The notes under the pieces are model-generated. The model worked only from the letters and a program-made list of their open reading frames with translations, was not told where the DNA came from and ran no database searches. A DNA stretch of 64,000 nt from Hamadaea tsunoensis DSM 44101 (GTDB lineage: Bacteria > Actinomycetota > Actinomycetes > Mycobacteriales > Micromonosporaceae): the NCBI RefSeq assembly GCF_000428945.1, contig NZ_AUAX01000004.1:310001-374000 (forward strand), read 5' to 3'. Shown in pieces: positions 1-64,000 of this stretch. The position numbers and the translations under genes are program-made. The number at the start of each line of letters is the position of its first letter. The first letter of the stretch is position 1.

Positions 1-113
1 GGCGGCAGGGCGTCGCGGGTGGCCGCCGCCCTCGCCCGCAACGCGTCCAGCGAGTAGACGTACGCGCACACCGGCCGCCCGGCCCCGGCCAATGCTTCCA
101 CAACCTCACGCAT
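1..113 (-). CDS. type III PLP-dependent decarboxylase, N-terminal fragment (cut by window edge)
   Basis: Only the first 37 codons are inside the window. Reading from the ATG at 113 the protein begins MREVVEALAGAGRPVCAYVY and continues SLDALRARAAATRDALP. The 'P-V-x-A-Y-V-Y-x-L-D-A-L-R' pattern is the N-terminal strand and helix of fold-III PLP enzymes such as diaminopimelate and ornithine decarboxylases. Its start overlaps the stop of the upstream siderophore synthetase by 8 nt (ATGCGTGA), so the genes are translationally coupled. Staphyloferrin B-type NIS clusters carry such a decarboxylase, which makes a diamine building block; that role is inferred from context. The active-site lysine lies outside the window, so activity cannot be judged. 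Confidence 0.72.
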   Translation of the reverse strand, partial: MREVVEALAGAGRPVCAYVYSLDALRARAAATRDALP

Positions 114-1545
114 GCAGCGGATTCTCCATCGGCACGTAGACGTCACCTGACCGCACTCCTGGCGGCTCGCGCAAGCGCTCCCCGGCGGCGGCCAGCCGCA
201 TCCGGACCAGGGCCTTGTGCGGGACCGTCGGCGCGGTGAAGAACGCGTGATCGGCCTTGGCCGCGACCGGCGCGTACGCGGCCAGCCCTTCGTAGGTCTC
301 GTCGACGATGCCGCGTACCGGCGCCCAGGCGTCGGGTCCGAGGCCGAGGGCGTGCACCACGTCGCCGAGGTGCGCCTGGAACGCGGTGTACGCGACCTTC
401 GCCAGCAGCACGTTCTCGTCCTCGGTGCCGACGACCGAGCCGGGCCACAGGTCGAGGCGTACGCCCGCGTCGGCGAGCCGCCCGGCGTGCAGCCGCAGCC
501 CGGCGAGGTCGCGCAGGATCAGCCGGTGCGGAACTCCGCCGAGGAAGGTCACGATGCAGTTCTGCAGGTGCGCTTCGAGTCCCACTCCGAACCGCGTGAC
601 CATCCCGAGCACCGGCGGCAGCACCAGACGCGCGTACGCGGCCAGGAACTCGTGCGGCGTGCGGCCCGAGCGGCGCCGCAGCAGCTCCGCGACGGTCAGT
701 CCGGTGATGGGGCAGGTCTGCGCGAGAGCGATCGCCGGCACCGCCTGCTCGCCGGGGGCCATCGCGGGCATCGGCTCGCGCAGGATCGCCGACAGGTCCC
801 GGCCGTTGCCCAGGTTCGACGCGGCCCCGGCCGGCTCGCCCAGCAGGCGTACCCGGTCGCCGCCGCACTCCGCCAGCAGCCGGGGCAGCTGCGCGGACAG
901 CATCGGGCCGTTGCGCGTACTGGCGATGGAGATGGTCCGCCGGGTCGAGGTGATCTGCACGTCCAGCGACAGCTTCAGGTAGGCGTCGAGCTCCGGCACC
1001 CACAGCGTCCGCACCGCCGCGGTCACCTTCGCCGGCATCTCCCGCTCCAGCACGGGCAAGCCGTAGCGGTCGCGTACCACCGCCAGCTGCCAGGCGTGCA
1101 CCGGCCGGGCCACCAGCCCGCGCGGGGCGCTCACCCCGAACCGCTCGCCCAGATCGTCGCCGACGGAACCTTCTTCGGGTACGCCGACGAAGCCGACCGT
1201 CGTCCCATCGCTCTCCAGGTCGTGCGCCTCGGCGTCGGCGATCGTCCAGCCGAGCCGTGTCCGGCCGCACGGATGCAGGTTGTGGCCCTCCGTGGCCAGC
1301 TGCTCCAGGCGTACGACGGAATCGTGGGCGAGAACGAGGACGTCCGCGGCGCCCGACCCGCGGGCCTCGGCATCGGCCACGGCCCGGCGGCGGTACGCGA
1401 GCGCCAGCTTCTCCTCGGCGTCGGCGATCTCGGCGAGGAAGCCGGGGGAGGCCTCGACCTCGGCCCGGGCGAGACCCTCGCGGCGCAGTGCCGCGGCGAG
1501 CTTGTCCTGGACGGTCTGGTGGGCTCGCAGCCGGTCGTCGTTCAT
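106..1545 (-). CDS. IucA/IucC family NIS siderophore synthetase (downstream copy)
   Basis: A 479-residue ATP-dependent ligase of the NRPS-independent siderophore family, which joins a carboxylate such as citrate to an amine or alcohol through an acyl-adenylate. Family landmarks are visible: HP at residues 91-92 followed by GRTRLG, the segment KLSLDVQITSTRR at about 191-203, and EAHLQN at 324-329 in the nucleotide/metal-binding half. The ATG at 1545 shares its A with the TGA of the upstream synthetase (TGATG), which fixes the start; the reading frame stays open further upstream but only as a meaningless extension inside the neighbour. The product siderophore cannot be deduced from this gene alone. 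Length is shorter than the usual 570-600 residues, so a reduced N-terminal region is likely. Confidence 0.9.
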   Translation of the reverse strand: MNDDRLRAHQTVQDKLAAALRREGLARAEVEASPGFLAEIADAEEKLALAYRRRAVADAEARGSGAADVLVLAHDSVVRLEQLATEGHNLHPCGRTRLGWTIADAEAHDLESDGTTVGFVGVPEEGSVGDDLGERFGVSAPRGLVARPVHAWQLAVVRDRYGLPVLEREMPAKVTAAVRTLWVPELDAYLKLSLDVQITSTRRTISIASTRNGPMLSAQLPRLLAECGGDRVRLLGEPAGAASNLGNGRDLSAILREPMPAMAPGEQAVPAIALAQTCPITGLTVAELLRRRSGRTPHEFLAAYARLVLPPVLGMVTRFGVGLEAHLQNCIVTFLGGVPHRLILRDLAGLRLHAGRLADAGVRLDLWPGSVVGTEDENVLLAKVAYTAFQAHLGDVVHALGLGPDAWAPVRGIVDETYEGLAAYAPVAAKADHAFFTAPTVPHKALVRMRLAAAGERLREPPGVRSGDVYVPMENPLHA

Positions 1546-3149
1546 CACGCTCCCGCGAGTGGGTTGGGTACGGCGGTCCAGATGTCGTCGACGCTGCGCT
1601 CGGCCAGCCGCATCGCGGTGGTGGCCTTGAGCGGCAGCGGCCTGCCGAGCAGCGCCCGCTTGTCGGACTCGGCGACGTGTTCGAGGTGCTCGGCCACGAG
1701 CCGCCACAGCGCGGCCGGATCCGCGCCGTGCAGCGTCTCCAGCAGGTACGCCAGCCGGGCCAGGACGACCGCGAACAGCGACGCGAACGGCTTGGCCCGC
1801 AGCTCGTCCTCGTCGTCGGTGAGCAGGTCGCCCTGGATGACGGGCAGGCCGAGCCCGGCGGCGCGCAGCCTTCCCGGATGCAGCCGCACCCCGCCCACGT
1901 CGCGGTAGCCCGCCTCGGCCGGCCGCCCGTACGCGAGCCGGACGAGCAGGTTCTGGCCGTGCGCCTCCAGCCCGATGCCCCGGCCGAGCAGCGCCAGCAC
2001 GGGCGGCACCAGGACGTCGACGAGATCCCGCCAGAACGCCACCGGATGCCCGCCGTAGCCGGCCGACAGGATCTCGGCCAGCAGACCGGGTTCGGTGAGC
2101 GCGGCTACCGGTGCCCACACCTCGCCGGGACCGGGCAGCGGCGCGCGGCGCAACGCGACGGCCAGCATGGGATGCGGCGTGTTGTCGACGAGGACCGCCC
2201 CGGCGGCCACCTCCGGCAGCGCGCGCAGCGCGAGCCCGCCGGCGGCCAGGGCCAGCAGCTCGGTCACGCGCGGCCCGTTGTGCACGGCGGCGGGGGAGAC
2301 CTGGCGTACGGCGCTGGTCATCTGCACCGCCAGCGCCGTCTTGTAGTGCCGCGACGGATCGCCCACGCTCGCCATCGTGCGCAGCGACATCAGCGGCCGC
2401 GTCGTGACGAAGTCCTTCGTCGGGCGTACGCCGGCCGCGCGCAGCTGCTCGGCCAGGTGCTCGGCCTGCCACGGGTGCAGGGGCAGCCGCGGCGGCAGGC
2501 CCGCCCCGGTCGTCAGCCACCGGCCTCGGGGCACCTCCCAGATCGGCAGGTCGACGGTGGGCGCGTACTCCGGGGCGTACGCGAGGACGTCCAGAGTGGA
2601 CATCCCGACCCGGGCCCGGCAGCCGGGATGCAGCGGATGCCCGTCCACCACCGACTGCTCCAGGTACGCCAGCGCCTGCGGATCGCCCTGCAGCGCGCTC
2701 AACGGTCGCGGAGCGGGCGCGGCTGCCCGGGCCAGGGCCAGGTTGGCGACGCTGTTGGCCACCTCGGTACGCAGCCGGGCGGCGTACTCGCCGGGCAGCC
2801 GCAGCGCGTCGAGCAGTTCGGCCGGGTCGGCGTACGCGGTGCTCGGCCCGTCCGGCGTGGACTGGACGTGCACCCGCAGCTCCCGCCGGTCGGCGAACGG
2901 CTCGGTGGCGGGCCCGATCGCGCGGCGGCCGTCCGTCAGCTCGGTCAGCACGTCGTTGCCGATGCGGCGGTGGTCGCGTACGCCGGGGACGGGTTCGCGG
3001 CGCAGGGCCGTCCAGAGCCGGTTCATGATCGCGGCGCGGGCGCCGGGCAATGCTTCGTCGAAGGCGTCGACCAGTTCGGGCCGGTGCGTGGTGAGCACGG
3101 CGCGGGTCGCGGTGGCGTCAGGTGCGTCGGCGAGGTGCACGATCACCAT
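1545..3149 (-). CDS. IucA/IucC family NIS siderophore synthetase (first gene of operon)
   Basis: A 534-residue NIS synthetase, paralogous to the gene that follows it. Conserved elements are HPGCRAR at 174-180, the substrate-loop segment KTALAVQMTSAVR at 270-282 and EAHGQN at 395-400. Two synthetases in tandem suggest two successive condensations onto one carboxylate scaffold. The chosen start is ATG-GTG-ATC with AAGGG about 12 nt upstream; an out-of-frame ATG lies 7 nt earlier. The gene heads a minus-strand operon with the second synthetase and the PLP decarboxylase. The 200-bp region in front of it holds two direct repeats that look like an operator, but I could not fit a convincing iron box there. 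Confidence 0.9.
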   Translation of the reverse strand: MVIVHLADAPDATATRAVLTTHRPELVDAFDEALPGARAAIMNRLWTALRREPVPGVRDHRRIGNDVLTELTDGRRAIGPATEPFADRRELRVHVQSTPDGPSTAYADPAELLDALRLPGEYAARLRTEVANSVANLALARAAAPAPRPLSALQGDPQALAYLEQSVVDGHPLHPGCRARVGMSTLDVLAYAPEYAPTVDLPIWEVPRGRWLTTGAGLPPRLPLHPWQAEHLAEQLRAAGVRPTKDFVTTRPLMSLRTMASVGDPSRHYKTALAVQMTSAVRQVSPAAVHNGPRVTELLALAAGGLALRALPEVAAGAVLVDNTPHPMLAVALRRAPLPGPGEVWAPVAALTEPGLLAEILSAGYGGHPVAFWRDLVDVLVPPVLALLGRGIGLEAHGQNLLVRLAYGRPAEAGYRDVGGVRLHPGRLRAAGLGLPVIQGDLLTDDEDELRAKPFASLFAVVLARLAYLLETLHGADPAALWRLVAEHLEHVAESDKRALLGRPLPLKATTAMRLAERSVDDIWTAVPNPLAGA

Positions 3150-3348
3150 TGTTCATCACGACCCTTCCTAGGATGCCGTACGCGAAGCGCGCCAGTCGGC
3201 CCACTCCTGTGAGATAGCCTCCTAGGACGCCTTACGCGGTGCGCGCACCTGGGGAGAACCTAGAAGGAGCGCCTTCGGCGCACCGACTGATAGAAGCCCG
3301 GTTTTTGATCTTGATTTTCCGCCGCGGATCCGAGTTCCCGGCCGGAGC
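3150..3348 (-). promoter_or_regulatory. control region of the siderophore operon with two CCTAGGA-headed direct repeats
   Basis: This gap separates the operon from the stop of the minus-strand TSUP gene. It contains TAGGATGCCGTACGCGAAGC at 3169 and TAGGACGCCTTACGCGGTGC at 3223; over 23 nt the repeats match at 19 positions and lie 54 nt apart, about five helical turns. Each is headed by the palindrome CCTAGG, and a third partial CCTAGA occurs near 3259. A small GCGCC-TTC-GGCGC hairpin follows. The arrangement suggests a regulator binding cooperatively on one DNA face. A DtxR/IdeR box would be expected for an iron-regulated operon, but the sequence fits that consensus poorly. Confidence 0.4.
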
Positions 3349-4113
3349 TCAGCCGAACTGGTCGTAGCCCAGCTTGGCGACGAGCGACAGGACGACCACC
3401 AGCAGCACGATCCGGATGAACTTCGCGCCGCGCTTGAGGGCGACCCGCGCGCCGAGCTGCGCCCCGACGATGTTGCACGCCGCGAGCAGTACGCCCAGCG
3501 TCCAGTCGACGTGCCCGAAGACGCCGAACACGATGAGGGCGCCGAGGTTGGTGCCGACGTTGATCATCTTGGCCATGGCCGAGCCGTGCACGAAGTCGGC
3601 GCCGATGACGCCGGTGAACGCGAGCACGAGGAACGTCCCGGTGCCGGGTCCGATCGCGCCGTCGTAGAACGCGATGACCCCGCCGGCGAGCAGGATCATG
3701 GCGGCGACGCGTACGCGGGTCCGCTTCGCGGGGTCGGGGGCCAGCCCGAGCTGCGGGCGGAAGGTGACGAAGACCGCCACGCCGACGAGTACGGCCAGGA
3801 TCACCGGCCGGTACGCCCCGGCGGGCACCGAGCCGGCGAACAGCGCGCCGAGTCCGGCGGTGACGACGGCCAGTGCCGCGGCCGGCCGGGCGACCTTCCA
3901 GTCGATCCCGGTACGCCGCGCGTACGTGACGGCGGCCGAGGCGGTCCCGGCGATGGCGGTGAGCTTGTTGGTGCCGAGGATCGTCGGCAGGGGCAGCCCG
4001 GAGGCGAGCAGCATGGCGGGCAGGATGACGAGTCCGCCACCGCCCACGATGGCGTCGACGGCGCCGCCGGTGGTCGCGGCGGTCATGAGGAGGGCGAGCC
4101 CGGGGAGGTCCAC
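3349..4113 (-). CDS. TSUP (TauE/SafE) family anion exporter
   Basis: A 254-residue polytopic membrane protein with about seven or eight hydrophobic segments. The N-terminal GGAVDAIVGGGGLVILP and the later GxGxG-type stretch IGPGTGTFLVLAF are the paired signature loops of the TauE/SafE family, whose members move sulfite, sulfonates or other small organic anions. A conserved LGTNKL motif sits between the first helices. Start is GTG at 4113 with GGGAG about 11 nt upstream. It is transcribed toward the siderophore operon but is separated from it by 199 bp, so it is probably an independent unit. The substrate cannot be read from the sequence. Confidence 0.88.
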   Translation of the reverse strand: MDLPGLALLMTAATTGGAVDAIVGGGGLVILPAMLLASGLPLPTILGTNKLTAIAGTASAAVTYARRTGIDWKVARPAAALAVVTAGLGALFAGSVPAGAYRPVILAVLVGVAVFVTFRPQLGLAPDPAKRTRVRVAAMILLAGGVIAFYDGAIGPGTGTFLVLAFTGVIGADFVHGSAMAKMINVGTNLGALIVFGVFGHVDWTLGVLLAACNIVGAQLGARVALKRGAKFIRIVLLVVVLSLVAKLGYDQFG

Positions 4114-4205
4114 GGGCGGGGATTCTCCCTGCGGTACGCCGGTCCCGGAGGTGCTGTCCGTCCGGCTGTGATCACGTTCACGGCCGGCGGGCTATCGTGC
4201 CGTCC

Positions 4206-4958
4206 ATGGGGGAACCGCGGCCGGATCAGGCCTGGCTCGTACGCGTACTCGCGGCGCTGGTCGTCGTGCCGATCGGCCTGTCGCTGTGGCTGACGGATTG
4301 GTCGTCTTTGTGGCTGGGCACCTCGACGTGGCTAGGCACCTCGACCCTGAGGTTTCCGTGGTTTTCGGTGGCTGTGCTGACGGCCGTGGCCCTGCAGTTG
4401 CTCGGCCGGCGGTGGCCGCGGGCTCAGGCGAGCCTGGTCCTCGGGCCGGGGGAGTTGCGGGTGGGCGTCGCCTTGCCGACGGCGGTCCAGCCGGTGGCCT
4501 GGTGGGTCGTGGTCGCGACGGCGCTGTCGACGCCGAACTTCTTCACGGCGGTGTGGCTGGCGGCCGGGGTGTTCTTGGGGCTGATGGCGGTCCGGCTGGT
4601 GATGGTCCCGACCGCGCTGGTGATCTCCATGCGGGGTCTGGGCTATCGCCGCCTACTGGGATCGGCGCGGCTGATCCCGTGGGAGCAGATCGAGCGGGCG
4701 CAGGCGATGGGCCCGCCTCGTACGTCGCGGGCGTTTCTCTCGATGCGCTACGTGGAACTGCGACTGACGCCGGACGCCTGGCGTCGGAAGACGCCGGTCC
4801 TGCCGGAGGGTGTGGATGCCTGGTTCCTCGCCGATGTGATCGAGTACTACCGGCTGCGTCCGGAGGCGCGGACGGAGATCGGCACCCTGGACGGTTATCG
4901 CCGGATGACCGCCGCGCTCGCCGAGTGGTACCAGGAACAACCATCCGTCCGGCGGTGA
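4206..4958 (+). CDS. array paralogue 1: four-helix membrane protein with PH-like tail
   Basis: First of six tandem paralogues of unknown function. The 250-residue protein opens with the family signature GEPRPDQAWLVRVL, has hydrophobic segments at about 11-29, 51-67, 95-107 and 112-137, then a beta-rich soluble part (ALVISMRGLGYRR..LIPWEQIERA) and the shared C-terminal helix EYYRLRPEARTEIGTLDGYR. The 'GL..PWE.I' pattern recalls bacterial PH-like domains that follow membrane helices; this is my inference. An in-frame 18-bp tandem repeat doubles the motif WLGTST. ATG 4206 is preferred over the GTG at 4197 because it places the family signature at the N-terminus. Confidence 0.75.
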   Translation: MGEPRPDQAWLVRVLAALVVVPIGLSLWLTDWSSLWLGTSTWLGTSTLRFPWFSVAVLTAVALQLLGRRWPRAQASLVLGPGELRVGVALPTAVQPVAWWVVVATALSTPNFFTAVWLAAGVFLGLMAVRLVMVPTALVISMRGLGYRRLLGSARLIPWEQIERAQAMGPPRTSRAFLSMRYVELRLTPDAWRRKTPVLPEGVDAWFLADVIEYYRLRPEARTEIGTLDGYRRMTAALAEWYQEQPSVRR

Positions 4959-4992
4959 TCGTGAGCGCCGGGGTTCGGCTACCGTCCCCGCC

Positions 4993-5793
4993 GTGGGAGT
5001 TCCGCGCCGTGACCGAGCCTGGCTGGTACGCGTCCTCGGCCTGTCCATCATCGTCTTCCCGCCCGCGTTGATGCTGTGGCTGGTGGACTGGTCGGACCTC
5101 TGGACGCCGAGGCCGGTCCGGCATCTCCTCCTGTGGTGTCTGGTTCCGATAGCGGTCGCCGTGGTTCTGCCGATCGCTTCGGACTGGTGGGCGCGGCTGC
5201 CGCCGTCCCTGGTGGTACGCGCCGACCGGGGTGAGTTCCGGGTGCCGGACCGGCCCGTCACGACGGTCGGCCTTCTGCTGCTCGGCTTCGGCCTCGCGTT
5301 GTGTGTCGTCTCCACCGGGTATCCCTCGGGGGGACCGCTGGTCGTGAGTGCGTTGCCGATGGTCGTGGTGGTGTTCGTCGGCGCGTTGATGGCCGGGACC
5401 CCGGACTCGCTGGGTCTGTCGCCGCGGGGCCTGTGGTTGCGCTGGGGGCCGAGGCGCCCCCGCTGGTGGACGTGGGAGGAACTGGCGGACGTGACCGCCG
5501 AGGTGATGCCGCCCCGCCGCTGGTGGCAGCGGCGGGCCGTCACCGTCCGGCTGAGGCTTCCGTCGCAGCGTCGGCGGCTTCCGTGGAACGGGATCGAGGT
5601 GGACCTTCCGTTGAGCGGGGTCCGCGTGGATCCCCGGTTCCTCGCAACGGTCATCGAGTACTACCGGCTGCATCCTGAGGCCAGGGCCGGGATCGGCACT
5701 CTCGACGGCTACGAGCGGCTGTGCGCGGCCCTCGCGGAGTGGCCCGTACCGGCTACCGTGCCGAGCCATGGGGGCGTCGACGGTGCCCGGTGA
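4993..5793 (+). CDS. array paralogue 2: membrane protein of unknown function
   Basis: A 266-residue second copy, starting with GTG: MGVPRRDRAWLVRVLGL. Hydrophobic segments match those of copy 1, followed by a longer basic insert around residues 152-185 (many Trp and Arg), before IEYYRLHPEARAGIGTLDGY. The soluble part carries LGLSPRGLWLRWG..WWTWEEL, the same 'G-L-x-W-x-x-E' pattern seen in copy 1. It follows copy 1 by 34 nt and its 3' end overlaps the start of copy 3 by 26 nt, so the array is very likely one transcript. No catalytic motif is visible in any copy. Confidence 0.75.
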   Translation: MGVPRRDRAWLVRVLGLSIIVFPPALMLWLVDWSDLWTPRPVRHLLLWCLVPIAVAVVLPIASDWWARLPPSLVVRADRGEFRVPDRPVTTVGLLLLGFGLALCVVSTGYPSGGPLVVSALPMVVVVFVGALMAGTPDSLGLSPRGLWLRWGPRRPRWWTWEELADVTAEVMPPRRWWQRRAVTVRLRLPSQRRRLPWNGIEVDLPLSGVRVDPRFLATVIEYYRLHPEARAGIGTLDGYERLCAALAEWPVPATVPSHGGVDGAR

Positions 5794-6472
5794 TCCGCGG
5801 CCGGACCGAGTGTGGGTGGTTCGTGTCCTGTCCGTGTCCACCGTGGTCGCGGCCGTCGGCGTCGTGGTTCTGACGTTGCTGCCGCCGCGTACGGCGGTGG
5901 ACGCGTGGCGCGGGGCGACGATCGTCGGCATCCTCGTGCTGGCTCTGTTCGTCTTCGTGGCTCAGCGGACGTCGGCATGGACCGTGTCCGCTTTTCGCGT
6001 GCTACCGGATGCGGCGGAGTTCCGGGTGGGGATGAGGCCCGTGGGGGCCGCGTTCCCGCTGATCCTCGTGCTGCTCCTGGGCGCGGGCGTGGCGGGGATG
6101 ACATGGCCGACGGGCGGCTGGCGTCTGCTGTGGCTTCTGTTCCTGGCCGTCCCGGTCTGGCTCGTCGTCGGCTTCGGATCGAGTCCGTCGGTGGGGGCGC
6201 TGACCCCGGCGGGGCTGAAGGTTTCGCCCGGCCTCGGCCGCGTACGGACCTACGGCTGGGATGAGGACCTCACGGCGCCGACGCGCCTGCTGTGCACCGG
6301 CGACGTGTATCCGGACTTCGTCCGCGCGGCCGTCGACTACTACCGCACCTTCCCGGAGTTCCGGGACCGCATCGGCGACCCGGCGGAGCATCGCCGGCTG
6401 TACGCCGAGGTCGTGTCCGCGTACGCGCGGGGCCGGCAGGCGGATGTCGCACATCTCATGGGGGACGACTGA
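5768..6472 (+). CDS. array paralogue 3: membrane protein of unknown function
   Basis: A 234-residue copy beginning MGASTVPGDPRPDRVWVVRV, so the family signature is shifted about six residues inward. Helices are predicted at roughly 20-38, 50-66, 92-112 and 118-136; the PH-like strand region is TPAGLKVSPGLGRVRTYGWD. The C-terminal helix is DYYRTFPEFRDRIGDPAEHR, and the protein ends VAHLMGDD, a tail not present in copies 1 and 2. An alternative GTG start at 5783 would shorten the overlap with copy 2. Its stop codon shares an A with the start of copy 4 (TGATGG). Confidence 0.74.
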   Translation: MGASTVPGDPRPDRVWVVRVLSVSTVVAAVGVVVLTLLPPRTAVDAWRGATIVGILVLALFVFVAQRTSAWTVSAFRVLPDAAEFRVGMRPVGAAFPLILVLLLGAGVAGMTWPTGGWRLLWLLFLAVPVWLVVGFGSSPSVGALTPAGLKVSPGLGRVRTYGWDEDLTAPTRLLCTGDVYPDFVRAAVDYYRTFPEFRDRIGDPAEHRRLYAEVVSAYARGRQADVAHLMGDD

Positions 6473-7122
6473 TGGCACCTGGTGATCCTGTTCCGGACCG
6501 CACCTGGCAGGTACGCCTTCTGGCGCTGCTGGCGTTCGTGCCGGCCGTAGTCGCGATGACGCTGGTCGTCGCGGATGTCAAGGTGGTGTCCGTCGAGACG
6601 TGGCGGCTGCTGGTGCCGTTGCCGCTGGTGGCGATGGTGGTCCAGTTCCTGGCGGTTCTCGTCCTGACGAGCCGTGGGCGTGGACCGGCGGCTTTCGCGG
6701 TGTCGGCGGCGGGTGAGTTCCGGCTGCGGGTCCGGCCGGTCGTCGCCTGCGCGTTCCTGCCCTGGGCGGTCGGGAACTGCCTGGAGCTGTTCCATCCGGA
6801 CTGGGGTGACGCCCTGACCCGCGGGGCGGTCGTGTCGCTCGTGGGCGTGTGTACGGTGTCGGCTCTGCTGGCGTTGGTGGCTCCGGTCGCGGTGGCGCTG
6901 TCGCCCGAGGGTGTACGGCTGTTCCGGGGGCGGGTGATGCCGTGGGACGCGCCGGTCGTGCCGCCGATGGGCCTGCTGCGCTGGGCAGACGTGAACCGCA
7001 TGTTCCTGGCGGATGCGATCTTGTATTACCGGGCGCATCCGGAGTTCCGTTCCGAGATCGGCACCCCCGCCGAGCACCGCCGCCTCTACGCCGTCCTCGT
7101 ATCTGCCCGGGTGTCCGCATGA
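6472..7122 (+). CDS. array paralogue 4: membrane protein of unknown function
   Basis: A 216-residue copy starting MAPGDPVPDRTWQVRL. It has the same four hydrophobic segments, a PH-like stretch SPEGVRLFRGRVMPWDAPVV and the C-terminal signature YYRAHPEFRSEIGTPAEHR. The start is fixed by the TGATG overlap with copy 3. Copy 5 repeats its first 16 residues without a change and almost all of its last 40, so copies 4 and 5 are the most recent duplicates in the array. Its stop overlaps the ATG of the short scar reading frame that follows. Confidence 0.75.
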   Translation: MAPGDPVPDRTWQVRLLALLAFVPAVVAMTLVVADVKVVSVETWRLLVPLPLVAMVVQFLAVLVLTSRGRGPAAFAVSAAGEFRLRVRPVVACAFLPWAVGNCLELFHPDWGDALTRGAVVSLVGVCTVSALLALVAPVAVALSPEGVRLFRGRVMPWDAPVVPPMGLLRWADVNRMFLADAILYYRAHPEFRSEIGTPAEHRRLYAVLVSARVSA

Positions 7123-7196
7123 CGGGGCCGGCCGATTACCCGACATCCGACCGCACTCGGCAGACGAGCGTCGCGCATCTCATGGAGAACGACTGA
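7119..7196 (+). pseudogene. 25-codon remnant of a paralogue-3 tail between copies 4 and 5
   Basis: The only sequence between copies 4 and 5 is an open frame of 25 codons, ending TSVAHLMEND. Copy 3 ends DVAHLMGDD, and both are followed at once by the identical overlap TGATGGCACCTGGTGATCC. The simplest reading is that the duplicated unit ran from the last codons of copy 3 through copy 4, leaving this stub in front of copy 5. The frame is intact, with an ATGA overlap at its start and a TGATG overlap at its end, so it may still be translated and couple translation of copies 4 and 5. I do not assign it a function. Confidence 0.55.
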
Positions 7197-7867
7197 TGGC
7201 ACCTGGTGATCCCGTACCCGACCGCACCTGGCAGGTACGCCTGCCGGCCTTGCTGGCGCTCGTTCCGATCGTCGGTGCCGTGTTCCTCGTCGGGGCGGAG
7301 GTCGAGGTGTCCCGGCCCGTCTGGGCTGGTCTGGCCTTCCTGTCGGTGCTGATGATCTTCGTTCAGCTCGCGGCGTTCGTGCAGCTGGCGGGTCGGCGGA
7401 ACGGTCCCGCGGCGTTCATCGCGGTGGAGAAGGCCAGACAGTTCCGGGTCCGGGTCCGGCCGATCGCCGCCTGGATGCTGGTGCCGTTTGGGGTGTACAC
7501 CTGCCTCCAGCTGATGCACCCGGGCTACTGGGATGGTGCGGATCTCGTGGACGTGCTGATGCGGGCGGCCTATGTCGTGTTGGCGGGTGCGGCGGTGCTT
7601 CCAGCGTTGGCGGCGTTGCTGCGCCCGTTCAGAGTGGTGCTGACTCCCGAAGGCGTCCGAACCGGTCTTGCCGCGCGGGTCACGCCGTGGGATGCGGCGG
7701 TCGTCCGTCCGGCGGGGTTGGTGCGCTGGCCGGATGTGCATCCAACGTTCCTGGCGGATGCGATCTTGTACTACCGGACGCATCCGGAGTTCCGTTCCGA
7801 GATCGGCACCCCCGCCGAGCACCGCCGCCTCTACGCCGCGCTCGTCGCCGCCCGCATTCCCGCATGA
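7196..7867 (+). CDS. array paralogue 5: membrane protein of unknown function
   Basis: A 223-residue near-duplicate of copy 4. N-terminus MAPGDPVPDRTWQVRL is identical and the C-terminal helix is YYRTHPEFRSEIGTPAEHR. The middle has diverged much more than the ends, which is unusual for a simple recent duplication and could reflect gene conversion at the ends or selection on the middle. The PH-like stretch TPEGVRTGLAARVTPWDAAV is retained. Start and stop are each shared with the neighbours through 1-4 nt overlaps. Confidence 0.75.
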   Translation: MAPGDPVPDRTWQVRLPALLALVPIVGAVFLVGAEVEVSRPVWAGLAFLSVLMIFVQLAAFVQLAGRRNGPAAFIAVEKARQFRVRVRPIAAWMLVPFGVYTCLQLMHPGYWDGADLVDVLMRAAYVVLAGAAVLPALAALLRPFRVVLTPEGVRTGLAARVTPWDAAVVRPAGLVRWPDVHPTFLADAILYYRTHPEFRSEIGTPAEHRRLYAALVAARIPA

Positions 7868-8613
7868 CGTACCCGGTGGGGGAGCCGCGGCCCGACCGGA
7901 CCGTGCTGGTGCGCGTGTTCGCCGCGTTGACCGCGGTCCCGGTCGTGACCTCGGCGGTGCTGCTGTGGTCGTTCCCCGATCCGCCGCAGGCGCTGTGGCC
8001 GGCCTACTTGTTTGCCTGGCTCGGTCAGGGTGCCCTCATTCTGGCGGCGGTCGTTGCGGCGGAGCCACCGGCCGCGTTCGCCGCCGTCCCGGCGGTCGGC
8101 GAGTTCCGGGCGCCCGTCCGCCCGCTGCTCGCGGCCATGCCCGCCCTGTGGGGAGCGGTCGTGTGCCTGTACGCGCTGCATCCGGGAGAGCGGCTGGCCG
8201 GCCTCGCGCCGGCCTGGCTGGCCCTCGAAGGCGCCTTCGCGCTCACCGCCGCCCGGCTGTTCGCGGCGGCCACCGTCGTGTCGCTGTCCGCGCGCGGTGT
8301 GACGGTCCGTGGCCTTTTCCGCACTTTGGTGTACGCGTGGGATGATCTGCCTGATTTACCCGTGACGGTGGTACGCGGCGGCGCGCGGCGGGAGATGGTG
8401 ATGTTCACCGTTGCGGGCCGGCGGCCGCTGCGGCTGGCGTACGCGGGGGTGGACAGCCGCTTCCTGGCCTATGCGATCGCGTATTACCGGTGGCGGCCGG
8501 AGTTCCGGGCGGCGATCGGCACGCCGGACGAGCATCGCCGCCTGTACGCGGAGCTGATGACGGCGTACGCGGTCAGCGCCGGGGCCCGCCGTTTCGGCGA
8601 CGCTGTTCGCTGA
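7864..8613 (+). CDS. array paralogue 6: membrane protein of unknown function
   Basis: The last, 249-residue copy. It returns to the copy-1 style signature GEPRPDRTVLVRVFAAL and has the longest soluble region: SARGVTVRGLFRTLVYAWDD, then a strand-rich part including GRRPLRLAYAGVD before IAYYRWRPEFRAAIGTPDEHR. The ATG overlaps the stop of copy 5 (ATGA). No hairpin is obvious directly after its TGA, and a small minus-strand reading frame overlaps its last 41 nt. Copies 1 and 6 resemble each other in their N-termini more than the middle copies do, suggesting an old array that expanded from inside. Confidence 0.75.
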   Translation: MTYPVGEPRPDRTVLVRVFAALTAVPVVTSAVLLWSFPDPPQALWPAYLFAWLGQGALILAAVVAAEPPAAFAAVPAVGEFRAPVRPLLAAMPALWGAVVCLYALHPGERLAGLAPAWLALEGAFALTAARLFAAATVVSLSARGVTVRGLFRTLVYAWDDLPDLPVTVVRGGARREMVMFTVAGRRPLRLAYAGVDSRFLAYAIAYYRWRPEFRAAIGTPDEHRRLYAELMTAYAVSAGARRFGDAVR

Positions 8614-8677
8614 AGTACATGCCCGCGGCGCCGACGGCGATGAAGAAGAGCGCGAAGCACACGAAGGCCTTGAACAT
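8573..8677 (-). CDS. small single-span membrane protein (34 aa), hypothetical
   Basis: A short minus-strand frame encodes MFKAFVCFALFFIAVGAAGM followed by YFSEQRRR and an Arg/Gly tail. It is one clean transmembrane segment with a positively charged C-terminus, a typical small membrane protein. Its 3' end overlaps the end of array copy 6 on the other strand by 41 nt. Upstream lies GGAGC about 12 nt from the ATG, a weak ribosome site. The amphipathic logic of the sequence argues for coding, but the length is too small to be certain. Confidence 0.4.
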   Translation of the reverse strand: MFKAFVCFALFFIAVGAAGMYFSEQRRRNGGPRR

Positions 8678-8731
8678 GGCGGCCAGCGTAGCTCCGCGCC
8701 CTGGTGTTGCAGAAGCGGGTGCCGGGCGGGA

Positions 8732-9958
8732 TCAGAAATCCCCGCCGCCGAAGTCACCTCCGCCGAAGTCGTCGTAGCCGCCCCCGCCGAAGTCGCCGCC
8801 GCCGTCGTAGGAGGCGTTGTCGTAGCCGCCGCCGTCGTAGGAGCTGTTGTCGTAGGAGGCGTCGGTGTTGCCGGGGTCGCCCGCGCCGGGGTCGTTCTCG
8901 TAGTAGTTGTTGGTGACGTTCTCCGTCACGTTCTCGGTGTTGTTGTGGTCGGGGCCGTCGAGCATGTCGCCGATGACCATGCCGCCGAGGAAGCCGAGGG
9001 CGGCTCCGCCGGCGCCGGCCGCGATCATGCTGCCCATGCCGGGGCCGCTGCGGCCGTAGCCGTATCCGCCGCCGCCGTACGCGGGCTGCCCGTAGCCCTG
9101 GCCGTAACCGGGCTGCGCGCCGTAGCCGGGCTGGCCGTAGCCCTGGCCGCCGTAGCCGGGCTGCCCGCCGCGCTGGTTGTACGCGACCGGCGGCGGCTGC
9201 ATGAACGCGCCCGCCCCCTGTCCCTGCTGCGGTACGCGGGCCAGCGCGTCGCGTACCCAGGTGGCGACGGTGGCGCTGATGTCGCCGGTGGCCTCGGAGT
9301 GCGCGAGGGTGTAGCGGGCGGGCTGGCTGCCCCAGCCGGCTTCGACGGCGACGTCGAGCGCGTGGGCGTTGGCGGCGTAGCTGATGCTCAGCTGCGGCAG
9401 GTGGGCGCCGGGGGTGCGGCCGTCGGCGGGCGCGTAGAAGGTGATCCGCTGCGCGACCGGTACGCCGAGGCCGGCCTGCTGGCCGGGGCGCAGGTCGGCG
9501 CGGACGAACCGGCAGCCGATGAGGCCGAGGGCGTCCAGGAGGTGGTTGTGCACCGGCAGCGGCTGGACGGCGATCGGGTCGCGGTCGGTCTTGCCGGATC
9601 CGCCGCGCACGTCGACCTGGGTGCGGATGCCGAGCGCGATGCCGGGCAGGGGCTGGCCGTAGATGATGCTGACGGGGGTCTCCCAGGGCAGCTGCGCCGA
9701 CAGCGGGATGCTGTGGTGGGCGCCGGCGGGCAGGACGAACCGGCCGGCCGCCGGGATGCGGGCGACGTCGTACGCGGCGCCGGCCGCTTCGGCGGTGACG
9801 ATCAGGGTGATGCTCTCGATCTCGGTGTCGGAGCCGCCGCCGGCGAGCAGGATCTGGCCCGCGAGGGGTGCGCCCGGGGTGACGGTGGGCTGGGACAGCA
9901 CCGTGTCCACGGTGGGACCGCCGATGCCGAGACTGCCCAGCAGTTTCTTGAAGACCAT
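8732..9958 (-). CDS. Spo0M-family (sporulation-control) protein with Gly/Tyr-rich tail
   Basis: A 408-residue protein with an arrestin-like Spo0M domain over roughly the first 230 residues (MVFKKLLGSLGIGGPTVDTV.. with ESITLIVTAEA). After it comes a Gly-Tyr-Gln region of GYGQPGYG-type repeats, a glycine-rich hydrophobic stretch MIAAGAGGAALGFLGGMVIG that could span or insert into the membrane, and an Asp/Gly/Tyr/Phe tail ending DFGGGDFGGGDF. Spo0M proteins of Bacillus and Streptomyces affect sporulation or morphology. The low-complexity tail is of the type that forms condensates; that is inference. The start at MVFKK (9958) is the family-like one; in-frame ATG 9967 and TTG 9985 lie just upstream. 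Confidence 0.85.
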   Translation of the reverse strand: MVFKKLLGSLGIGGPTVDTVLSQPTVTPGAPLAGQILLAGGGSDTEIESITLIVTAEAAGAAYDVARIPAAGRFVLPAGAHHSIPLSAQLPWETPVSIIYGQPLPGIALGIRTQVDVRGGSGKTDRDPIAVQPLPVHNHLLDALGLIGCRFVRADLRPGQQAGLGVPVAQRITFYAPADGRTPGAHLPQLSISYAANAHALDVAVEAGWGSQPARYTLAHSEATGDISATVATWVRDALARVPQQGQGAGAFMQPPPVAYNQRGGQPGYGGQGYGQPGYGAQPGYGQGYGQPAYGGGGYGYGRSGPGMGSMIAAGAGGAALGFLGGMVIGDMLDGPDHNNTENVTENVTNNYYENDPGAGDPGNTDASYDNSSYDGGGYDNASYDGGGDFGGGGYDDFGGGDFGGGDF

Positions 9959-10035
9959 GGGACCCATGATGGCGCGCGGGGTCAAGATCTACCCCTACGA
10001 AACGTAGTTTTCAGGGAAGTCTCAGGGATGACCCG

Positions 10036-10566
10036 TCAGTAGGGGAACTCCTGGGCGTTGGCGAGGCGGATGCCGCTGAAGCCGAGTGTGCTGTCGATCA
10101 CCGCGTCCCACCAGGGCCACAGCCGGTCGACGAGGCGCAGCTGGATGCCGGCCGCGCGGTGCGCTTCGAGCAGGTCGCCGACCTTCTCCGCCGGGCCGAG
10201 CGGGGTCACCGTCCGCGTCGCGACCCACGCGGCGCCTCCTTCAAGGGGCTCGAAGCGGTCCTGGGGCAGCCGGTAGGCGTACAGGGTGGTGTTCTGCAGC
10301 GCGGGCAGCCACGCGTACTCGATGGTGTGTACGCGGGGGGTGCCGGGGCCGAGCAGGCGCAGGGCGTCCTCGGCGGTGGTGGCGGGGTCGGCCCAGGCCA
10401 TGGCGCGCGGGCACTGGCGGGGGAACCAGTAGCTGGGCGCGTCGTGCGCGTCGACCGCCCACACGTACGCTTCGGCCTGCCGGGCGGTCGCCGCGACGTG
10501 CGGGTGGAAGACGGTGATCGTGGGGTCTTCGGAGAAATGCAGGACTTCGCCGGGTCCGGGGATCAT
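10036..10566 (-). CDS. DUF6886-like conserved hypothetical protein
   Basis: A 176-residue soluble protein beginning MIPGPGEVLHFSEDPTITVF. The sequence 'L-x-H-x-S-x-D/E-P-x-I-x-x-F-x-P' and the later VWAVDAHDAPSYWFPRQCPR resemble a small family of actinobacterial and firmicute proteins of unknown function. No signal peptide or membrane segment. Its ATG overlaps the stop of the upstream methyltransferase by 4 nt (ATGA), so both are made from one minus-strand transcript. I cannot name a reaction. Confidence 0.7.
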   Translation of the reverse strand: MIPGPGEVLHFSEDPTITVFHPHVAATARQAEAYVWAVDAHDAPSYWFPRQCPRAMAWADPATTAEDALRLLGPGTPRVHTIEYAWLPALQNTTLYAYRLPQDRFEPLEGGAAWVATRTVTPLGPAEKVGDLLEAHRAAGIQLRLVDRLWPWWDAVIDSTLGFSGIRLANAQEFPY

Positions 10567-11381
10567 TCCGCGGATTTTACGACGACCAGGTGGAAGAGCC
10601 GGGCGGTGAGTTTGTAGGGCATCCGGTCGGCGAGGGCGAGTTCGAGGCGTTCGAGTTCGGCGTAGAAGCTCGCGTCGTACTTGCGCTCGTCGTCGGTCAT
10701 GTAGTCGCAGACGTTGCGGATGCCGTAGTGGCCGACGATGCGGGCGCCGAGCTTGTCGAGGTGCTTGCCGACTTCCTCGGCGGTACGCGGGACGACCGGG
10801 GTGCCGAAGGTCTTCGCGACCCGGGTCGGGGCGTCGAGGGCTTCGAGGGCGCCGGAGGGGTCCTGCTCGCGGACGGCGATGCGCAGCGGTTCGGAGTGCG
10901 CGTTGGAGCAGATGATGGACAGCACGCCGCCGGGCCGCAGGGCCGACAGGCAGACGGCGAGGGTGGCTTCCACATCGGTCACGTAGGGCAGCAGGTTGTG
11001 GCAGAGCACGAGGTCGTTGCCGTCGTCGACGAGTCCTTCGCCGAGGAGTTCGGCGAGTTGGGCGACGTCGGACTCGTGGATGGTGACCCGGTCGGCGACG
11101 CCGGCCTTGTAAGCGAGTTCCCGGGCGGCGGCGAGCATGCGGGCGGAGTAGTCGACGAGGGTGACGCGGTGGCCGTCGGTGGCGAAGCGGATCGCCTCGA
11201 CCCCGTTGCCGCCGGCGACGTCGAGGATGCGGCCGGGTTCACCGCCGGGCAGCGCGTGGTCGAGGTGCCGGCCGAGGTTGGCTGCCGCGATGGCGTAGCG
11301 CAGGCGTCCCCAGGGCGCGTCCTGCCACTGCCGCCAGGCCGATATCGCTTCGTCGAAGGTACCGCTGTCGACTCGTCCCAT
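10563..11381 (-). CDS. class I SAM-dependent methyltransferase
   Basis: A 272-residue Rossmann-fold methyltransferase. Motif I is ILDVAGGNGVEAIRF (about 52-66), the acidic residue after strand beta-2 is VTLVDYSARML and motif IV is LVLCHNLLPYV. The overall pattern resembles the SmtA/CmoM group that modifies tRNA wobble uridine, but proteins of this kind in actinomycetes are mostly uncharacterised. Start ATG 11381 lies directly beyond the neighbouring thymidine kinase stop (11391). Genes run TK, methyltransferase, DUF6886-like, all on the minus strand. Confidence 0.8.
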   Translation of the reverse strand: MGRVDSGTFDEAISAWRQWQDAPWGRLRYAIAAANLGRHLDHALPGGEPGRILDVAGGNGVEAIRFATDGHRVTLVDYSARMLAAARELAYKAGVADRVTIHESDVAQLAELLGEGLVDDGNDLVLCHNLLPYVTDVEATLAVCLSALRPGGVLSIICSNAHSEPLRIAVREQDPSGALEALDAPTRVAKTFGTPVVPRTAEEVGKHLDKLGARIVGHYGIRNVCDYMTDDERKYDASFYAELERLELALADRMPYKLTARLFHLVVVKSAE

Positions 11382-11390
11382 AGGGTGACG

Positions 11391-12092
11391 CTACTCAGCC
11401 GGTCCGGCGGGCGCTACGGCGGGTGGCGTTCCCAGTTCGCCGGTCCGGTAGTGGCGGCGGCAGAGGACCTGGTAGCGGACCTCTTCGGTGGACGCCGCGG
11501 CGGTGTCGCCGATGACGACCTGCTCGCCTTCGCGGGCCACGGATCCGCCGACGACGCGGGCGTTGAGCAGGCCTTCGCGGCCGCACCAGCACAGCACCTC
11601 GACCTGGAGGCGGTGGACGCTGTCGGCGAGTTCGAACAGCCGCTGGGCGGCCGGGAAGAACTGCGAGCGGAAGTCGGTGGCCAGGCCGAAGGCGTACACG
11701 TCGATGTCGTAGGTGTCGACGAGGTCGGCGAGCTGCTCGATCTGGGCGACGCTGTAGAAGCAGGCTTCGTCGCAGATGAGGTAGTCGACGGCGGCGCCGG
11801 CGGCCCAGCGTTCACGGACGAGCAGGACCAGGTCGAGGGCGTCGTCGACCTCGACGGCGTCGTGGCTGAGCCCGATGCGGGTGGTGACCTTGGGGCCCAT
11901 CGAGCGGTCGTTGCGGGTCAGCACGATGCCGCGGCGGCCCTGGCGGGCGTGGTTGTAGCCCATCTGCAGGGCCAATGTGGACTTGCCGCAGTCCATGGGG
12001 CCCCAGAAGAACTTGAGCGTCGCACCGCCCCGCAGCCGGCCGTCGCCGGCGGCGCGGCATTCCAGCTCGGCGGGGTTCCCCGAATGATCCAC
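11391..12092 (-). CDS. tdk: thymidine kinase, TK1 type
   Basis: A 233-residue enzyme that phosphorylates deoxythymidine to dTMP in pyrimidine salvage. The P-loop is GPMDCGKST, the Walker B-like segment is DYLICDEACF, and the zinc-binding lasso is visible as CWC in the middle plus CRRH near the C-terminus. TK1-type kinases usually start only a few residues before the P-loop; here about 30 extra residues precede it and there is no better in-frame start, so GTG 12092 is used. It is the first gene of a small minus-strand group. Confidence 0.9.
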   Translation of the reverse strand: MDHSGNPAELECRAAGDGRLRGGATLKFFWGPMDCGKSTLALQMGYNHARQGRRGIVLTRNDRSMGPKVTTRIGLSHDAVEVDDALDLVLLVRERWAAGAAVDYLICDEACFYSVAQIEQLADLVDTYDIDVYAFGLATDFRSQFFPAAQRLFELADSVHRLQVEVLCWCGREGLLNARVVGGSVAREGEQVVIGDTAAASTEEVRYQVLCRRHYRTGELGTPPAVAPAGPAE

Positions 12093-12141
12093 GGGCCGCA
12101 GCCTAATGGGCGGCGGCCCGTGGCGCTAAATCGACGGGGGG

Positions 12142-13512
12142 CTAGAGCAGGCGGGGCGGGGTGTTGCCGGCGGCGGTGATGGCCCGGCGCATCGGGACGG
12201 CGAGCAGGGCGACGAAGCCGAAGACGAAGAAGACGATCAGTGAGACGATCGCCGGCCGGTAGCTGTGGGTCTGGTCGTAGACGAACCCGAACAGCAGCGG
12301 CCCGAGCCAGCTGGTGCCCTTGTCGGAGATCTCGTAGAGGCCGAAGTACTCGCCTTCCTTGCCCTTCGGGATGAGCTGGCTGAACAGCGACCGGGACAGG
12401 GCCTGGCTGCCGCCGAGCACGATGCCGATGGCCGCGCCGAGGATGACGAACGGCAGGACCTTGTTGGCCGGCAGGAAGTACGCGGCGATGACGATGACGG
12501 CCCAGATGGCGAGGCTGCCGAGGACGGTCTTCCACGCGCCGACCCGCTTGGCGATGGCGCCCATGAGCATCGCGCCGCCGAAGGCCATGAACTGCACCAT
12601 GAGGATCACCGGCATGGTGACCTTGCTGTCGAAGCCGAGTTCGCCGCTGGCGTAGGTGCCGGCCATCGCGATGACGGTCTGGATGCCGTCGTTGTAGATG
12701 AGGAACGCGATGAGGAAGAACAGCGTCAGCGGGTACGCCTTCAAGCTGCGCAGGGTCCGTCCGAGCTGGACGAAGCCGTCGAGGAGCGGGTTGCCGCGGT
12801 GCTCGCCGCCGGTGGCCGGCCGGTTGCGCAGCCACAGCAGCGGGAAGGTGGTGAACACCGCCCACCACACGCCGGCCGACACCAGTGACCAGCGGGCGAT
12901 GTCGAGCAGCTTGTCGTCGCTGCTGCCGAGGACGACGACGGCGACCACGTTCAGCAGGAACAGCAGGCCGCCGCCGAGGTAGCCGAACGCCCAGCCGCGG
13001 CTGGAGACGGCGTCGCGTTCGTTCTCGTCGGAGATCTGCGGCAGGAACGAGTTGTAGACCACGACGCTGCCGCCGAACGCGAGGTTGGCGATGAGGAACA
13101 GGGCGGCGCCGAGGGCGTACCGGTCGCCGGTGAGGAACACCAGTCCGATCGTCGCCGCCGCCCCGAGGTACGCGAACAGGGCCAGCAGCTGCTTCTTGCG
13201 GTGGGACCGGTCGGCGAGGGCGCCGACGACCGGCAGCAGGAACACCTGCAGCACGACCGACAGGCTCGTCGTGTAGGGGAACAGCGACCCGGCGGCGAAG
13301 TGCAGGCCGAGCAGGCTCACGTTCTGGTCGGCGTCCTGGGCCTGTTCGGCCACATGGGTCAGGTAGGGGCCGAGGAAGGCCGTGACCACGGTGGTCGAGA
13401 AGGCGGAGTTCGCCCAGTCGTAGAAGTACCAGCCGGTCCGCTCGCGGCGCGTAGCGGGGTCGCCGGCGGCCGGCGGGGGCAGCAGCACGGGCTCGGCTGC
13501 GTCGGTCGTCAT
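12142..13512 (-). CDS. MFS transporter of the UMF1/Atg22-like type
   Basis: A 456-residue, 12-helix major facilitator. The N-terminal RTGWYFYDWANSAFSTTV is the hallmark of the UMF1/Atg22-like family ('W-x-x-Y-D-W-A-N-S-A-F'), whose eukaryotic members export amino acids from vacuoles. Substrate unknown here. The ATG at 13512 gives MTTDAAEPVLLPPP; a further in-frame ATG at 13602 would add a 30-residue extension that lacks hydrophobic or conserved character. Downstream, 49 bp separate it from thymidine kinase. Confidence 0.86.
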   Translation of the reverse strand: MTTDAAEPVLLPPPAAGDPATRRERTGWYFYDWANSAFSTTVVTAFLGPYLTHVAEQAQDADQNVSLLGLHFAAGSLFPYTTSLSVVLQVFLLPVVGALADRSHRKKQLLALFAYLGAAATIGLVFLTGDRYALGAALFLIANLAFGGSVVVYNSFLPQISDENERDAVSSRGWAFGYLGGGLLFLLNVVAVVVLGSSDDKLLDIARWSLVSAGVWWAVFTTFPLLWLRNRPATGGEHRGNPLLDGFVQLGRTLRSLKAYPLTLFFLIAFLIYNDGIQTVIAMAGTYASGELGFDSKVTMPVILMVQFMAFGGAMLMGAIAKRVGAWKTVLGSLAIWAVIVIAAYFLPANKVLPFVILGAAIGIVLGGSQALSRSLFSQLIPKGKEGEYFGLYEISDKGTSWLGPLLFGFVYDQTHSYRPAIVSLIVFFVFGFVALLAVPMRRAITAAGNTPPRLL

Positions 13513-13752
13513 GGCCGCCGATTCTGCCAGCTCCACGGGGGATGTGTGGGTCGTCCGAACCGATGGACCTTGGCCCGGGTGCGTCACCGAATCCGTATCC
13601 ACCCCGTAGGGGAATGGTGACAGGGAGATAGGGCGGAATCCCGAACACCTCTAGTCAATCGGTAAAGCTTCGGTGACAATGACCAGACGTATGACCCGAC
13701 GATCGTCGATGGAACCCAGACGGGGGTAGGAGAGTGCGCGGCATGCCGAGGG

Positions 13753-13995
13753 GTGGAGGTGTTCGCGTTGGCTCCCGATGGCGCCGGCGGTGCTGACTGG
13801 GTGACGCGTCTGTCGCCCGATCAAGTTGCCCTGCTGGAGCGGCTGGCCGATGGGCAGACCATCGCCGCCGCGGCGGCCGCCGAGTGGATGTCGCTGCGGA
13901 CCGCGAACCGGCGCGTCGCCGAACTGCGGGTCCTGCTCGGGCTGACGAGCACCCGCGAGGTGGTCGCCGCGTACGTGCGCGCCCGGCACCGGTAG
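13753..13995 (+). CDS. stand-alone LuxR-type helix-turn-helix mini-protein
   Basis: Up to 80 residues, consisting almost only of a LuxR/GerE-like HTH: LSPDQVALLERLADGQTIAA, AAAEWMSLRTANRRVAELR, then LLGLTSTREVVAAY. No receiver or ligand domain precedes it. GTG 13753 is the longest start, but GGTGGAGG at 13752-13759 would better serve a TTG at 13768, giving a protein that begins APDGAGGADWVTRLSP. The 240-bp gap upstream contains a GACGATCGTC palindrome near 13698. It probably binds DNA as a dimer; targets unknown. Confidence 0.72.
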   Translation: MEVFALAPDGAGGADWVTRLSPDQVALLERLADGQTIAAAAAAEWMSLRTANRRVAELRVLLGLTSTREVVAAYVRARHR

Positions 13996-14000
13996 GCGCG

Positions 14001-14789
14001 TCAGCGGGGTTCGGGGGCCTGGAAGGTCCGCCGGGTCTCGGCCGGGCGGGTGGGGTCCGTCCAGCGTGGACGGTCTGGTTCGTCCGGGCGCAGCCGGGCG
14101 AGGTCGGTGCGCAGGGCCGTGATGATGCGGTCGGTGGCCCGCTGGACGTCGCCGCGGACGGCCGGGTCCAGGCCGGTCAGGTCGACCGGGTCGCCGAAGT
14201 GGAACCGCACCGTCGGCCGGTGGCGCAGGTCGCGCAGGATCGCCGGCCACATGCCGGTCGGCGCCGCGTACGGCAGGACCTCGTGGGAACCCCACTGGGT
14301 CACCGGCAGGACCGGCGCGCCGGTCGCGAGGGCCAGGCGGGCCATGCCGCTGCGGCCGCGTTCGGGCCACAGGCCCGGGTCGAGGGTGATGCGGCCCTCG
14401 GGGTAGCCGGCGACGATGCTGCCGGCGGCCAGGGCCGCGGTCGCGTCGTCGACCGCCGCGGCCGCGTGCGCCTCGTCGGCCGACACCCGCGTGCGGTTGA
14501 CCCGGATGTGCCCGCTGGCGCGCATCGCCGCACCGACGATCGGCGCCCGGAACAGCCCGCCGGTCGCCATGATCCTCGGGTGTACGCCGATCGCGGCGGT
14601 CGCCGCCGACAGGGCGATCGGATCGAACGGGCCGATGTGGTTGACCGCGAGGATCAGCGGCCCGTCGCGCAGCGGCGCGGGGATGTCGCCGGTGACCTCC
14701 AGCCGGGCCAGTGCGCCGACGACGCCGCGGGCCAGGGTTTGCAGGACATGCCAGGTGAGCGGGGTACGCCACGGCTGCACGGAACTCAC
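14001..14789 (-). CDS. 1-acyl-glycerol-3-phosphate acyltransferase family protein
   Basis: A 262-residue PlsC-type acyltransferase, which transfers an acyl chain to lysophosphatidate or a related acceptor at the membrane. Motif I is NHIGPFD (NHxxxxD, about residues 50-56), motif III is YPEGRIT, and the RVNRTR segment lies between them. It converges tail-to-tail with the LuxR-type mini-gene, with only 5 nt between stop codons. Upstream is the long divergent gap shared with cydA. The acceptor cannot be assigned from sequence. Confidence 0.86.
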   Translation of the reverse strand: MSSVQPWRTPLTWHVLQTLARGVVGALARLEVTGDIPAPLRDGPLILAVNHIGPFDPIALSAATAAIGVHPRIMATGGLFRAPIVGAAMRASGHIRVNRTRVSADEAHAAAAVDDATAALAAGSIVAGYPEGRITLDPGLWPERGRSGMARLALATGAPVLPVTQWGSHEVLPYAAPTGMWPAILRDLRHRPTVRFHFGDPVDLTGLDPAVRGDVQRATDRIITALRTDLARLRPDEPDRPRWTDPTRPAETRRTFQAPEPR

Positions 14790-15060
14790 TGCGGCATAGT
14801 GCCACAGCTGCGGCGACCGCTACCGGCTGGCACGAGGAGTCCGCCCGCAAGGACCCCGAGCGGACGGGCCGGCCGCACGGGGCGGGCCCCGCAGGGCGCC
14901 GCGGTCACAGAGTGAAGACGCACCCTTGAGCGAATGCTAAACACATCCGTGCCAGGCCCTGCGACCGGCCCCGGGATTCCCGACCCCGATCACATTTCAC
15001 GTACGAAACGGACACCGGAGCCGTATGGTCGGCGCAGAAGATCTCTATGGGAGGTTCCCC

Positions 15061-16500
15061 GTGGACGCGCTGGCCTGGGCACGGTGGCAGTTCGGCATCG
15101 TGACCGTCTACCACTTCCTCTTCGTCCCGATCACCATCGGATTGTCGTTCCTCGTCGCCGGATTCCAGACCGCGTGGGTGCGGGCCGAGCGGCGCGGGGA
15201 CCCGCACGCGCTGCGCTGGCTGAAGCTGACGAAGTTCTACGGCAAGCTGTTCCTGATCAACTTCGCCATGGGCGTCGTCACCGGCATCGTGCAGGAGTTC
15301 CAGTTCGGCATGAACTGGTCGGCGTACTCACGGTTCGTCGGGGACATCTTCGGCGCCCCGCTGGCCATCGAGGCGCTGCTCGCCTTCTTCCTGGAGTCGA
15401 CCTTCCTCGGGCTGTGGATCTTCGGCTGGGACAAGCTCAAGCGCGGCATCCACCTGGCCTGCATCTGGATCGCGGCGGCCGGTACGGCGCTGTCGGCGTA
15501 CTTCATCCTGGCGGCGAACTCGTTCATGCAGCACCCGGTCGGGTTCACCTTCAACCCGAAGACCAACCGCGCGGAGCTGACGGACTTCGGGGCGGTGCTG
15601 ACCAACAAGGTCACCCTCATCACGTTCCCGCACACGATCATCGGCTGCTTCCTCACCGCGGGCGCCCTCGTCGCCGGCGTCGCGCTCTGGCACATCATGC
15701 GCGAAGGCAAGAACGCCAAGACCGCCGACATGGACCGGCGGGCGTACCGCAGCGCGCTGAAGGTCGGCGTGTGGACCACGCTCGTGGCGATGGTCGGCAT
15801 GTTCATCAGCGGCGACATCCAGGGCAAGATCATGACCGAGGTGCAGCCGATGAAGATGGCCGCCGCCGAGGCCCTCTACAACACCTCGCAACCGGCCCCG
15901 TTCTCCCTGCTCACCATCGGTACGCTCGACGGCAGCGAGCCGGTGTTCTCGATCGAGGTCCCCCACCTGCTGTCGTTCCTGGCCACCGGCAGCTTCGACG
16001 GCAAGGTGCAGGGCATCAACGACCTGCAGGCCGAGTACGAGCAGAAGTACGGGCCGGGCGACTACAAGCCGATCATCCCCGTCACGTACTGGACGTTCCG
16101 GTTCATGATCCTGTTCGGGGCGCTGGCCGCGCTGGTGGCGCTGTGGGCGCTGTGGGCCACCCGCCGCGGGCGTACGCCGAGGACACGCTGGCTGCGCTGG
16201 GCCGGCCTGGCCCTGCCGCTGCTGCCGCTGGCCGCCAACAGCGTCGGCTGGATCTTCACCGAGATGGGCCGCCAGCCGTGGATCGTGTTCGGCCAGATGA
16301 AGACCGCCCAGGGCGTCTCGCCCACCGTCGGCACCGGCGAGGTGATGACGTCGCTGACCGTGTTCACGCTGCTGTACGGCGTACTCGCGGTGGTCGAGGT
16401 CGGGCTGCTGCTCAAGTACGCCAAGGCCGGCGTACCCGACGTGACCCCGCCGCCGGAGACGCCCGCCGATTCCGACGCCCCGCTCGCGTTCGCGTACTGA
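15061..16500 (+). CDS. cydA: cytochrome bd oxidase subunit I
   Basis: A 479-residue membrane subunit that carries haems b558, b595 and d and oxidises quinol while reducing oxygen. His18 in VYHFLFVP is the likely haem ligand, and the family segments FQFGMNWSAYSRFVGDIFGA, FFLESTFLGLW and VGWIFTEMGRQPWIV are all present; the Q loop is short. GGGAGG placed 6 nt before GTG 15061 selects that start over the frame opening at 15025. cydB follows after 22 nt with its own AGGAGA. No cydDC haem-exporter genes occur in the window. Confidence 0.96.
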   Translation: MDALAWARWQFGIVTVYHFLFVPITIGLSFLVAGFQTAWVRAERRGDPHALRWLKLTKFYGKLFLINFAMGVVTGIVQEFQFGMNWSAYSRFVGDIFGAPLAIEALLAFFLESTFLGLWIFGWDKLKRGIHLACIWIAAAGTALSAYFILAANSFMQHPVGFTFNPKTNRAELTDFGAVLTNKVTLITFPHTIIGCFLTAGALVAGVALWHIMREGKNAKTADMDRRAYRSALKVGVWTTLVAMVGMFISGDIQGKIMTEVQPMKMAAAEALYNTSQPAPFSLLTIGTLDGSEPVFSIEVPHLLSFLATGSFDGKVQGINDLQAEYEQKYGPGDYKPIIPVTYWTFRFMILFGALAALVALWALWATRRGRTPRTRWLRWAGLALPLLPLAANSVGWIFTEMGRQPWIVFGQMKTAQGVSPTVGTGEVMTSLTVFTLLYGVLAVVEVGLLLKYAKAGVPDVTPPPETPADSDAPLAFAY

Positions 16501-16522
16501 GCGCCCGGAAAGGAGACCTGCC

Positions 16523-17572
16523 GTGGAACTGACCACCCTCTGGTTCATCCTCATCGCGGTCCTGTGGACGGGCTACTTCGTCCTCGAAGGATTCGACTTC
16601 GGCGTCGGCATGCTGCTGCCGGTCATCGGCCGGGCCGCCGACCGCGACCTCGGCGAGCGGCGCCGGCGCGTGCTCATCAACACCATCGGACCGGTCTGGG
16701 ACGGCAACGAGGTGTGGGTGATCACCGCCGGCGGTGCCACCTTCGCCGCGTTCCCGGAGTGGTACGCGACCATGTTCAGCGCGTTCTACCTGGCGCTGCT
16801 GCTGATCCTGGTGGCGCTGATCGTCCGCGGGGTGGCGTTCGAGTACCGGGGCACCCGCGACAGCGCCCGCTGGCGGCAGCGGTGGGACTGGTGCATCGTC
16901 GCCGGCTCCGCGATCCCGGCGTTCCTGTGGGGCGTCGCGTTCGCCAACATCGTGCGCGGCCTGAAGATCGCACCCCGGCCGCTCAACGGGGGACCGCTGG
17001 AGTACATCGGCGGCTTCTGGGACCTGCTCAACCCGTACGCGCTGCTCGGCGGCCTGACGACGCTGCTGCTGTTCCTGACCCACGGGGCGATCTTCCTGGC
17101 CCTCAAGACGACCGGTGACGTACGCGACCGCGCCCGCAACGTCGCCACCGGCACGGGCCTGGCCGCGGCGGTCGTCGCGGTGGCGTTCCTGCTGTTCACC
17201 TTCAGCCAGCGCTCGACCGCCTGGTCGATCGCGACGGGGGTGCTGGCCGCGGCGTCGTTCGTCGCCGGCCTGCTGGTGCTGCGCGGCCGCCGGCCCCGCG
17301 AGGGCTGGGCGTTCCTCGGCACCGCCGTGGCGATCGGGCTCACCGTGGTGTCGCTGTTCCTGGCCCTCTACCCGGACGTGATGCCGTCGACGCTGCGCGA
17401 CGAGTGGAGCCTGACCATCCACAACGCATCGTCGACACCGTACACGCTGAAGATCATGACCTGGGTGGCGCTGGTGTTCACCCCGCTGGTGCTGCTCTAC
17501 CAGGGCTGGACCTACTGGGTGTTCCGCAAGCGCATCGGAGTGCAGCACATCCCGGCGGGCTCCGGTCACTGA
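16523..17572 (+). CDS. cydB: cytochrome bd oxidase subunit II
   Basis: A 349-residue partner of CydA. The N-terminus ELTTLWFILIAVLWTGYFVL then EGFDFGVG, and WDGNEVWVITAGGATFAAFP with EWYATMFSAFYLAL, are invariant features of the family. Eight or nine transmembrane helices are evident. Start is GTG with AGGAGA six nt upstream. The transcript ends at a strong hairpin shortly after the stop, so the oxidase operon is bicistronic. Confidence 0.96.
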   Translation: MELTTLWFILIAVLWTGYFVLEGFDFGVGMLLPVIGRAADRDLGERRRRVLINTIGPVWDGNEVWVITAGGATFAAFPEWYATMFSAFYLALLLILVALIVRGVAFEYRGTRDSARWRQRWDWCIVAGSAIPAFLWGVAFANIVRGLKIAPRPLNGGPLEYIGGFWDLLNPYALLGGLTTLLLFLTHGAIFLALKTTGDVRDRARNVATGTGLAAAVVAVAFLLFTFSQRSTAWSIATGVLAAASFVAGLLVLRGRRPREGWAFLGTAVAIGLTVVSLFLALYPDVMPSTLRDEWSLTIHNASSTPYTLKIMTWVALVFTPLVLLYQGWTYWVFRKRIGVQHIPAGSGH

Positions 17573-17595
17573 ACCACCGGCCCGATTCACTCCCG

Positions 17596-17623
17596 TAGGC
17601 GGCGCAGGGGACTGCGTCGCCTA
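17596..17623 (+). terminator. hairpin terminator after cydB
   Basis: TAGGCGGCGCAG, loop GGGA, then CTGCGTCGCCTA: a 12-bp stem with one mismatch (G-U in RNA), starting 24 nt after the cydB stop. Just beyond lie GGTACC-cgcca-GGTACC and an overlapping ACCCGCC...GGCGGGT pair (about 17650-17685), which may be further structure in front of the prenyltransferase gene. Confidence 0.75.
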
Positions 17624-17744
17624 CTCATTGATGAACATGAGTAAGAGGTTGGGTACCCGCCAGGTACCTCTTTAGGCGGGTGAATGACCTGATTGAGCAG
17701 CGTAGCGGTAGCGCCGGAGGCAAGATCACGGCATAGTCGGTGCC

Positions 17745-18653
17745 ATGAGAACCACCGCGGCAGGCCTGCGGACCGTCTGGCAGTTCGCCCGCCCGCACAC
17801 CATCATCGGCACGATCCTCGCGGTCTGCGCGCTGTACGTTCTCGCCAGCCACTCCGCCCACCGGCAGGACACGGGCATGTGGCTCGTGGTCCTCATCGCC
17901 AGCATCGCCGTCAACGTCTACGTCGTCGGCCTCAACCAGCTCACCGACGTCGAGATCGACCGGATCAACAAACCCTACCTGCCGCTCGCGGCGGGCAGCC
18001 TACGCCGGCCGAGCGCGGTCGTCATCGTCGTCGCCGCCGGCGTCGCGGCGCTCGCCCTGGCCGGCTGGCAGAGCGGCTACCTGTTCGCGGCGATCGCGGT
18101 CATCCTGCTCATCGGCACCGGCTACTCCCTGCCCCCGGTACGCCTCAAGCGGTTCCCGTTCTTCGCGGCCGCCTCGATCGTGCTGGCCCGGGCGGTCGTG
18201 GCCAACATCGGGGTGTACCTGGCGTACTCGGCGTCGCTGACGGGCCGGGCGGCGCTGCCCGCGTACGTGCTGCTGCTGGTGGGATTCCTGTTCGGATTCG
18301 CGATCGTCATCGCCCTGATGAAGGACGTCCCCGACGCCGACGGCGACCGCCGCAACCAGATCGCCACCCTCGTGCTGCGCATCGGACCGGCCGCCACGAT
18401 CCGGCTCTGCCAGGGCATCCTCGCCGCCTGCTACCTCGGGGTGATCGTCGCCGGACTGATCGGCGTCCCCGGTACGCGCGGCTGGATCCTCGTCGTCACC
18501 CACGCCGGAGCGCTCACGGTGATGCTGCTCGGGGCGCGCGGCCTCGACGCGGCGAACCCGAAGGCGGTCCACCGCTACTACATGCTCGTGTGGAAGCTGT
18601 TCTACTTCGAATTCCTGGCGATCCCGCTGGCCGTCCTCGTCGGACCGCACTGA
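17745..18653 (+). CDS. UbiA-type prenyltransferase, homogentisate phytyltransferase-like
   Basis: A 302-residue membrane prenyltransferase with about nine helices. The first prenyl-diphosphate motif is NQLTDVEIDRINKP (Asn64, Asp68, Asp72) and the second is KDVPDADGD near residues 192-200. The wording 'NQLxDVEIDRINKPYLPLAAG' is that of the homogentisate prenyltransferase branch (plant VTE2 type) rather than MenA or UbiA of quinone synthesis. Acceptor and prenyl chain remain uncertain in an actinomycete. Monocistronic: hairpins flank it on both sides. Confidence 0.87.
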   Translation: MRTTAAGLRTVWQFARPHTIIGTILAVCALYVLASHSAHRQDTGMWLVVLIASIAVNVYVVGLNQLTDVEIDRINKPYLPLAAGSLRRPSAVVIVVAAGVAALALAGWQSGYLFAAIAVILLIGTGYSLPPVRLKRFPFFAAASIVLARAVVANIGVYLAYSASLTGRAALPAYVLLLVGFLFGFAIVIALMKDVPDADGDRRNQIATLVLRIGPAATIRLCQGILAACYLGVIVAGLIGVPGTRGWILVVTHAGALTVMLLGARGLDAANPKAVHRYYMLVWKLFYFEFLAIPLAVLVGPH

Positions 18654-18691
18654 GCCCGGCCCGCTGAAACCGGCGTCTTCCCCCGCCGGAC

Positions 18692-18725
18692 GTTCCCCGG
18701 CGGCACGGCCAGGCCGCCGGGGAAC
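18692..18725. terminator. bidirectional terminator between convergent genes
   Basis: A perfect 13-bp inverted repeat, GTTCCCCGGCGGC - 8-nt loop - GCCGCCGGGGAAC, lies in the 79-bp gap between the ends of the plus-strand prenyltransferase and the minus-strand gene at 18733. Its position and symmetry fit termination from both sides. Confidence 0.85.
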
Positions 18726-18732
18726 AACTCGC

Positions 18733-19449
18733 CTACATACCGAGCTCGGCCAGCTTCGCCTCGACCTCGGCCAGTTCCGCGCGCAGCTTCTCGGCCTGGG
18801 ACTTGGCCGCGTCGCGCTCGGCGGCGAGGATCGCCTCGACGGCCTCGTGCACGCCCGGCACGTCGAGCAGACCGACGAACTGCAGCGCCTCGGCCGGCTT
18901 GATGACGTAGGGCTTGGCCAGCGCCTTCGTGCCCTGCGTCGCGCCGACGGTCCACTCGCCCTCGGTGTAGGCGAGGGTGACGGTCAGCGCCGCCGGCGGC
19001 TTGACCTTCGGGGCACGGGCCGCCGCCGCCTTACGCGGGGCGGGGGCGACGGGTTCGGCGGAAGCGGCGGGCTCGGACACGGTCGGCTCCTGACGGGCGG
19101 GCTTGGATGGTTGGGCAGGTTCGATGAGATCCTCGCCGACGGCCAGCGGACGGCGGCCACCGGGCAGCGTCTCCTCGACCGGCGGCTCGGCCGGCTTGAC
19201 GACCGCCGACTTCTTCGGCACCCCGCCACGCGGCGGCATCTCCAGGTCGGCGGGGGAGAACGGCAGCGCGTCGCCGCCGAACTTGACGACGATCCACTCG
19301 TCGTCGTCCTTCGGATTCCCCAGCTCGACGACCTGGCCGACCTGTCCGGCGATCTGCCCGGCGGACTCGGTGAACACCACCCGCGGACGTTTGCCGCCCT
19401 CGAGCACGGAGCGGATCTGATCGAGATCCGTCTTGGACAATCCGGCCAT
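18733..19449 (-). CDS. DUF6319-like hypothetical protein with helical C-terminus
   Basis: A 238-residue protein I recognise only loosely. The N-terminus MAGLSKTDLDQIRSVLEGGK leads into a small KOW/Tudor-like strand region (RVVFTESAGQIAGQVGQVVE), then a Pro/Ala/Lys-rich linker of about 85 residues, then a C-terminal part TVTLAYTEGEWTVGATQGTK and a charged coiled coil (AKSQAEKLRAELAEVEAKLA). It looks like a DNA- or nucleoid-associated protein, but this is inference. ATG 19449 is chosen; an in-frame GTG nine nt upstream is possible. Confidence 0.6.
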   Translation of the reverse strand: MAGLSKTDLDQIRSVLEGGKRPRVVFTESAGQIAGQVGQVVELGNPKDDDEWIVVKFGGDALPFSPADLEMPPRGGVPKKSAVVKPAEPPVEETLPGGRRPLAVGEDLIEPAQPSKPARQEPTVSEPAASAEPVAPAPRKAAAARAPKVKPPAALTVTLAYTEGEWTVGATQGTKALAKPYVIKPAEALQFVGLLDVPGVHEAVEAILAAERDAAKSQAEKLRAELAEVEAKLAELGM

Positions 19450-19757
19450 CCTCGTCACTTCGCTTTCGCCACCACGGCGGCCCGGAGGGGAGCCGCCTCT
19501 CTACGAACACATGTTTGACTAGAACTTCTACCAGAGGGCGCCGACAATCTTGACGCCGACATGCCATGTGGTGTTCGGGCGCAGGCTACTCCTTACCCGG
19601 GACGGCCACCTCCACCGTTGCGCCGCCCCCGCCTCCGACGATCTCGCGACCCGCGGCCTATGGGGGCTGTAGCGGTTCTGGAGGGTTTGTGTACCGGGGC
19701 CGCCTACGCTGCCGATCCATGGGCTGGTGCCGGGTCCCGCACGACCCGGCGCCGCCT

Positions 19758-19786
19758 CCGCCCGCGGTTTGGTGCACCGCGGGCGG
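19758..19786. repeat. perfect 11-bp inverted repeat
   Basis: CCGCCCGCGGT - TTGGTGC - ACCGCGGGCGG. It would form a very stable hairpin and may terminate readthrough from the minus-strand kinase gene whose stop is at 20001. Confidence 0.5.
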
Positions 19787-19868
19787 CTTGCGATGTGGGG
19801 GCGGGGCGGGCTCGCTGCGGTGCGGCCCGCTCGCCGCCCCCAGGCGCCGCCCCCGGGCCGCCGGCCAT

Positions 19869-19951
19869 CCCAAGATCCCGCTTGGATCACGGAAATCACC
19901 CGAATCTTGGCCCAAGATTACGTGGCGATCCCTGATCCACACGCGATCATG
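19869..19951 (+). repeat. dispersed palindromic element, family A, copy A1
   Basis: Outer arms GATCCCGCTTGGATCACGG and CCTGATCCACACGCGATC are imperfect inverted repeats; the core AATCTTGGCCCAAGATT is a near-perfect palindrome. The two spacers differ (AAATCACCCG on the left, ACGTGGCGAT on the right), which gives the element an orientation. It lies downstream of the minus-strand kinase gene. Confidence 0.8.
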
Positions 19952-20000
19952 CGGCCGCGGGACGGGCACGCGATCATGCTGCGTGGGGACGCGCACGCGG

Positions 20001-20942
20001 TCATGCGGCGGGGTAGAGCTCCAGGGGTGCGGCCGCCGGCACGGTGCCGTCGAGGGCCGCGGCCGCGAGCAGGGCCGCCCCGTCGACCGCGGTCCCTCGC
20101 GGCGAGATCCGGGTCGCGTCCGCGTCGACCGTCGCGGTGAAGGCGGTCCACAGCGCGTCGCCGGCCTGGAACAGGTTGCCGGTCGGCGCGACCGTCCGCG
20201 GCGCGCCGTCGGGCAGCGCGGCGAGCGCGGTCTGCGCGAGCTGCGTACCGGCTTCGGCGAGCAGGGCGGTGGCGACCGGGTCACCGTCGGCGGCGGCCGC
20301 CGCGACCGCGGGCACGAAACCCGCCATCACACCCGCCCGGTCGGCCCGCGTCGCGAGCTCGCGTACCAGGTCGGCGGGGGTGCCGAAGCGTTCGCGCAGT
20401 GCCGCCAGCAACGCCGGTGAGCCGCCCGGCCGGCCGTCGTCGGCGCGCAGCGCCGCCTGCAGCGCGGCGCGGCCCAGCCACGATCCGCCGCCGACGTCGC
20501 CGATCAGGTAACCCCAGCCGTCCACCCGCCGCCACGTACCGGCCAGGTCCGTGCCCAGCGCCACGGCGCCGGTCCCCGCCGCGACCACCGCGCCGCCGGC
20601 CAGGCCGAGCGCCCCCGCCCAGGAGGTCAGCATGTCGGAACACAATCCGACGGTACGCGCGCCGCCGGCCTCGCCGAGGGCTGCCGGGAGGCGTACGCGC
20701 AGGTCGGCGCCGAGCATCGCGAACCCGGTCAGCCCGGCGGCCACGGAGTCGACAGTGGACACGCCGGTCTCGTGAAGGAGCTCCGTCACGAGGGGTACGA
20801 GGGTGGCGACCGCGTTGTCGGCGTCGATCCCGCCGGTGCCGACGCGGCTGGCCATGTCGACCCGGCTGCAGGCGCGTACGCGCCCGTCAACGGCGAGTAC
20901 GCCACGCGCGCCGGTGCCGCCGACATCGAGGCCGATACACAT
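20001..20942 (-). CDS. BadF/BadG-type N-acetylglucosamine (amino-sugar) kinase
   Basis: A 313-residue ASKHA-fold kinase. The phosphate-1 loop is GLDVGGTGARG at residues 4-14, and GTGAVALG is the second glycine-rich phosphate loop. BadF/BadG members in this setting phosphorylate GlcNAc or related amino sugars at C6. The ATG at 20942 opens directly before the phosphate-1 strand; the frame is open further upstream but without family similarity. It is divergent from the binding-protein gene at 21144 and probably phosphorylates the sugar imported by that transporter before the MurQ step. Confidence 0.85.
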   Translation of the reverse strand: MCIGLDVGGTGARGVLAVDGRVRACSRVDMASRVGTGGIDADNAVATLVPLVTELLHETGVSTVDSVAAGLTGFAMLGADLRVRLPAALGEAGGARTVGLCSDMLTSWAGALGLAGGAVVAAGTGAVALGTDLAGTWRRVDGWGYLIGDVGGGSWLGRAALQAALRADDGRPGGSPALLAALRERFGTPADLVRELATRADRAGVMAGFVPAVAAAAADGDPVATALLAEAGTQLAQTALAALPDGAPRTVAPTGNLFQAGDALWTAFTATVDADATRISPRGTAVDGAALLAAAALDGTVPAAAPLELYPAA

Positions 20943-21143
20943 CACGGCGGCACTGTACACCGGCCGCGAACCGAGCGGTGATTTCTTAACAATCGTAAAA
21001 ACGTGACGGTTAAACCTTGACAGCGGCAACGGTCGCCGGGCAGCCTGCTTTCACCACCGCAGCGAGCCACCCGGCCCGTACCCACATTGCCGATCCATCC
21101 CACCCTGGATGAAGTCCATCAACGAAGAGGGACAGCGAAGACG
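20943..21143. promoter_or_regulatory. divergent promoter region of the amino-sugar locus
   Basis: The 201-bp gap between kinase and binding-protein genes includes an AT-rich patch: TTAACAATCGTAAAAACGTG then ACGGTTAA (about 20987-21014). It contains TTAAC...GTTAA ends around a CGT-AAAA-ACG centre, a reasonable operator for the RpiR-family regulator encoded downstream. A TTGACA follows near 21018, but no matching -10 is clear. Confidence 0.4.
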
Positions 21144-22565
21144 ATGTCTGTACAGGATCTTTCCCGCCGCTCGCTGCTGCGAGCGGGTGTGAGCACGGCG
21201 GCGGTCGCCGGTTCGGCCGGCCTTCTCGCCGGCTGCGCGCTCGGCGACGACAAGTCGTCCGACAACAGCGGCAACAAGGGCACGGTCAGCGAGAAGAACC
21301 CGCTGGGCGTCAAGGAGGACGCGGCGCTGGAGGTCGTCGTCTTCAACGGCGGCTTCGGCGAGGACTACGCCAAGGCCCACGAGGCGATGTACAAGGAGAA
21401 CTTCCCGAAGGCCGAGATCAAGCACGAGGCCGTCGTCGAGATCTCCAAGACGCTGCAGCCGCGTTTCGTCGACGGTACGCCGCCCGACGTCATCGACAAC
21501 TCCGGCGCCGGCCAGATCGACAACGGCGGCCTGGTCTCGCAGAACGCGCTGGCCGAGCTGTCGCCGCTGCTCGACGCGCCGAGCCTGGACATCACCGGCA
21601 AGAAGGTCCGCGAGACCCTGCTGCCGGGCGCGATCGAGACCGGCACCTTCGACGGCAAGACGTACATCCTGAACTACGCGTACACGGTGTACGGGCTCTG
21701 GCACTCCACGAAGCTGTTCACGGACAAGGGCTGGAGCGTCCCCAAGACCTGGGACGACCACATCGCCCTGTGCAAGAACATCAAGGCCGCGGGCATCGCG
21801 CCGTGGACCTACCCGGGCAAGCACCCGCGCTACATGAGCTGGCCGGTCATCTCGACCGCGATCAAGCTCGCCGGGCCGGAGGTCGCCATGGCGATCGACA
21901 ACCTGGAGCCCAACGCCTGGACGTCGGACGCGATGAAGACCGCCGCCGACGCCTGGTACCAGATCGTCAAGGACAAGTACATCCTGGACGGCTCGGCGGG
22001 CCTGGACCACATCCAGTCCGAGACCGAGTGGGCCAAGGGCAAGGTCGCCTTCGTCAGCTGCGGATCGTGGCTGGAGAACGAGATCAAGGCGGTCACCCCC
22101 GCCGGCTTCAACATGGCCGTGACGCCCACCCCGAGCCTCGGCAGCGGCGACAAGCTGCCGTTCGAGGCGATCCGCGGCACCGCCGGGGAGCCGTTCATCG
22201 TGCCTGCCAAGGCCAAGAACGAGCTCGGCGGCCTGGAATACCTGCGCACGATGCTGTCGATGAAGGGCGCGAAGGACTTCACCGGCAAGGTCTCCAGCCT
22301 CACCATCGTGAGCGGCTCGGCCGACGGCGTACAGCTGCCGCCCGGCCTGACCTCCTGCGTCGACGTGCTGAAGGCGTCCGGGAGCAACGGATTCAACTGG
22401 ATCTACAACATCTACTACCGCAAGCTCGAGCGCAACCTGGTCGACGCGGCGTGCGGCGAGTTCTTCGGCGGCCGGTCGACCCCGGCCGAGTTCCTCGCCG
22501 CCTGCCAGAAGGGCGCCGACTCCATCGCGTCCGACACCACGATCAAGAAGTACAAGCGGAGTTGA
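21144..22565 (+). CDS. Tat-exported lipoprotein, sugar ABC transporter binding protein (NgcE-like)
   Basis: A 473-residue substrate-binding protein. The N-terminus has SRRSLLRAGVSTAAVAGSAG and then LLAGC: a twin-arginine signal ending in a lipobox Cys at about residue 31. The mature part is a cluster-B type sugar-binding protein similar to NgcE, the GlcNAc/chitobiose receptor of streptomycetes. ATG 21144 is chosen because it places the Tat motif at the right distance. The two permease genes follow with 1-nt spacing and a 4-nt overlap; no ATPase gene is present, as is usual when a shared MsiK-type ATPase serves several importers. Confidence 0.9.
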   Translation: MSVQDLSRRSLLRAGVSTAAVAGSAGLLAGCALGDDKSSDNSGNKGTVSEKNPLGVKEDAALEVVVFNGGFGEDYAKAHEAMYKENFPKAEIKHEAVVEISKTLQPRFVDGTPPDVIDNSGAGQIDNGGLVSQNALAELSPLLDAPSLDITGKKVRETLLPGAIETGTFDGKTYILNYAYTVYGLWHSTKLFTDKGWSVPKTWDDHIALCKNIKAAGIAPWTYPGKHPRYMSWPVISTAIKLAGPEVAMAIDNLEPNAWTSDAMKTAADAWYQIVKDKYILDGSAGLDHIQSETEWAKGKVAFVSCGSWLENEIKAVTPAGFNMAVTPTPSLGSGDKLPFEAIRGTAGEPFIVPAKAKNELGGLEYLRTMLSMKGAKDFTGKVSSLTIVSGSADGVQLPPGLTSCVDVLKASGSNGFNWIYNIYYRKLERNLVDAACGEFFGGRSTPAEFLAACQKGADSIASDTTIKKYKRS

Positions 22566-22566
22566 G

Positions 22567-23478
22567 ATGAGGCACGGCAAGTACCCGCTGCTGCTGGCGT
22601 TCCTGCTACCGCCACTGGCGATCTACGGGTACTTCGTCGTCTCCCCGTACGCGCAGACGTTCCTGGTCGCGGCGACGGACTGGCAGGGTCTGTCGCCCGA
22701 CTACAACTTCGTCGGCCTGGACAACTTCAAACGCCTGTGGCACGACGAGTACGTCTGGAACGCGCTGCTGCACAACGTGTGGCTGTTGCTGCTGCTGCCC
22801 GTGCTGACGATCGCGCTGTCGCTGTTCCTGGCGACGATGCTCAACGTCGGCGGACGCGGCGGACGCGGCACGGTACGCGGAGTCCGCGGTTCCGGCATCT
22901 ACAAGGTGGTCTACTTCGCCCCCCAGATGCTGTCGGTGTCGATCATCGGAGTGCTCTGGACGCAGATCTACGACCCGCGCGGCGGCCTGCTCAACGGGCT
23001 GCTGCGCGCGGTCGGCCTCGACGGGCTGGCGCAGGTGTGGCTCGGCGACCCGAACTTCGCGTTCTGGGCGCTGCTGGCCGTCATGGTCTGGTCCAACGTC
23101 GGCTTCTACGTCGTGCTGTTCGGCGCCGCGATGCAGGCCGTCCCGCGCGACATCTACGAGGCCGCCGCCCTGGACGGGGCCGGCCGCACGCGTACGCTGC
23201 TGCGCATCACGGTCCCGCTGCTGTGGGACACGATCCAGGTGGCGTGGGTGTACCTGGCGATCATCGCCATGGACGGGTTCGCGATCGTGCAGATCATGAC
23301 CCGCGGCGGCCCCGACTTCTCCACCGACGTCGTCGGCGAGCGGCTGTACGACACCTCGTTCGGGGAGTCGAAGTTCGGCTACGGCTCGGCCATCGGCGTC
23401 GTCATGTTCTTCCTGACCCTGAGCATCACCGTCCTCGCCCTGCGGGTGACCCGGCGCGAGAGGATCGAGCTGTCGTGA
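22567..23478 (+). CDS. sugar ABC transporter permease (NgcF-like)
   Basis: A 303-residue MalF-type permease with six helices. The EAA loop that docks the ATPase is IYEAAALDGAGRTRTLLRITVPLL. It begins 1 nt after the binding-protein stop and ends in a GTGA overlap with the next permease. A Gly/Arg-rich cytoplasmic stretch (NVGGRGGRGTVRGVRGSG) precedes the third helix. Together with its partner it forms the transmembrane channel. Confidence 0.92.
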   Translation: MRHGKYPLLLAFLLPPLAIYGYFVVSPYAQTFLVAATDWQGLSPDYNFVGLDNFKRLWHDEYVWNALLHNVWLLLLLPVLTIALSLFLATMLNVGGRGGRGTVRGVRGSGIYKVVYFAPQMLSVSIIGVLWTQIYDPRGGLLNGLLRAVGLDGLAQVWLGDPNFAFWALLAVMVWSNVGFYVVLFGAAMQAVPRDIYEAAALDGAGRTRTLLRITVPLLWDTIQVAWVYLAIIAMDGFAIVQIMTRGGPDFSTDVVGERLYDTSFGESKFGYGSAIGVVMFFLTLSITVLALRVTRRERIELS

Positions 23479-24374
23479 GCGAGGCCGTGTCGACCGCTTC
23501 GACCAGACCCGCGACCCGGGCGCGTACGCGCGTCGGCCGGGGCGCCCTCGTCGACGGAACCCTGAACGTCTTCTCGCACGGGTTCCTCGTGCTGTGGGCG
23601 CTGATGACGGCGCTGCCGCTGCTGTGGGCGGCGCTCAGCGCGTTCAAGAGCGACGACGAGATCCTGTCCGACCCGTGGGGCCTGCCGAGCGAGCTGCGCT
23701 GGTCGAACTTCAGCCGGGCCTGGACGCACGGGCACATCGGGCTGTACTTCCTCAACACCGGCATCGTGCTGCTGGGGTCGCTGACGCTGACGATGCTGCT
23801 CGGCGCGACGGCCGCGTACGCCCTGGCCCGCTACGAGTTCCGGGGCAACCGGTTGATCTACTTCGCGTTCGTCGGCGGCATGATGTTCCCCGTCGTGCTC
23901 GCCTTCGTGCCGCTGTTCTTCGTGGTACGCAACGCCGGGCTGCTCGACAGCCTGCCCGGCCTGATGCTGGTGTACACGGCGTACTCGCTGCCGTTCACGG
24001 TGTTCTTCCTGACGGCGTTCTTCCGGACGCTGCCGACGGCCGTCAGCGAGGCCGCCCTGATCGACGGATGCGGACCGTTCCGGCTGTTCTTCCGGGTCAT
24101 GCTGCCGATGGCCAAACCCGGCCTGATCAGCGTCGGCATCTTCAACTTCCTCGGCCACTGGAACCAGTACCTGCTGCCGGTCGTGCTGCTCAAGAACGAC
24201 GACAAGTACGTCCTGGCGCAGGGGCTGGCCGCTCTGGCGGTCAGCGAGGGCTATCGGGGTGACTACTCCCGGCTGTTCGCCGGACTGACCCTGGCCATGT
24301 TGCCGGTCCTGGTCGTCTACGCGGTATTCCAGCGCCAAGTGCAGGCCGGTCTCACCGCCGGGCAGATGAAGTGA
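23475..24374 (+). CDS. sugar ABC transporter permease (NgcG-like)
   Basis: A 299-residue MalG-type permease. The start is the GTG at 23475, overlapping the preceding stop by 4 nt; the open frame extends far upstream only as an artefact of GC content. The EAA motif is VSEAALIDGCGPFRLFFRVMLPM. Ends with a GTGA overlap into the regulator gene, so five genes from 21144 to 26234 are coupled. Confidence 0.92.
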   Translation: MSEAVSTASTRPATRARTRVGRGALVDGTLNVFSHGFLVLWALMTALPLLWAALSAFKSDDEILSDPWGLPSELRWSNFSRAWTHGHIGLYFLNTGIVLLGSLTLTMLLGATAAYALARYEFRGNRLIYFAFVGGMMFPVVLAFVPLFFVVRNAGLLDSLPGLMLVYTAYSLPFTVFFLTAFFRTLPTAVSEAALIDGCGPFRLFFRVMLPMAKPGLISVGIFNFLGHWNQYLLPVVLLKNDDKYVLAQGLAALAVSEGYRGDYSRLFAGLTLAMLPVLVVYAVFQRQVQAGLTAGQMK

Positions 24375-25357
24375 CGGATGATGTTCGCATGACTGGTCTG
24401 ACGGCCCACAGCGACAACACGGCGGCGCACCGCGACACACCGCCGATCGACGCGGACTCCCTGCTCGCCCGGCTGCGCGGGCTGCTGCCCTCGCTGCCCG
24501 AGTCCGAGCAGGCGGTCGGCCGCCTCGTGATCGACAAACCGTCGGAGATCGCCCGGGCGAGCATCTCGGAACTGGCCCGCCGGGCGGGCACGTCGGCCAC
24601 CACCGTCACCCGGTTCTGCCGCGACGTCGGCCTGACCGGCTACCACGAGCTGCGGCTGCTGCTCGCCGTCGCCGTCGACCGGCAGCAGTCCGCCGGCCGG
24701 CACGTGCCGATCGGCGCCGACACCGACATCGCCCCCGACGACGCCCTGCCGGCCATCGCGCAGAAGATGGCACACGCCGCGCAGCGCGCCATCCAGGACA
24801 CCCTCGACACGTTCGACCTCGAGGCGCTGGCCGCCGCGGTCGAGGCCCTCAACGGCGCCGGCCGGGTCTACATCTACGGCGTCGGCTCCTCCGACGTCGT
24901 CGTCGCCGACCTCGACCACAAGCTCTCCCACCTCGGGCTGACCTGCGTCACGTACGCCGACGTGCACCGCTCCATGGCGTCGGCCGCCCACCTCACCCCG
25001 TCGGACGTGGTCATCGCGGTATCGCACTCCGGGCGTACCGCCGAGGTCCTCGATCCGGTACGCGTCGCGCGGGGACGCGGCGCGACCACCCTGGCGATCA
25101 CCAACTACCCCCGGTCGCCCCTGGCCGATCTGGTCGACATCGTGCTGAGCAGCGCCGGACGGGAGAGCATCTTCTTCCGCACCGGCGCGACGGTCAGCCG
25201 CATCGCCCAGCTCTACGTCGCCGACTGTCTGTTCGTCGCGCTCGCCCAGCGCCGCGGGGACCAGACGTGGGAGGCGTTCGACCGCGTGCACGACGCGGTC
25301 TCGTCCCGACACTCTGCAGGCAGGAACAGCAACCGTGTACGTGGAAGTCGAACCTGA
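24371..25357 (+). CDS. RpiR/MurR-family transcriptional regulator (HTH + SIS)
   Basis: A 328-residue regulator. An N-terminal RpiR helix-turn-helix (LPESEQAVGRLVIDKPSEIA, then SISELARRAGTSATTVTRFC) is followed by a SIS sugar-phosphate domain with GRVYIYGVGSSDVVV and VIAVSHSGRTAEVL. Proteins of this type sense MurNAc-6-P or GlcNAc-6-P and repress transport and catabolic genes. The GTG at 24371 overlaps the permease stop (GTGA); ATG 24389 is a possible alternative. Lying between transporter and murQ, it is the obvious local regulator. Confidence 0.88.
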   Translation: MTDDVRMTGLTAHSDNTAAHRDTPPIDADSLLARLRGLLPSLPESEQAVGRLVIDKPSEIARASISELARRAGTSATTVTRFCRDVGLTGYHELRLLLAVAVDRQQSAGRHVPIGADTDIAPDDALPAIAQKMAHAAQRAIQDTLDTFDLEALAAAVEALNGAGRVYIYGVGSSDVVVADLDHKLSHLGLTCVTYADVHRSMASAAHLTPSDVVIAVSHSGRTAEVLDPVRVARGRGATTLAITNYPRSPLADLVDIVLSSAGRESIFFRTGATVSRIAQLYVADCLFVALAQRRGDQTWEAFDRVHDAVSSRHSAGRNSNRVRGSRT

Positions 25358-26234
25358 CGCGCCGACCGAACGACGCAACCCCGCCTCCGAGCGGATCGAC
25401 GAGCTGCCCCTCGACGAGGTGCTACGCCTGATCAACGAGGCGGACGCGGGGGTGCCGGCGGCGGTGGCCGCGGTACTGCCGCAGATCGGCCAGGCCGTCG
25501 AGGCCGGAGTGCGTACGCTGCGCGACGGCGGGCGGGTCCACTACTTCGGCGCCGGAACGTCCGGGCGGGTGGCGTTCGCCGACGCCGCCGAGCTGCGCCC
25601 GACCTTCGCGCTGACGGCCGACCAGGTCGTCGCCCACGTGGCCGGCGGGGTGGACGCGCTGTGGCGGGCGGCGGAGTCGGCCGAGGACGACGAGGCGGCC
25701 GGGCGCCGGGACGCCGCCGACGTGGCCGCCGGTGATCTCGTCATCGGCGTCGCGGCCAGCGGCGGCACCCCCTATGTCGGCGGCGCGCTCCAGCAGGCCC
25801 GGTCGGCCGGCGCGACCACCGGACTGATCACCTCGAATCCGCGGGCCGTGCTCGCCGGGCACGCCGACATCATGATCGGGATGAACACCGGACCGGAGAT
25901 CATCACGGGTTCGACCCGGATGAAGGCGGCCACGGCGGCGAAGCTGGCGCTGAACACCTTCTCCACCGCGCTGATGGTCCGCTACGGGCGTACCTTCGGC
26001 AACCTGATGGTGTGCGCGGTGCCCAGCAACATCAAGCTGCGCCGCCGCGCGGTGTGGACGCTGTCGACCGCCGCCCGGGTCGAACCGGGACAGGCCGCCG
26101 ACGCGCTCGCCCAGTCCGGCGACGACCCGTCGGTCGCGCTGGTGAGCCTGCTGACCGGCACCGGAGCGGACGAGGCCCGCCAGGCCCTGCGCGCCGCCGG
26201 CGGCGACGTCCGCGCCGCCACCCGCCTCTCCTGA
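25335..26234 (+). CDS. murQ: N-acetylmuramic acid 6-phosphate etherase
   Basis: A 299-residue SIS-domain lyase that cleaves the D-lactyl ether of MurNAc-6-phosphate to give GlcNAc-6-phosphate. The segments ESAEDDEAAGRRDA, IGVAASGGTPYVGGAL, GPEIITGSTRMKAATAAKLA and NLMVCAVPSNIKLRRRA match the family closely. GTG 25335 is preceded by AGGCAGGAA and overlaps the regulator gene by 23 nt. With the importer and kinase it supports use of cell-wall amino sugars. Confidence 0.93.
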   Translation: MYVEVEPDAPTERRNPASERIDELPLDEVLRLINEADAGVPAAVAAVLPQIGQAVEAGVRTLRDGGRVHYFGAGTSGRVAFADAAELRPTFALTADQVVAHVAGGVDALWRAAESAEDDEAAGRRDAADVAAGDLVIGVAASGGTPYVGGALQQARSAGATTGLITSNPRAVLAGHADIMIGMNTGPEIITGSTRMKAATAAKLALNTFSTALMVRYGRTFGNLMVCAVPSNIKLRRRAVWTLSTAARVEPGQAADALAQSGDDPSVALVSLLTGTGADEARQALRAAGGDVRAATRLS

Positions 26235-26259
26235 CGCGCCCGCCGCCCCCAAGACCCCC

Positions 26260-26332
26260 GACGATCTTGCGCGAATGCCTCAAAATCCGTCGCATTTGTC
26301 GCGAAGGCCCGAACATTCGCGCAAGATCGTCG
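26260..26332. repeat. dispersed palindromic element, family B, copy B1
   Basis: CGACGATCTTGCGCGAATG and CATTCGCGCAAGATCGTCG are perfect 19-bp inverted arms around a 35-nt centre (CCTCAAAATCC...GGCCCGAA). It lies 25 nt after the murQ stop and may also end that operon. The same arms recur at 58226. Confidence 0.88.
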
Positions 26333-26424
26333 AAATCTGGGGGGTGGGCGGGTGTGAGGAGGGGAACGTCCACGGGGCGAGATCGGCCTCGGCGGTGTTC
26401 ACAAACGGACGTTACCGTGGACGC

Positions 26425-26865
26425 GTGCCGCTCGTCAGTCTGCTCACCGTCGCGGTCGCGCTCAGTGCCGCGACCGGGCTCGGCCTGGCCTGGAAGCGGC
26501 GCAACGGCGACTTCCGGGAGGCGGCCGTGACCGGCACCGAGACGGAGACCCTGCGGCGGCTCGGCTGGACCCCCGGGACGCCGGTCACCCTGCTCCAGTT
26601 CTCCTCGGCGTTCTGCGCACCGTGCCGGGCGACCCGGGTGCTGTGCGAGCAGGCGTCGAGCACGATCGACGGGGTCCGCCACGTCGAGGTCGACGCGGAG
26701 TCGCACCTGGACGCCGTGCGGAGCCTCGACATCATGCGTACGCCGACCGTGCTGCTCGTCGATGCGCGCGGCTCGATCGTCCGCCGCGCCTCCGGCCAGC
26801 CGACGAAAGCCCAGCTGGTGGGAGCGATCAGCCTAGTCAACAATCAGTTCACAACCGCGCCGTAG
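26425..26865 (+). CDS. membrane-anchored thioredoxin-like protein
   Basis: A 146-residue protein with an N-terminal anchor (VPLVSLLTVAVALSAATGLG) and a thioredoxin fold whose active site is FCAPC within TLLQFSSAFCAPCRAT. A cis-proline segment MRTPTVLLVD follows at the usual distance. The GTG at 26425 is preferred because earlier in-frame codons run into palindrome B1. It is followed after 9 nt by a DUF4395 gene; this pair is common in actinobacteria and is thought to handle thiol or sulfur chemistry at the membrane. Confidence 0.84.
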   Translation: MPLVSLLTVAVALSAATGLGLAWKRRNGDFREAAVTGTETETLRRLGWTPGTPVTLLQFSSAFCAPCRATRVLCEQASSTIDGVRHVEVDAESHLDAVRSLDIMRTPTVLLVDARGSIVRRASGQPTKAQLVGAISLVNNQFTTAP

Positions 26866-26874
26866 CGTAGAGCC

Positions 26875-27297
26875 ATGCAACTCGATGTGCGCGGCCCGCG
26901 TTTCGCCGCCGCGATCACCACGGTCGTGCTGATCGTCATCGCGCTCACGCGCAGCGGCTGGCTGGCCGCCGCGCAGGCGGTCGTCTTCGCGATCGGCGCC
27001 CTGTCGGCCAAGCACGCGCCCTACGGCGCGCTGTTCCGCACACTCGTCGCGCCGCGCCTGCGGCCGGCCGCCGAGTTCGAGCCCGCCGAACCGGTCCGCT
27101 TCGCGCAGGGCGTCGGCTTCGTGTTCGCCGCCGTCGCCGCGATCGGCTTCCTCGCCGGCTCCACCGCCGTCGGCCTCGTCGCCACCGCGTGCGCGCTGAT
27201 CGCCGCGTTCCTCAACGCCGCCTTCGGGCTGTGCCTGGGCTGCGAGGCGTACCTGCTGCTGCGCCGGACGTTCACGCGAGCAACGCCGACGCCGTGA
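26875..27297 (+). CDS. DUF4395 membrane protein
   Basis: A 140-residue protein with four transmembrane segments beginning MQLDVRGPRFAAAITTVVLI. Near the C-terminus is FGLCLGCEAYLL, a CxxC in the last helix that is typical of DUF4395 and suggests redox exchange with the thioredoxin-like neighbour. Its last 26 nt overlap the 3' end of the convergent deacetylase-like gene, so no terminator separates them. Confidence 0.85.
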   Translation: MQLDVRGPRFAAAITTVVLIVIALTRSGWLAAAQAVVFAIGALSAKHAPYGALFRTLVAPRLRPAAEFEPAEPVRFAQGVGFVFAAVAAIGFLAGSTAVGLVATACALIAAFLNAAFGLCLGCEAYLLLRRTFTRATPTP

Positions 27298-28027
27298 CCG
27301 GCTCCAGGCCGCGGTCGCGCAGGCCGCGCACCAGCTCCGGCAGTGCCTCCACCGTCCCGGCGTGCCCGAAATGCAGGCTCAGGATCGACCCCGGCTGTAC
27401 GCCGGCCAGCGCGTTCGCCACGATCGCGGCCGCACCGGGGTCGGTGTAGTCGAGGGTGTCCACGTCGTACGCGAGGCACGTCGGGTAGCCGGCCTTCCTG
27501 GCCTGCGCCTCGATCGACGCCGTCGACCGGGGTGTCTGCGACGGGCGGAACCAGCGGCCCCGCGTACCGGTGAGGCGGCGCAGCGTCTCGGCGCAGCGGT
27601 GGATCTCCGCGTACTGCCCGGTGCCGGCCATGCTCGCCAGGTCGAGATGGCTGTACGTGTGGTTGCCGAGCTCGTGGCCGCCGTCGAGGATCTTCTTCGC
27701 CCACTGTGGACTGCCGTCGAGCCACGCCCCGACCGCGAACACCGTCACCGGCGCGTGCAGATCGGCGAGCGTGCTCAGCGCCGCGCGTACCAGGGAATCT
27801 TCGCCTTGGCCGTGGAAGGTGAGGGCGACCTGGCGACGGTCGCGCGGGCCGTGGACGACCTCGGCGGGCAGCGGCGGCGCGGACGGTGCGGCCGGCGGCG
27901 ACGGGCTCGGCGCGGGCGAGCCGGACGGCGCGGGTGCGGAGACCGGGGCCTCGGGGCCGCACCCGGCGAGCAGGACGCCGCCCGCGGCGAGCGCGGCGGT
28001 GAGGGCGTCCCTGCGGCTGAGCTGCAT
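27272..28027 (-). CDS. NodB-fold lipoprotein with altered first catalytic motif
   Basis: A 251-residue exported lipoprotein: signal MQLSRRDALTAALAAGGVLL then AGC lipobox, a Pro/Ser linker and a polysaccharide deacetylase (NodB) fold. The metal motif HxxxH is intact (GNHTYSHLD). Motif 1, normally TFDDGP with the catalytic Asp pair, reads TFHGQGE here, so the usual catalytic base is missing. Motif 3 is RWFRPSQTP and the C-terminal LSLHFGH replaces the usual L-x-H-D. It may have altered activity or act as a binding protein. SRR near the N-terminus would also permit Tat export. Confidence 0.82.
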   Translation of the reverse strand: MQLSRRDALTAALAAGGVLLAGCGPEAPVSAPAPSGSPAPSPSPPAAPSAPPLPAEVVHGPRDRRQVALTFHGQGEDSLVRAALSTLADLHAPVTVFAVGAWLDGSPQWAKKILDGGHELGNHTYSHLDLASMAGTGQYAEIHRCAETLRRLTGTRGRWFRPSQTPRSTASIEAQARKAGYPTCLAYDVDTLDYTDPGAAAIVANALAGVQPGSILSLHFGHAGTVEALPELVRGLRDRGLEPVTASALLA

Positions 28028-28042
28028 CTTCGCAGCCTACGG

Positions 28043-28534
28043 TCAGACGACGACCGGGCTGCGCCTTTCCAGCAGCAACACGTCGCGCCACGCGCCGTGA
28101 TGCCGCCCGACCCGTTCCCGTACGCCGATCGTGCGGAACCCGGCGGCGGCGTGCAGCGCGAGGCTCGCCTCGTTCTCGGGGAAGACGCCGGACTGGATGG
28201 TCCAGATGCCGGCGGCCTCGGTCGAGGCGATCAGGGCCCGCAGGAGCGCCCGGCCGGCGCCGCGACCCTGTGCGGCCGGGTCGACGTAGACGCTGTGCTC
28301 GACGACGCCGGCATAGGCCGGGCGCGGCGACACGCGGGTGACGGCGACCCAGCCGAGCAGCGTGCCGTCCGGGTCGAGCGCGACGAAGCGGTGCGCGGGC
28401 AGGCGGCTCTCGTCGAAGGCGGCCCAGGTCGGGGCGGCGGTCTCGAAGCTGGCGTGGCCGCCGTCGAGGCCCTGCTGGTAGATGCGCAGGACCCCGTCGG
28501 CGTGCTCGGCGGTCATCGGGACGATGTCGATCAT
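28043..28534 (-). CDS. GNAT acetyltransferase, phosphinothricin acetyltransferase-like
   Basis: A 163-residue GNAT enzyme. The acetyl-CoA loop is VDPAAQGRGAGRALLRALI (Q/R-x-x-G-x-G/A) and HSVYVDP precedes it; the N-terminal ...IYQQGLDGGHASFETAAPTW resembles the PAT/YwnH group that acetylates phosphinothricin, methionine sulfoximine or similar amino acids. ATG 28534 overlaps the upstream methyltransferase stop by 4 nt, so they are co-expressed. Whether it gives resistance to anything is not known. Confidence 0.82.
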   Translation of the reverse strand: MIDIVPMTAEHADGVLRIYQQGLDGGHASFETAAPTWAAFDESRLPAHRFVALDPDGTLLGWVAVTRVSPRPAYAGVVEHSVYVDPAAQGRGAGRALLRALIASTEAAGIWTIQSGVFPENEASLALHAAAGFRTIGVRERVGRHHGAWRDVLLLERRSPVVV

Positions 28535-29175
28535 CGGCGGAACTCCGCGCGCCAGCGGCCGCCGCGATCGTCGGGGAGCTGTTCGAGCTGCTCCAGACGC
28601 AGCCCGTCGGCGAGGAACAGGTCCAGCTCGGACCGGCTCACCGGGTACGGCGGTCCACCGTCCACAGTGGCGCCTTCGGGTCGCGTACGCTGCACGACCA
28701 GCAGGGTGCCGCCGGGTGCGACGGTCGACGCGATCGCGCCCGTGACCCGGGGCCGCAGCGCGATCGGCAGCGCCTGCACCGTGAAGATCTCGATCACCAG
28801 GTCGTACGCCTGCCGCCACGCGGCCGGCAGGTCGAACAGGTCGGCCACCTCGAACCGCACGGCGCTGTCGGGAAACCGTTCGCGGGCCTGCTCGACGGCG
28901 GTCGGCGAGATGTCGAACGCGGTCACCGAGAAGCCGAGCCCGGCCACGTACGCGGCGTCGTCGCCGAGCCCGCAGCCGACCACGAGCGCGGGGGCGCCCT
29001 TGCCGTCGAGCCCGGCGGCCCGCGCCCACTCGGTCAGATAGGGCGACGGGCCCCCGGCATCCCAGGGGACCACGGCGCGGCCGTGCCCGGCGTCGGCGTA
29101 CAGGGGCTCGAACCAGCCGGTCGCCGCGGCGGTCTCGGCGTCGACATGACTGCCATATCCGTCAGGATCGGTCAT
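28531..29175 (-). CDS. class I SAM methyltransferase, thiopurine-methyltransferase-like
   Basis: A 214-residue methyltransferase with motif I ALVVGCGLGDDAAYVA and VTAFDISPTAVEQA. The N-terminus FEPLYADAGHGRAVVPWDAG resembles TPMT-like enzymes. ATG 29175 has AGGTCAGG close upstream; a GTG 3 nt earlier is equally possible. It sits between an ICMT-like gene (14-nt overlap) and the GNAT gene (4-nt overlap), giving a three-gene minus-strand operon. Confidence 0.82.
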   Translation of the reverse strand: MTDPDGYGSHVDAETAAATGWFEPLYADAGHGRAVVPWDAGGPSPYLTEWARAAGLDGKGAPALVVGCGLGDDAAYVAGLGFSVTAFDISPTAVEQARERFPDSAVRFEVADLFDLPAAWRQAYDLVIEIFTVQALPIALRPRVTGAIASTVAPGGTLLVVQRTRPEGATVDGGPPYPVSRSELDLFLADGLRLEQLEQLPDDRGGRWRAEFRR

Positions 29176-29686
29176 CACCTGACCTTACCGACCTGTCCCA
29201 GGGCGTCCGGCGGGGGATCCAGGCCCGGACGTTGCGCTGATACTCCCGGTACTCGTCGCCATAGGTACGCAGCAGCGTGGGTTCCTCGTAGAACCGGACG
29301 AACGCGGCGGGCAGGGCCCAGGCGCACAGCGCGTACGCGAGGAGCACCGGCCGGCCGAGCAGCAGCGCCTGGCCGAGCAGCGCCACGACGATCGCCACGT
29401 ACATCGGGTTGCGGACGTACCGGTAGAGGCCGCCGATCACCAGGTGTCTCGTCGGGGCGACCGGGGCCGGCGTACCGAGGCCCTCGACGACGAACTGGCC
29501 GAACGCCCAGAGCAGCGCGGCCAGCCCCGCCGCGAGCAGCAGGCCGCCGAGGACCCGCAGCGGCCACCACGTGTGCCCGGCGGTCCAGCCGCCGGTCAGC
29601 CACCACGGCAGCAGACCCACGACGACACCGGGGGCGACGAGGAGGAAGAGGAGGCTGCCGAGCGCGGCCCGGATCCTGTCGGTCAC
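29162..29686 (-). CDS. isoprenylcysteine/phospholipid methyltransferase family membrane protein
   Basis: A 174-residue integral membrane methyltransferase with four or five helices. The C-terminal signature GLYRYVRNPMYVA and FVRFYEEPTLLRTYGDEYRE are the SAM-binding features of the ICMT/PEMT family. The GTG at 29686 is preceded by GAGGAGAG, which selects it over longer upstream starts. It is first in its operon and faces the FAD monooxygenase across a shared control region containing a putative TetR operator. Confidence 0.87.
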   Translation of the reverse strand: MTDRIRAALGSLLFLLVAPGVVVGLLPWWLTGGWTAGHTWWPLRVLGGLLLAAGLAALLWAFGQFVVEGLGTPAPVAPTRHLVIGGLYRYVRNPMYVAIVVALLGQALLLGRPVLLAYALCAWALPAAFVRFYEEPTLLRTYGDEYREYQRNVRAWIPRRTPWDRSVRSGDDRS

Positions 29687-29742
29687 GTGACTCTCCTCGC
29701 GGTTGACGGGGCGTACGGCTGTCCATAGTGTTGTCATCAAGT

Positions 29743-29766
29743 GTTGACCAACAGTTGTTGACCAAC
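29743..29766. promoter_or_regulatory. putative TetR operator in divergent promoter
   Basis: Two direct copies of GTTGACCAAC (29743-29752 and 29757-29766) overlap the palindrome CAACA-GT-TGTTG (29749-29760), which is followed by ACCA. The same CAACA-N2-TGTTG-ACCA order is found at 44995 beside a TetR gene. The site lies 34 nt before the monooxygenase ATG, where binding would block transcription. Confidence 0.5.
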
Positions 29767-29799
29767 GGCTGTCGGCATTCTAGGAGCAGGAGAGAAGCC

Positions 29800-31209
29800 A
29801 TGTCCACCGATGTCCTCGTCGTCGGGGCCGGCCCCACCGGGCTGCTGCTCGCCGGCGACCTCGCCCGCGCCGGGATCGACGTGACGGTTCTCGAACGCCG
29901 CGCACCCGGCATCTCCAACCTGACGCGGGCGTTCGGCGTACACGCGCGGACGCTGGAAGAGCTGGACGCCCGCGGGATGGCCGATGCCCTCGTCGCCACC
30001 GGCTCACCGATCGGCGCCCTGCGGCTGTTCGGCCACGCGCAGGTCAGCCTCGAACACCTGCCCACCCGCTTCCCGTACGTCCTGATGACCCCGCAGTACC
30101 AGACCGAGAAACTGCTCCAGGCGTACGCGGAGAAGAATGGTGTGCAGTTTGAACACGACGCGGCGGTGACGGCGCTGACGCAGGACGCCGACGGTGTCAC
30201 CGCGCGCTGCGCCGACGGGCGCGAGTTCCGGGCCCGCTACCTCGTGGGAACCGACGGCGTGCACAGCGCCGTACGTGAAGCCCTCGGCCTGCCGTTCCCG
30301 GGCGAATCGGTGGTGGCGTCCATCATGCTCGCCGACGTACGCCTCGCCGAACCGCTGCCCGACGGCGTGCTCGCGGTCAACGCGACCGACGCGGGCTTCG
30401 CGATGGTGGTGTCGTTCGGCGACGGCTGGTTCCGCGTCATGTGCTGGAGCCGCGACGGGCAGCGGGCCGACGACGTCCCCGTCGACCTCGACGAACTGCG
30501 CGCCACCGTACGCGCCGTGCACGGCACCGACTTCGGCCTGCACGATCCCCGCTGGCTGTCGCGGTTCCACTCGGACGAACGGCAGGTGCCGCAGTACCGG
30601 GTGGGCCGCGTGTTCCTCGCGGGCGACGCCGCGCACGTGCACTCGCCGGCGGGCGGCCAGGGCATGAACACCGGCCTGCAGGACGCGGCCAACCTCGGCT
30701 GGAAACTCGCCACCGCCGTCCACGGCCGGCTGCCCGCTGCGCGTACCGAGGAACTGCTCGACTCGTACCAGGCGGAACGGCATCCGGTGGGGGAGCAGGT
30801 GCTCAAGTCGAGCGGGAACCTCGTCCGGCTCGCCATGGCCAGCAGCGCGCCCCGCCGGGCGGCCCGAGCCGTCCTCGCCACCGTCATCGGCCGGATCGCA
30901 CCGCTGCGGGGCAAATTCTCCGGCGCGGTCTCCGGCGTCGGCATCGCGTACGCGGCTCCGGCCGGATCGCATCCGCTGGCGGGCAAGCGGGCGGCGGACT
31001 ACCCGCTCGACGACGGGCGGCTGTACGAGGCGCTCCGGACGGGCGCGTTCGTCCTCATCGGAGCGACGGCCCCCGGCGTGACCTGCGCCGCCTGGGCACC
31101 TGGATTCGAGGCACCCGCACCGGCCGTCCTGGTACGCCCCGACGGCTACATCGCCGCCGCCGGTACGCCGGCCGAAGTCCTGGCCGCCCTCCCCGCCTGG
31201 ACCGCCTGA
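29800..31209 (+). CDS. FAD-dependent aromatic-ring-type monooxygenase
   Basis: A 469-residue class A flavoprotein hydroxylase. The dinucleotide motif VVGAGPTGLLLAGDLARAG is at residues 7-25, the DG motif is LVGTDGVHSAVR and the second FAD motif is RVFLAGDAAHVHSPAGGQGM. The C-terminal thioredoxin-like domain typical of PheA/TfdB or rifampicin-type monooxygenases is present but short. Strong AGGAGCAGGAGAG precedes the ATG. The last codons and stop region are duplicated as a 20-bp tandem repeat (31197-31233) just before palindrome A2. Substrate unknown. Confidence 0.88.
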   Translation: MSTDVLVVGAGPTGLLLAGDLARAGIDVTVLERRAPGISNLTRAFGVHARTLEELDARGMADALVATGSPIGALRLFGHAQVSLEHLPTRFPYVLMTPQYQTEKLLQAYAEKNGVQFEHDAAVTALTQDADGVTARCADGREFRARYLVGTDGVHSAVREALGLPFPGESVVASIMLADVRLAEPLPDGVLAVNATDAGFAMVVSFGDGWFRVMCWSRDGQRADDVPVDLDELRATVRAVHGTDFGLHDPRWLSRFHSDERQVPQYRVGRVFLAGDAAHVHSPAGGQGMNTGLQDAANLGWKLATAVHGRLPAARTEELLDSYQAERHPVGEQVLKSSGNLVRLAMASSAPRRAARAVLATVIGRIAPLRGKFSGAVSGVGIAYAAPAGSHPLAGKRAADYPLDDGRLYEALRTGAFVLIGATAPGVTCAAWAPGFEAPAPAVLVRPDGYIAAAGTPAEVLAALPAWTA

Positions 31210-31240
31210 TCCGCGGCTGGACCGCCTGATCCGGTGGCCT

Positions 31241-31315
31241 GATCCGGTTTGGATCAGGGAAATCACCCGAATCTTGGGCCAAGATTACGTGGGTTTCCCT
31301 GATCCACACGGGATC
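31241..31315 (+). repeat. dispersed palindromic element, family A, copy A2
   Basis: Arms GATCCGGTTTGGATCAGGG and CCCTGATCCACACGGGATC flank the core AATCTTGGGCCAAGATT, a perfect 17-base palindrome around its central base. Left spacer AAATCACCCG matches copies A1, A4 and A5; the right spacer ACGTGGGTTT is variant. It starts 31 nt after the monooxygenase stop. Confidence 0.82.
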
Positions 31316-31494
31316 ACGGGCGGGCGCGACGCAGGGATGACAACAGGCGCGCGGCGTGAGCTGGGGTGACGGCGACATGACCCGTCCGATCGGCGGAAAT
31401 CATTCACCTTGCGGGTGAGTGTCTCGAAGACCGGGAAACGACAGCATGTCGGATGGCATTCCCCTCGGCACAGATGACCTGAGAGGCACGTCCC

Positions 31495-32670
31495 GTGTCA
31501 TCGAACGATACTCCTCAATCACCGGAAGACCCGCCGCAGCCGCCGGAAGACCCCGCCGCGGACCCGCTGCGCGACGAACGGGGCCGCTACATCCCGACCC
31601 AGCGGCGAGGTGGGGCAGCGGTCGGAGCGGGGGCGGTCGCGGGTGCGGCCCTCGCCGACGCGGCCGGCGGTCCGGGCGCGAACGACGCAGGTGCCGACGC
31701 ACCTGGTGAAACAGCCGGACCTGACGCGGCCGGCAGTGCTCCGGAGGCGGCCGCCGGCACCTCCCCGGCGGACGCCGCCACCGCCGATGCCGACGGCTCC
31801 GCTGCGGATGCTTCCGCGACGGAAACGCCGACCGAAACCCCCGCCGATGCTGCTGGCGACTCTTCGGCTGACGTGGCTGCCTCCTCGGCCGAGGCCGACA
31901 GCGCAGAACCGTCCACTGACGACGAAGCCGCGACCGGCGAGAGCGTCGGCGTCGCCGCGGGCGCGGCCGCCACCGCCGGTGCCGCGGCGGCCGGAGCCTC
32001 AGCCGACAGCGCGCAATCCGGCAGCCCGGCAACTACCGGCGGCGCGACAGGTAGCGGAGCGGCGGCCGGTGGCGCGGCCGCCGGAGCCGGCGACGCCCGT
32101 CCCGGCCAGGGCGGCGCCCACGCCGATCCGAAGGACAAGCGCCGCCGGCGCTGGCTGCTCTGGCTCCTCCTGCTGCTGCTCCTCCTACTGCTGTGCTGCT
32201 GCGGGGCGTACTTCGTGTGGTGGCGGAAGGACACTTCGGACCAGGCCACCCCGGGCGCGTCCGCGACGGCCTCCGCCGCCCCGGCCACCTCGGCGGCGGC
32301 GAGTCCGACCGGAGCGGGGCAGACCACCGCCTCGCCGAGCGCCGGCGCGTCGGAACCCGGCACCGGAGCGTCGGCCTCGCCGAGCGCCGCGGCGTCCGCC
32401 GAGCCGAGCCCGTCACCCACGCCGGCGGCGAGCCCGGCCGCACCGCTCATCACCGTGCCGGACGTCGTCGGCAGGACCGGCTCGTCGGCCACGCAGATCC
32501 TGTCCGACGCGGGCTTCTCCACGATCACCTGCAAGGACCCGTCCGGCAACGTCGTCACCGCGCTGGAGGCGTACGTGGTGACGAAGCAGGATCCGGCGGC
32601 GGGCAAGAAGGTCGCCGCCGACACGCCGATCACCCTCAGCTGCAAGCCGCACCCCGGCGGCAAGGGCTGA
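31495..32670 (+). CDS. single-span membrane protein with PASTA domain
   Basis: A 391-residue protein. Residues 1-40 are polar (DERGRYIPTQRRGG), 45-200 an extremely Ala-rich, acidic intracellular tract, then a KDKRRRR stop-transfer and a Leu/Cys transmembrane segment at about 219-238, a Ser/Ala/Pro linker and one PASTA domain at about 319-388 (ITVPDVVGRTGSSATQILSD). PASTA domains bind peptidoglycan or muropeptides. No kinase domain is attached. The N-in/C-out arrangement is like a PknB-type sensor that lacks its kinase. Start is GTG with GAGAGG upstream. Confidence 0.8.
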   Translation: MSSNDTPQSPEDPPQPPEDPAADPLRDERGRYIPTQRRGGAAVGAGAVAGAALADAAGGPGANDAGADAPGETAGPDAAGSAPEAAAGTSPADAATADADGSAADASATETPTETPADAAGDSSADVAASSAEADSAEPSTDDEAATGESVGVAAGAAATAGAAAAGASADSAQSGSPATTGGATGSGAAAGGAAAGAGDARPGQGGAHADPKDKRRRRWLLWLLLLLLLLLLCCCGAYFVWWRKDTSDQATPGASATASAAPATSAAASPTGAGQTTASPSAGASEPGTGASASPSAAASAEPSPSPTPAASPAAPLITVPDVVGRTGSSATQILSDAGFSTITCKDPSGNVVTALEAYVVTKQDPAAGKKVAADTPITLSCKPHPGGKG

Positions 32671-32675
32671 CATCC

Positions 32676-32712
32676 GACGGGCGTCGCACCCGGGACCGGT
32701 GCGACGCCCGTC
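32676..32712 (+). terminator. strong terminator after the PASTA gene
   Basis: GACGGGCGTCGCACC - CGGGACC - GGTGCGACGCCCGTC is a perfect 15-bp stem beginning 6 nt after the stop codon. It isolates the downstream ABC-F gene, which has its own promoter and leader. Confidence 0.88.
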
Positions 32713-32721
32713 TCATCCCTG

Positions 32722-32848
32722 TTGCACGTGCGCGGCCGGCCCCGCTACGATGATCACACTATGAAGCTGTGACACCACCGCCCCTGCCCGCGCCCGAGGT
32801 GACGACACCCGGCGGGCATCGATCCGGAAATTCTTCGGTGGTGTCTGC
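32722..32848 (+). promoter_or_regulatory. attenuator-like leader of the ABC-F gene with micro-uORFs
   Basis: TTGCAC (32722) and TACGAT (32746) with 18-nt spacing form a plausible promoter whose transcript would start close to 32758. At 32761-32772 is ATGAAGCTGTGA, a complete uORF Met-Lys-Leu-stop that would then be nearly leaderless; a second, overlapping ATG at 32750 encodes Met-Ile-Thr-Leu-stop. Immediately after the uORF begins GACACCACCG (32771-32780), which pairs perfectly with CGGTGGTGTC (32836-32845), the region that must serve as the ribosome-binding site of the ATG at 32849. An inner hairpin TGCCCGC...GCGGGCA with GGTG-acga-CACC lies between the arms. Stalling on the uORF would free the start region. 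Drug-responsive attenuation is known for several ABC-F genes. Confidence 0.65.
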
Positions 32849-34456
32849 ATGTCCAGTTTCTCCCCGCTCGTCGCCCGTGACCTGATCAAGCTGTACGCGG
32901 ACCGGGTCGTCCTCGACGGCGTACACCTCACCGCCGCGCCGGGCCAGCGCATCGGCCTCGTCGGCGAGAACGGTGCCGGCAAGTCCACCCTGCTGCGGCT
33001 GCTCGCCGGGCCCGAGAACGGCGGCGACACCCCGGACGGTGGCGAGGTCGACCGCCCGGCCGACCTGGGACTGCTGCACCAGGAGCTGCCGTTCGACGCG
33101 TACGCGACGGTGGACGACGTCATCACCGAGGCACTCGCCGAGAGCCGGACCCTGCTGGCCACATTGGACGATCTGGCCGCCCGGATGGCCGACGACCCCG
33201 CCGCGCTCGACGCGTACGGGGAGGTGCTCACGCGGGCCGAGGAGATCGACGCGTGGGACGCCGACCGCCGCGCGGGCGAGGTCCTGCACGGCCTCGGCCT
33301 GGCCGCGGTCGGCCGCGCACGCCCGCTGGGGACCCTCTCCGGCGGACAGCGTTCCCGGGTCGCCCTCGCCGCCCTGCTGGTACGCCGACCCGCGGCGCTC
33401 CTGCTCGACGAGCCGACCAACCACCTCGACGACCAGGCGGTGGCCTTCGTGGAGGCGCAGCTGCGCTCGATGCCGGGCGTCGTCGTGGTGGCCAGCCACG
33501 ATCGCGTCTTCCTCGACGAGGTGTGCACTGACATCGTGGACCTCGATCCCAGCCGGCACGACCCGACGCGGCGCGGCCCGACGCGCTACCACGGATCGTT
33601 CAGCGACTACCGGGAGGCGAAGAAGTCCGAACGCGTCCGGTGGGCGCAGGCGTTCGAGGCCCAGCAGGAGGAGATGAACCTGCTGCGCCACACCGTGAAG
33701 GTGACCGGCCGCCAGGTCGGCCACGGCTACCGCCCGCCGCGCGACAACGACAAGTTCATCGGCTACTTCAAGGCCCGGGCCGTCGAGACGACCATCGCGC
33801 GACGCGTACGCAACGCCGAGCAGCGGCTGACCATCCTCGAACGGGACCAGATCCGCAAACCGCCCGCCCCGCTGAACTTCCAGGCGCCCGCGATGACCGC
33901 CGACGCCGAGGACGGGACGCTGCTCGCCGCCCGGCAGGTACGCGTACCCGGGCGGCTTTCGGTCGACCGGGTGGACGTCGAGTCCGGCGGCCGGCTGCTC
34001 GTCACCGGCGCGAACGGCACCGGCAAGTCCACCCTGCTGGCCGTCCTCGCCGGACAGCTCGATCCGGCGGAGGGAAGCGTACTGCGGCGGCAGGGGCTGC
34101 GGATCGGACTGCTCGCCCAGGACGACCACTTCCCCGACCCGACGCGTACGCCCCGGCAGTTGTACGGCGAGACGGCCCGCGTACCGCTGGTGGAGCTGGG
34201 GCTGGTGGCACCGCGCGATCTGGACCGGCCGGTCGCGGCGCTGAGCGTGGGCCAGCGGCGGCGGGTGGCGCTGGCGCTGCTGCTGGCGCGACCGCCGCAC
34301 GTCCTGCTGCTGGACGAGCCGACGAACCATCTGTCGCTGGGCCTCGCCGACGAACTGGAGGAGGCGATCGGTACGGCTCCGGGAGCGGTCGTGATCGCCT
34401 CGCATGACCGGTGGTTGCGCCGCCGGTGGACGGGATCGGAACTTTCGCTGGCTTGA
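32849..34456 (+). CDS. ABC-F ribosome-protection ATPase, TlrC/OleB-like
   Basis: A 535-residue soluble protein with two ABC domains and no membrane part. First Walker A GENGAGKST (39-47), signature LSGGQRSRVALAAL, Walker B LLLDEPTNHLDD; second Walker A GANGTGKST, degenerate signature LSVGQRRRVALAL, Walker B LLLDEPTNHLS. The interdomain linker includes LLRHTVKVTGRQVGHGYRPP and ARRVRNAEQRL, like the antibiotic-resistance ABC-F branch of streptomycetes (TlrC, OleB, VarM). Such proteins enter the ribosomal E site and dislodge antibiotics. The unusual leader supports an inducible resistance role; the drug is unknown. Confidence 0.9.
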   Translation: MSSFSPLVARDLIKLYADRVVLDGVHLTAAPGQRIGLVGENGAGKSTLLRLLAGPENGGDTPDGGEVDRPADLGLLHQELPFDAYATVDDVITEALAESRTLLATLDDLAARMADDPAALDAYGEVLTRAEEIDAWDADRRAGEVLHGLGLAAVGRARPLGTLSGGQRSRVALAALLVRRPAALLLDEPTNHLDDQAVAFVEAQLRSMPGVVVVASHDRVFLDEVCTDIVDLDPSRHDPTRRGPTRYHGSFSDYREAKKSERVRWAQAFEAQQEEMNLLRHTVKVTGRQVGHGYRPPRDNDKFIGYFKARAVETTIARRVRNAEQRLTILERDQIRKPPAPLNFQAPAMTADAEDGTLLAARQVRVPGRLSVDRVDVESGGRLLVTGANGTGKSTLLAVLAGQLDPAEGSVLRRQGLRIGLLAQDDHFPDPTRTPRQLYGETARVPLVELGLVAPRDLDRPVAALSVGQRRRVALALLLARPPHVLLLDEPTNHLSLGLADELEEAIGTAPGAVVIASHDRWLRRRWTGSELSLA

Positions 34457-34500
34457 CGAAACAGCCCCTTTACGTGGGCGGTGACGAGGACGGATGATGG

Positions 34501-34518
34501 GGTCCGGATTCCCGGACC
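34501..34518 (+). terminator. possible hairpin after the ABC-F gene
   Basis: GGTCCGG - ATTC - CCGGACC, a 7-bp perfect stem 45 nt after the stop. No T-tract follows; moderate support only. Confidence 0.45.
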
Positions 34519-34614
34519 TCTCCATCTCCCACGCGCTCCCGTGCGGCCGAGGCTTCTTCGGCGTGCGTAAAAGTGGCTGGGCTCGGGTATGGCGCCGCCG
34601 AAGAGGAGGTGACC

Positions 34615-35193
34615 ATGTCATCGGTACAGACACTGTTTCTCATCCTGGTCATCGTCGTGATCGCCGTGGTCGCGGTCGTCGTCTTCGGGTCGGCGCGACG
34701 GCGTGCGCTGCAGGAGAAGTTCGGCGACGAGTACGAGCGGCTCGTCGATGAGCACCACAGCAAGTCGGCCGCGGAGAAGGAACTGCGTGAGCGCGAGCGT
34801 CGCCACGCGGAACTCCAGCTGCGCGAGCTTTCGCCGGAGGTCAAGGATCGCTACAGCGAGCGCTGGCAGGACGTGCAGGCGCTCTTCGTGGACGAGCCGA
34901 GGGAAGCGGTGCGTCAGGCCGACGCGCTCGTGACCGAGATCGCCGGCGACATCGGCTACCCGACCGAGGACGACGCCGACAAGGAGGCGCAACTCTCGGT
35001 CGACCACAGCCAGACCCTCTCGGCCTACCGGCGGGCGAAGGACATCGCCGTCCGGGCGGACGCCGACGAAGTGGACACCGATCAGCTGCGACAGGCCATC
35101 GTGGACTACCGCGAACTCGTCGCCGCGCTGCTCGGCGCCTCACCCGTCCCGGCCGTGGACGAAACACCGAAGGACGAAACACCCCACCCATGA
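34615..35193 (+). CDS. N-anchored membrane protein sharing a helical domain with the next gene
   Basis: A 192-residue protein: one N-terminal transmembrane helix (SSVQTLFLILVIVVIAVVAV), then a charged coiled coil (RRRALQEKFGDEYERLVDEH; AAEKELRERERRH) and a helical domain RWQDVQALFVDEPREAVRQA ... TDQLRQAIVDYRELVAALL. That last domain recurs at the C-terminus of the acidic protein encoded next. The ATG has GAGGAGG seven nt upstream, a very strong ribosome site that excludes the earlier in-frame start. The GAGGAGG and close spacing to the next gene suggest a two-gene unit. Function unknown. Confidence 0.8.
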   Translation: MSSVQTLFLILVIVVIAVVAVVVFGSARRRALQEKFGDEYERLVDEHHSKSAAEKELRERERRHAELQLRELSPEVKDRYSERWQDVQALFVDEPREAVRQADALVTEIAGDIGYPTEDDADKEAQLSVDHSQTLSAYRRAKDIAVRADADEVDTDQLRQAIVDYRELVAALLGASPVPAVDETPKDETPHP

Positions 35194-35203
35194 GGTACGC
35201 ATA

Positions 35204-35227
35204 GCGCCGCGGCAGACAACGCGGCGC
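35204..35227 (+). repeat. intercistronic hairpin
   Basis: GCGCCGCG - GCAGACAA - CGCGGCGC lies between the membrane-protein gene and the acidic-protein gene, just before the AAGGAG ribosome site of the latter. It could tune the ratio of the two products by partial termination or mRNA protection. Confidence 0.55.
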
Positions 35228-35242
35228 CGAAAGGAGTGAAGC

Positions 35243-37444
35243 ATGAACCAGGACCAGTTGCGGATGTTCGGCGCCGTCCCGCCGCATGCCCGCGACGACG
35301 CTGAGCGGGTCGAGAACGATCTGCCCGGGGACGCGCCCGTCCTCGAGGACCAGGCGATCGTCCACGACTCGCCCGCCGAGGCGGAGGAGGCTATCGAGGC
35401 CGACGAGACGGCCGAGCCGACCGACGCCGCCGAGGCGACCGCCGGGGCCGGCGACCCGGAGGACACCGAGCAGACCGATGCGGACCTGCCTGAGGCGCAG
35501 GCAGAGGCGACCGAGGGGGAAGGCGCGGTGGACGGCACCCTTGACGCGCCCGAAGGCCCCGAGGACGCGGCACCGGAGTCGTCGGACGAACAGTCCGATG
35601 AGCAAGACGCCCCCGCCGCCGAGGAATCGGCCACGGCGGACTCGGCGACGGAGGAACCGGCCGCAGGCGACGCGCTCGCCGAAGAGTCGCCGGAGGGCGA
35701 CGCCGCGGAAGAACCGACGGACGAGGCAGGCGACGAAGAGACCGACGAGGCCGCGGAGGAAAGCACTCCCGAGGCTGTCGCGGACGAGAGCGAAGACGAT
35801 GCGGAGTCCGGTGTGGACGCCGTCGGCGAAACCGACGATGCACCGGCGGACGCGGCCACCACTGACGAGAGTTCCGACGCCGACCCGGACGCCCCCGCGG
35901 CGGACGGCGAAGGCGCCGACGACATAGACGATGCGGCGGACGGCTCGGCGGACGAGGAATCGGACGCGGAAGCCGACGCTGAGGCGGAAGCCGGCGAAGC
36001 GCCCGCGGACGCCGTCGAGGAAGCCACCGGCGACGCCGTGGTGGACCTCCCGGAAGACACCGCCACCGAGGACGAGGCCGAGGACGGGGAAGCGATGACA
36101 GCGACCGACGAGGAGACCCAGCCCGAGGCGGCCGCCGACGCCACCCCCGAGGGCGAGAGCACGGACGAGGCCACCACAGACGAGGCCACCACAGACGAAG
36201 CCATCACGGACGAGGCCGTCGACGGTGCGGGCGTGACCGCGGTCGAGGGTGAGGTCGTCGACGCGGCGGACGACGAGTCCGCGGAAGGCGACGAGTCCGA
36301 GGAGAGTGACGTGCCGGCCGACACGGCGGGCGAGGAAGCCGCGGCGGACGTTGCCGAGGAGACCAGCACCGAAGAGGACGCCGTTGCCGAGCCGGGCGAG
36401 GAGGCTTCGGCGGACGCCGTTGCCGAGCCGGCCGACGATGCGGGCGACGAGAGCGCCGAGGAGCCCGCCGTGAACGCGGACGACGCGGTCGCGGAATCCG
36501 CCGTCGGCGACGAGTTCGCCGCGGAGCCCGCCGAGTTCGCCGCGGAGCCGGCCGAGAGCGTCGCGGTCGAGGGCGAGCCGGAAGCGGTCACCGAGGGCGA
36601 CGGGTCCGACGCCCCGGAGAGTGTCGCGGGCGGCGAGGCCGATGTCGCCGAGTCTGAGGACGACCTCGCCGAGGAGGAGGGCGTGGCCGTCGAGCCCGCC
36701 ACCGACGCGGCCGCCGTCGAGGACGCCGTCGCGCTCGAGGCCGCGGACGAGGACCTGTCCGACGAGGACCTGGTCGAGGATTCCCTCGGCGAGGAGGACG
36801 AGCCCGAGGCTGCCGCCGAGGAGCCCGCCGCCGAGGCGGACGCCGTGGAGGAAGCCGCGGTCGGCGAGACCGTGGTCGAGGAAGCGGTGGCGGAAGAGCC
36901 GGCCGCTGAGGAGTCCGCGGTGGACGAATCCGCCGAGGAAGCCGCCGTCGCCGAGGTCGCCGCCGAAGCCGAAGCCGACGAGACGGCCGAAGCCGACGAG
37001 ACGGCCGCCGCCGACGAGGCCGACACCGAGCCCGAGGCCAGCGCCGCGGCGGAGGACATCGCCGAGGAGCCCGCGTACGTGGACTTCTCGGAGGCCGCCG
37101 AATCCGCCGCCGACGAGGAGCCGGTGGTCCCCGAGGCGTACAGCGCCGAACCGGTCGCGGTGGCGTCCGCCGAGGTCGTGCCGACGGGCGTGCTGGTGAC
37201 GGCCGAGACCGCCGACGATCTGCGGTCGCGCTGGCGCGAGGTCCAGGTACGCTTCGTCGACGACCCGGCCGGTGCGGCCGCCGAGGCGAAGGGACTGGCC
37301 GGCGAGGCCCTGCAGGCCCTGATCGACGCCCTGGAGGAGCGCCGTCAGCAGCTGGTCGAGGTCGCGGACGGCGACGACACCGAAGCCCTGCGGCAGTCGG
37401 TGCAGCGTTACCGGAAGCTGTTCGAGTTCGTCCTCACGAAGTAG
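35243..37444 (+). CDS. giant Asp/Glu/Ala-rich low-complexity protein with C-terminal helical domain
   Basis: A 733-residue protein. After a short normal start (MNQDQLRMFGAVPPHARDDA) about 600 residues are almost only Glu, Asp, Ala, with Thr, Ser, Val and Pro, giving an extreme negative charge. Local tandem repeats are visible, such as TDEATTDEATTDEAITDEAV and EFAAEPAEFAAEPAE and AEADETAEADETAAADE. The last 75 residues form an ordinary helical domain, RWREVQVRFVDDPAGAAAEA ... LRQSVQRYRKLFEFVL, clearly related to the end of the preceding membrane protein. No signal peptide, so cytoplasmic. The chain is likely disordered and could act as a polyanionic brush or competitor for basic proteins; this is inference. 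AAGGAG precedes the ATG. Confidence 0.82.
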   Translation: MNQDQLRMFGAVPPHARDDAERVENDLPGDAPVLEDQAIVHDSPAEAEEAIEADETAEPTDAAEATAGAGDPEDTEQTDADLPEAQAEATEGEGAVDGTLDAPEGPEDAAPESSDEQSDEQDAPAAEESATADSATEEPAAGDALAEESPEGDAAEEPTDEAGDEETDEAAEESTPEAVADESEDDAESGVDAVGETDDAPADAATTDESSDADPDAPAADGEGADDIDDAADGSADEESDAEADAEAEAGEAPADAVEEATGDAVVDLPEDTATEDEAEDGEAMTATDEETQPEAAADATPEGESTDEATTDEATTDEAITDEAVDGAGVTAVEGEVVDAADDESAEGDESEESDVPADTAGEEAAADVAEETSTEEDAVAEPGEEASADAVAEPADDAGDESAEEPAVNADDAVAESAVGDEFAAEPAEFAAEPAESVAVEGEPEAVTEGDGSDAPESVAGGEADVAESEDDLAEEEGVAVEPATDAAAVEDAVALEAADEDLSDEDLVEDSLGEEDEPEAAAEEPAAEADAVEEAAVGETVVEEAVAEEPAAEESAVDESAEEAAVAEVAAEAEADETAEADETAAADEADTEPEASAAAEDIAEEPAYVDFSEAAESAADEEPVVPEAYSAEPVAVASAEVVPTGVLVTAETADDLRSRWREVQVRFVDDPAGAAAEAKGLAGEALQALIDALEERRQQLVEVADGDDTEALRQSVQRYRKLFEFVLTK

Positions 37445-37457
37445 TCCGGTTCCACCC

Positions 37458-37498
37458 GACCGGCGTCGTCCACTCTGGACGGCGCCGGTCGTTTTCTT
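37458..37498 (+). terminator. intrinsic terminator after the acidic-protein gene
   Basis: GACCGGCGTCGTCC - ACTCT - GGACGGCGCCGGTC, a 14-bp stem with one mismatch, followed by GTTTTCTT. This is the most classical stem-plus-T-tract terminator in the window. Confidence 0.88.
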
Positions 37499-37522
37499 GC
37501 GCGCCCGCCTCGCTCCGCGCCC

Positions 37523-37607
37523 CCCAAGATCCCGTTTGGATCAGGGTTTCGCACGTAATCTTGGCCCAAGATTCGGGTGATTTCCCTGATCCAAACGGGA
37601 TCTTGGG
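37523..37607 (-). repeat. dispersed palindromic element, family A, copy A3 (inverted orientation)
   Basis: The longest-armed copy: CCCAAGATCCCGTTTGGATC and GATCCAAACGGGATCTTGGG pair perfectly at the ends. The core is AATCTTGGCCCAAGATT. The spacers are swapped relative to the other copies (TTTCGCACGT on the left, CGGGTGATTT on the right), so this copy is inserted in the opposite orientation. It lies between two convergent genes. Confidence 0.85.
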
Positions 37608-37609
37608 GC

Positions 37610-37643
37610 GGGTGAGGGTGAGGGTGAGGGTAAGGGTGAGGGG
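37610..37643 (+). repeat. (GGGTGA)n G-quadruplex-type run
   Basis: Six G-tracts separated by TGA, TGA, TGA, TAA and TGA: GGGTGAGGGTGAGGGTGAGG continues with GTAAGGGTGAGGGG. Three-nt loops and GGG tracts are ideal for an intramolecular quadruplex on the plus strand. It sits between palindrome A3 and the stop of the XRE gene at 37647. Confidence 0.75.
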
Positions 37644-37646
37644 CGA

Positions 37647-38408
37647 TCAGGTTCCTTGGTTCCGGAAGTACGCCGCGGTCTCGTCGTCCATCGGGTAGTA
37701 CGACTCGATCGACACCTCGTCCAGGGTGATGTCCATCGGCGTACCGAAGGAGGTGGTCGTGGAGAACAGGCGCAGCTCCCGGCCGCCGAATCGGAAGATC
37801 ATCGGGACGGCGACCTCGGCCGCCCCCGGCGCGGTCGCCTCGCCGGACGCGAGGAACTCCTCGTAGAGGGCCACCAGCTCCGGTGACGGGGCGCGGGCGA
37901 GCTGGCGGGCCATGCGCGTACGCAGCACCGAACGGACTTCGGACAGGTTGACGATGTGCCCGGCCAGGCCGCGTTCGTCGAAGCCGAGGCGTACCAGGTT
38001 GACCGGCGGGCGCAGCAGGTCGGGCGCCACCCCGGCGAGGAACGCGTCGAGGGCCCGGTTGGCCAGCACGATGTTCCACGCCCGGTCGACCACGAGGGCC
38101 GGGAAGGGCTCGTGGGCGCGCAGCAGCCTGCCGATCGCCTCCCAGGCCACGGCCAGCCGGTCCGCGTCGAGGGGCTGCTCGGCGTACCGGGGGGCGAAGC
38201 CGGCGGCCAGCAGCAGCCGGTTGCGTTCCCGCAGCGGCACGTCGAGGTGCTCGGCGAGGCGGACGACCATGTCGGCGCTCGGCTGCGACCGGCCCGTCTC
38301 CACGAGGCTCACGTGCCGGGCGGAGACGTCCGCGGCGATCGCGAGGTCGAGCTGGCTGATCCGCCGCCGATGCCGCCACTCGCGCAGAAGTTCACCCACC
38401 GTGTGCAT
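37647..38408 (-). CDS. XRE-family regulator with MmyB-like ligand domain
   Basis: A 253-residue regulator: HTH at about 6-60 (LLREWRHRRRISQLDLAIAA then DVSARHVSLVETGRSQPSAD) and a C-terminal MmyB-like domain (PALVVDRAWNIVLANRALDA). Family members bind fatty-acid-like ligands in a PAS-like pocket. ATG 38408 places MHTVGELLREWR at the start. It is divergent from a small NTF2-fold gene 87 nt away, a regulator/target layout. The G-quadruplex run lies 4 nt beyond its stop. Confidence 0.88.
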   Translation of the reverse strand: MHTVGELLREWRHRRRISQLDLAIAADVSARHVSLVETGRSQPSADMVVRLAEHLDVPLRERNRLLLAAGFAPRYAEQPLDADRLAVAWEAIGRLLRAHEPFPALVVDRAWNIVLANRALDAFLAGVAPDLLRPPVNLVRLGFDERGLAGHIVNLSEVRSVLRTRMARQLARAPSPELVALYEEFLASGEATAPGAAEVAVPMIFRFGGRELRLFSTTTSFGTPMDITLDEVSIESYYPMDDETAAYFRNQGT

Positions 38409-38430
38409 GATCGTCGAGGCTACGTCGCGT

Positions 38431-38441
38431 GGACCGGGTCC
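38431..38441. promoter_or_regulatory. 11-bp palindrome in the XRE/NTF2 divergent promoter
   Basis: GGACCGGGTCC, followed by two GCCATG direct repeats ten nt apart (38442 and 38452). A short symmetrical site between divergent genes is what an XRE-type dimer would bind. Confidence 0.4.
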
Positions 38442-38495
38442 GCCATGAAATGCCATGTCATCGACAGCCGGCGCGGCGGTCAGCAGACTGCCGGC

Positions 38496-38897
38496 ATGAC
38501 CACACGATCGCTTGACACCGACAACAAGGCCATCGTCCAGCAGGCGCTCACGGACCTCGTCGCGACGGGAGACGTGGACGCACTCGGGCGAAGGCTGAGC
38601 GAGGACTTCGTCCATCACCGGCCCGACGCGTACGACCTGGGCAAGGCGGAGTGGCTCGACGCCGTCCGGGCCGCCTTCGTCCCGCTCGCCGACCAGCGGG
38701 TCGACGTCAAGCTCCTGCTGGCCGACGGCGAGCACGTCATCATGTACTCCCACCGTGCCCTGCCGGACGGCGGCCCGGAGGTCGCCGTCGTCGACATCTG
38801 GCGGGTCCACGAAGGACTCGTCGCCGAAGGCTGGGAGATCATCGAACCGCTCGCCGAGGCCGCCCGCCACCTCAGCTGGTGGAATCCTGCGGCCTGA
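38496..38897 (+). CDS. SnoaL/NTF2-like fold protein
   Basis: A 133-residue NTF2-like protein. KAIVQQALTDLVATGDVDAL, EDFVHHRPDA and VVDIWRVHEGLVAEGWEIIE follow the SnoaL-like polyketide-cyclase pattern (a helix, then 'x-F-V-x-H', then a strand ending 'D-x-x-x-V/I..G.I.E.W'). Such folds serve as cyclases, isomerases or ligand binders and are usually assigned loosely. It faces the XRE regulator and is probably its target. Confidence 0.8.
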   Translation: MTTRSLDTDNKAIVQQALTDLVATGDVDALGRRLSEDFVHHRPDAYDLGKAEWLDAVRAAFVPLADQRVDVKLLLADGEHVIMYSHRALPDGGPEVAVVDIWRVHEGLVAEGWEIIEPLAEAARHLSWWNPAA

Positions 38898-38908
38898 CCC
38901 GCGCCGAA

Positions 38909-39898
38909 TCAGCCCTCGGCCGGGGTCCCGCGGCGGGCGCGGGCCGCCCAGATCGCGTACGACGGGTCGCGGTCGAGGTTGTGCCGGTCGCGGTCGTAGC
39001 GCCGCGTCGTGCGCGGGTCCGCGTGCCCCATCGCGTCCTGCACGTCCTCCAGCGGTACGCCTTCCGACCGGGCCGTGGTCGCGAACGCGTGCCGCAGCGA
39101 GTGCGGTGACAGGTGTTCCGCCGACGGGATGCCGGCCTTGACGGCGAGCCGGCGCACGAGGCGGAAGACGGCGTTGCGGTCGACCGGGCCGCCGGCGGTG
39201 GTGACGAAGACCGGGCCGGTGAGGTCCTCGACGGCGACCCCGGCGAGCCGGGCCCGGTGCTCCAGGTACGCGTCGAGCGCCACGCCCGTCCCCGGCGCGA
39301 GGGCCCGCCGCCGGGGTTTGCCGCCCTTGCCGACGAAGCGGACCGTCCGGTGCCCGCGTTCGTGCCCGAGGTCGGCCAGGTCGAGTCTGCACACCTCGCC
39401 GACGCGCAGGCCGAGGTCGGCGAGCAGGGCGATGATCGCGTGGTGGCGGGGTGAGTCGGCTTCGGCGGCCCGCAGCATCGCGTCGACCTCCGCCGGGCTC
39501 ATGCCGATCGTCGCGGAGTGGTCGCGGGACACGCTCGGCCGGTCCGCGCCGCCGACCGGGTTGCTGGGCACCGCTTCGAGTTTGACGAGGAAGTCGTACC
39601 AGCTCGACAGCCCGGACAGCTTCCGGGCGACCGTCGTCGGCGCGAGCGGCCGGCCCGAACGCGGGTCGACGGTCGCTTCGAGGGCCCGCGCGTACTCGTT
39701 GATGTGGGTGAACTTGGCCTGCAGCGGCTCGATGCCGGTGGCGGCGCACCAGGCCAGGAACGACGTGACGTCCCGCCGGTACGCCTCGCGGGTGTGCGCG
39801 GACAGCCGCCGGTTGGTCAGCCAGGCGTCGGTGAAGTCGACGTACTCCTGGACGGCAACCGCGACGGTTCCGGGGGCGGACCGGGGAACGATCTCCAT
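38909..39898 (-). CDS. tyrosine recombinase (Xer/phage integrase family)
   Basis: A 329-residue recombinase. The N-terminal SAM-like DNA-binding half contains LSAHTREAYRRDVTSFLAWC; the catalytic half shows Arg in LGLRVGEVCRLDL, Lys in GKGGKPRR, HSLRHAF (H-x-x-R), His in MGHADPRTTRRYDR and the nucleophile Tyr in the same segment, so the site is complete. ATG 39898 gives MEIVPRSAPGTVAVAVQEYV. No phage or plasmid genes and no att repeats are recognisable. The start lies 29 nt after the HD-Pnk stop, so it could be transcribed with the RNA-repair genes. Confidence 0.9.
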   Translation of the reverse strand: MEIVPRSAPGTVAVAVQEYVDFTDAWLTNRRLSAHTREAYRRDVTSFLAWCAATGIEPLQAKFTHINEYARALEATVDPRSGRPLAPTTVARKLSGLSSWYDFLVKLEAVPSNPVGGADRPSVSRDHSATIGMSPAEVDAMLRAAEADSPRHHAIIALLADLGLRVGEVCRLDLADLGHERGHRTVRFVGKGGKPRRRALAPGTGVALDAYLEHRARLAGVAVEDLTGPVFVTTAGGPVDRNAVFRLVRRLAVKAGIPSAEHLSPHSLRHAFATTARSEGVPLEDVQDAMGHADPRTTRRYDRDRHNLDRDPSYAIWAARARRGTPAEG

Positions 39899-39927
39899 CC
39901 GCCCAGGATAGTGGGCGGATGTGACAG

Positions 39928-41046
39928 TTACCGGGTGTCCACCCACGTCACCTGGTGGGCCTCGGTGACGTCGGCCGTCTCCCAGCGGCGCACCATCCGC
40001 TCGATCGCCGCGTCGGGCACCGGCGCCACCCGGGCCCGGTTGCGGGCCGCCAGCACGTCCGGTGGCGCTTCGAGCGCGTACACGTGGACGCGGGCGCCGT
40101 AGGACGCGGCGAGCGAGACGGACGCGGAGCGCAGCTGGCGGGAGACGTTGGTGCCGTTCCACACGAAGGGCTGCCGCGCGCGCAGGTGGACGCGGGCCTG
40201 CTCGCGGGCGGCGGCGATGACGGCGCCCTGGTCGTCGGTGGGCTTGACCCGCATGGCGGCGCGCAGCGCGTCGAGACCGACGACGGGCAGGCCCGGCCGG
40301 TGCGTGGCGATCCAGCGGTCCTTGCCGGCGGCCGGCAGTCCGGACAGGACGGTGACCTCGAAGCTCGTGTCGTCGTACGCCGCCCAGCGGGGATCACGCC
40401 CCTCGGTGGCGAAGTACGCGTACCGGGCGTGGTCGTTCGCGAACGGCCAGGGCGCGTCGAGGACGCCGAGTTCGGCGCAGTAGTCGCGAAACAGCCCGAT
40501 GTTGGCGACGACCTCCGGCTGGTCGCCGCAGATCCGGCCGAGGATGTCGGCGGTCGCCAGCAGCGCCAGGTCGAGATTGCTCGCCACCTGCGAGACCCGC
40601 AGGACGATCCGTTCGAGATCGGGCCGTTCGAGCGCCCAGAACGGGACCTGGTGGTGGCGTACGAGGGCGGCGACGTGCTCCCGGAACGCGATCGGCGCGT
40701 CGGACTCCCACAGGATCCGCCGGGCGAGCAGCTCGCCGCGCCGCGAGTGGCCGTGCGCGGTCACCGATCCGTCCGGCTGGTGCTGGGTGCAGTCCGGCTT
40801 GGCGACGTCGTGCAGCAGGACCGCGGCGAACAGGCGTACCCGGCGCTCGCGCGGCAGTGCCCGCCACTCCGCCAGCCCGGCGAGCGCCTCGGCGGCCATC
40901 CGCGTGTGGGTCGCCACGTCGCCCTCGGCGTGATGCACCGCGTCCTGCCCGACGCCCTCCAGGCGCCGGATCCAGCCGAAGGCGCCCCGGATCGCGGCCC
41001 AGTCGACCGTCCACTCCGGACCTTCCGGGCAGAGCTTCTCAAACAT
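39928..41046 (-). CDS. HD-Pnk-like RNA end-healing protein (HD domain + P-loop kinase)
   Basis: A 372-residue fusion. The N-terminal half is an HD phosphohydrolase: HTRMAAEALAGL, LLHDVAKPD (HD at 79-80), HGHSRRGELLARR and ALVRHHQVPFW. The C-terminal half is a polynucleotide-kinase-type P-loop domain: LSGLPAAGKDRWI at 234-246 (Asp instead of Ser/Thr after GK), then the GLDALR segment and an Arg-rich lid (ARNRARVAP). This order matches bacterial HD-Pnk proteins, which combine 5'-kinase and 2',3'-phosphatase activities on RNA ends. Its ATG overlaps the RNA ligase stop by 8 nt. The two together form an RNA-repair cassette. Confidence 0.84.
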   Translation of the reverse strand: MFEKLCPEGPEWTVDWAAIRGAFGWIRRLEGVGQDAVHHAEGDVATHTRMAAEALAGLAEWRALPRERRVRLFAAVLLHDVAKPDCTQHQPDGSVTAHGHSRRGELLARRILWESDAPIAFREHVAALVRHHQVPFWALERPDLERIVLRVSQVASNLDLALLATADILGRICGDQPEVVANIGLFRDYCAELGVLDAPWPFANDHARYAYFATEGRDPRWAAYDDTSFEVTVLSGLPAAGKDRWIATHRPGLPVVGLDALRAAMRVKPTDDQGAVIAAAREQARVHLRARQPFVWNGTNVSRQLRSASVSLAASYGARVHVYALEAPPDVLAARNRARVAPVPDAAIERMVRRWETADVTEAHQVTWVDTR

Positions 41047-41803
41047 AGAGCACCCCCGGGTCCGCGAGGCCGTTGGCGACGATCGGGCGGTCGGCCCAAT
41101 GCGTACCGGAGTCGAGGATCGCGGTCAGGAACGAAGCCCTGACCCACTTGTAGCGCTCCACCACCCGCCCGTCCTCCTCCACCTTGATGTACAGCCCCTC
41201 CATGTCGTCCGCCGTGTCGGCCGTGTGCACCTCTACCCCCGCGGCCGCGCACGCCGCCGCCAGCGACCCGCGCCACGCGACGGTCCGGCACGTCGAGGGT
41301 CCGATCAGCCCGGTCAGCTCACCCGCCGCCGTGAACCGGCCCGCCCGCAGAACCGGGACGCTCGCGACCGGCAGGCCCGCGAGCAACTCACGGCGCCGGT
41401 CGGTCGACAGGAATTCCCCTGTACGCGTATCCAGCACGTCGAATTCGCAGAAGTAGTGCGGCAGCGCGTCGTAGTACACGGTGTGCAGGGCGTACAGCCA
41501 CTCGCCGTAGAGCACGAAACGGTCGGTGAGCACCGGGCGCAGCCGGTCGGCCAGGGTCGCCGCCCACGACTTGAACACCGCGAACTGCTTCTCCCGCGGC
41601 CCGCCGGCCAGATAGTGGCCGCGGGACTGCAGGCGCAGCGTACCGTCGGCGTCGAAGCTGATGCCGGCGTTGGCCCCGTCGAGCTTCTCCTCGACGACGA
41701 GATGCCGGCCGCGGACATGCTCGAACGGCACCTGGGCGAGATCGTGGTCGCCCGGCTGCAGGCGCGACCCGGCCAGATGCGGCGTACGCGGATACTTGAA
41801 CAC
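41039..41803 (-). CDS. ATP-dependent RNA ligase (Rnl2-like)
   Basis: A 254-residue nucleotidyltransferase. Motif I is EEKLDGAN with Lys40 as the likely AMP acceptor; motif Ia SRG at 60-62; motif III FVLYGEWLY around 97-104; motif IIIa FCEFDVLD at 118-125; motif IV EGLYIKVE at 202-209; motif V ERYKWVR at 216-222. This is a complete ligase core. It lacks an obvious extra C-terminal domain. It seals 3'-OH and 5'-phosphate RNA ends, which the overlapping HD-Pnk gene product would generate. Confidence 0.88.
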   Translation of the reverse strand: MFKYPRTPHLAGSRLQPGDHDLAQVPFEHVRGRHLVVEEKLDGANAGISFDADGTLRLQSRGHYLAGGPREKQFAVFKSWAATLADRLRPVLTDRFVLYGEWLYALHTVYYDALPHYFCEFDVLDTRTGEFLSTDRRRELLAGLPVASVPVLRAGRFTAAGELTGLIGPSTCRTVAWRGSLAAACAAAGVEVHTADTADDMEGLYIKVEEDGRVVERYKWVRASFLTAILDSGTHWADRPIVANGLADPGVLYV

Positions 41804-41845
41804 CGAATCGTTCTACGGCCCGGAAATCCCTTTGTGCCAGCGGTT

Positions 41846-42832
41846 TTACAGCCAGTACAAGCTCTGCCCGTGCGGGGCGCCGTACGCGTACGGGCGCCCG
41901 TCCAGCGCGAGGACGGTGAGGTACGGCCCGGGCGGCGGCGGGGCGGTCACCCGCGCGGCGATCTCCGGGAACGTCTGCGGGGACTCGTTGGCGATCCACC
42001 GGACCGGCAGGCTCGCCATCTTCCGGGCGAACGCGGCCCGCCCCTCCTCGTCCAGGTACGCGAGCACAGCCGTGTGGAACACGACCGTCGTCGCGTCGGC
42101 GGGCGCCTCCTCGACGAGTTTCTCGATGGTCTCGTTGAGGTCGCCGGACACGATCCGGGGCGGGTCCAGCCGGGCGATCGACACCGCCGCGCGCAGCCGC
42201 TCACGCCGGTCGGTCTGCTCGGGCCAGACGAGGCATTCGAGCCAGCGCATGTCGCCGGGGTCGGTGACGTCGAGCGGGTTGATGTCGATGCCGGCCCGCC
42301 AGGCGATCGGCGGGACCGCCGCCGGGACCGGCACAGGACCCTGGACGTCGCAGGCGAGCTGGACCAGCGCGGCCGGATCGCCGACGCGACGATCACCGTA
42401 GCGGTAGCCGTAACGGTCGGGAAGCAGACACAAACCGGCGGAGGTGCCGACCTCGATGAGCGCGAGCGGCTTGCCGGTCTCCGCGTGCACCCGGGCGAGC
42501 AGCGGCAGCACGGCGGCGCACCGGTTGGCCTCGTTGGTCTGCGTACGCCGGCGCAGCACGACCTCTTCGACGAGCTCCCAGCGGCCGAGGACGAACTCCC
42601 GGAACGGCTCGTACCCGCCGATCGGGCCGTCGAGCCAGCGTACGGCGCCGAGCAGGAGATTGGGCTGGCGCTTGGGCACGGGCAGTGTGGACAGCCGGTC
42701 GAGCAGCTCGTCGTCGGCCGCGACGGCCAGGCAGATCCGCTCGTACGCGGCCGAGAAGCCGGCCAGTTCCCGCCGGGCGAACTGCTCGTACGCCTCGGAT
42801 ACCGCGATTGCCGCAGGTGAACGTCCTTCCAT
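41846..42832 (-). CDS. DUF2332 family protein
   Basis: A 328-residue protein of the DUF2332 family, widespread in actinobacteria and without an established role. A methyltransferase-like glycine segment LALIEVGTSAGLCLLPDRYG is followed by YRYGDR and SGDLNETIEKLVE; later VVFHTAVLAYLDEEGRA. It may be a Rossmann-fold enzyme. ATG 42832 is used; a GTG at 42856 is possible. Only 42 nt separate its stop from the RNA ligase gene, so it may belong to the repair operon by transcription. Confidence 0.8.
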   Translation of the reverse strand: MEGRSPAAIAVSEAYEQFARRELAGFSAAYERICLAVAADDELLDRLSTLPVPKRQPNLLLGAVRWLDGPIGGYEPFREFVLGRWELVEEVVLRRRTQTNEANRCAAVLPLLARVHAETGKPLALIEVGTSAGLCLLPDRYGYRYGDRRVGDPAALVQLACDVQGPVPVPAAVPPIAWRAGIDINPLDVTDPGDMRWLECLVWPEQTDRRERLRAAVSIARLDPPRIVSGDLNETIEKLVEEAPADATTVVFHTAVLAYLDEEGRAAFARKMASLPVRWIANESPQTFPEIAARVTAPPPPGPYLTVLALDGRPYAYGAPHGQSLYWL

Positions 42833-42880
42833 GTGAGCACGGTAGGCCGGAGTCACCGGGATGCACTATGGTTTGCGACC

Positions 42881-43279
42881 ATGATTCGCATCTCGACCAA
42901 GTACTTCTGGCTGACGTTCATGTTCGCCTTCTTCAAGCCGTGGCTGATCATCGACGGCCAGCAGGTTCGGCTGAACTGGGGCGACAACGACATCCCGGCC
43001 GCGCCGGGCGTGCACCAGCTCACGATCTGGGTTCCCTACCTGTGGAAGATCGGTCAGGCGACCTTCACGGTCGACACCACGGCCGCCGGTAGCGCGCAGG
43101 TCTACTACGCCGCCCCGGCGTTCACCTTCGGGTCCGGCGCCGTCGGCGTCACGCCGCAGGAGCCCCCGAACAAGGTGCTCGCGCTGATCATCTCGCTGGG
43201 CCTCCCGGCGCTGATCATCGTCTGCTGCTGTGGCTCGGCCATCCTCAGCGCGTTCAGCAACAGCTCCTCCAACTACTGA
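42881..43279 (+). CDS. hypothetical membrane protein with N-terminal strand domain
   Basis: A 132-residue protein starting MIRISTKYFWLTFMFAFFKP. Hydrophobic character at 10-25 is not a clean signal; residues 25-90 look beta-rich (IDGQQVRLNWGDNDIPAAPG; HQLTIWVPYLWKIGQATFTV), and one transmembrane segment follows near the C-terminus (VLALIISLGLPALIIVCCCG). The strand part resembles small cytoplasmic PHIL-like or ligand-binding domains seen in actinobacteria; no function is known. Confidence 0.65.
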   Translation: MIRISTKYFWLTFMFAFFKPWLIIDGQQVRLNWGDNDIPAAPGVHQLTIWVPYLWKIGQATFTVDTTAAGSAQVYYAAPAFTFGSGAVGVTPQEPPNKVLALIISLGLPALIIVCCCGSAILSAFSNSSSNY

Positions 43280-43310
43280 GCCGCACCGCAGAACGCCAGC
43301 CGAACAGCGA

Positions 43311-43338
43311 ACGGCCGCGGGGTCATCCCCGCGGCCGT
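43311..43338. terminator. bidirectional terminator between convergent genes
   Basis: ACGGCCGCGGGG - TCAT - CCCCGCGGCCGT, a perfect 12-bp stem with a tetraloop, then CGCCTTTTCTGCGTCTTTTC, T-rich on the plus strand. It lies midway between the two stop codons. Confidence 0.88.
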
Positions 43339-43379
43339 CGCCTTTTCTGCGTCTTTTCTCCGCCGTCGGCGTACGCGGC

Positions 43380-44333
43380 TCAGCCGTCGGTGAGCGGCAG
43401 CGCCTCCAGCGTGAACCGGGCCTTCAGCCACGGCAGCAGCGTCCGGTAGGCCACGATCGTGTCGGGCTTGCCGTTGTCGTGCGACAACACGATCGCCCCC
43501 GGGCGTACGCCGCCCTCGACCGAGCCGATGACGTGACTGATCATCGACGAGCCGCGGCCGAACGCCGAGTTGTCCCAGTCGCGGGGATCCACCGACCAGT
43601 AGATCGACTTCATGCCCAGCGACTGCGCGATCTGGACCAGCCGCGGCGTGAAGTTGCCGCCGGGCGCCCGGAAGTACTGCACCTTGGCATCCGGTGCGGC
43701 CGCGTGGATGGCGTCGATCGTCATCTGCAGGTCGCGGCGTACCTGTGCGTCGCTGTGCTTGGCCGGGTCGGCGAGGTCGAGCAGGTGCTGCCACGAGTGG
43801 TTGCACACCGTGTGCCCCTCGGCGACGATCCGGCGTACGAGGTCGGGCCGGTCCCGGGCGCGGAAACCGACCAGGCAGAAGGTCGCCTTCACGCCGCACT
43901 GCTTGAGCATGTCGAGCATCTTCGGGGTGTTGATCGGGTCGGGCCCGTCGTCGAAGGTGAGCGCGACGGCCGGCGACCCGGTCGTCATCATCGAACCGCC
44001 CGGGCCGGTGCCCTTCGCGGCGGCCCGCGACAGCGTCGCCTTGCCGGTGCAGTTGATCGCCTTGCCGGGCGTCGCCGGCGGCTTCGCGGACTTGCTGGGC
44101 GCCACCGACGGGGACGGGGAGACCGAGGGCTCCGGCGAGTCCGAAGGGGACGGTTCAGGCGACGGGGAATCGTCGGGCGACGGCGACGCGGGCGCGGCCG
44201 CCGAGGACTCCGGTACGAGGGTGGGTGTCGCGGTCGGGGTGCTCTTGCAGCCCGCGGCCGCGCCGGCCGCGAGGAGCAGGACGGCGGCCGCGGTCACGGC
44301 ACGGCGCAGGGGTGCGAAAGATCGCAGCGTCAC
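43380..44333 (-). CDS. polysaccharide deacetylase lipoprotein
   Basis: A 317-residue exported lipoprotein (VTLRSFAPLRRAVTAAAVLL then LAAGAAAGC) with a long Ser/Pro/Glu linker and a NodB domain. All catalytic motifs are intact: TFDDGPD, HSWQH (H-x-x-x-H), YFRAPGG and VLSHD. It likely removes acetyl groups from peptidoglycan or another surface glycan outside the membrane. GTG 44333 is preceded by GGAGCC and starts directly at the signal peptide; the longer frame passes through the hairpin at 44393 and is rejected. Contrast the lipoprotein at 27272, which lacks motif 1. Confidence 0.9.
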   Translation of the reverse strand: MTLRSFAPLRRAVTAAAVLLLAAGAAAGCKSTPTATPTLVPESSAAAPASPSPDDSPSPEPSPSDSPEPSVSPSPSVAPSKSAKPPATPGKAINCTGKATLSRAAAKGTGPGGSMMTTGSPAVALTFDDGPDPINTPKMLDMLKQCGVKATFCLVGFRARDRPDLVRRIVAEGHTVCNHSWQHLLDLADPAKHSDAQVRRDLQMTIDAIHAAAPDAKVQYFRAPGGNFTPRLVQIAQSLGMKSIYWSVDPRDWDNSAFGRGSSMISHVIGSVEGGVRPGAIVLSHDNGKPDTIVAYRTLLPWLKARFTLEALPLTDG

Positions 44334-44392
44334 AATGGGCTCCGGGGGTGCGGGGGCGGCCCGACCATACCTCACCCATGCAGCGTCCAGGT

Positions 44393-44424
44393 AGATTTGA
44401 TCTTCTCCTGAGGAGATCAAATCT
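44393..44424 (-). terminator. AT-rich hairpin after the TetR gene
   Basis: AGATTTGATC...GATCAAATCT are perfect arms with an inner CTCC-TGA-GGAG. Its AT-richness is unlike the surroundings. Position, 8 nt beyond the TetR stop on the minus strand, suits a terminator; it could also be an operator for the deacetylase gene. Confidence 0.65.
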
Positions 44425-44431
44425 AAGGAGA

Positions 44432-44980
44432 TCAGTCCCCGAGGAGATACCGCTGGACGGTCGGTCCGAGCCAGCCGAGCACCTCGGCATCACTGAGCGC
44501 GACGACGGGCGGCAGCTTGAGCGCGTACCGGCAGAGGGCGAAGCCCAGGATCTGCGTCGCGACGAGGCCGGCGCGGCGGGCGGCCTCGCGCGGATCGGGC
44601 ACCAGCCGCGCGACGACGGGCCCGACCTGATCGGCGAAGATCTCCCGCAGCCGCGCGGCGGCGGCGTCGTTGGTGGCCCCGGCGCGCAGCAGCGCGAGCA
44701 GCGTCTCGTCCTCCTGCCAGCGGGTCAGGAAGTGGCCGACGAGCCGGGCGCCGAGCTCCTCGCGCGGCAGCGTGCCGACGTCGGGCAGCAGCAGCTGGAA
44801 GTCCGCGGCCGCGGCGAACAGCTTCTCCTTGGAGCCGAAGTAGCGGATGACCATGGCCGGGTCGATGCTCGCGTCGGCGGCGATGGCACGGATCGTCGCG
44901 CGCTCGTAACCGTCGGCGGCGAACCGTTCACGGGCGGCCACGAGGATCGCCTGCTTGGTGACCGAACCGGGGGTACGCAT
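44432..44980 (-). CDS. TetR-family transcriptional repressor
   Basis: A 182-residue TetR protein. The HTH is AILVAARERFAADGYERATI and RAIAADASIDPAMVIRYFGS (residues 11-50); the ligand domain has the TetR_C-type ending DFQLLLPDVGTLPREELGAR. It is divergent from the GNAT-Nudix gene across 79 bp that contain a CAACA-CT-TGTTG palindrome, the expected autoregulatory operator. A related site at 29749 suggests a second target. Confidence 0.92.
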   Translation of the reverse strand: MRTPGSVTKQAILVAARERFAADGYERATIRAIAADASIDPAMVIRYFGSKEKLFAAAADFQLLLPDVGTLPREELGARLVGHFLTRWQEDETLLALLRAGATNDAAAARLREIFADQVGPVVARLVPDPREAARRAGLVATQILGFALCRYALKLPPVVALSDAEVLGWLGPTVQRYLLGD

Positions 44981-44994
44981 GCGCCGAGTCTAGA

Positions 44995-45010
44995 CAACAC
45001 TTGTTGACCA
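44995..45010. promoter_or_regulatory. TetR-type operator
   Basis: CAACACTTGTTGACCA: a 5+5 palindrome with 2-nt spacer, 15 nt upstream of the TetR ATG. GTCTAGAC lies immediately beside it. Shares CAACA-N2-TGTTG-ACCA with the monooxygenase promoter. Confidence 0.55.
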
Positions 45011-45059
45011 GACCGTTGCGGCCGACGATTCCCGTCCGCGTGTGGCACCATGCACGCTC

Positions 45060-46325
45060 ATGGGAGACGGGACCACCGGAGATCTGCGTACGCGTGTCCT
45101 CGCCGCCGCGGCGGCCTGGACATGGATACCGTACGACGCGGTCGTGGCCGAGAACGACGAGGTCACGCTCACGATCGTCGGCGAGACCGCGACCGTGCAG
45201 CGGGCCGAGGGCCACGACCCGCAGCGGCTGATCGTCGCCGCGCTCCGGCTGGCCAACCCGAGGGGCGCCCTGCACCTGCGCTGGGCCGTGCACCCCGACA
45301 CCGAACCCGCCGACCTCGGTGAGGCGCTGGCCCGGCACGGCTCGGCCGTGGTCGAGGAACTCGACATCAGCGCGTACGACCTGGGCCAGGGGATGCCGGA
45401 GCTGCCGGTCCCCGACGACGTCGTGATCGAGCGGGTCGACACGCCCGAACAGCTCGACGAGGTCTACCCGGTCTCGGCCGGCGCGTTCAACCAGCCCCCG
45501 GCGTCGCCCGAGTTCCGGGCCGCCGAGCGCGCCACCCTGTTCGCCCCCGGCAACCCCGCGGTGCGCTACCTCGCCCGCGTCGACGGCCAGGTCGTCGGCT
45601 CCGCCGGAGTCACGGTCGAGGGCGACGTCGCCAAGCTGTGGGGCGGCGGGGTGCTCACGGCGTACCGGGGGCGGGGCGTGTACCGGGCGCTGCTCGCGGC
45701 CCGGCTGCGCGTCGCCGTCGACCAGGGCGCCTCCTTCGCGCTCGTCAAGGCCCGCACCGGCACCTCCAGCCCGATCCTGCGCAAGGCCGGCTTCATCGCG
45801 TACGGTCAGGAACTGCACCACGAGATCCCGGTACGCCGAGCCCAGCCCGGCCACTACGCCACCCTCCCCGCCAAGATCACCGGTTCCGGGGCGCTGTTCT
45901 TCGACGAGCTCGGCCGCGTACTGATCGTCGAACCGGTCTACAAGGACCACTGGGAGATCCCCGGCGGCGTGGCCGAGACCAACGAGCCCCCGGCCGAGGC
46001 GGCGCACCGCGAGGTGCTCGAAGAGCTCGGCCTCGACCGGGCCATCGGCAGGCTGCTCGTCGTCGACTGGTCCCCGCCGCGCGGCAGCCGCCCGAACGAC
46101 ATCCTCGCGTTCGTCTTCGACGGCGGCGAACTCAGCCGCGACGACATCGACCAGATCCGGCTGCAGACGGAGGAACTGCGCGGCTACCGGTTCTGCGTCG
46201 TCGACGACGAGGTCAACGAGACCGCCGGACTGCTGCCGCCGATCCTCACCAAACGGGTCGCCGCGGCGGTACGCGCCCGGGCGGCGGGCTCGACGGCGTA
46301 CCTGGAGCGCGGCGACCCCCGCTGA
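45060..46325 (+). CDS. GNAT-Nudix two-domain fusion protein
   Basis: A 421-residue protein. Residues 1-115 are an uncharacterised N-terminal part; 115-240 form a GNAT fold (NPAVRYLARVDGQVVGSAGV and GGGVLTAYRGRGVYRALLAA as acetyl-CoA loop); 255-400 a Nudix hydrolase whose box GGVAETNEPPAEAAHREVLE plus ELG has all catalytic Glu residues. The fusion suggests acetylation and phosphoanhydride cleavage of one compound or two steps of one pathway. ATG 45060 is preferred to the in-frame ATG 45042. Divergent from TetR, so probably controlled by it. Confidence 0.85.
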   Translation: MGDGTTGDLRTRVLAAAAAWTWIPYDAVVAENDEVTLTIVGETATVQRAEGHDPQRLIVAALRLANPRGALHLRWAVHPDTEPADLGEALARHGSAVVEELDISAYDLGQGMPELPVPDDVVIERVDTPEQLDEVYPVSAGAFNQPPASPEFRAAERATLFAPGNPAVRYLARVDGQVVGSAGVTVEGDVAKLWGGGVLTAYRGRGVYRALLAARLRVAVDQGASFALVKARTGTSSPILRKAGFIAYGQELHHEIPVRRAQPGHYATLPAKITGSGALFFDELGRVLIVEPVYKDHWEIPGGVAETNEPPAEAAHREVLEELGLDRAIGRLLVVDWSPPRGSRPNDILAFVFDGGELSRDDIDQIRLQTEELRGYRFCVVDDEVNETAGLLPPILTKRVAAAVRARAAGSTAYLERGDPR

Positions 46326-46332
46326 CGGCCGG

Positions 46333-47646
46333 TCAGCCCTGCCGGGGAACCGCGGCGCGGACGCGGGCGGCGCGAACGTCTCGGCGGTAGAGGATGTGCC
46401 ACACCGCCACGAGGACGAGCACCCCGGACACGCCCCAGCCCGGCAGCGGCCCGCCGAACACCCCGAGCAGCAGGGTGACCGTCACCGACGGGACGCCCCA
46501 GCCGAGCATCCAGCGCAGCGGCGCCCCGGTACGCGCGCCGATGAACGAGGCCGTCAGGAAGTACACGGCCGCCCCGGCGCACAGCACCCACCGGTGGGCG
46601 GTCGACAGTTCGCCGTCGGGGTGCGCGGCGAGCGTACCGAGGCCGGCGGCGATGACGACGACGGACGCGGTCATCAGGTAGTGCGTCGGCAGCGTCAGCG
46701 GCAGCCCGTACGTGCGGGTGGTCGCGTTCGGCACCGCGCTCGCCCCGTACTGCAGGGTCAGGTACCAGATGCAGACGAGCAGGCCGAAGCCGGAGAAGCC
46801 GGCCAGCGCCAGCGGCCAGTGCCAGTCCGCGCCCGCGGCCGAGTTCACGACCTGCGCGACCGCCTCGCCGAGCACGATGATGACGAACAGGCCGAGGCGC
46901 TCGCCGAGGTGCGACCGGTCCGCGTGGACGATCTGCATGTCGGGCAGCTGCGGGACGACCGGCTGCGGGCCGCGGCGGTTGGCGAACCGGCGGGTCCACC
47001 GGCGCCGCTCCTGCTCGCGTTCCTTCTGCGCGTCCTTGAGCATCTTGTCCGGGCGGCGGGACAGGCCCACCGCGAACGCGATGTCCAGCACGATGCCCAG
47101 GCCCCACTGGAAGTAGTGCCAGTGCATGCCGACCCCGCCGTCCCACAGGCTCGACACCCAGGGGATCACCGGTACGAACTGCTGCGCCGCCGGCCACTCG
47201 GCCATCACCGCGCTCGCCCGCTGCCATGATTTCACGGCCAGGAACCGGCACGCGATGTACGCGAGGACGAAGTACTTGTAACCGGCGCCGCCCTCGGCGA
47301 ACTGGGGGATCGACGCGGCCATCACGGCGATCCCGAACATCGCCGTCAGCACCGTCCACTGCAACGTACGCTCGCCGCGCACGTTCGCGTACAGGGTGAA
47401 CGACGTCCAGACGCTCCACATCGCGTAGTACAGGATCGCGAACAGGAAGATCTCGCGCGGCCCGACGTCCTCGTGCAGCAGGTGCGCCAGCTGGGCGACG
47501 GCCGCCACGATGACGAGGTCGAAGAACAGTTCCAGCCAGGTCGCGTGCCGTTCCTCGGCGGCGGTCCGCGCGGGGGACCCGTCGGCAGCGGACTCCTCGG
47601 CTGGGGACTCCTCGGCGGGGGATTCGTCGACGGAGGGGATCGTCAT
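46333..47646 (-). CDS. LtrA-family (low temperature requirement protein A) membrane protein
   Basis: A 437-residue membrane protein with about twelve helices and an acidic Ser/Glu N-terminal tail of 30 residues (repeats of SPAEE). TWLELFFDLVIVAAVAQLAH is the family's opening motif and SHLGERLGLFVIIVLGEAVA its second signature. LtrA of Listeria is needed for growth in the cold; the molecular role is unknown. Its 3' end nearly meets the GNAT-Nudix stop (7 nt apart), and it is divergent from the SDR gene. Confidence 0.88.
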   Translation of the reverse strand: MTIPSVDESPAEESPAEESAADGSPARTAAEERHATWLELFFDLVIVAAVAQLAHLLHEDVGPREIFLFAILYYAMWSVWTSFTLYANVRGERTLQWTVLTAMFGIAVMAASIPQFAEGGAGYKYFVLAYIACRFLAVKSWQRASAVMAEWPAAQQFVPVIPWVSSLWDGGVGMHWHYFQWGLGIVLDIAFAVGLSRRPDKMLKDAQKEREQERRRWTRRFANRRGPQPVVPQLPDMQIVHADRSHLGERLGLFVIIVLGEAVAQVVNSAAGADWHWPLALAGFSGFGLLVCIWYLTLQYGASAVPNATTRTYGLPLTLPTHYLMTASVVVIAAGLGTLAAHPDGELSTAHRWVLCAGAAVYFLTASFIGARTGAPLRWMLGWGVPSVTVTLLLGVFGGPLPGWGVSGVLVLVAVWHILYRRDVRAARVRAAVPRQG

Positions 47647-47719
47647 GATCGGAATGATCGCAGATCGCCGTCGCGAAACCTGACCGCGGGTGTCCGGTTT
47701 GCCGCCGAAGCTGAGCACC

Positions 47720-48670
47720 ATGACAGCGGAGAAGACAACGGGCAAGACAACGCAGACCAAGCCGTTGACGGGGAAGACCGCCCTGGTCGCCGGGGCCACG
47801 CGCGGGTGCGGGCGGGCACTGGCGATCGCCCTCGCCGACGCGGGTGCCTTCGTGTACGCGACCGGCCGCTCCACGCGTACGGCCAGATCGGAGATGAACC
47901 GGCCGGAGACCATCGAGGAGACCGCGGAGCTGATCCACGACGGCGGCGGGGAGGGTGTGGCCGTGGCGGTCGACCACCTGGACCGCGACCAGGTACGCGC
48001 GCTGGTGGAGCGGATCCGCGCGGAGCGCGGCCGGTTGGACATCCTGGTCAACGACATCTGGGGCGGGGACCCGTACTCGCACTGGGGTGAGCCGCTGTGG
48101 AAGCAGGACCTCGGCGACGGGCTGAAGGTGCTCGACGTGGGCCTGCACAGCCACATCATCACCAGCCACTACGCGCAGCAGCTGCTCACCGAGCGGCCGG
48201 GTGGGCTGGTCATCGAGGTGACCGACGGGACGAACGAGTTCAACGCCGACTACCGGGGGGAGTTCTTCTACGACCTGACCAAGGCGTCGGTGAACCGGAT
48301 CGCGATGACGCAGGCCAAGCAGCTCGCGGAGGTCGGCTGCGTGGCGCTCGGGGTGACGCCGGGATTCCTGCGCTCGGAGGCGATGCTCGACGGTTTCGGG
48401 GTGACCGAGGCGAACTGGCGGGACGCGGTGAACGAGGAGCGACGGCATTTCAGCCTGTCGGAGACGCCGGGCTACCTCGCCCGGGGTGTGGCGGCGCTGG
48501 CCGCGGACCCCGAGGTCGGCCGGTTCGCCGGGCAGGTCCTGACGAGCGGACAACTCGCCCAGCGCTACAACGTACGCGACGCCGACGGCACCCAGCCCGA
48601 CTTCTGGCAATACGCGGCCGAGAACAACCTGGACACCCCCGGCGCCGTCGACGACGCCAAATACCGCTGA
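47720..48670 (+). CDS. short-chain dehydrogenase/reductase
   Basis: A 316-residue SDR. The cofactor loop is TALVAGATRGCGRALAIALA with Ala instead of the first Gly of TGxxxGxG; ILVNDIWGGD replaces the usual NNAG; the catalytic YxxxK is FYDLTKAS. The wider sequence (NRPETIEETAELI, WKQDLGDGLKVLDVGLHSHI) fits the large SDR group often annotated as 'oxidoreductase' next to plant DHRS1-like proteins. ATG 47720 gives MTAEKTTGKT. Substrate unknown. Confidence 0.86.
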   Translation: MTAEKTTGKTTQTKPLTGKTALVAGATRGCGRALAIALADAGAFVYATGRSTRTARSEMNRPETIEETAELIHDGGGEGVAVAVDHLDRDQVRALVERIRAERGRLDILVNDIWGGDPYSHWGEPLWKQDLGDGLKVLDVGLHSHIITSHYAQQLLTERPGGLVIEVTDGTNEFNADYRGEFFYDLTKASVNRIAMTQAKQLAEVGCVALGVTPGFLRSEAMLDGFGVTEANWRDAVNEERRHFSLSETPGYLARGVAALAADPEVGRFAGQVLTSGQLAQRYNVRDADGTQPDFWQYAAENNLDTPGAVDDAKYR

Positions 48671-48726
48671 CCCGTCCCTTCTCGCCCCCGGGGCCGCGCC
48701 CGGGTCCTACCCGGGTCGCGCCCCAC

Positions 48727-48812
48727 CCCAAGATCCCGTTTGGATCAGGGAAATCACCCGAATCTTGGCCCAAGATTACGTGCGAAAACCTGATCCAAAC
48801 CGGATCATGGGC
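48727..48812 (+). repeat. dispersed palindromic element, family A, copy A4
   Basis: Arms GATCCCGTTTGGATCAGGG and CCTGATCCAAACCGGATC; core AATCTTGGCCCAAGATT; left spacer AAATCACCCG, right spacer ACGTGCGAAA. Located between the convergent SDR and WYL regulator genes, where it could also terminate both. Confidence 0.85.
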
Positions 48813-48877
48813 CCGGCCCCCAGGGCCCGGGCCGGGCGCGCGGAGCGGGCGGAGCGCCGCAGGCGGGCGGCGGACCG

Positions 48878-49843
48878 TTACGCGTTGCGGGCGGCCATGC
48901 GGGCGCCGACCGCGGCGATCGCCGCCCGCAAGGACGGCGGGTCGAGCACCTCGATCTGGTCGCCGAGCGCCACGAGCTGGTGCTCGGCGACGTGCAGGCT
49001 CTCGACCGGCAGGTCCAGCTCGATCCAGCCTTCCGCGTCGGGCGGCCCGGCGTGCGCCAGCGCCTCCTCGACCGCCCCGATCTCGGTGTGGTGGCGCAGG
49101 TAGACGAGGGCCCGGCCGCTGACCCGCAGGCGGACGCGCTCCCGCCACAGGGTCCGGTCGAACGCGGCCGAGGACTCGGTCCAGAATCCGGCGAGGTCGA
49201 ATCCGGCCGGCCGCTCGAAGACCTCGCCGGTGATCTCCGCCGACACGATCCGCGCGACGCGGTACGAACGCGTGGTCTCGTCCACCCCGGCGACGAGGTA
49301 CCAGACGCCGGCCTTGAGGACGAGCCCGAGCGGATCGAGGACGCGGTCGACGACCGTCTCACCCCGCCGGTACGCGATCTTCGTCCGGCGCTGCTCCCAC
49401 ACGGCGGTGGCGATGTCGGCGAGATGTGTCGGGGGTTCGGCGCGGTGGAACCAGCCCGGCGCGTCGAGGTGGAACCGCTCGGCGAGCTGGGCCGCCCGCT
49501 CCCGCGCTCCCGACGGCAAGGTGGCGAGCAGCTTCGACTGGGCGGTCACGATCGCCGCGCCGAGACCGAGGTCGGCCAGGGCGGTCGGCACTCCGCTGAC
49601 GAACAGGGCCGCCGCTTCCGGGGCGGTGAGCCCGTCCAGGCGCGTACGCCAGCCGTCGAGCAGCCGGATCCCGCCGCCACGGCCCGGTTCCGACCACAAC
49701 GGAACACCGGCCGCCTGCAGCGCGGTCACGTCGCGCAGGATCGTCCGCTCGGAGACCTCCAGGACGGCCGCCAGCTCCGCGGCGGTGGCGCTGCGGCGCG
49801 CCTGCAACGTGAAGAGCAGGGCGATCAGCCGCTCAGACTTCAC
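48878..49843 (-). CDS. WYL-domain transcriptional regulator (YafY type)
   Basis: A 321-residue regulator: N-terminal DeoR-like HTH (ARRSATAAELAAVLEVSERT then ILRDVTALQAAGVPLWSEPG) followed by a WYL domain with GVWYLVAGVDETTRSYRVAR and a WCX-type C-terminus. WYL domains sense nucleic acid fragments or small ligands. The start is GTG 49843 (KSERLIALLFTLQ), where similarity begins. It is divergent from the HNH gene with only 24 nt between starts. Confidence 0.9.
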   Translation of the reverse strand: MKSERLIALLFTLQARRSATAAELAAVLEVSERTILRDVTALQAAGVPLWSEPGRGGGIRLLDGWRTRLDGLTAPEAAALFVSGVPTALADLGLGAAIVTAQSKLLATLPSGARERAAQLAERFHLDAPGWFHRAEPPTHLADIATAVWEQRRTKIAYRRGETVVDRVLDPLGLVLKAGVWYLVAGVDETTRSYRVARIVSAEITGEVFERPAGFDLAGFWTESSAAFDRTLWRERVRLRVSGRALVYLRHHTEIGAVEEALAHAGPPDAEGWIELDLPVESLHVAEHQLVALGDQIEVLDPPSLRAAIAAVGARMAARNA

Positions 49844-49867
49844 GCCGACAGCGTACGGTGATGGTTG

Positions 49868-50575
49868 ATGAAGCGCTACCGGGGGGAGATCATCACGCTG
49901 GTGGTGCTCGTCCTGGTCGCCGCGGCCGTCGCCTGGTTCTGGGACACCGGGCATCAGGAAGAGCCCGCGGCGCAGCCGCCCACCCTGCCGAAAAGCGGCG
50001 TGGCCACCAAGGCCCAGGCCGTCACCCTGCTCGGGAAGCTACCGCGGGAAGCCCAGTCGCACTGGGACAGTTACGACCGGCTGTCGTTCGGCGATCCCCT
50101 GTGGACGGACGACACCGACGCCCCGGGCGGCCACAACGGCTGCGACACCCGCGACGACGTCCTGCGCCGCGACCTCACCGGCGTGCGGCTCGGCACCACC
50201 AACCCGTGCGTCGTGCTCTCCGGTGTGCTCGCCGACCCGTACACCGGCCGGAAGCTGCCCTACGACCGCAGCCGCGCCTCCGAGATCGAGATCGACCACG
50301 TCGTCGCCGTCGCCGCGGCCTGGCGCTCCGGCGCCTGGGCCTGGCCGCCGCAGCGCCGCCGCGCCTTCGCCAACGACACCGACAACCTCCTCGCCGCCGA
50401 CAAGACCACCAACCAGGACAAGCGCAGCCAGACCGCGGACAACTGGAAGCCACCGCGCGCCGCGGCCTGGTGCGACTACGCGAAGCGCTACGTCACCGCC
50501 AAGTCCCGGTACGCGTTGACGGTCACCACGGCCGAAGGAGACGCGCTCGGTCGGATGCTGTCGACGTGCTCCTGA
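49868..50575 (+). CDS. membrane-anchored/secreted HNH nuclease-like protein (DUF1524)
   Basis: A 235-residue protein with a single N-terminal membrane segment (YRGEIITLVVLVLVAAAVAW) and an extracellular domain. The nuclease-type motifs are HNGCDTRDDVLRRDL, EIEIDHVVAVAAAWRSGA and FANDTDNLLAADKTTNQDKR, as in the GmrSD C-terminal/DUF1524 HNH proteins that are common as secreted actinobacterial proteins. Two Cys late in the chain and others at 92 and 115 could form disulfides. ATG 49868 lies 3 nt after a possible TTG start. Confidence 0.83.
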   Translation: MKRYRGEIITLVVLVLVAAAVAWFWDTGHQEEPAAQPPTLPKSGVATKAQAVTLLGKLPREAQSHWDSYDRLSFGDPLWTDDTDAPGGHNGCDTRDDVLRRDLTGVRLGTTNPCVVLSGVLADPYTGRKLPYDRSRASEIEIDHVVAVAAAWRSGAWAWPPQRRRAFANDTDNLLAADKTTNQDKRSQTADNWKPPRAAAWCDYAKRYVTAKSRYALTVTTAEGDALGRMLSTCS

Positions 50576-50604
50576 GGGAACCATTCGCGTACGCGGAGTG
50601 TCTT

Positions 50605-51072
50605 GTGGTCGTGAAGCTTTCCCTCGCGATGACCGCTCTCGTGCTCCTGGCATCCTCCTGCACTCCGTCCGCGCACCCGGCACCTTCGCCGGCGGCGTCG
50701 CCCACGGTGTTCGGGCCGCCCGCGCAGTGCCCGCCGACCGCCACCGCCGCACCCGACACGCGTCAGGCGTACGGGGTGGGGGTCGAGATGTGGGCGCTGC
50801 TGTTCCCGACCGAGTCCGACCTGCGCGCCGGCAGGGAACTCAAGATCGTCGTACGGATCACCGGGCCCGCGGACGTCAGCGTCGGCGCGACCGGCCCCGG
50901 CGGGCGTACGCTCACGCCGGCCTGGGGACCGGAATGGCATGGGGGCAGCACCTTCGAGCATCCCGGCGGGGAGTTCGGAGTGGGCTTCACCTTCCCGGCC
51001 GCGGGCTGCTGGACGCTGCGGGTGTCGAACACCGCCGGGCACGGCGACCTGGCCCTGCGCATCGGGCCCTGA
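50605..51072 (+). CDS. hypothetical lipoprotein
   Basis: A 155-residue lipoprotein: VVVKLSLAMTALVLLASSC with lipobox Cys near residue 19, a Pro/Ala-rich linker, then a compact beta-rich domain (ELKIVVRITGPADVSVGATG; GCWTLRVSNTAGHGDLALRI) with an Ig-like look and two Cys. GTG 50605 has GGAG six nt before it; GTG 50611 is possible. No family recognised. Confidence 0.68.
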   Translation: MVVKLSLAMTALVLLASSCTPSAHPAPSPAASPTVFGPPAQCPPTATAAPDTRQAYGVGVEMWALLFPTESDLRAGRELKIVVRITGPADVSVGATGPGGRTLTPAWGPEWHGGSTFEHPGGEFGVGFTFPAAGCWTLRVSNTAGHGDLALRIGP

Positions 51073-51096
51073 CCCGTCGGCGGTTAGATGTCATCC

Positions 51097-52089
51097 ATGG
51101 CCGAAAAGATCAGATGGGGTGTCCTCGCCACCGGGGGCATCGCCGCCACGTTCACCACGGACCTGCTCACCCTCCCCGACGCCGAGGTGGTGGCGGTCGG
51201 CTCGCGTACGCCCGCCGGCGCCCAGGCGTTCGCCGACCGGTTCGGCATCCCGCGCGCGTACGGCAGCTGGCAGGAGCTGGCCGACGACCCCGAGGTCGAC
51301 ATCGTCTACGTGGCGACCCCGCACAACGCGCACTTCGCCGCGGCCGAGCTGTGCCTGCGCGCGGGCAAGCACGTGCTCTGCGAGAAGCCGTTCACGATCA
51401 ATCTCGCCGAGACGCTGACCCTCATCGACCTGGCCCGGGAGCGCGAGCTGTTCCTGATGGAGGCCATGTGGATGCGGACGAACCCGGCCATGCGGCGGAT
51501 GCTGGAGATCGTCAACGAGGGCCAGATCGGCGAGATCAAGTCCGTGCACGCCGACTTCCACATCCCGGGCCCGTTCGCGCCCGAGCACCGGATGCGCGAC
51601 CCGAAGCTCGGCGGCGGCGCCCTGCTCGACCTCGGCGTCTACCCGGTGACCTTCGCGCACGCCGTCCTCGGCATGCCCGACGCGGTCACCTCCTGGGCGG
51701 CGATGACCCCCGAGGGTGTCGACGAGACCACCGGCATGGTCTTCGGCTACGACTACGGCGCGGTCGCGGCGCTCACCTGCGGCATGACGTCGGTCAGCCC
51801 GGTCAACGCGCTCGTCTCCGGCACCACCGGGCACGTGGAGCTCGGCCCGCTGTTCTTCCGCCCCGACGCGATCCGCCTGCACCGGGCCGGCGAGCAGACC
51901 CAGGTCATCGACGTCCCGTACGCGGGCAACGGCATGGGCCACGAGGCGGTCGAGGCGATGCGCTGCCTGCGCGAAGGGCTGACCGAGAGCCCGCTGGTCA
52001 CCTGGCAGGACTCGATCGAGGTGATGACGCTCCTCGACCGCGTACGCGCGCAGATCGGCGTCTCCTACCCGGGCGAGGAGCACGTGTAG
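51097..52089 (+). CDS. Gfo/Idh/MocA family NAD(P)-dependent oxidoreductase
   Basis: A 330-residue oxidoreductase. N-terminal Rossmann domain with RWGVLATGGIAATFTTDLL and VDIVYVATPHNAHF; the conserved EKP is in HVLCEKPFTINLAE; the C-terminal domain contains GGGALLDLGVYPVTFAHAVL, the usual D-x-G-x-Y/H motif. Family members act on sugars, inositols or dihydrodiols. ATG 51097 (MAEKIRWG) is preferred over ATG 51088. No pathway neighbours to identify the substrate. Confidence 0.88.
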   Translation: MAEKIRWGVLATGGIAATFTTDLLTLPDAEVVAVGSRTPAGAQAFADRFGIPRAYGSWQELADDPEVDIVYVATPHNAHFAAAELCLRAGKHVLCEKPFTINLAETLTLIDLARERELFLMEAMWMRTNPAMRRMLEIVNEGQIGEIKSVHADFHIPGPFAPEHRMRDPKLGGGALLDLGVYPVTFAHAVLGMPDAVTSWAAMTPEGVDETTGMVFGYDYGAVAALTCGMTSVSPVNALVSGTTGHVELGPLFFRPDAIRLHRAGEQTQVIDVPYAGNGMGHEAVEAMRCLREGLTESPLVTWQDSIEVMTLLDRVRAQIGVSYPGEEHV

Positions 52090-52102
52090 GAGACGCCGGC
52101 CG

Positions 52103-52816
52103 TCACAGGACGCGCAGGACGACGGCGGTGGCGTTGTCGTTGCCGCCGACGGCCAGCGCGTCCGCCAGCAGCGAGGCCGCCATCTCCGCGGGGGCGGCGG
52201 CCGAACCGAGCACCTCGGCGAGGCGGCGGTAGGGCACCTCCTCGGCGATGCCGTCGGTGCACAGCAGCAGGACGTCGCCGGGGCGCAGGTTCACGTTCAG
52301 GACGTCCGGCTCGGGTGCGTCCGGGTGACCCAGGTAGCGCAGCAGGTGGTACCGCGCGGTGTGCGCCTGCGGCGAGTTGTGCGACCACCAGCCGTTGACC
52401 GCCCCGAGCCACGCTTCCGTGTGGTCGCTGGTCAGCTGTTCGAGCAGGCCGCCCCGCCACCGGTAGACGCGGGAGTCGCCGAGGTGCGCGATCCACGCCT
52501 GGTGCGCGTCGCCGACCAGGGCCGTCAGCGTGCAACCGGTCAGGTCGGGCCAGCCCCGGCCGCCCTCGCCGACGCGCCGCTGGGCCTCGCCGACGGCCGC
52601 GCGCAGGACATCGGCGTCCGGCCGGACGTCGCGGGTCCGTTCGACGAACGTGTCCACGCCGGTACGCCCCGCGAACGCACTGCCGCGGCCGGACCCCATC
52701 CCGTCGGCGACGACGAGCAGCGGCCAGCCGTCGGCGGTCTGCTCGACGGCGTACACGTCGTAGTCGGCGTCGTAGCGGTTGCCGGTCTGCGAGGCCCCGG
52801 CGGCGGCGTACGTCAT
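52103..52816 (-). CDS. PP2C-family serine/threonine phosphatase
   Basis: A 237-residue PPM phosphatase with all metal-binding motifs: VVADGMGSGRGS, WIAHLGDSRVYRW, LLLCTDGIAEEV and GNDNATAVVL. It is compact, cytoplasmic and has no attached regulatory domain. It likely counters a Ser/Thr kinase elsewhere in the genome; none is in the window. The ATG overlaps the stop of the upstream EamA gene by 4 nt. Confidence 0.9.
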   Translation of the reverse strand: MTYAAAGASQTGNRYDADYDVYAVEQTADGWPLLVVADGMGSGRGSAFAGRTGVDTFVERTRDVRPDADVLRAAVGEAQRRVGEGGRGWPDLTGCTLTALVGDAHQAWIAHLGDSRVYRWRGGLLEQLTSDHTEAWLGAVNGWWSHNSPQAHTARYHLLRYLGHPDAPEPDVLNVNLRPGDVLLLCTDGIAEEVPYRRLAEVLGSAAAPAEMAASLLADALAVGGNDNATAVVLRVL

Positions 52817-53736
52817 TCGGCCGACGCTACCTGTTCGGGCGCGGAGTTTCCGGGGGACCGGTGGGTGGCGAGCACGGAACCGGCGAGCACGAGCACGAAG
52901 CCGACCGCGATCCCGGCCGTGAACTTCTCGTGCAACAGCAGTACGCCCAGCGCCACCGCCACGGCCGGGTTCACGTACGTGATGACCGTCGCGCGTACCG
53001 GGCCGACCTCGTCGATGAGGGCGTTGAAGGTGACCAGGGCGATCGCCGTGCACAGGACGCCCAGCACGATCAGGGACACCACGACCTTGCCCGCCGGCCA
53101 GTGGTCGGGGAGCTGGGCGATGCCGACCGGGGCGTACAGGACGGCTGTGAGCGCCAGCGCGACCGCCATGACGGCGGTCCCGTTCTGCTCGGCCAGGTGA
53201 CGCGACAGGATGAACGGCCCCAGCGCGTACCCGATGGCGACGATCCCGACCTGGACCACCGCCCACGTGTCGCCGCCGGACAGGTCGAGGCCGACGAGCG
53301 CCGCGACACCGGCCAGACCCACGGCGAGGCCGCTGATCCGACGCGGGCCGAGCTTCTCGCCTGCCGGGGAGGGCTTGCCCGAGCCGCCAGAAGTGCGTGC
53401 CGTCGCCCAGCCGAGGAGCGCGCCGACCAGCGGTACGCCGGCGATGAGCAGGCCGGTCAGCGAGCTGGACAGCTGCTGCTCGGCGCGCGACAGCAGGAAC
53501 CAGGGCAGGGCGATCTCGGCGCAGGTGAAGGCCAGCAGCGGTTTCCAGTGCCGGTGCAGCCCGCGCAGCCCGCCGTTGTAGACGGCGATCGGCATGAGCA
53601 GCAGGACGGCGACGGCGCACCGGAAGAACACGAGCGAGGCGGGGGTCACCCCGCCGACGGCGACCTTGATGAACAGATACGGCACGCCCCAGATGACCCC
53701 GAGGGCGACGAACAGGACCCAGCCTTTACGCGACAC
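52813..53736 (-). CDS. EamA-type (DMT superfamily) transporter
   Basis: A 307-residue ten-helix drug/metabolite transporter with two EamA repeats: GWVLFVALGVIWGVPYLFIK and later GIVAIGYALGPFILSRHLAE. GTG 53736 (SRKGWVLF) is preferred because the 11 extra residues of the longer frame are charged and unconserved. It leads a two-gene operon with PP2C. Substrate unknown. Confidence 0.88.
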   Translation of the reverse strand: MSRKGWVLFVALGVIWGVPYLFIKVAVGGVTPASLVFFRCAVAVLLLMPIAVYNGGLRGLHRHWKPLLAFTCAEIALPWFLLSRAEQQLSSSLTGLLIAGVPLVGALLGWATARTSGGSGKPSPAGEKLGPRRISGLAVGLAGVAALVGLDLSGGDTWAVVQVGIVAIGYALGPFILSRHLAEQNGTAVMAVALALTAVLYAPVGIAQLPDHWPAGKVVVSLIVLGVLCTAIALVTFNALIDEVGPVRATVITYVNPAVAVALGVLLLHEKFTAGIAVGFVLVLAGSVLATHRSPGNSAPEQVASAE

Positions 53737-53820
53737 GCGATCATGCTGCCACGCGGGCCGGCCCGCCAACGCCGAACTCCGGCCACGTATGCGCGAGATC
53801 CCGCCTATCGCGCGGCCGCG

Positions 53821-53900
53821 AAGATCCCGTTTGGATCAGGGAAATCACCCGAATCTTGGGCCAAGATTACGTGCGAATCCCTGATCCAAACGGGATCATG
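53821..53900 (+). repeat. dispersed palindromic element, family A, copy A5
   Basis: The most symmetrical copy: GATCCCGTTTGGATCAGGG and CCCTGATCCAAACGGGATC are perfect 19-bp arms, and the core AATCTTGGGCCAAGATT is perfect. Left spacer AAATCACCCG, right spacer ACGTGCGAAT. Lies 16 nt beyond the stop of the GH59 gene on the minus strand and 85 nt upstream of the EamA start. Confidence 0.9.
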
Positions 53901-53915
53901 AGGAGCGGCCGGTGG

Positions 53916-57644
<3,729 letters not shown>

Positions 57645-57648
<4 letters not shown>

Positions 57649-58136
57649 CGCGACACCTCCAGCAGGTCGGGGGCGAGCGTGCGCAGCCGGGCGAGCGCGT
57701 CGCGGGTCTGGCTCTTCACCGTGCCGACCGAGACGCCCAGCGCGGCGGCGGCCTCGGCCTCGGTGAGGTCCTCGAAGTACCGCAGCACGAGGACCGCGCG
57801 CTGGCCGGGGGCGAGCCGGGCGAGCGCGTCGCGGACGGCGACGGTGAGCGACGGGTCGGACTCGCGGGCCGCCACGTCCGGCAGGTCGGCGACCGGGACC
57901 GCTTCGCGCCGGTGCCGCCGCCACCACGAGATGTGCTGGTGATACAGGGCCCGGCGCACGTAGGGCTCGGGATCGCCGCGCAGCTTCTCCCACCGGGACG
58001 CCACGTTGATCAGCGTCTGCTGGACCAGGTCCTCGGCCTGGTGGATGTCGCCCGTCAGCAGGTACGCGACGCGCCCCAGGGCGTCGGACCGGGTCCGCAC
58101 GTACTCCTGGAACGTCTCTCGTGTCTCCTGCCGCAT
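57645..58136 (-). CDS. ECF RNA polymerase sigma factor, SigE-family type
   Basis: A 163-residue ECF sigma factor. Region 2 is FQEYVRTRSDALGRVAYLLT and GDIHQAEDLVQQTLINVASR; region 4 is RLAPGQRAVLVLRYFEDLTE and AEAAAALGVSVGTVKSQTRD. This belongs to the actinobacterial 'SigE70' group, whose members usually pair with membrane proteins rather than classic zinc anti-sigmas. ATG 58136 starts at MRQETRETFQEYV; the longer frame runs back into palindrome B2 and is rejected. It heads the operon with the propeller protein. Confidence 0.92.
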
Positions 58137-58225
58137 CGCCCGCACATTGTGTACACGCACGGCACACCTCGTTTGGAGGGGCCGCCGTCGCACCTTGTTC
58201 GGGCCTGCCTTTCCCTCCGCCGTCC

Positions 58226-58299
58226 CGACGATCTTGCGCGAATGCCTCGAATTCCGCGCCCTTTGCCCGGAAAGCCCGGACATTCGCGCAAGATCGTCG
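58226..58299. repeat. dispersed palindromic element, family B, copy B2
   Basis: Arms CGACGATCTTGCGCGAATG and CATTCGCGCAAGATCGTCG are identical to copy B1; the 36-nt centre (CCTCGAATTCC...AGCCCGGA) is related to that of B1 at most positions. Lies between the sigma-factor start and the downstream end of an XRE gene. Confidence 0.88.
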
Positions 58300-58340
58300 G
58301 AGGCCCCCGACCGTCCGGGAGCTGCGAGCGTCCGGACGGC

Positions 58341-58360
58341 CGAGGGGCCGGAGGCCCTCG
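58341..58360 (-). terminator. hairpin after the XRE gene
   Basis: CGAGGGGCC - GGA - GGCCCTCG, with one bulged G, lies 5 nt beyond the stop codon of the minus-strand gene at 58366. Confidence 0.55.
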
Positions 58361-58365
58361 ACGGA

Positions 58366-58761
58366 TCAGGCGGCGGTGCGGAGGAGGTGGAGGGTGTCGA
58401 GGATGCGCTGCCAGTCCGTGGCGGTCAGGTCGCGGCCGGCGAGCGCCCCGAGCGCCGCCATCGCCGCCAGGACGTCGGCGCGGACCAGGTCGCCGGTGAC
58501 GCGGGCGAAAGCCGCAGCGCCCGCGAACTCCAGCAGTCCCGGCGGCAGCGGCGTGCCCGGCTGGTCGAGCTGCACCGTCAGGCGTACGCCGAGGGCGGCC
58601 GCGAGGCTGTTGACCGCGGTCAGCGTCGGGTTGCCCCGGCCGTTCTCCAGGTTGGCGATGTAGGGGACGGACAACCCGGCGTCCGCCGCGACCGAGGCGA
58701 TCGTGCGGCCGGCCGCCTGGCGACGCGTACGCAGGCGGGCGCCGAGCTCGTTTATCTCCAC
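58366..58761 (-). CDS. XRE-family HTH regulator
   Basis: A 131-residue protein with an N-terminal HTH (ELGARLRTRRQAAGRTIASV then AADAGLSVPYIANLENGRGN) and a helical C-terminal part (LEFAGAAAFARVTGDLVRAD, DWQRILDTLHLLRTAA). GTG 58761 gives VEINELGARLRT; an ATG 8 nt upstream runs into a stop within six codons. It is divergent from an MFS gene only 45 nt away, so it probably controls that exporter. Confidence 0.85.
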   Translation of the reverse strand: MEINELGARLRTRRQAAGRTIASVAADAGLSVPYIANLENGRGNPTLTAVNSLAAALGVRLTVQLDQPGTPLPPGLLEFAGAAAFARVTGDLVRADVLAAMAALGALAGRDLTATDWQRILDTLHLLRTAA

Positions 58762-58806
58762 GGAAGCATCTTGCCACGAAGTGTTCTGTCGGAATAGTGT
58801 CGGGCC

Positions 58807-60045
58807 GTGCTGCGCCGCCTCCTCGCCGCGACGACGATCGACTCCTTCGGCTCGTGGCTGCTCGTGTTCGCCCTCCCGCTGGAGGTCTACCGGCGTACCG
58901 GGTCGGCGATGTCCACCGGCGTGACGCTCGCGCTGCAGGCGGCGCCGGCCGTCCTCTGGGGACCGTGGGCGGGCACCGTCGTCGACCGGTTCGACCGCCG
59001 CCGCCTGCTGGTCGCCGCCAATCTCGTCGCCGCCGCCGGGGTCGCCCTGCTGCTCACCGACGCCCTCTACCTCGGCATCCTCGTGGAGAGCGCGGCCGTC
59101 TGCCTGCTCCAGCCCGCCCTGCGCTCGGTCACCCCGGTGCTGGCCGGATCGCCCGAGCGGCTCGGTTCGGCGAACGCGTACTCGGCGTTCGCGGGCAGCG
59201 CCTTCCGCATGGTCGGGCCGCTCGCCGGGACGCTGCTGCCGTTCGGGACCGCCGTCGCGGCCGACCTCGTCAGCTACCTCGTCTCCGCCGCACTGCTCTC
59301 CACCGTCGTGGTCCCGGCCGTGGCGCGCGCCGGGCCGCCGTCGATCCGCGCCGGGCTGCGGTTCGTCGCGCGTACCCCGCTGCTGCGCGGACTCATCCTC
59401 GCGAGCTGGGCGTACTGGACCGCCAACGCCGGGCTCACCGTCCTGCTCATCCCGCGCTTCGGCGGCCACGTCGGCCTGCTGATCGCCGGGCTCGGCGCCG
59501 GCTACCTCGCCGGCTCCGCCCTTTCCAAGATCTTCCTTTCCGGGTACGCGACGCGCAGCGTCCTCGCTCTCGCGTACACGATGGTGGGGTTGTGCTTCCT
59601 GGTGATGTTCACGGCCCCGGCGTTCGTCGTGGCGCTGGCCGCGGTGACCGTGGCGGGCGTGCCGGGGGCGGTCGCGACCGTCCTGACCGGACACCGCATG
59701 CAGACCGCGACCCCGGACGGGCTGCGCGGACGGGTGGCCGCGGCGTTCGGCGCGAGTGACGCCCTCGCGGCGGTCGCCGGAGCGGTGCTGGCGCCCGCGC
59801 TGGTCGCGGGGTTCGGGCTCGGCGGAGCGCAGCGGGTGCTGAGCGCGGCGATCCTCGGCGTCGCCGCCCTCACCGCGCTTCTGCGCCCCGACGCCGCGCC
59901 GGCGGGGCAGGATGGAACGCATGGAGATCAACCTGTCGGGGCGCCGCGCGCTCGTCACGGGATCGACGCAGGGGATCGGCCGGGTGATCGCGGCGGGCCT
60001 GGCCCGGGCGGGAGCGACCACGGTGATCAACGGACGGCGGCCTGA
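58807..60045 (+). CDS. MFS exporter with long 3' overlap into the next gene
   Basis: A 412-residue major facilitator with about ten to twelve helices, beginning VLRRLLAATTIDSFGSWLLV and containing the A-type motif VDRFDRRRLLV. It resembles DHA3-type exporters. The last 45 residues (from QDGTHGDQPVGAPRARHGID) are polar, Gly/Asp-rich and lie entirely within the following SDR gene in another frame, giving an overlap of about 130 nt. The natural end of such a transporter would be near residue 370. The ancestral stop was probably lost by mutation or frameshift. Confidence 0.82.
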   Translation: MLRRLLAATTIDSFGSWLLVFALPLEVYRRTGSAMSTGVTLALQAAPAVLWGPWAGTVVDRFDRRRLLVAANLVAAAGVALLLTDALYLGILVESAAVCLLQPALRSVTPVLAGSPERLGSANAYSAFAGSAFRMVGPLAGTLLPFGTAVAADLVSYLVSAALLSTVVVPAVARAGPPSIRAGLRFVARTPLLRGLILASWAYWTANAGLTVLLIPRFGGHVGLLIAGLGAGYLAGSALSKIFLSGYATRSVLALAYTMVGLCFLVMFTAPAFVVALAAVTVAGVPGAVATVLTGHRMQTATPDGLRGRVAAAFGASDALAAVAGAVLAPALVAGFGLGGAQRVLSAAILGVAALTALLRPDAAPAGQDGTHGDQPVGAPRARHGIDAGDRPGDRGGPGPGGSDHGDQRTAA

Positions 60046-60715
60046 GCGCGTCGAGACCGTGCTCGCCGAGCTGCGCGCCGCCGACCCGGCCGCCGCCTTC
60101 GAGGGCGCGGCCGCGGACGTCGCCACCGCCGAAGGGGTCGCCGCGCTGCTCGCCGCGCTGCCCGAGGTCGACATCCTGGTCAACAACCTCGGCATCTTCG
60201 GCGCGGTGCCGGTCCTCGACGTCGACGACGAGCTGTGGCAGCGCTACTGGGACACCAACGTCATGTCCGGCGTACGCCTGAGCCGCGCGTACCTGCCGGG
60301 GATGCGGGACCGGGGCTGGGGCCGGGTGCTGTTCCTGGCCAGTGACTCCGCGGTCGCCATCCCGGCAGAGATGGTCCACTACGGCGTCACCAAGACCGCC
60401 CTGCTCGCCGTCTCCCGCGGGTACGCGAAGGCCATGGCCGGCACCGGCGTCACGGTGAACTCGGTGATCGCCGGGCCGACCCACACCGAAGGGGTCGAGG
60501 AGTTCGCCCGCCAGCTCGTCGGCGACGACCTGCCGTGGGACGAGGCGCAGCACGAGTTCATGGTCCACCACCGGCCGAACTCGCTGATCCAGCGGCTCAT
60601 CGAACCCGAGGAGATCGCCAACATGGTGGTCTACCTCAGCTCGCCGCTCGCGGCGGCGAGCACCGGCGGGGCGCTGCGCGTCGACGGCGGCTACGTGGAC
60701 TCGATCCTGCCCTGA
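59912..60715 (+). CDS. short-chain dehydrogenase/reductase
   Basis: A 267-residue classical SDR: RRALVTGSTQGIGRVIAAGL (TGxxxGIG), VDILVNNLGIF (NNxG), active-site SDSAV and HYGVTKTALL (YxxxK). It ends with GGALRVDGGYVDSIL as usual for the family. ATG 59912 (MERMEINLSG) is preceded by GGGGCAGG; ATG 59921 is an alternative. Both lie inside the tail of the MFS gene, so the two are likely co-transcribed and coupled. Confidence 0.9.
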   Translation: MERMEINLSGRRALVTGSTQGIGRVIAAGLARAGATTVINGRRPERVETVLAELRAADPAAAFEGAAADVATAEGVAALLAALPEVDILVNNLGIFGAVPVLDVDDELWQRYWDTNVMSGVRLSRAYLPGMRDRGWGRVLFLASDSAVAIPAEMVHYGVTKTALLAVSRGYAKAMAGTGVTVNSVIAGPTHTEGVEEFARQLVGDDLPWDEAQHEFMVHHRPNSLIQRLIEPEEIANMVVYLSSPLAAASTGGALRVDGGYVDSILP

Positions 60716-60727
60716 CCGCGGCCCGGT

Positions 60728-61525
60728 TCAGCGGTCGCGGGCGTACCCGAGCAGGCGCAGGATCTCCAGGTAGACCCAGATCAGCCCGACGACGATGCCG
60801 AAGGCCGCGTACCAGGCGTACCGCTTGGGCAGTTGCGCGCGCACACCCTGCTCGACGGCGTCGAAGTCGAGGATGAACGTCAGCGCGCCCAGCGCGATCA
60901 TCGCGATGCTGAACAGGATGCCCACGAGCCCGTTCTGCCGCAGTCCCGTGTGGACGCCGAACAGGCTCAGGATCAGGTCGCCGAACATCAGGACCACGGC
61001 CGCGATCAGCGCGCCGATGAGCCCCTTCGTGAACCGGGGCGTGGCCCGCAGGACCTTGAACCGGTAGAGGATCAGCATCACGAAGAAGACGGCGAACGTG
61101 GCGGCCACCGCCTGCACCACGATCCCGTTGTACCAGTCGTTGTACTGCTTGCTGATCAGGCCGACGGCCGCCCCCTGCAGCACCGTGTACGCGGCGATCA
61201 GCAGCGGGTTGGTCGTCCGGCCGAAGCTGATGACCAGGCCCAGGATCAGGCCGCCGAAGACGCCGACGAGCAGGACCGCTCCCTGCCATTGCGCGGGCAC
61301 CACGCCCCACGCGATGCCACCGGCCGCGGCCAGCAGCACGAGCAGGCCGATCGTGCGGACGGTGACGTCGTCGACGGTCATGCTCGCCGACCGGGCCGCC
61401 TCGACCACCGGGCCGGCCGTCGGGGCACCGGTCGCGCCCGGGGCGTACCAGCCGGATTCGCCGTAGGCGTTGGTCGCCGTCTGGGCCGGGGCGAGCCGGT
61501 TCAGGGCCGGATTCGAACTACGCAC
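60728..61525 (-). CDS. Bax inhibitor-1/YccA-like membrane protein
   Basis: A 265-residue protein with a 50-residue polar N-terminus and seven transmembrane helices. The conserved core includes SFGRTTNPLLIAAYTVLQGA, VFGDL-type segment VLMFGDLILSLFG and the C-terminal FGIVVGLIWVYLEILRLLGY. Bacterial YccA/YetJ proteins are proton-sensitive calcium leak channels or modulators of FtsH. GTG 61525. It converges with the SDR gene (12 nt apart) and is divergent from the DUF1304 gene. Confidence 0.9.
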   Translation of the reverse strand: MRSSNPALNRLAPAQTATNAYGESGWYAPGATGAPTAGPVVEAARSASMTVDDVTVRTIGLLVLLAAAGGIAWGVVPAQWQGAVLLVGVFGGLILGLVISFGRTTNPLLIAAYTVLQGAAVGLISKQYNDWYNGIVVQAVAATFAVFFVMLILYRFKVLRATPRFTKGLIGALIAAVVLMFGDLILSLFGVHTGLRQNGLVGILFSIAMIALGALTFILDFDAVEQGVRAQLPKRYAWYAAFGIVVGLIWVYLEILRLLGYARDR

Positions 61526-61580
61526 ATCACCTATGGTGGCACGCCACCGCCGTGACGACCCGTGAACGATACTGATCGGT

Positions 61581-61955
61581 ATGAACCTGGTCGCTCAGCT
61601 GTTCGCCGTGATCGCGGGCCTGATCCACGTGCTCATCTTCGCGATGGAGGCGCTGCTGTTCACCCGGCCGGAGGTCTACCGGCGGTTCCGGGCCGACCCG
61701 CACGACGTACCCGCCATCCGGCCCTGGGCCTTCAACCAGGGCTTCTACAACCTCTTCCTGGCCGTCGGCGCGCTGGCCGGGGTGCTCGTCGTCCACACCG
61801 GAGACCGGACCGCCGGGCGTACGCTGGTCGGCTTCGCCTGCCTGTGCATGCTCGGGGCCGCGCTGGTGCTCGCGGGCAGCGACCGGCGGATGCTGCGCTC
61901 GGCCCTGATCCAGGGCGTGGCGCCGCTCATCACCGTCGTCTTCCTCGTCCTCTGA
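61581..61955 (+). CDS. DUF1304 family membrane protein
   Basis: A 124-residue protein with four helices: [20 protein letters not shown], then [11 protein letters not shown] and [20 protein letters not shown]. The motif 'H-x-x-I-F-x-x-E-x-x-x-W/F' and 'N-Q-G-x-Y-N-x-F-L' define DUF1304, a conserved but uncharacterised family. Converges with the collagen-like gene, with six nt between the two stop codons. Confidence 0.85.
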
Positions 61956-61961
61956 CGCCGC

Positions 61962-62270
61962 TCAGCTGACCGGCGGCACGCTCGGTACGCCGGCCGGCAG
62001 GCTCGGCACTCCCGTGGGCAGGCCGCCACCCGGCAACGGCGGCGTGCTCGGCAGCCCGGGAACACCGGGAACACCGGGGAGGCCCGGCACACCAGGAGCA
62101 CTCGGTACGCCGGGCAGGCCCGGAGTCCCCGGCAGGCCTGGCGCGCCGGGAATCGAGGGCGGGGAGACCGGCAGGCCGGGCGGCTGCACGGGCAGCGCCG
62201 GGAACAGGATGCCGAGCAGGCCGGTGAGCAGTGCGCCGACCGCGCCGAGAAGACCACCGATGGCGTCCAC
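61962..62270 (-). CDS. short collagen-like Gly-Pro repeat protein
   Basis: A 102-residue protein: an N-terminal hydrophobic stretch ([20 protein letters not shown]) and then Gly-x-y triplets rich in Pro and Leu ([30 protein letters not shown]). GTG 62270 is chosen because AGAGGTGG stands just upstream; GTG 62279 is the longer option. Proteins of this 'hydrophobic head plus PG tail' form are seen in other actinomycetes without known function. The triplet run is about 13 units long with a break, short for a stable triple helix. Confidence 0.6.
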
Positions 62271-62546
62271 GGGAGCCACCTCTCGCTAGGGGTGCGGGTC
62301 GCGGGGTGAGCGGCCCTTCCCGCAATTATGGGATATGTCGGTCAACCCGGAAATCGCCCGGAAGGCGGCATTCAATGCACGATCTTGACGGGCGTCCCCG
62401 GTGGGCGACCCTCGCGCGAGCCCGGTACTGTCTCGGCAACCGCAGTCGCACGTCGGGCTTCGTTCGAATGTGGTGACACCGGGACACGCTCAGGTCCCGG
62501 TGGAGCATGTTCCGAGTTCGGCATGTTCAGGGTTCGGGGAGGAACT
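62271..62546. other. gap before the TPR gene with hairpin and tandem repeat
   Basis: ACCGGGA (62478) and TCCCGGT (62495) form an inverted pair. Just before the gene are tandem 16-mers GCATGTTCCGAGTTCG (62505) and GCATGTTCAGGGTTCG (62521) differing at two positions, the second ending next to the ribosome site. They may be operator copies. I see no gene in the rest. Confidence 0.45.
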
Positions 62547-63602
62547 GTGACGCGCGTGTGGCTGGCCGTCGGGGTGGCACTGCTGCTGCTCGGCCTGATA
62601 GGAATCGCGCGCCACCTCTACCGCAACTCGCCCCGCCAGCGAAAACTGCGCACCGCCGCGGAGGCGTACGCGGACGGGCTGCGGTTCGCCCGGTCGAGGC
62701 AGACCGCCGCCGCGGAGACCGCCGGCCGGGACGCCCTGGCACTGTGGACCGAGATCGGCCCGGCGCCCGCGCTCGGCGTACCCGCGGCGGAACTGGGCCG
62801 GCTGCTGACCGAGGCCGGCGCCCACCAGGCCGCGATCACCCAGCTGACCGCCGCCGAGGTGGTCCTCGCCGAACGCGCCCGCGTCGACTCCGCCCGGTTC
62901 CGGCCGCAGCTGGCCGCCCTCTACACCACCCGGGCGGCGGCCGAAGCCGAACTCGGCGCGTACGCCGACGCGCTGCGCTACGACGGGCTCGCCCTGCCGA
63001 TCTGGCGCGCGCTGGCCGCCGACGACCCGGTCACCCACGAGCTGCCGCTCTACTCCTGCCTCGCCGGCGAAGCCCGGCACTTCGCCGGCATCGGCCGGGT
63101 CAGCGAAGCCCTCGCCGCCGCGCACGAAGCCCTCGCCGGGCTGCGCTCCATCGTCGACGCCGACGCGTACGGGCGTACCGACCACCGGCGCCGGGCCCGC
63201 ACGGCGATCGGCCGCGTGCTCACCGAACAGGCCGCGTACCTGCTGCTGGCCGACCGGGACGAGCAGGCCCTGCGGACCGCCGAGGAGGCCGAACGCGCCA
63301 CCCTCGCCGACAACGACCGCGACGGGCTCGGCCAGGCGCTGGCGACCAAGGCCGAATGCCTGCTGCGCCTCGACCGGCGTACCGAAGCCGAAGCACCGGC
63401 CCGGGAGGCGCTGAAGATCGCCCGCCTGCGGGTCGACGCCCGCGGCGACGTCGCGCGGGCGGCAGTGCTGGTCGCCGGGGCGCTGGGCCGCGGCGACGAG
63501 GCGTACCTGCTGGCCGGCGAGGCGGTCGAGATCTACGAGGTGCTCGGCGGCCGCCATCTCGCCGACCTCGACGTCGCGCGCGACCTGCTCAAGTCGCTCT
63601 AA
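62547..63602 (+). CDS. membrane-anchored TPR-like protein
   Basis: A 351-residue protein: N-terminal helix (VWLAVGVALLLLGLIGIARH) followed by basic RQRKLR and about eight helix pairs of TPR type (AAEAYADGLRFARSRQTAAA; GAYADALRYDGLALPIWRAL; GRVSEALAAAHEALAGLRSI). GGGGAGGA five nt before GTG 62547 fixes the start, although the frame is open earlier. Probably a scaffold on the cytoplasmic face. No partner recognised nearby. Confidence 0.83.
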   Translation: MTRVWLAVGVALLLLGLIGIARHLYRNSPRQRKLRTAAEAYADGLRFARSRQTAAAETAGRDALALWTEIGPAPALGVPAAELGRLLTEAGAHQAAITQLTAAEVVLAERARVDSARFRPQLAALYTTRAAAEAELGAYADALRYDGLALPIWRALAADDPVTHELPLYSCLAGEARHFAGIGRVSEALAAAHEALAGLRSIVDADAYGRTDHRRRARTAIGRVLTEQAAYLLLADRDEQALRTAEEAERATLADNDRDGLGQALATKAECLLRLDRRTEAEAPAREALKIARLRVDARGDVARAAVLVAGALGRGDEAYLLAGEAVEIYEVLGGRHLADLDVARDLLKSL

Positions 63603-63612
63603 ACCCGTCCCT

Positions 63613-64000
63613 CTACAGCTGGATCGCCGGGTGGCGCGGGTCGTCGACGCGTACCACCACGTCGGCGGCCGCCTGCGGGTCCGCCTCCTCCTCATACCGG
63701 GCGTACGCCGGCAGCCGCCACCGCTCCTCGTCGGCCGTCCGGCGGGCGAGCGCGCTCGCCGACAGGTGCAGGTGCACGGTGAGGTCGAACGGCAGCCAGC
63801 GGCCGAGCAGCAGCGTCCCGTCGACGATCACGACCGACCCCTCGGCCAGCGTCGTGTAGGGCGCCCGGGTCGCCCGGTCCGTCACGGTGTTCCACAGGGT
63901 CGGCAGTACGCGGCCGGAGCCGCCCGGTTCGAGCGGGTCGAGGACTTCGCGCAGCAGCCCGCCGGAGTCGAGCCAGTCGTCGTAGAACGAGTCCGGGTCG
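63613..64000 (-). CDS. uridine kinase-like P-loop protein, C-terminal part (cut by window edge)
   Basis: The last 128 codons of a gene that begins beyond the window. The visible part includes DSFYDDWLDSGGLLREVLDP, LEPGGSGRVLPTLWNTVTDR and SVVIVDGTLLLGRWLPFDLT (Walker B-like strand), ending DVVVRVDDPRHPAIQL. This matches the C-terminal two thirds of uridine kinase-like proteins common in actinobacteria. The P-loop lies outside the window. Converges with the TPR gene, 10 nt apart. Confidence 0.82.
   Translation of the reverse strand, partial: DPDSFYDDWLDSGGLLREVLDPLEPGGSGRVLPTLWNTVTDRATRAPYTTLAEGSVVIVDGTLLLGRWLPFDLTVHLHLSASALARRTADEERWRLPAYARYEEEADPQAAADVVVRVDDPRHPAIQL

Follow-up and report, generated by a model that had tools for sequence, protein, structure and literature searches.

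Six related membrane-protein genes lie in a row in the soil actinobacterium Hamadaea tsunoensis DSM 44101, raising the question of how such an array arose, to which proteins it is akin and what its products may do. The array is part of a stretch of 64,000 nucleotides (contig NZ_AUAX01000004.1, positions 310,001 to 374,000), the whole of which is referred to here as the window. Taken together, the anatomy, the duplication history and the relationship to bacterial PH proteins described below are in our view probably correct.

Anatomy of the array

Positions 4206–8613 contain six paralogous genes on the same strand (p1–p6), as the initial annotation had stated; the features of the locus are as follows:

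3349..4113, − strand: TauE/SafE family gene, one flank of the slot
4193..4208, + strand: TATCGT-N7-ATG before p1 (motif scan)
4206–4958, + strand: p1, membrane protein of 250 aa, PH-like region full-length
4980..4995, + strand: TACCGT-N7-GTG before p2 (motif scan)
4993–5793, + strand: p2, GTG start, 266 aa, PH-like region full-length
5754..5770, + strand: TACCGT-N8-ATG before p3 (motif scan), within the 3′ coding end of p2
5768–6472, + strand: p3, 234 aa (229 aa from the alternative GTG at 5783), PH-like region shortened by alignment
6472–7122, + strand: p4, 216 aa, PH-like region shortened by alignment
7119–7196, + strand: ORF of 25 aa, overlapping the p4 stop and the p5 start
7196–7867, + strand: p5, 223 aa, AlphaFold-modelled
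7864–8613, + strand: p6, 249 aa, AlphaFold-modelled
8732..9985, − strand: Spo0M family gene, other flank of the slot

Pairwise comparison agreed with the proposed paralogy; BLASTP within the set of six matched all 15 pairs, with E values from 8e-69 to 7e-4 in a tiny search space, the weakest pair (p1–p3) matching over 15 residues only. Searched genome-wide with an E limit of 10, a profile built from the six recovered all of them and two further places. The C-terminal signature YYRxxPExRxxIG is present in every copy, while the N-terminal signature is shared with exceptions in p1 (Q for R), p2 (GVPRRD) and p6 (V for W), and the "PWD/E" motif holds as W-[D/E] in all six but has the preceding P only in p1, p4 and p5. 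Mean pairwise identity among the six bears out the description of conserved ends and differing middles; the N-terminus reaches 61% and the C-terminal helix 59%, compared to 23% in TM2, 24% in TM3, 21% in TM4 and 17% in PH strands 4–6.

The spacing had been described as 34 nt once and overlapping otherwise. We found the 34-nt gap between p1 and p2 and three overlaps, i.e., p2/p3 (26 nt, or 11 nt if p3 starts at GTG 5783), p3/p4 (1 nt) and p5/p6 (4 nt); p4 and p5, however, are separated by a 73-nt gap, which is spanned by the 25-aa ORF. The suggestion that one transcript makes all six genes is not supported here; a start-site motif, TAYCGT followed by 6–9 nt and a start codon, occurs six times in the 64 kb (raw count), three of these at p1, p2 and p3; a scan of positions 4000–8800 for sigma-70-type sites yielded none. 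The leading slot gene of the sampled Hamadaea genomes is preceded by TACCGT-N7-ATG (G061 and G080) or TACTGT-N7-ATG (G039), and the motif before p1 may be a leaderless promoter.

Duplication history and divergence

A copy-number survey of relatives, as the initial annotation had proposed, showed that the slot between TauE/SafE and Spo0M contains a single family gene in both G061 and G039, a pair in G080 and six here; in three genera other than Hamadaea, TauE lies next to Spo0M and no family gene separates them. The effect of copy number is thus testable by comparison across slots with zero, one, two and six copies, as is that of a partly lost PH-like region. Outside Hamadaea, no family gene was present in the 1.5-kb TauE flanks at any of 23 loci; Spo0M was detected in those flanks at four of the 23 and placed at three. 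A tree was built from 36 rows, in which 30 of the 34 collected homologues joined the six window copies (L014 and L031 were left out for overlong or unclear frames, L026 and L028 for closeness to L021). In this tree, the six window copies form one clade (98/93), as do all ten Hamadaea slot rows (98/97), with p1 and p2 (97/95) and p4 and p5 (99/96) as sisters. Of 150 sampled genomes of this taxonomic family, the present one included, at least 73 carry a member of the wider family, a lower bound because only 18 candidates were scored per genome; a pattern scan of genome contigs gave 205 pattern matches, from which four loci were confirmed. In a separate step, 12 loci overlapping other loci of the present genome were left out.

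The 25-aa ORF that spans the p4–p5 gap appears to be a remnant of a seventh copy. Its head resembles the 5′ end of p5 and p4, and its tail resembles the 3′ end of p3; the score of the tail against p3 was reached by none of 2000 shuffles, and that of the head by 3 (p5), 19 (p4), 155 (p6), 482 (p3), 497 (p2) and 1230 (p1) of 2000. Synteny, tree and relic support tandem duplication in this lineage, from one slot gene to six genes and one relic.

How selection has acted on the copies bears on whether the array is largely neutral, i.e., the outcome of rapid tandem duplication after which selection relaxed and decay set in. On this reading, which we regard as possible but not probable, one or two copies would function, and p3–p5 and the relic would be fading. 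The relic itself speaks for it, as does the PH-like part of p3–p5, which is about 20–35 residues short; in addition, pN/pS was about 0.6–0.84 in the six of 15 paralogue pairs computed, compared to 0.27–0.58 in nine flanking genes set against two genomes. On the other hand, none of the six reading frames is interrupted by a stop codon, the C-terminal helix is kept at the mean identity given above, and pN is well below pS at the ends of p4 and p5. At the 3′ end of this pair, pS is 0.19, as compared to 0.39–0.60 in the other stretches, which is suggestive of gene conversion between the two.

The middle stretches of the computed pairs, where pN is close to pS, fit either relaxed or diversifying selection. 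The latter, in which copies would diverge because they bind variable partners (immunity or resistance to membrane-active peptides, or conflict with phages or rivals), appears unlikely. Even the single-copy orthologues of G061 and G039 differ more (62% identity) than eight flanking genes (80–95%), and bacteriocin export has been linked to bacterial PH membrane proteins (PMC8657885), consistent with such conflict; synonymous sites, however, are near saturation between most copies, and no toxin or bacteriocin gene was recognised beside the array or its relatives. For the array, this covers a Pfam scan of the eight flanking proteins, very short peptides being outside its reach, which returned IucA/IucC-FhuF, TauE, Spo0M, DUF6886, a methyltransferase, a thymidine kinase, an MFS protein and an acyltransferase; for the relatives, it covers seven Pfam-scanned neighbours and others read by eye from simple gene calls, a reading that would miss small peptides. 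The link of Spo0M to the array is one of co-location only.

Predicted fold and kinship

The PH domain is well known from animal cells, and bacterial membrane proteins with PH domains are common; to our knowledge, most of them are without known function. AlphaFold models of two of the six proteins contain the four hydrophobic helices expected from the initial reading. The p6 model (pLDDT 82.8) has four long helices, a hairpin, six strands and C-terminal helices; the p5 model (pLDDT 85.9) has the same four helices and hairpin, but only three strands after helix 4 before its C-terminal helices, so that three PH-like strands are absent. The models show, for p5 and p6, four membrane helices, then a PH-like sheet, then the conserved C-terminal helix. 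K+R counts per sequence are high in the N-terminus, loop 2 and the PH part and low in loops 1 and 3; both protein ends are predicted to lie inside the cell, and the beta-hairpin to fall between helix 2 and helix 3.

Scanned against Pfam and NCBIfam, the six proteins gave nothing above cut-off, and the four-helix PH-like family is thus without a name in these scans; weak matches to ATPase_gene1, Wzy_C, the STM3941 family and phosphoglycerol geranylgeranyltransferase, all far below cut-off, were discarded. The earlier statement that no named family was recognised stands at the level of cut-offs but not of remote kinship, as the wider family is remotely related to Pfam bPH_6 (PF10756). Every window copy misses the bPH_6 cut-off of 22 bits (best p6, with 15.6 bits; p1–p5 were not listed as matches in the Pfam scan), while one member of a family pair on contig C29 of the same genome scored 22.3 bits, neighbours being included in the frame; bPH_6 is matched with E of 1 or lower by 9 of the 36 family members, the best E being 1.2e-5. 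Profile–profile comparison by hhalign gave 91.4% (E 8.9e-7) for the 36-row alignment against 12 of 14 fetched bPH_6 members (L090 and L091 left out), compared to 0.0–0.1% for 20 column-shuffled controls; the six window rows alone gave 44.6% (E 2.3e-4), p1, p2 and p6 14.4%, and p3–p5 10.4%. The match is 39 columns long; it starts where helix 4 ends and stops shortly after strand 3.

In a PDB fold search with p6, whose modelled sheet and C-terminal helix sit beside the membrane helices, the leading matches were a bacterial PH protein and several PH domains from eukaryotes, all of them weak (best Foldseek E 0.55); among the best 50 matches of p5 there was no PH structure, these being mostly helical membrane proteins with E of 1 or worse, and a PDB sequence search up to E 1 found no relative. 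That the PH-like part is a different small beta-sheet on a four-helix bundle would accord with these weak Foldseek scores, the sub-threshold Pfam score and the shortness of the profile match, but is improbable given the profile–profile E value, the chance-level shuffled controls and the order of strands and C-terminal helix in the p6 model. The PH-like stretch posited initially in these membrane paralogues is supported.

Proposed role and comparison with known systems

In the explanation that we favour, a single gene lies between Spo0M and TauE/SafE in Hamadaea, its product being a membrane protein of four helices whose PH-like region faces the cytoplasm, and in this lineage the gene was duplicated in tandem. 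As has been suggested for other membrane PH proteins of bacteria, the PH-like part and the C-terminal helix may link subunits into a ring or scaffold that is anchored in the membrane and would serve envelope homeostasis. After duplication, the membrane and PH parts would have diverged fast, three copies coming to carry a reduced PH part, while the C-terminal helix was kept; the copies may therefore form mixed or specialised assemblies. Taken alone, the oligomeric envelope role is put forward only tentatively; no common partner gene was found among the neighbours at the other family loci read, so that this role rests on analogy. It is more doubtful still, and in our view a long shot, that all six proteins are subunits of a single mixed assembly in the membrane, with full PH-like domains alternating with half ones. 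If true, tandem duplication would have made a homomeric bacterial ring heteromeric within one genus, and the ancestral form with one gene would survive in close relatives, where it could be compared directly.

Literature matches listed for bPH_6, PF10756 or DUF2581 concerned nearly all the rice gene Bph6 or unrelated subjects, and none was found for tandem PH domain-containing proteins in Micromonosporaceae. The array family resembles bPH_6 in the profile–profile match and in the strand motif G[LV]..R.......PW straight after a membrane helix, but differs from it in having four membrane helices (bPH_6 members of the same taxonomic family appear two-helical by eye), a conserved C-terminal HPExRxxIG helix, tandem copies and, in the window, scores below cut-off. 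A likeness to PHb1/PHb2 (DUF1696, PF08000) is seen in 3dcx, a DUF1696 PH protein and the top match in the p6 fold search; PHb proteins form rings, for which a pore or transporter has been hypothesised, and as described (PMC2817789) these rings are of PH domains without membrane helices; the array proteins have no sequence relative in the PDB. YdbS/YdbT and DdE/DdF (PHb2, Firmicutes) are likewise membrane proteins with bacterial PH domains from neighbouring genes; DdE/DdF, which are required for bacteriocin export, lie in a bacteriocin operon (PMC8657885), whereas no such gene was recognised among the eight scanned flanking proteins of the array. The bPH_2 family is absent from those matched by the array proteins and homologues. 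The sigma-W regulon of Bacillus subtilis, as listed in PMC3498285, includes both ydbST and spo0M. YdbS and YdbT have two and six membrane helices, respectively (PMC8657885), compared to four in the array family.

Layout of the array and a candidate relic of a seventh copy

The interval 4206–8613 is occupied by six open frames, all on one strand, encoding paralogous proteins of 216–266 aa (p1–p6).

3349–4113, minus strand, TauE/SafE gene
4206–4958, plus strand, p1
4993–5793, plus strand, p2
5768–6472, plus strand, p3
6472–7122, plus strand, p4
7119–7196, 25-aa ORF spanning the 73-nt gap between p4 and p5
7196–7867, plus strand, p5
7864–8613, plus strand, p6
8732–9985, minus strand, Spo0M gene

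All 15 pairs among p1–p6 matched each other (BLASTP within the set of six, E 8e-69 to 7e-4), with the weakest pair, p1–p3, covering 15 residues only. A six-copy profile run against the organism's whole genome recovered p1–p6 at E 2e-93 to 7e-81, as well as two further family places on another contig, C29 (E 1e-12 and 2e-11); a gene encoding a GGDEF-EAL protein (L060:10422-12719) is located approximately 1 kb from this second pair. The initial annotation described one 34-nt spacer and overlaps otherwise; two points are corrected here, as p2 and p3 overlap by 26 nt (or 11 nt if the GTG at 5783 is the p3 start) and p4 and p5 lie 73 nt apart.

The start of the 25-aa ORF overlaps the p4 stop, and its stop overlaps the p5 start. 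Its tail resembles the 3′ end of p3, with a score reached in 0/2000 shuffles, and showed no match to the 3′ ends of the other five copies (503–1531/2000 shuffles). The head resembles the 5′ end of p5 (3/2000 shuffles) and p4 (19/2000), matches p6 poorly (155/2000), and showed no match to p3, p2, and p1 (482, 497, and 1230 of 2000 shuffles, respectively). We read this ORF as a putative remnant of a seventh copy that has lost its middle.

Predicted fold and kinship with bPH_6

In an AlphaFold model of p6, built from 36 sequences (pLDDT 82.8, pTM 0.78), a short hairpin separates the second of four long helices from the third, and there are also six strands and helices at the C-terminus; the p5 model (pLDDT 85.9, pTM 0.80) shares this layout except that helix 4 is followed by three strands. 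The stretch corresponding to PH strands 4–6 comprises 14 residues in p3, p4, and p5 vs 35 (p6), 42 (p1), and 49 (p2); p5 is the modelled copy among p3–p5, and the shortening in p3 and p4 is read from these residue counts. Over the 36-row alignment (p1–p6 plus 30 homologues), K+R per sequence averaged 1.9 in the N-terminus, 0.2, 3.2, and 0.5 in loops 1, 2, and 3, with 4.0 and 6.3 for the halves of the PH-like region, a distribution that puts both protein ends, by prediction, inside the cell. In PDB fold searches, the top match of the p6 model was the bacterial PH protein 3dcx, and the following rows included eukaryotic PH domains (all E ≥0.55), while no PH structure was found among the best 50 rows for p5.

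The Pfam bacterial PH model bPH_6 (PF10756) matches p6 below its cut-off and 9 of the 36 family members at E ≤1 (best 1.2e-5). In profile–profile comparison with 12 bPH_6 members, the family alignment scored 91.4% (E 8.9e-7, over 39 columns), and 20/20 column-shuffled controls scored 0.0–0.1%; the 30 non-window members scored 92.0%, the six window rows 44.6%, p1+p2+p6 14.4%, and p3–p5 10.4%. These comparisons, with their controls and subsets, argue that the wider family is remotely related to bPH_6; the window copies are divergent members that, on their own, would not be assigned to it.

Slot history, divergence, and start sites

Within the organism's taxonomic family, the six-copy profile matched at least 73 of 150 genomes (that of the organism included) at E ≤1e-3, a lower bound, as 18 candidates were scored per genome. 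A wider profile at 1e-6 matched 18/46 genomes of that taxonomic family and, across the phylum, 6/149 (own included in both); three of the five other phylum matches cover only about positions 75–179 and may represent plain PH proteins. Elsewhere, among the matches listed, copies are single, paired, or three in a row (G135). The slot between TauE and Spo0M contains one family gene in each of two other Hamadaea genomes (G061 and G039), two in a third (G080), and six here. These ten genes form one clade (98/97, 36-row tree), within which p1–p6 form a nested clade (98/93) with the firm pairs p1+p2 (97/95) and p4+p5 (99/96); p3 joins p4+p5 weakly (90/11), and the tree does not fix the order of the array's three lines. 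The second G080 gene clusters with the single-copy orthologues (95/87), and derives from a duplication separate from the window's array.

TauE was found at E ≤1e-60 in 25 of 61 genomes searched. Both Hamadaea loci among the 25 have a family gene, and neither profile found one in the 1.5-kb TauE flanks at the 23 non-Hamadaea loci; a Spo0M match is present in these flanks at 4 of the 23. In three of those four, from three genera (G009, G017, and G042), the Spo0M and TauE matches are 283–623 nt apart; the fourth, L097, yielded no Spo0M match under the different search settings used for this placement. The simplest history suggested by these loci has a family gene entering the TauE–Spo0M gap in the Hamadaea line and later multiplying in the window's lineage; loss from the gap outside Hamadaea is a possible alternative. 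An IucA/IucC-FhuF type siderophore synthetase gene (1545–3149) adjoins TauE here and in G061, G039, and G080, and a DUF6886 gene (10036–10566), which overlaps a methyltransferase gene by 4 nt, is retained next to the slot in both G061 and G039.

Nine flanking genes of the array presented 64–87% identity to their G061 or G039 counterparts, and p1–p6 24–35% (full alignments) or 33–44% (local) to the orthologues of G061, G080 (one of its two slot genes), and G039. The single-copy gene of G061 and that of G039 are 62% identical, and eight flanking genes of these two genomes 80–95%, the flank frames being read stop to stop, with blurred ends. Paralogue pS was 0.43–0.58 and pN 0.26–0.45 (6 of 15 pairs computed); flanking genes presented pS of 0.29–0.47 and pN of 0.09–0.25. 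Because synonymous sites are close to saturation in most paralogue pairs, we do not claim positive selection. Mean identity within the six was 61% in the N-terminus, 59% in the C-terminal helix, and 17–24% in TM2, TM3, TM4, and PH strands 4–6; among the 30 other members, the helix retained 52% and the N-terminus fell to 24%. The constant part of the family is the C-terminal helix.

TAYCGT followed by 7 or 8 nt and a start codon precedes p1, p2, and p3, the p3 motif being located within the end of p2; by raw count, TAYCGT + 6–9 nt + ATG/GTG occurs six times on both strands of the 64-kb window, three of them at p1–p3. The slot's leading gene is preceded by TACCGT + 7 nt + ATG in G061 and G080 and by TACTGT + 7 nt + ATG in G039; no TAYCGT-like element was found upstream of the second G080 slot gene. 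As actinobacterial −10 elements have the form TANNNT and leaderless genes occur in actinobacteria, the motif looks like a candidate leaderless promoter. With such motifs at p1–p3, and 0 sites in a sigma-70-type promoter scan of the array, the proposal of a single transcript for all six genes is not established.

Neighbours and possible function

Neighbours of other family members were mixed (two sets of loci, 8 and 19, read from simple gene calls, with seven neighbour proteins checked by Pfam), and no neighbour gene was common to the loci read. A CoA_binding_2-type gene follows the family member in two genera, at L017, L021, and L026 in one and L064 in the other (L021 and L064 Pfam-confirmed, L017 and L026 judged by eye). 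A 663-aa radical SAM protein in G009 (L063:3786-5774) contains a LAGLIDADG_3-like stretch (22.4 bits vs a cut-off of 22.5), which may be an intein, as a shorter relative at L064 (379 aa) has no such match.

Our best guess is that p1–p6 would form a membrane-anchored PH-like scaffold, possibly heteromeric, for envelope homeostasis; about as likely, the array reflects neutral expansion followed by decay. Xu et al. 2010 (PMC2817789) describe bacterial PH proteins that assemble into ring oligomers, and suggest that membrane PH proteins may serve as transporters or pores; DdE and DdF are reported to be needed for the export of a bacteriocin (PMC8657885). In Bacillus subtilis, PMC3498285 lists both ydbST and spo0M as sigma-W regulated; the window array adjoins a Spo0M gene, an adjacency that is no more than suggestive.
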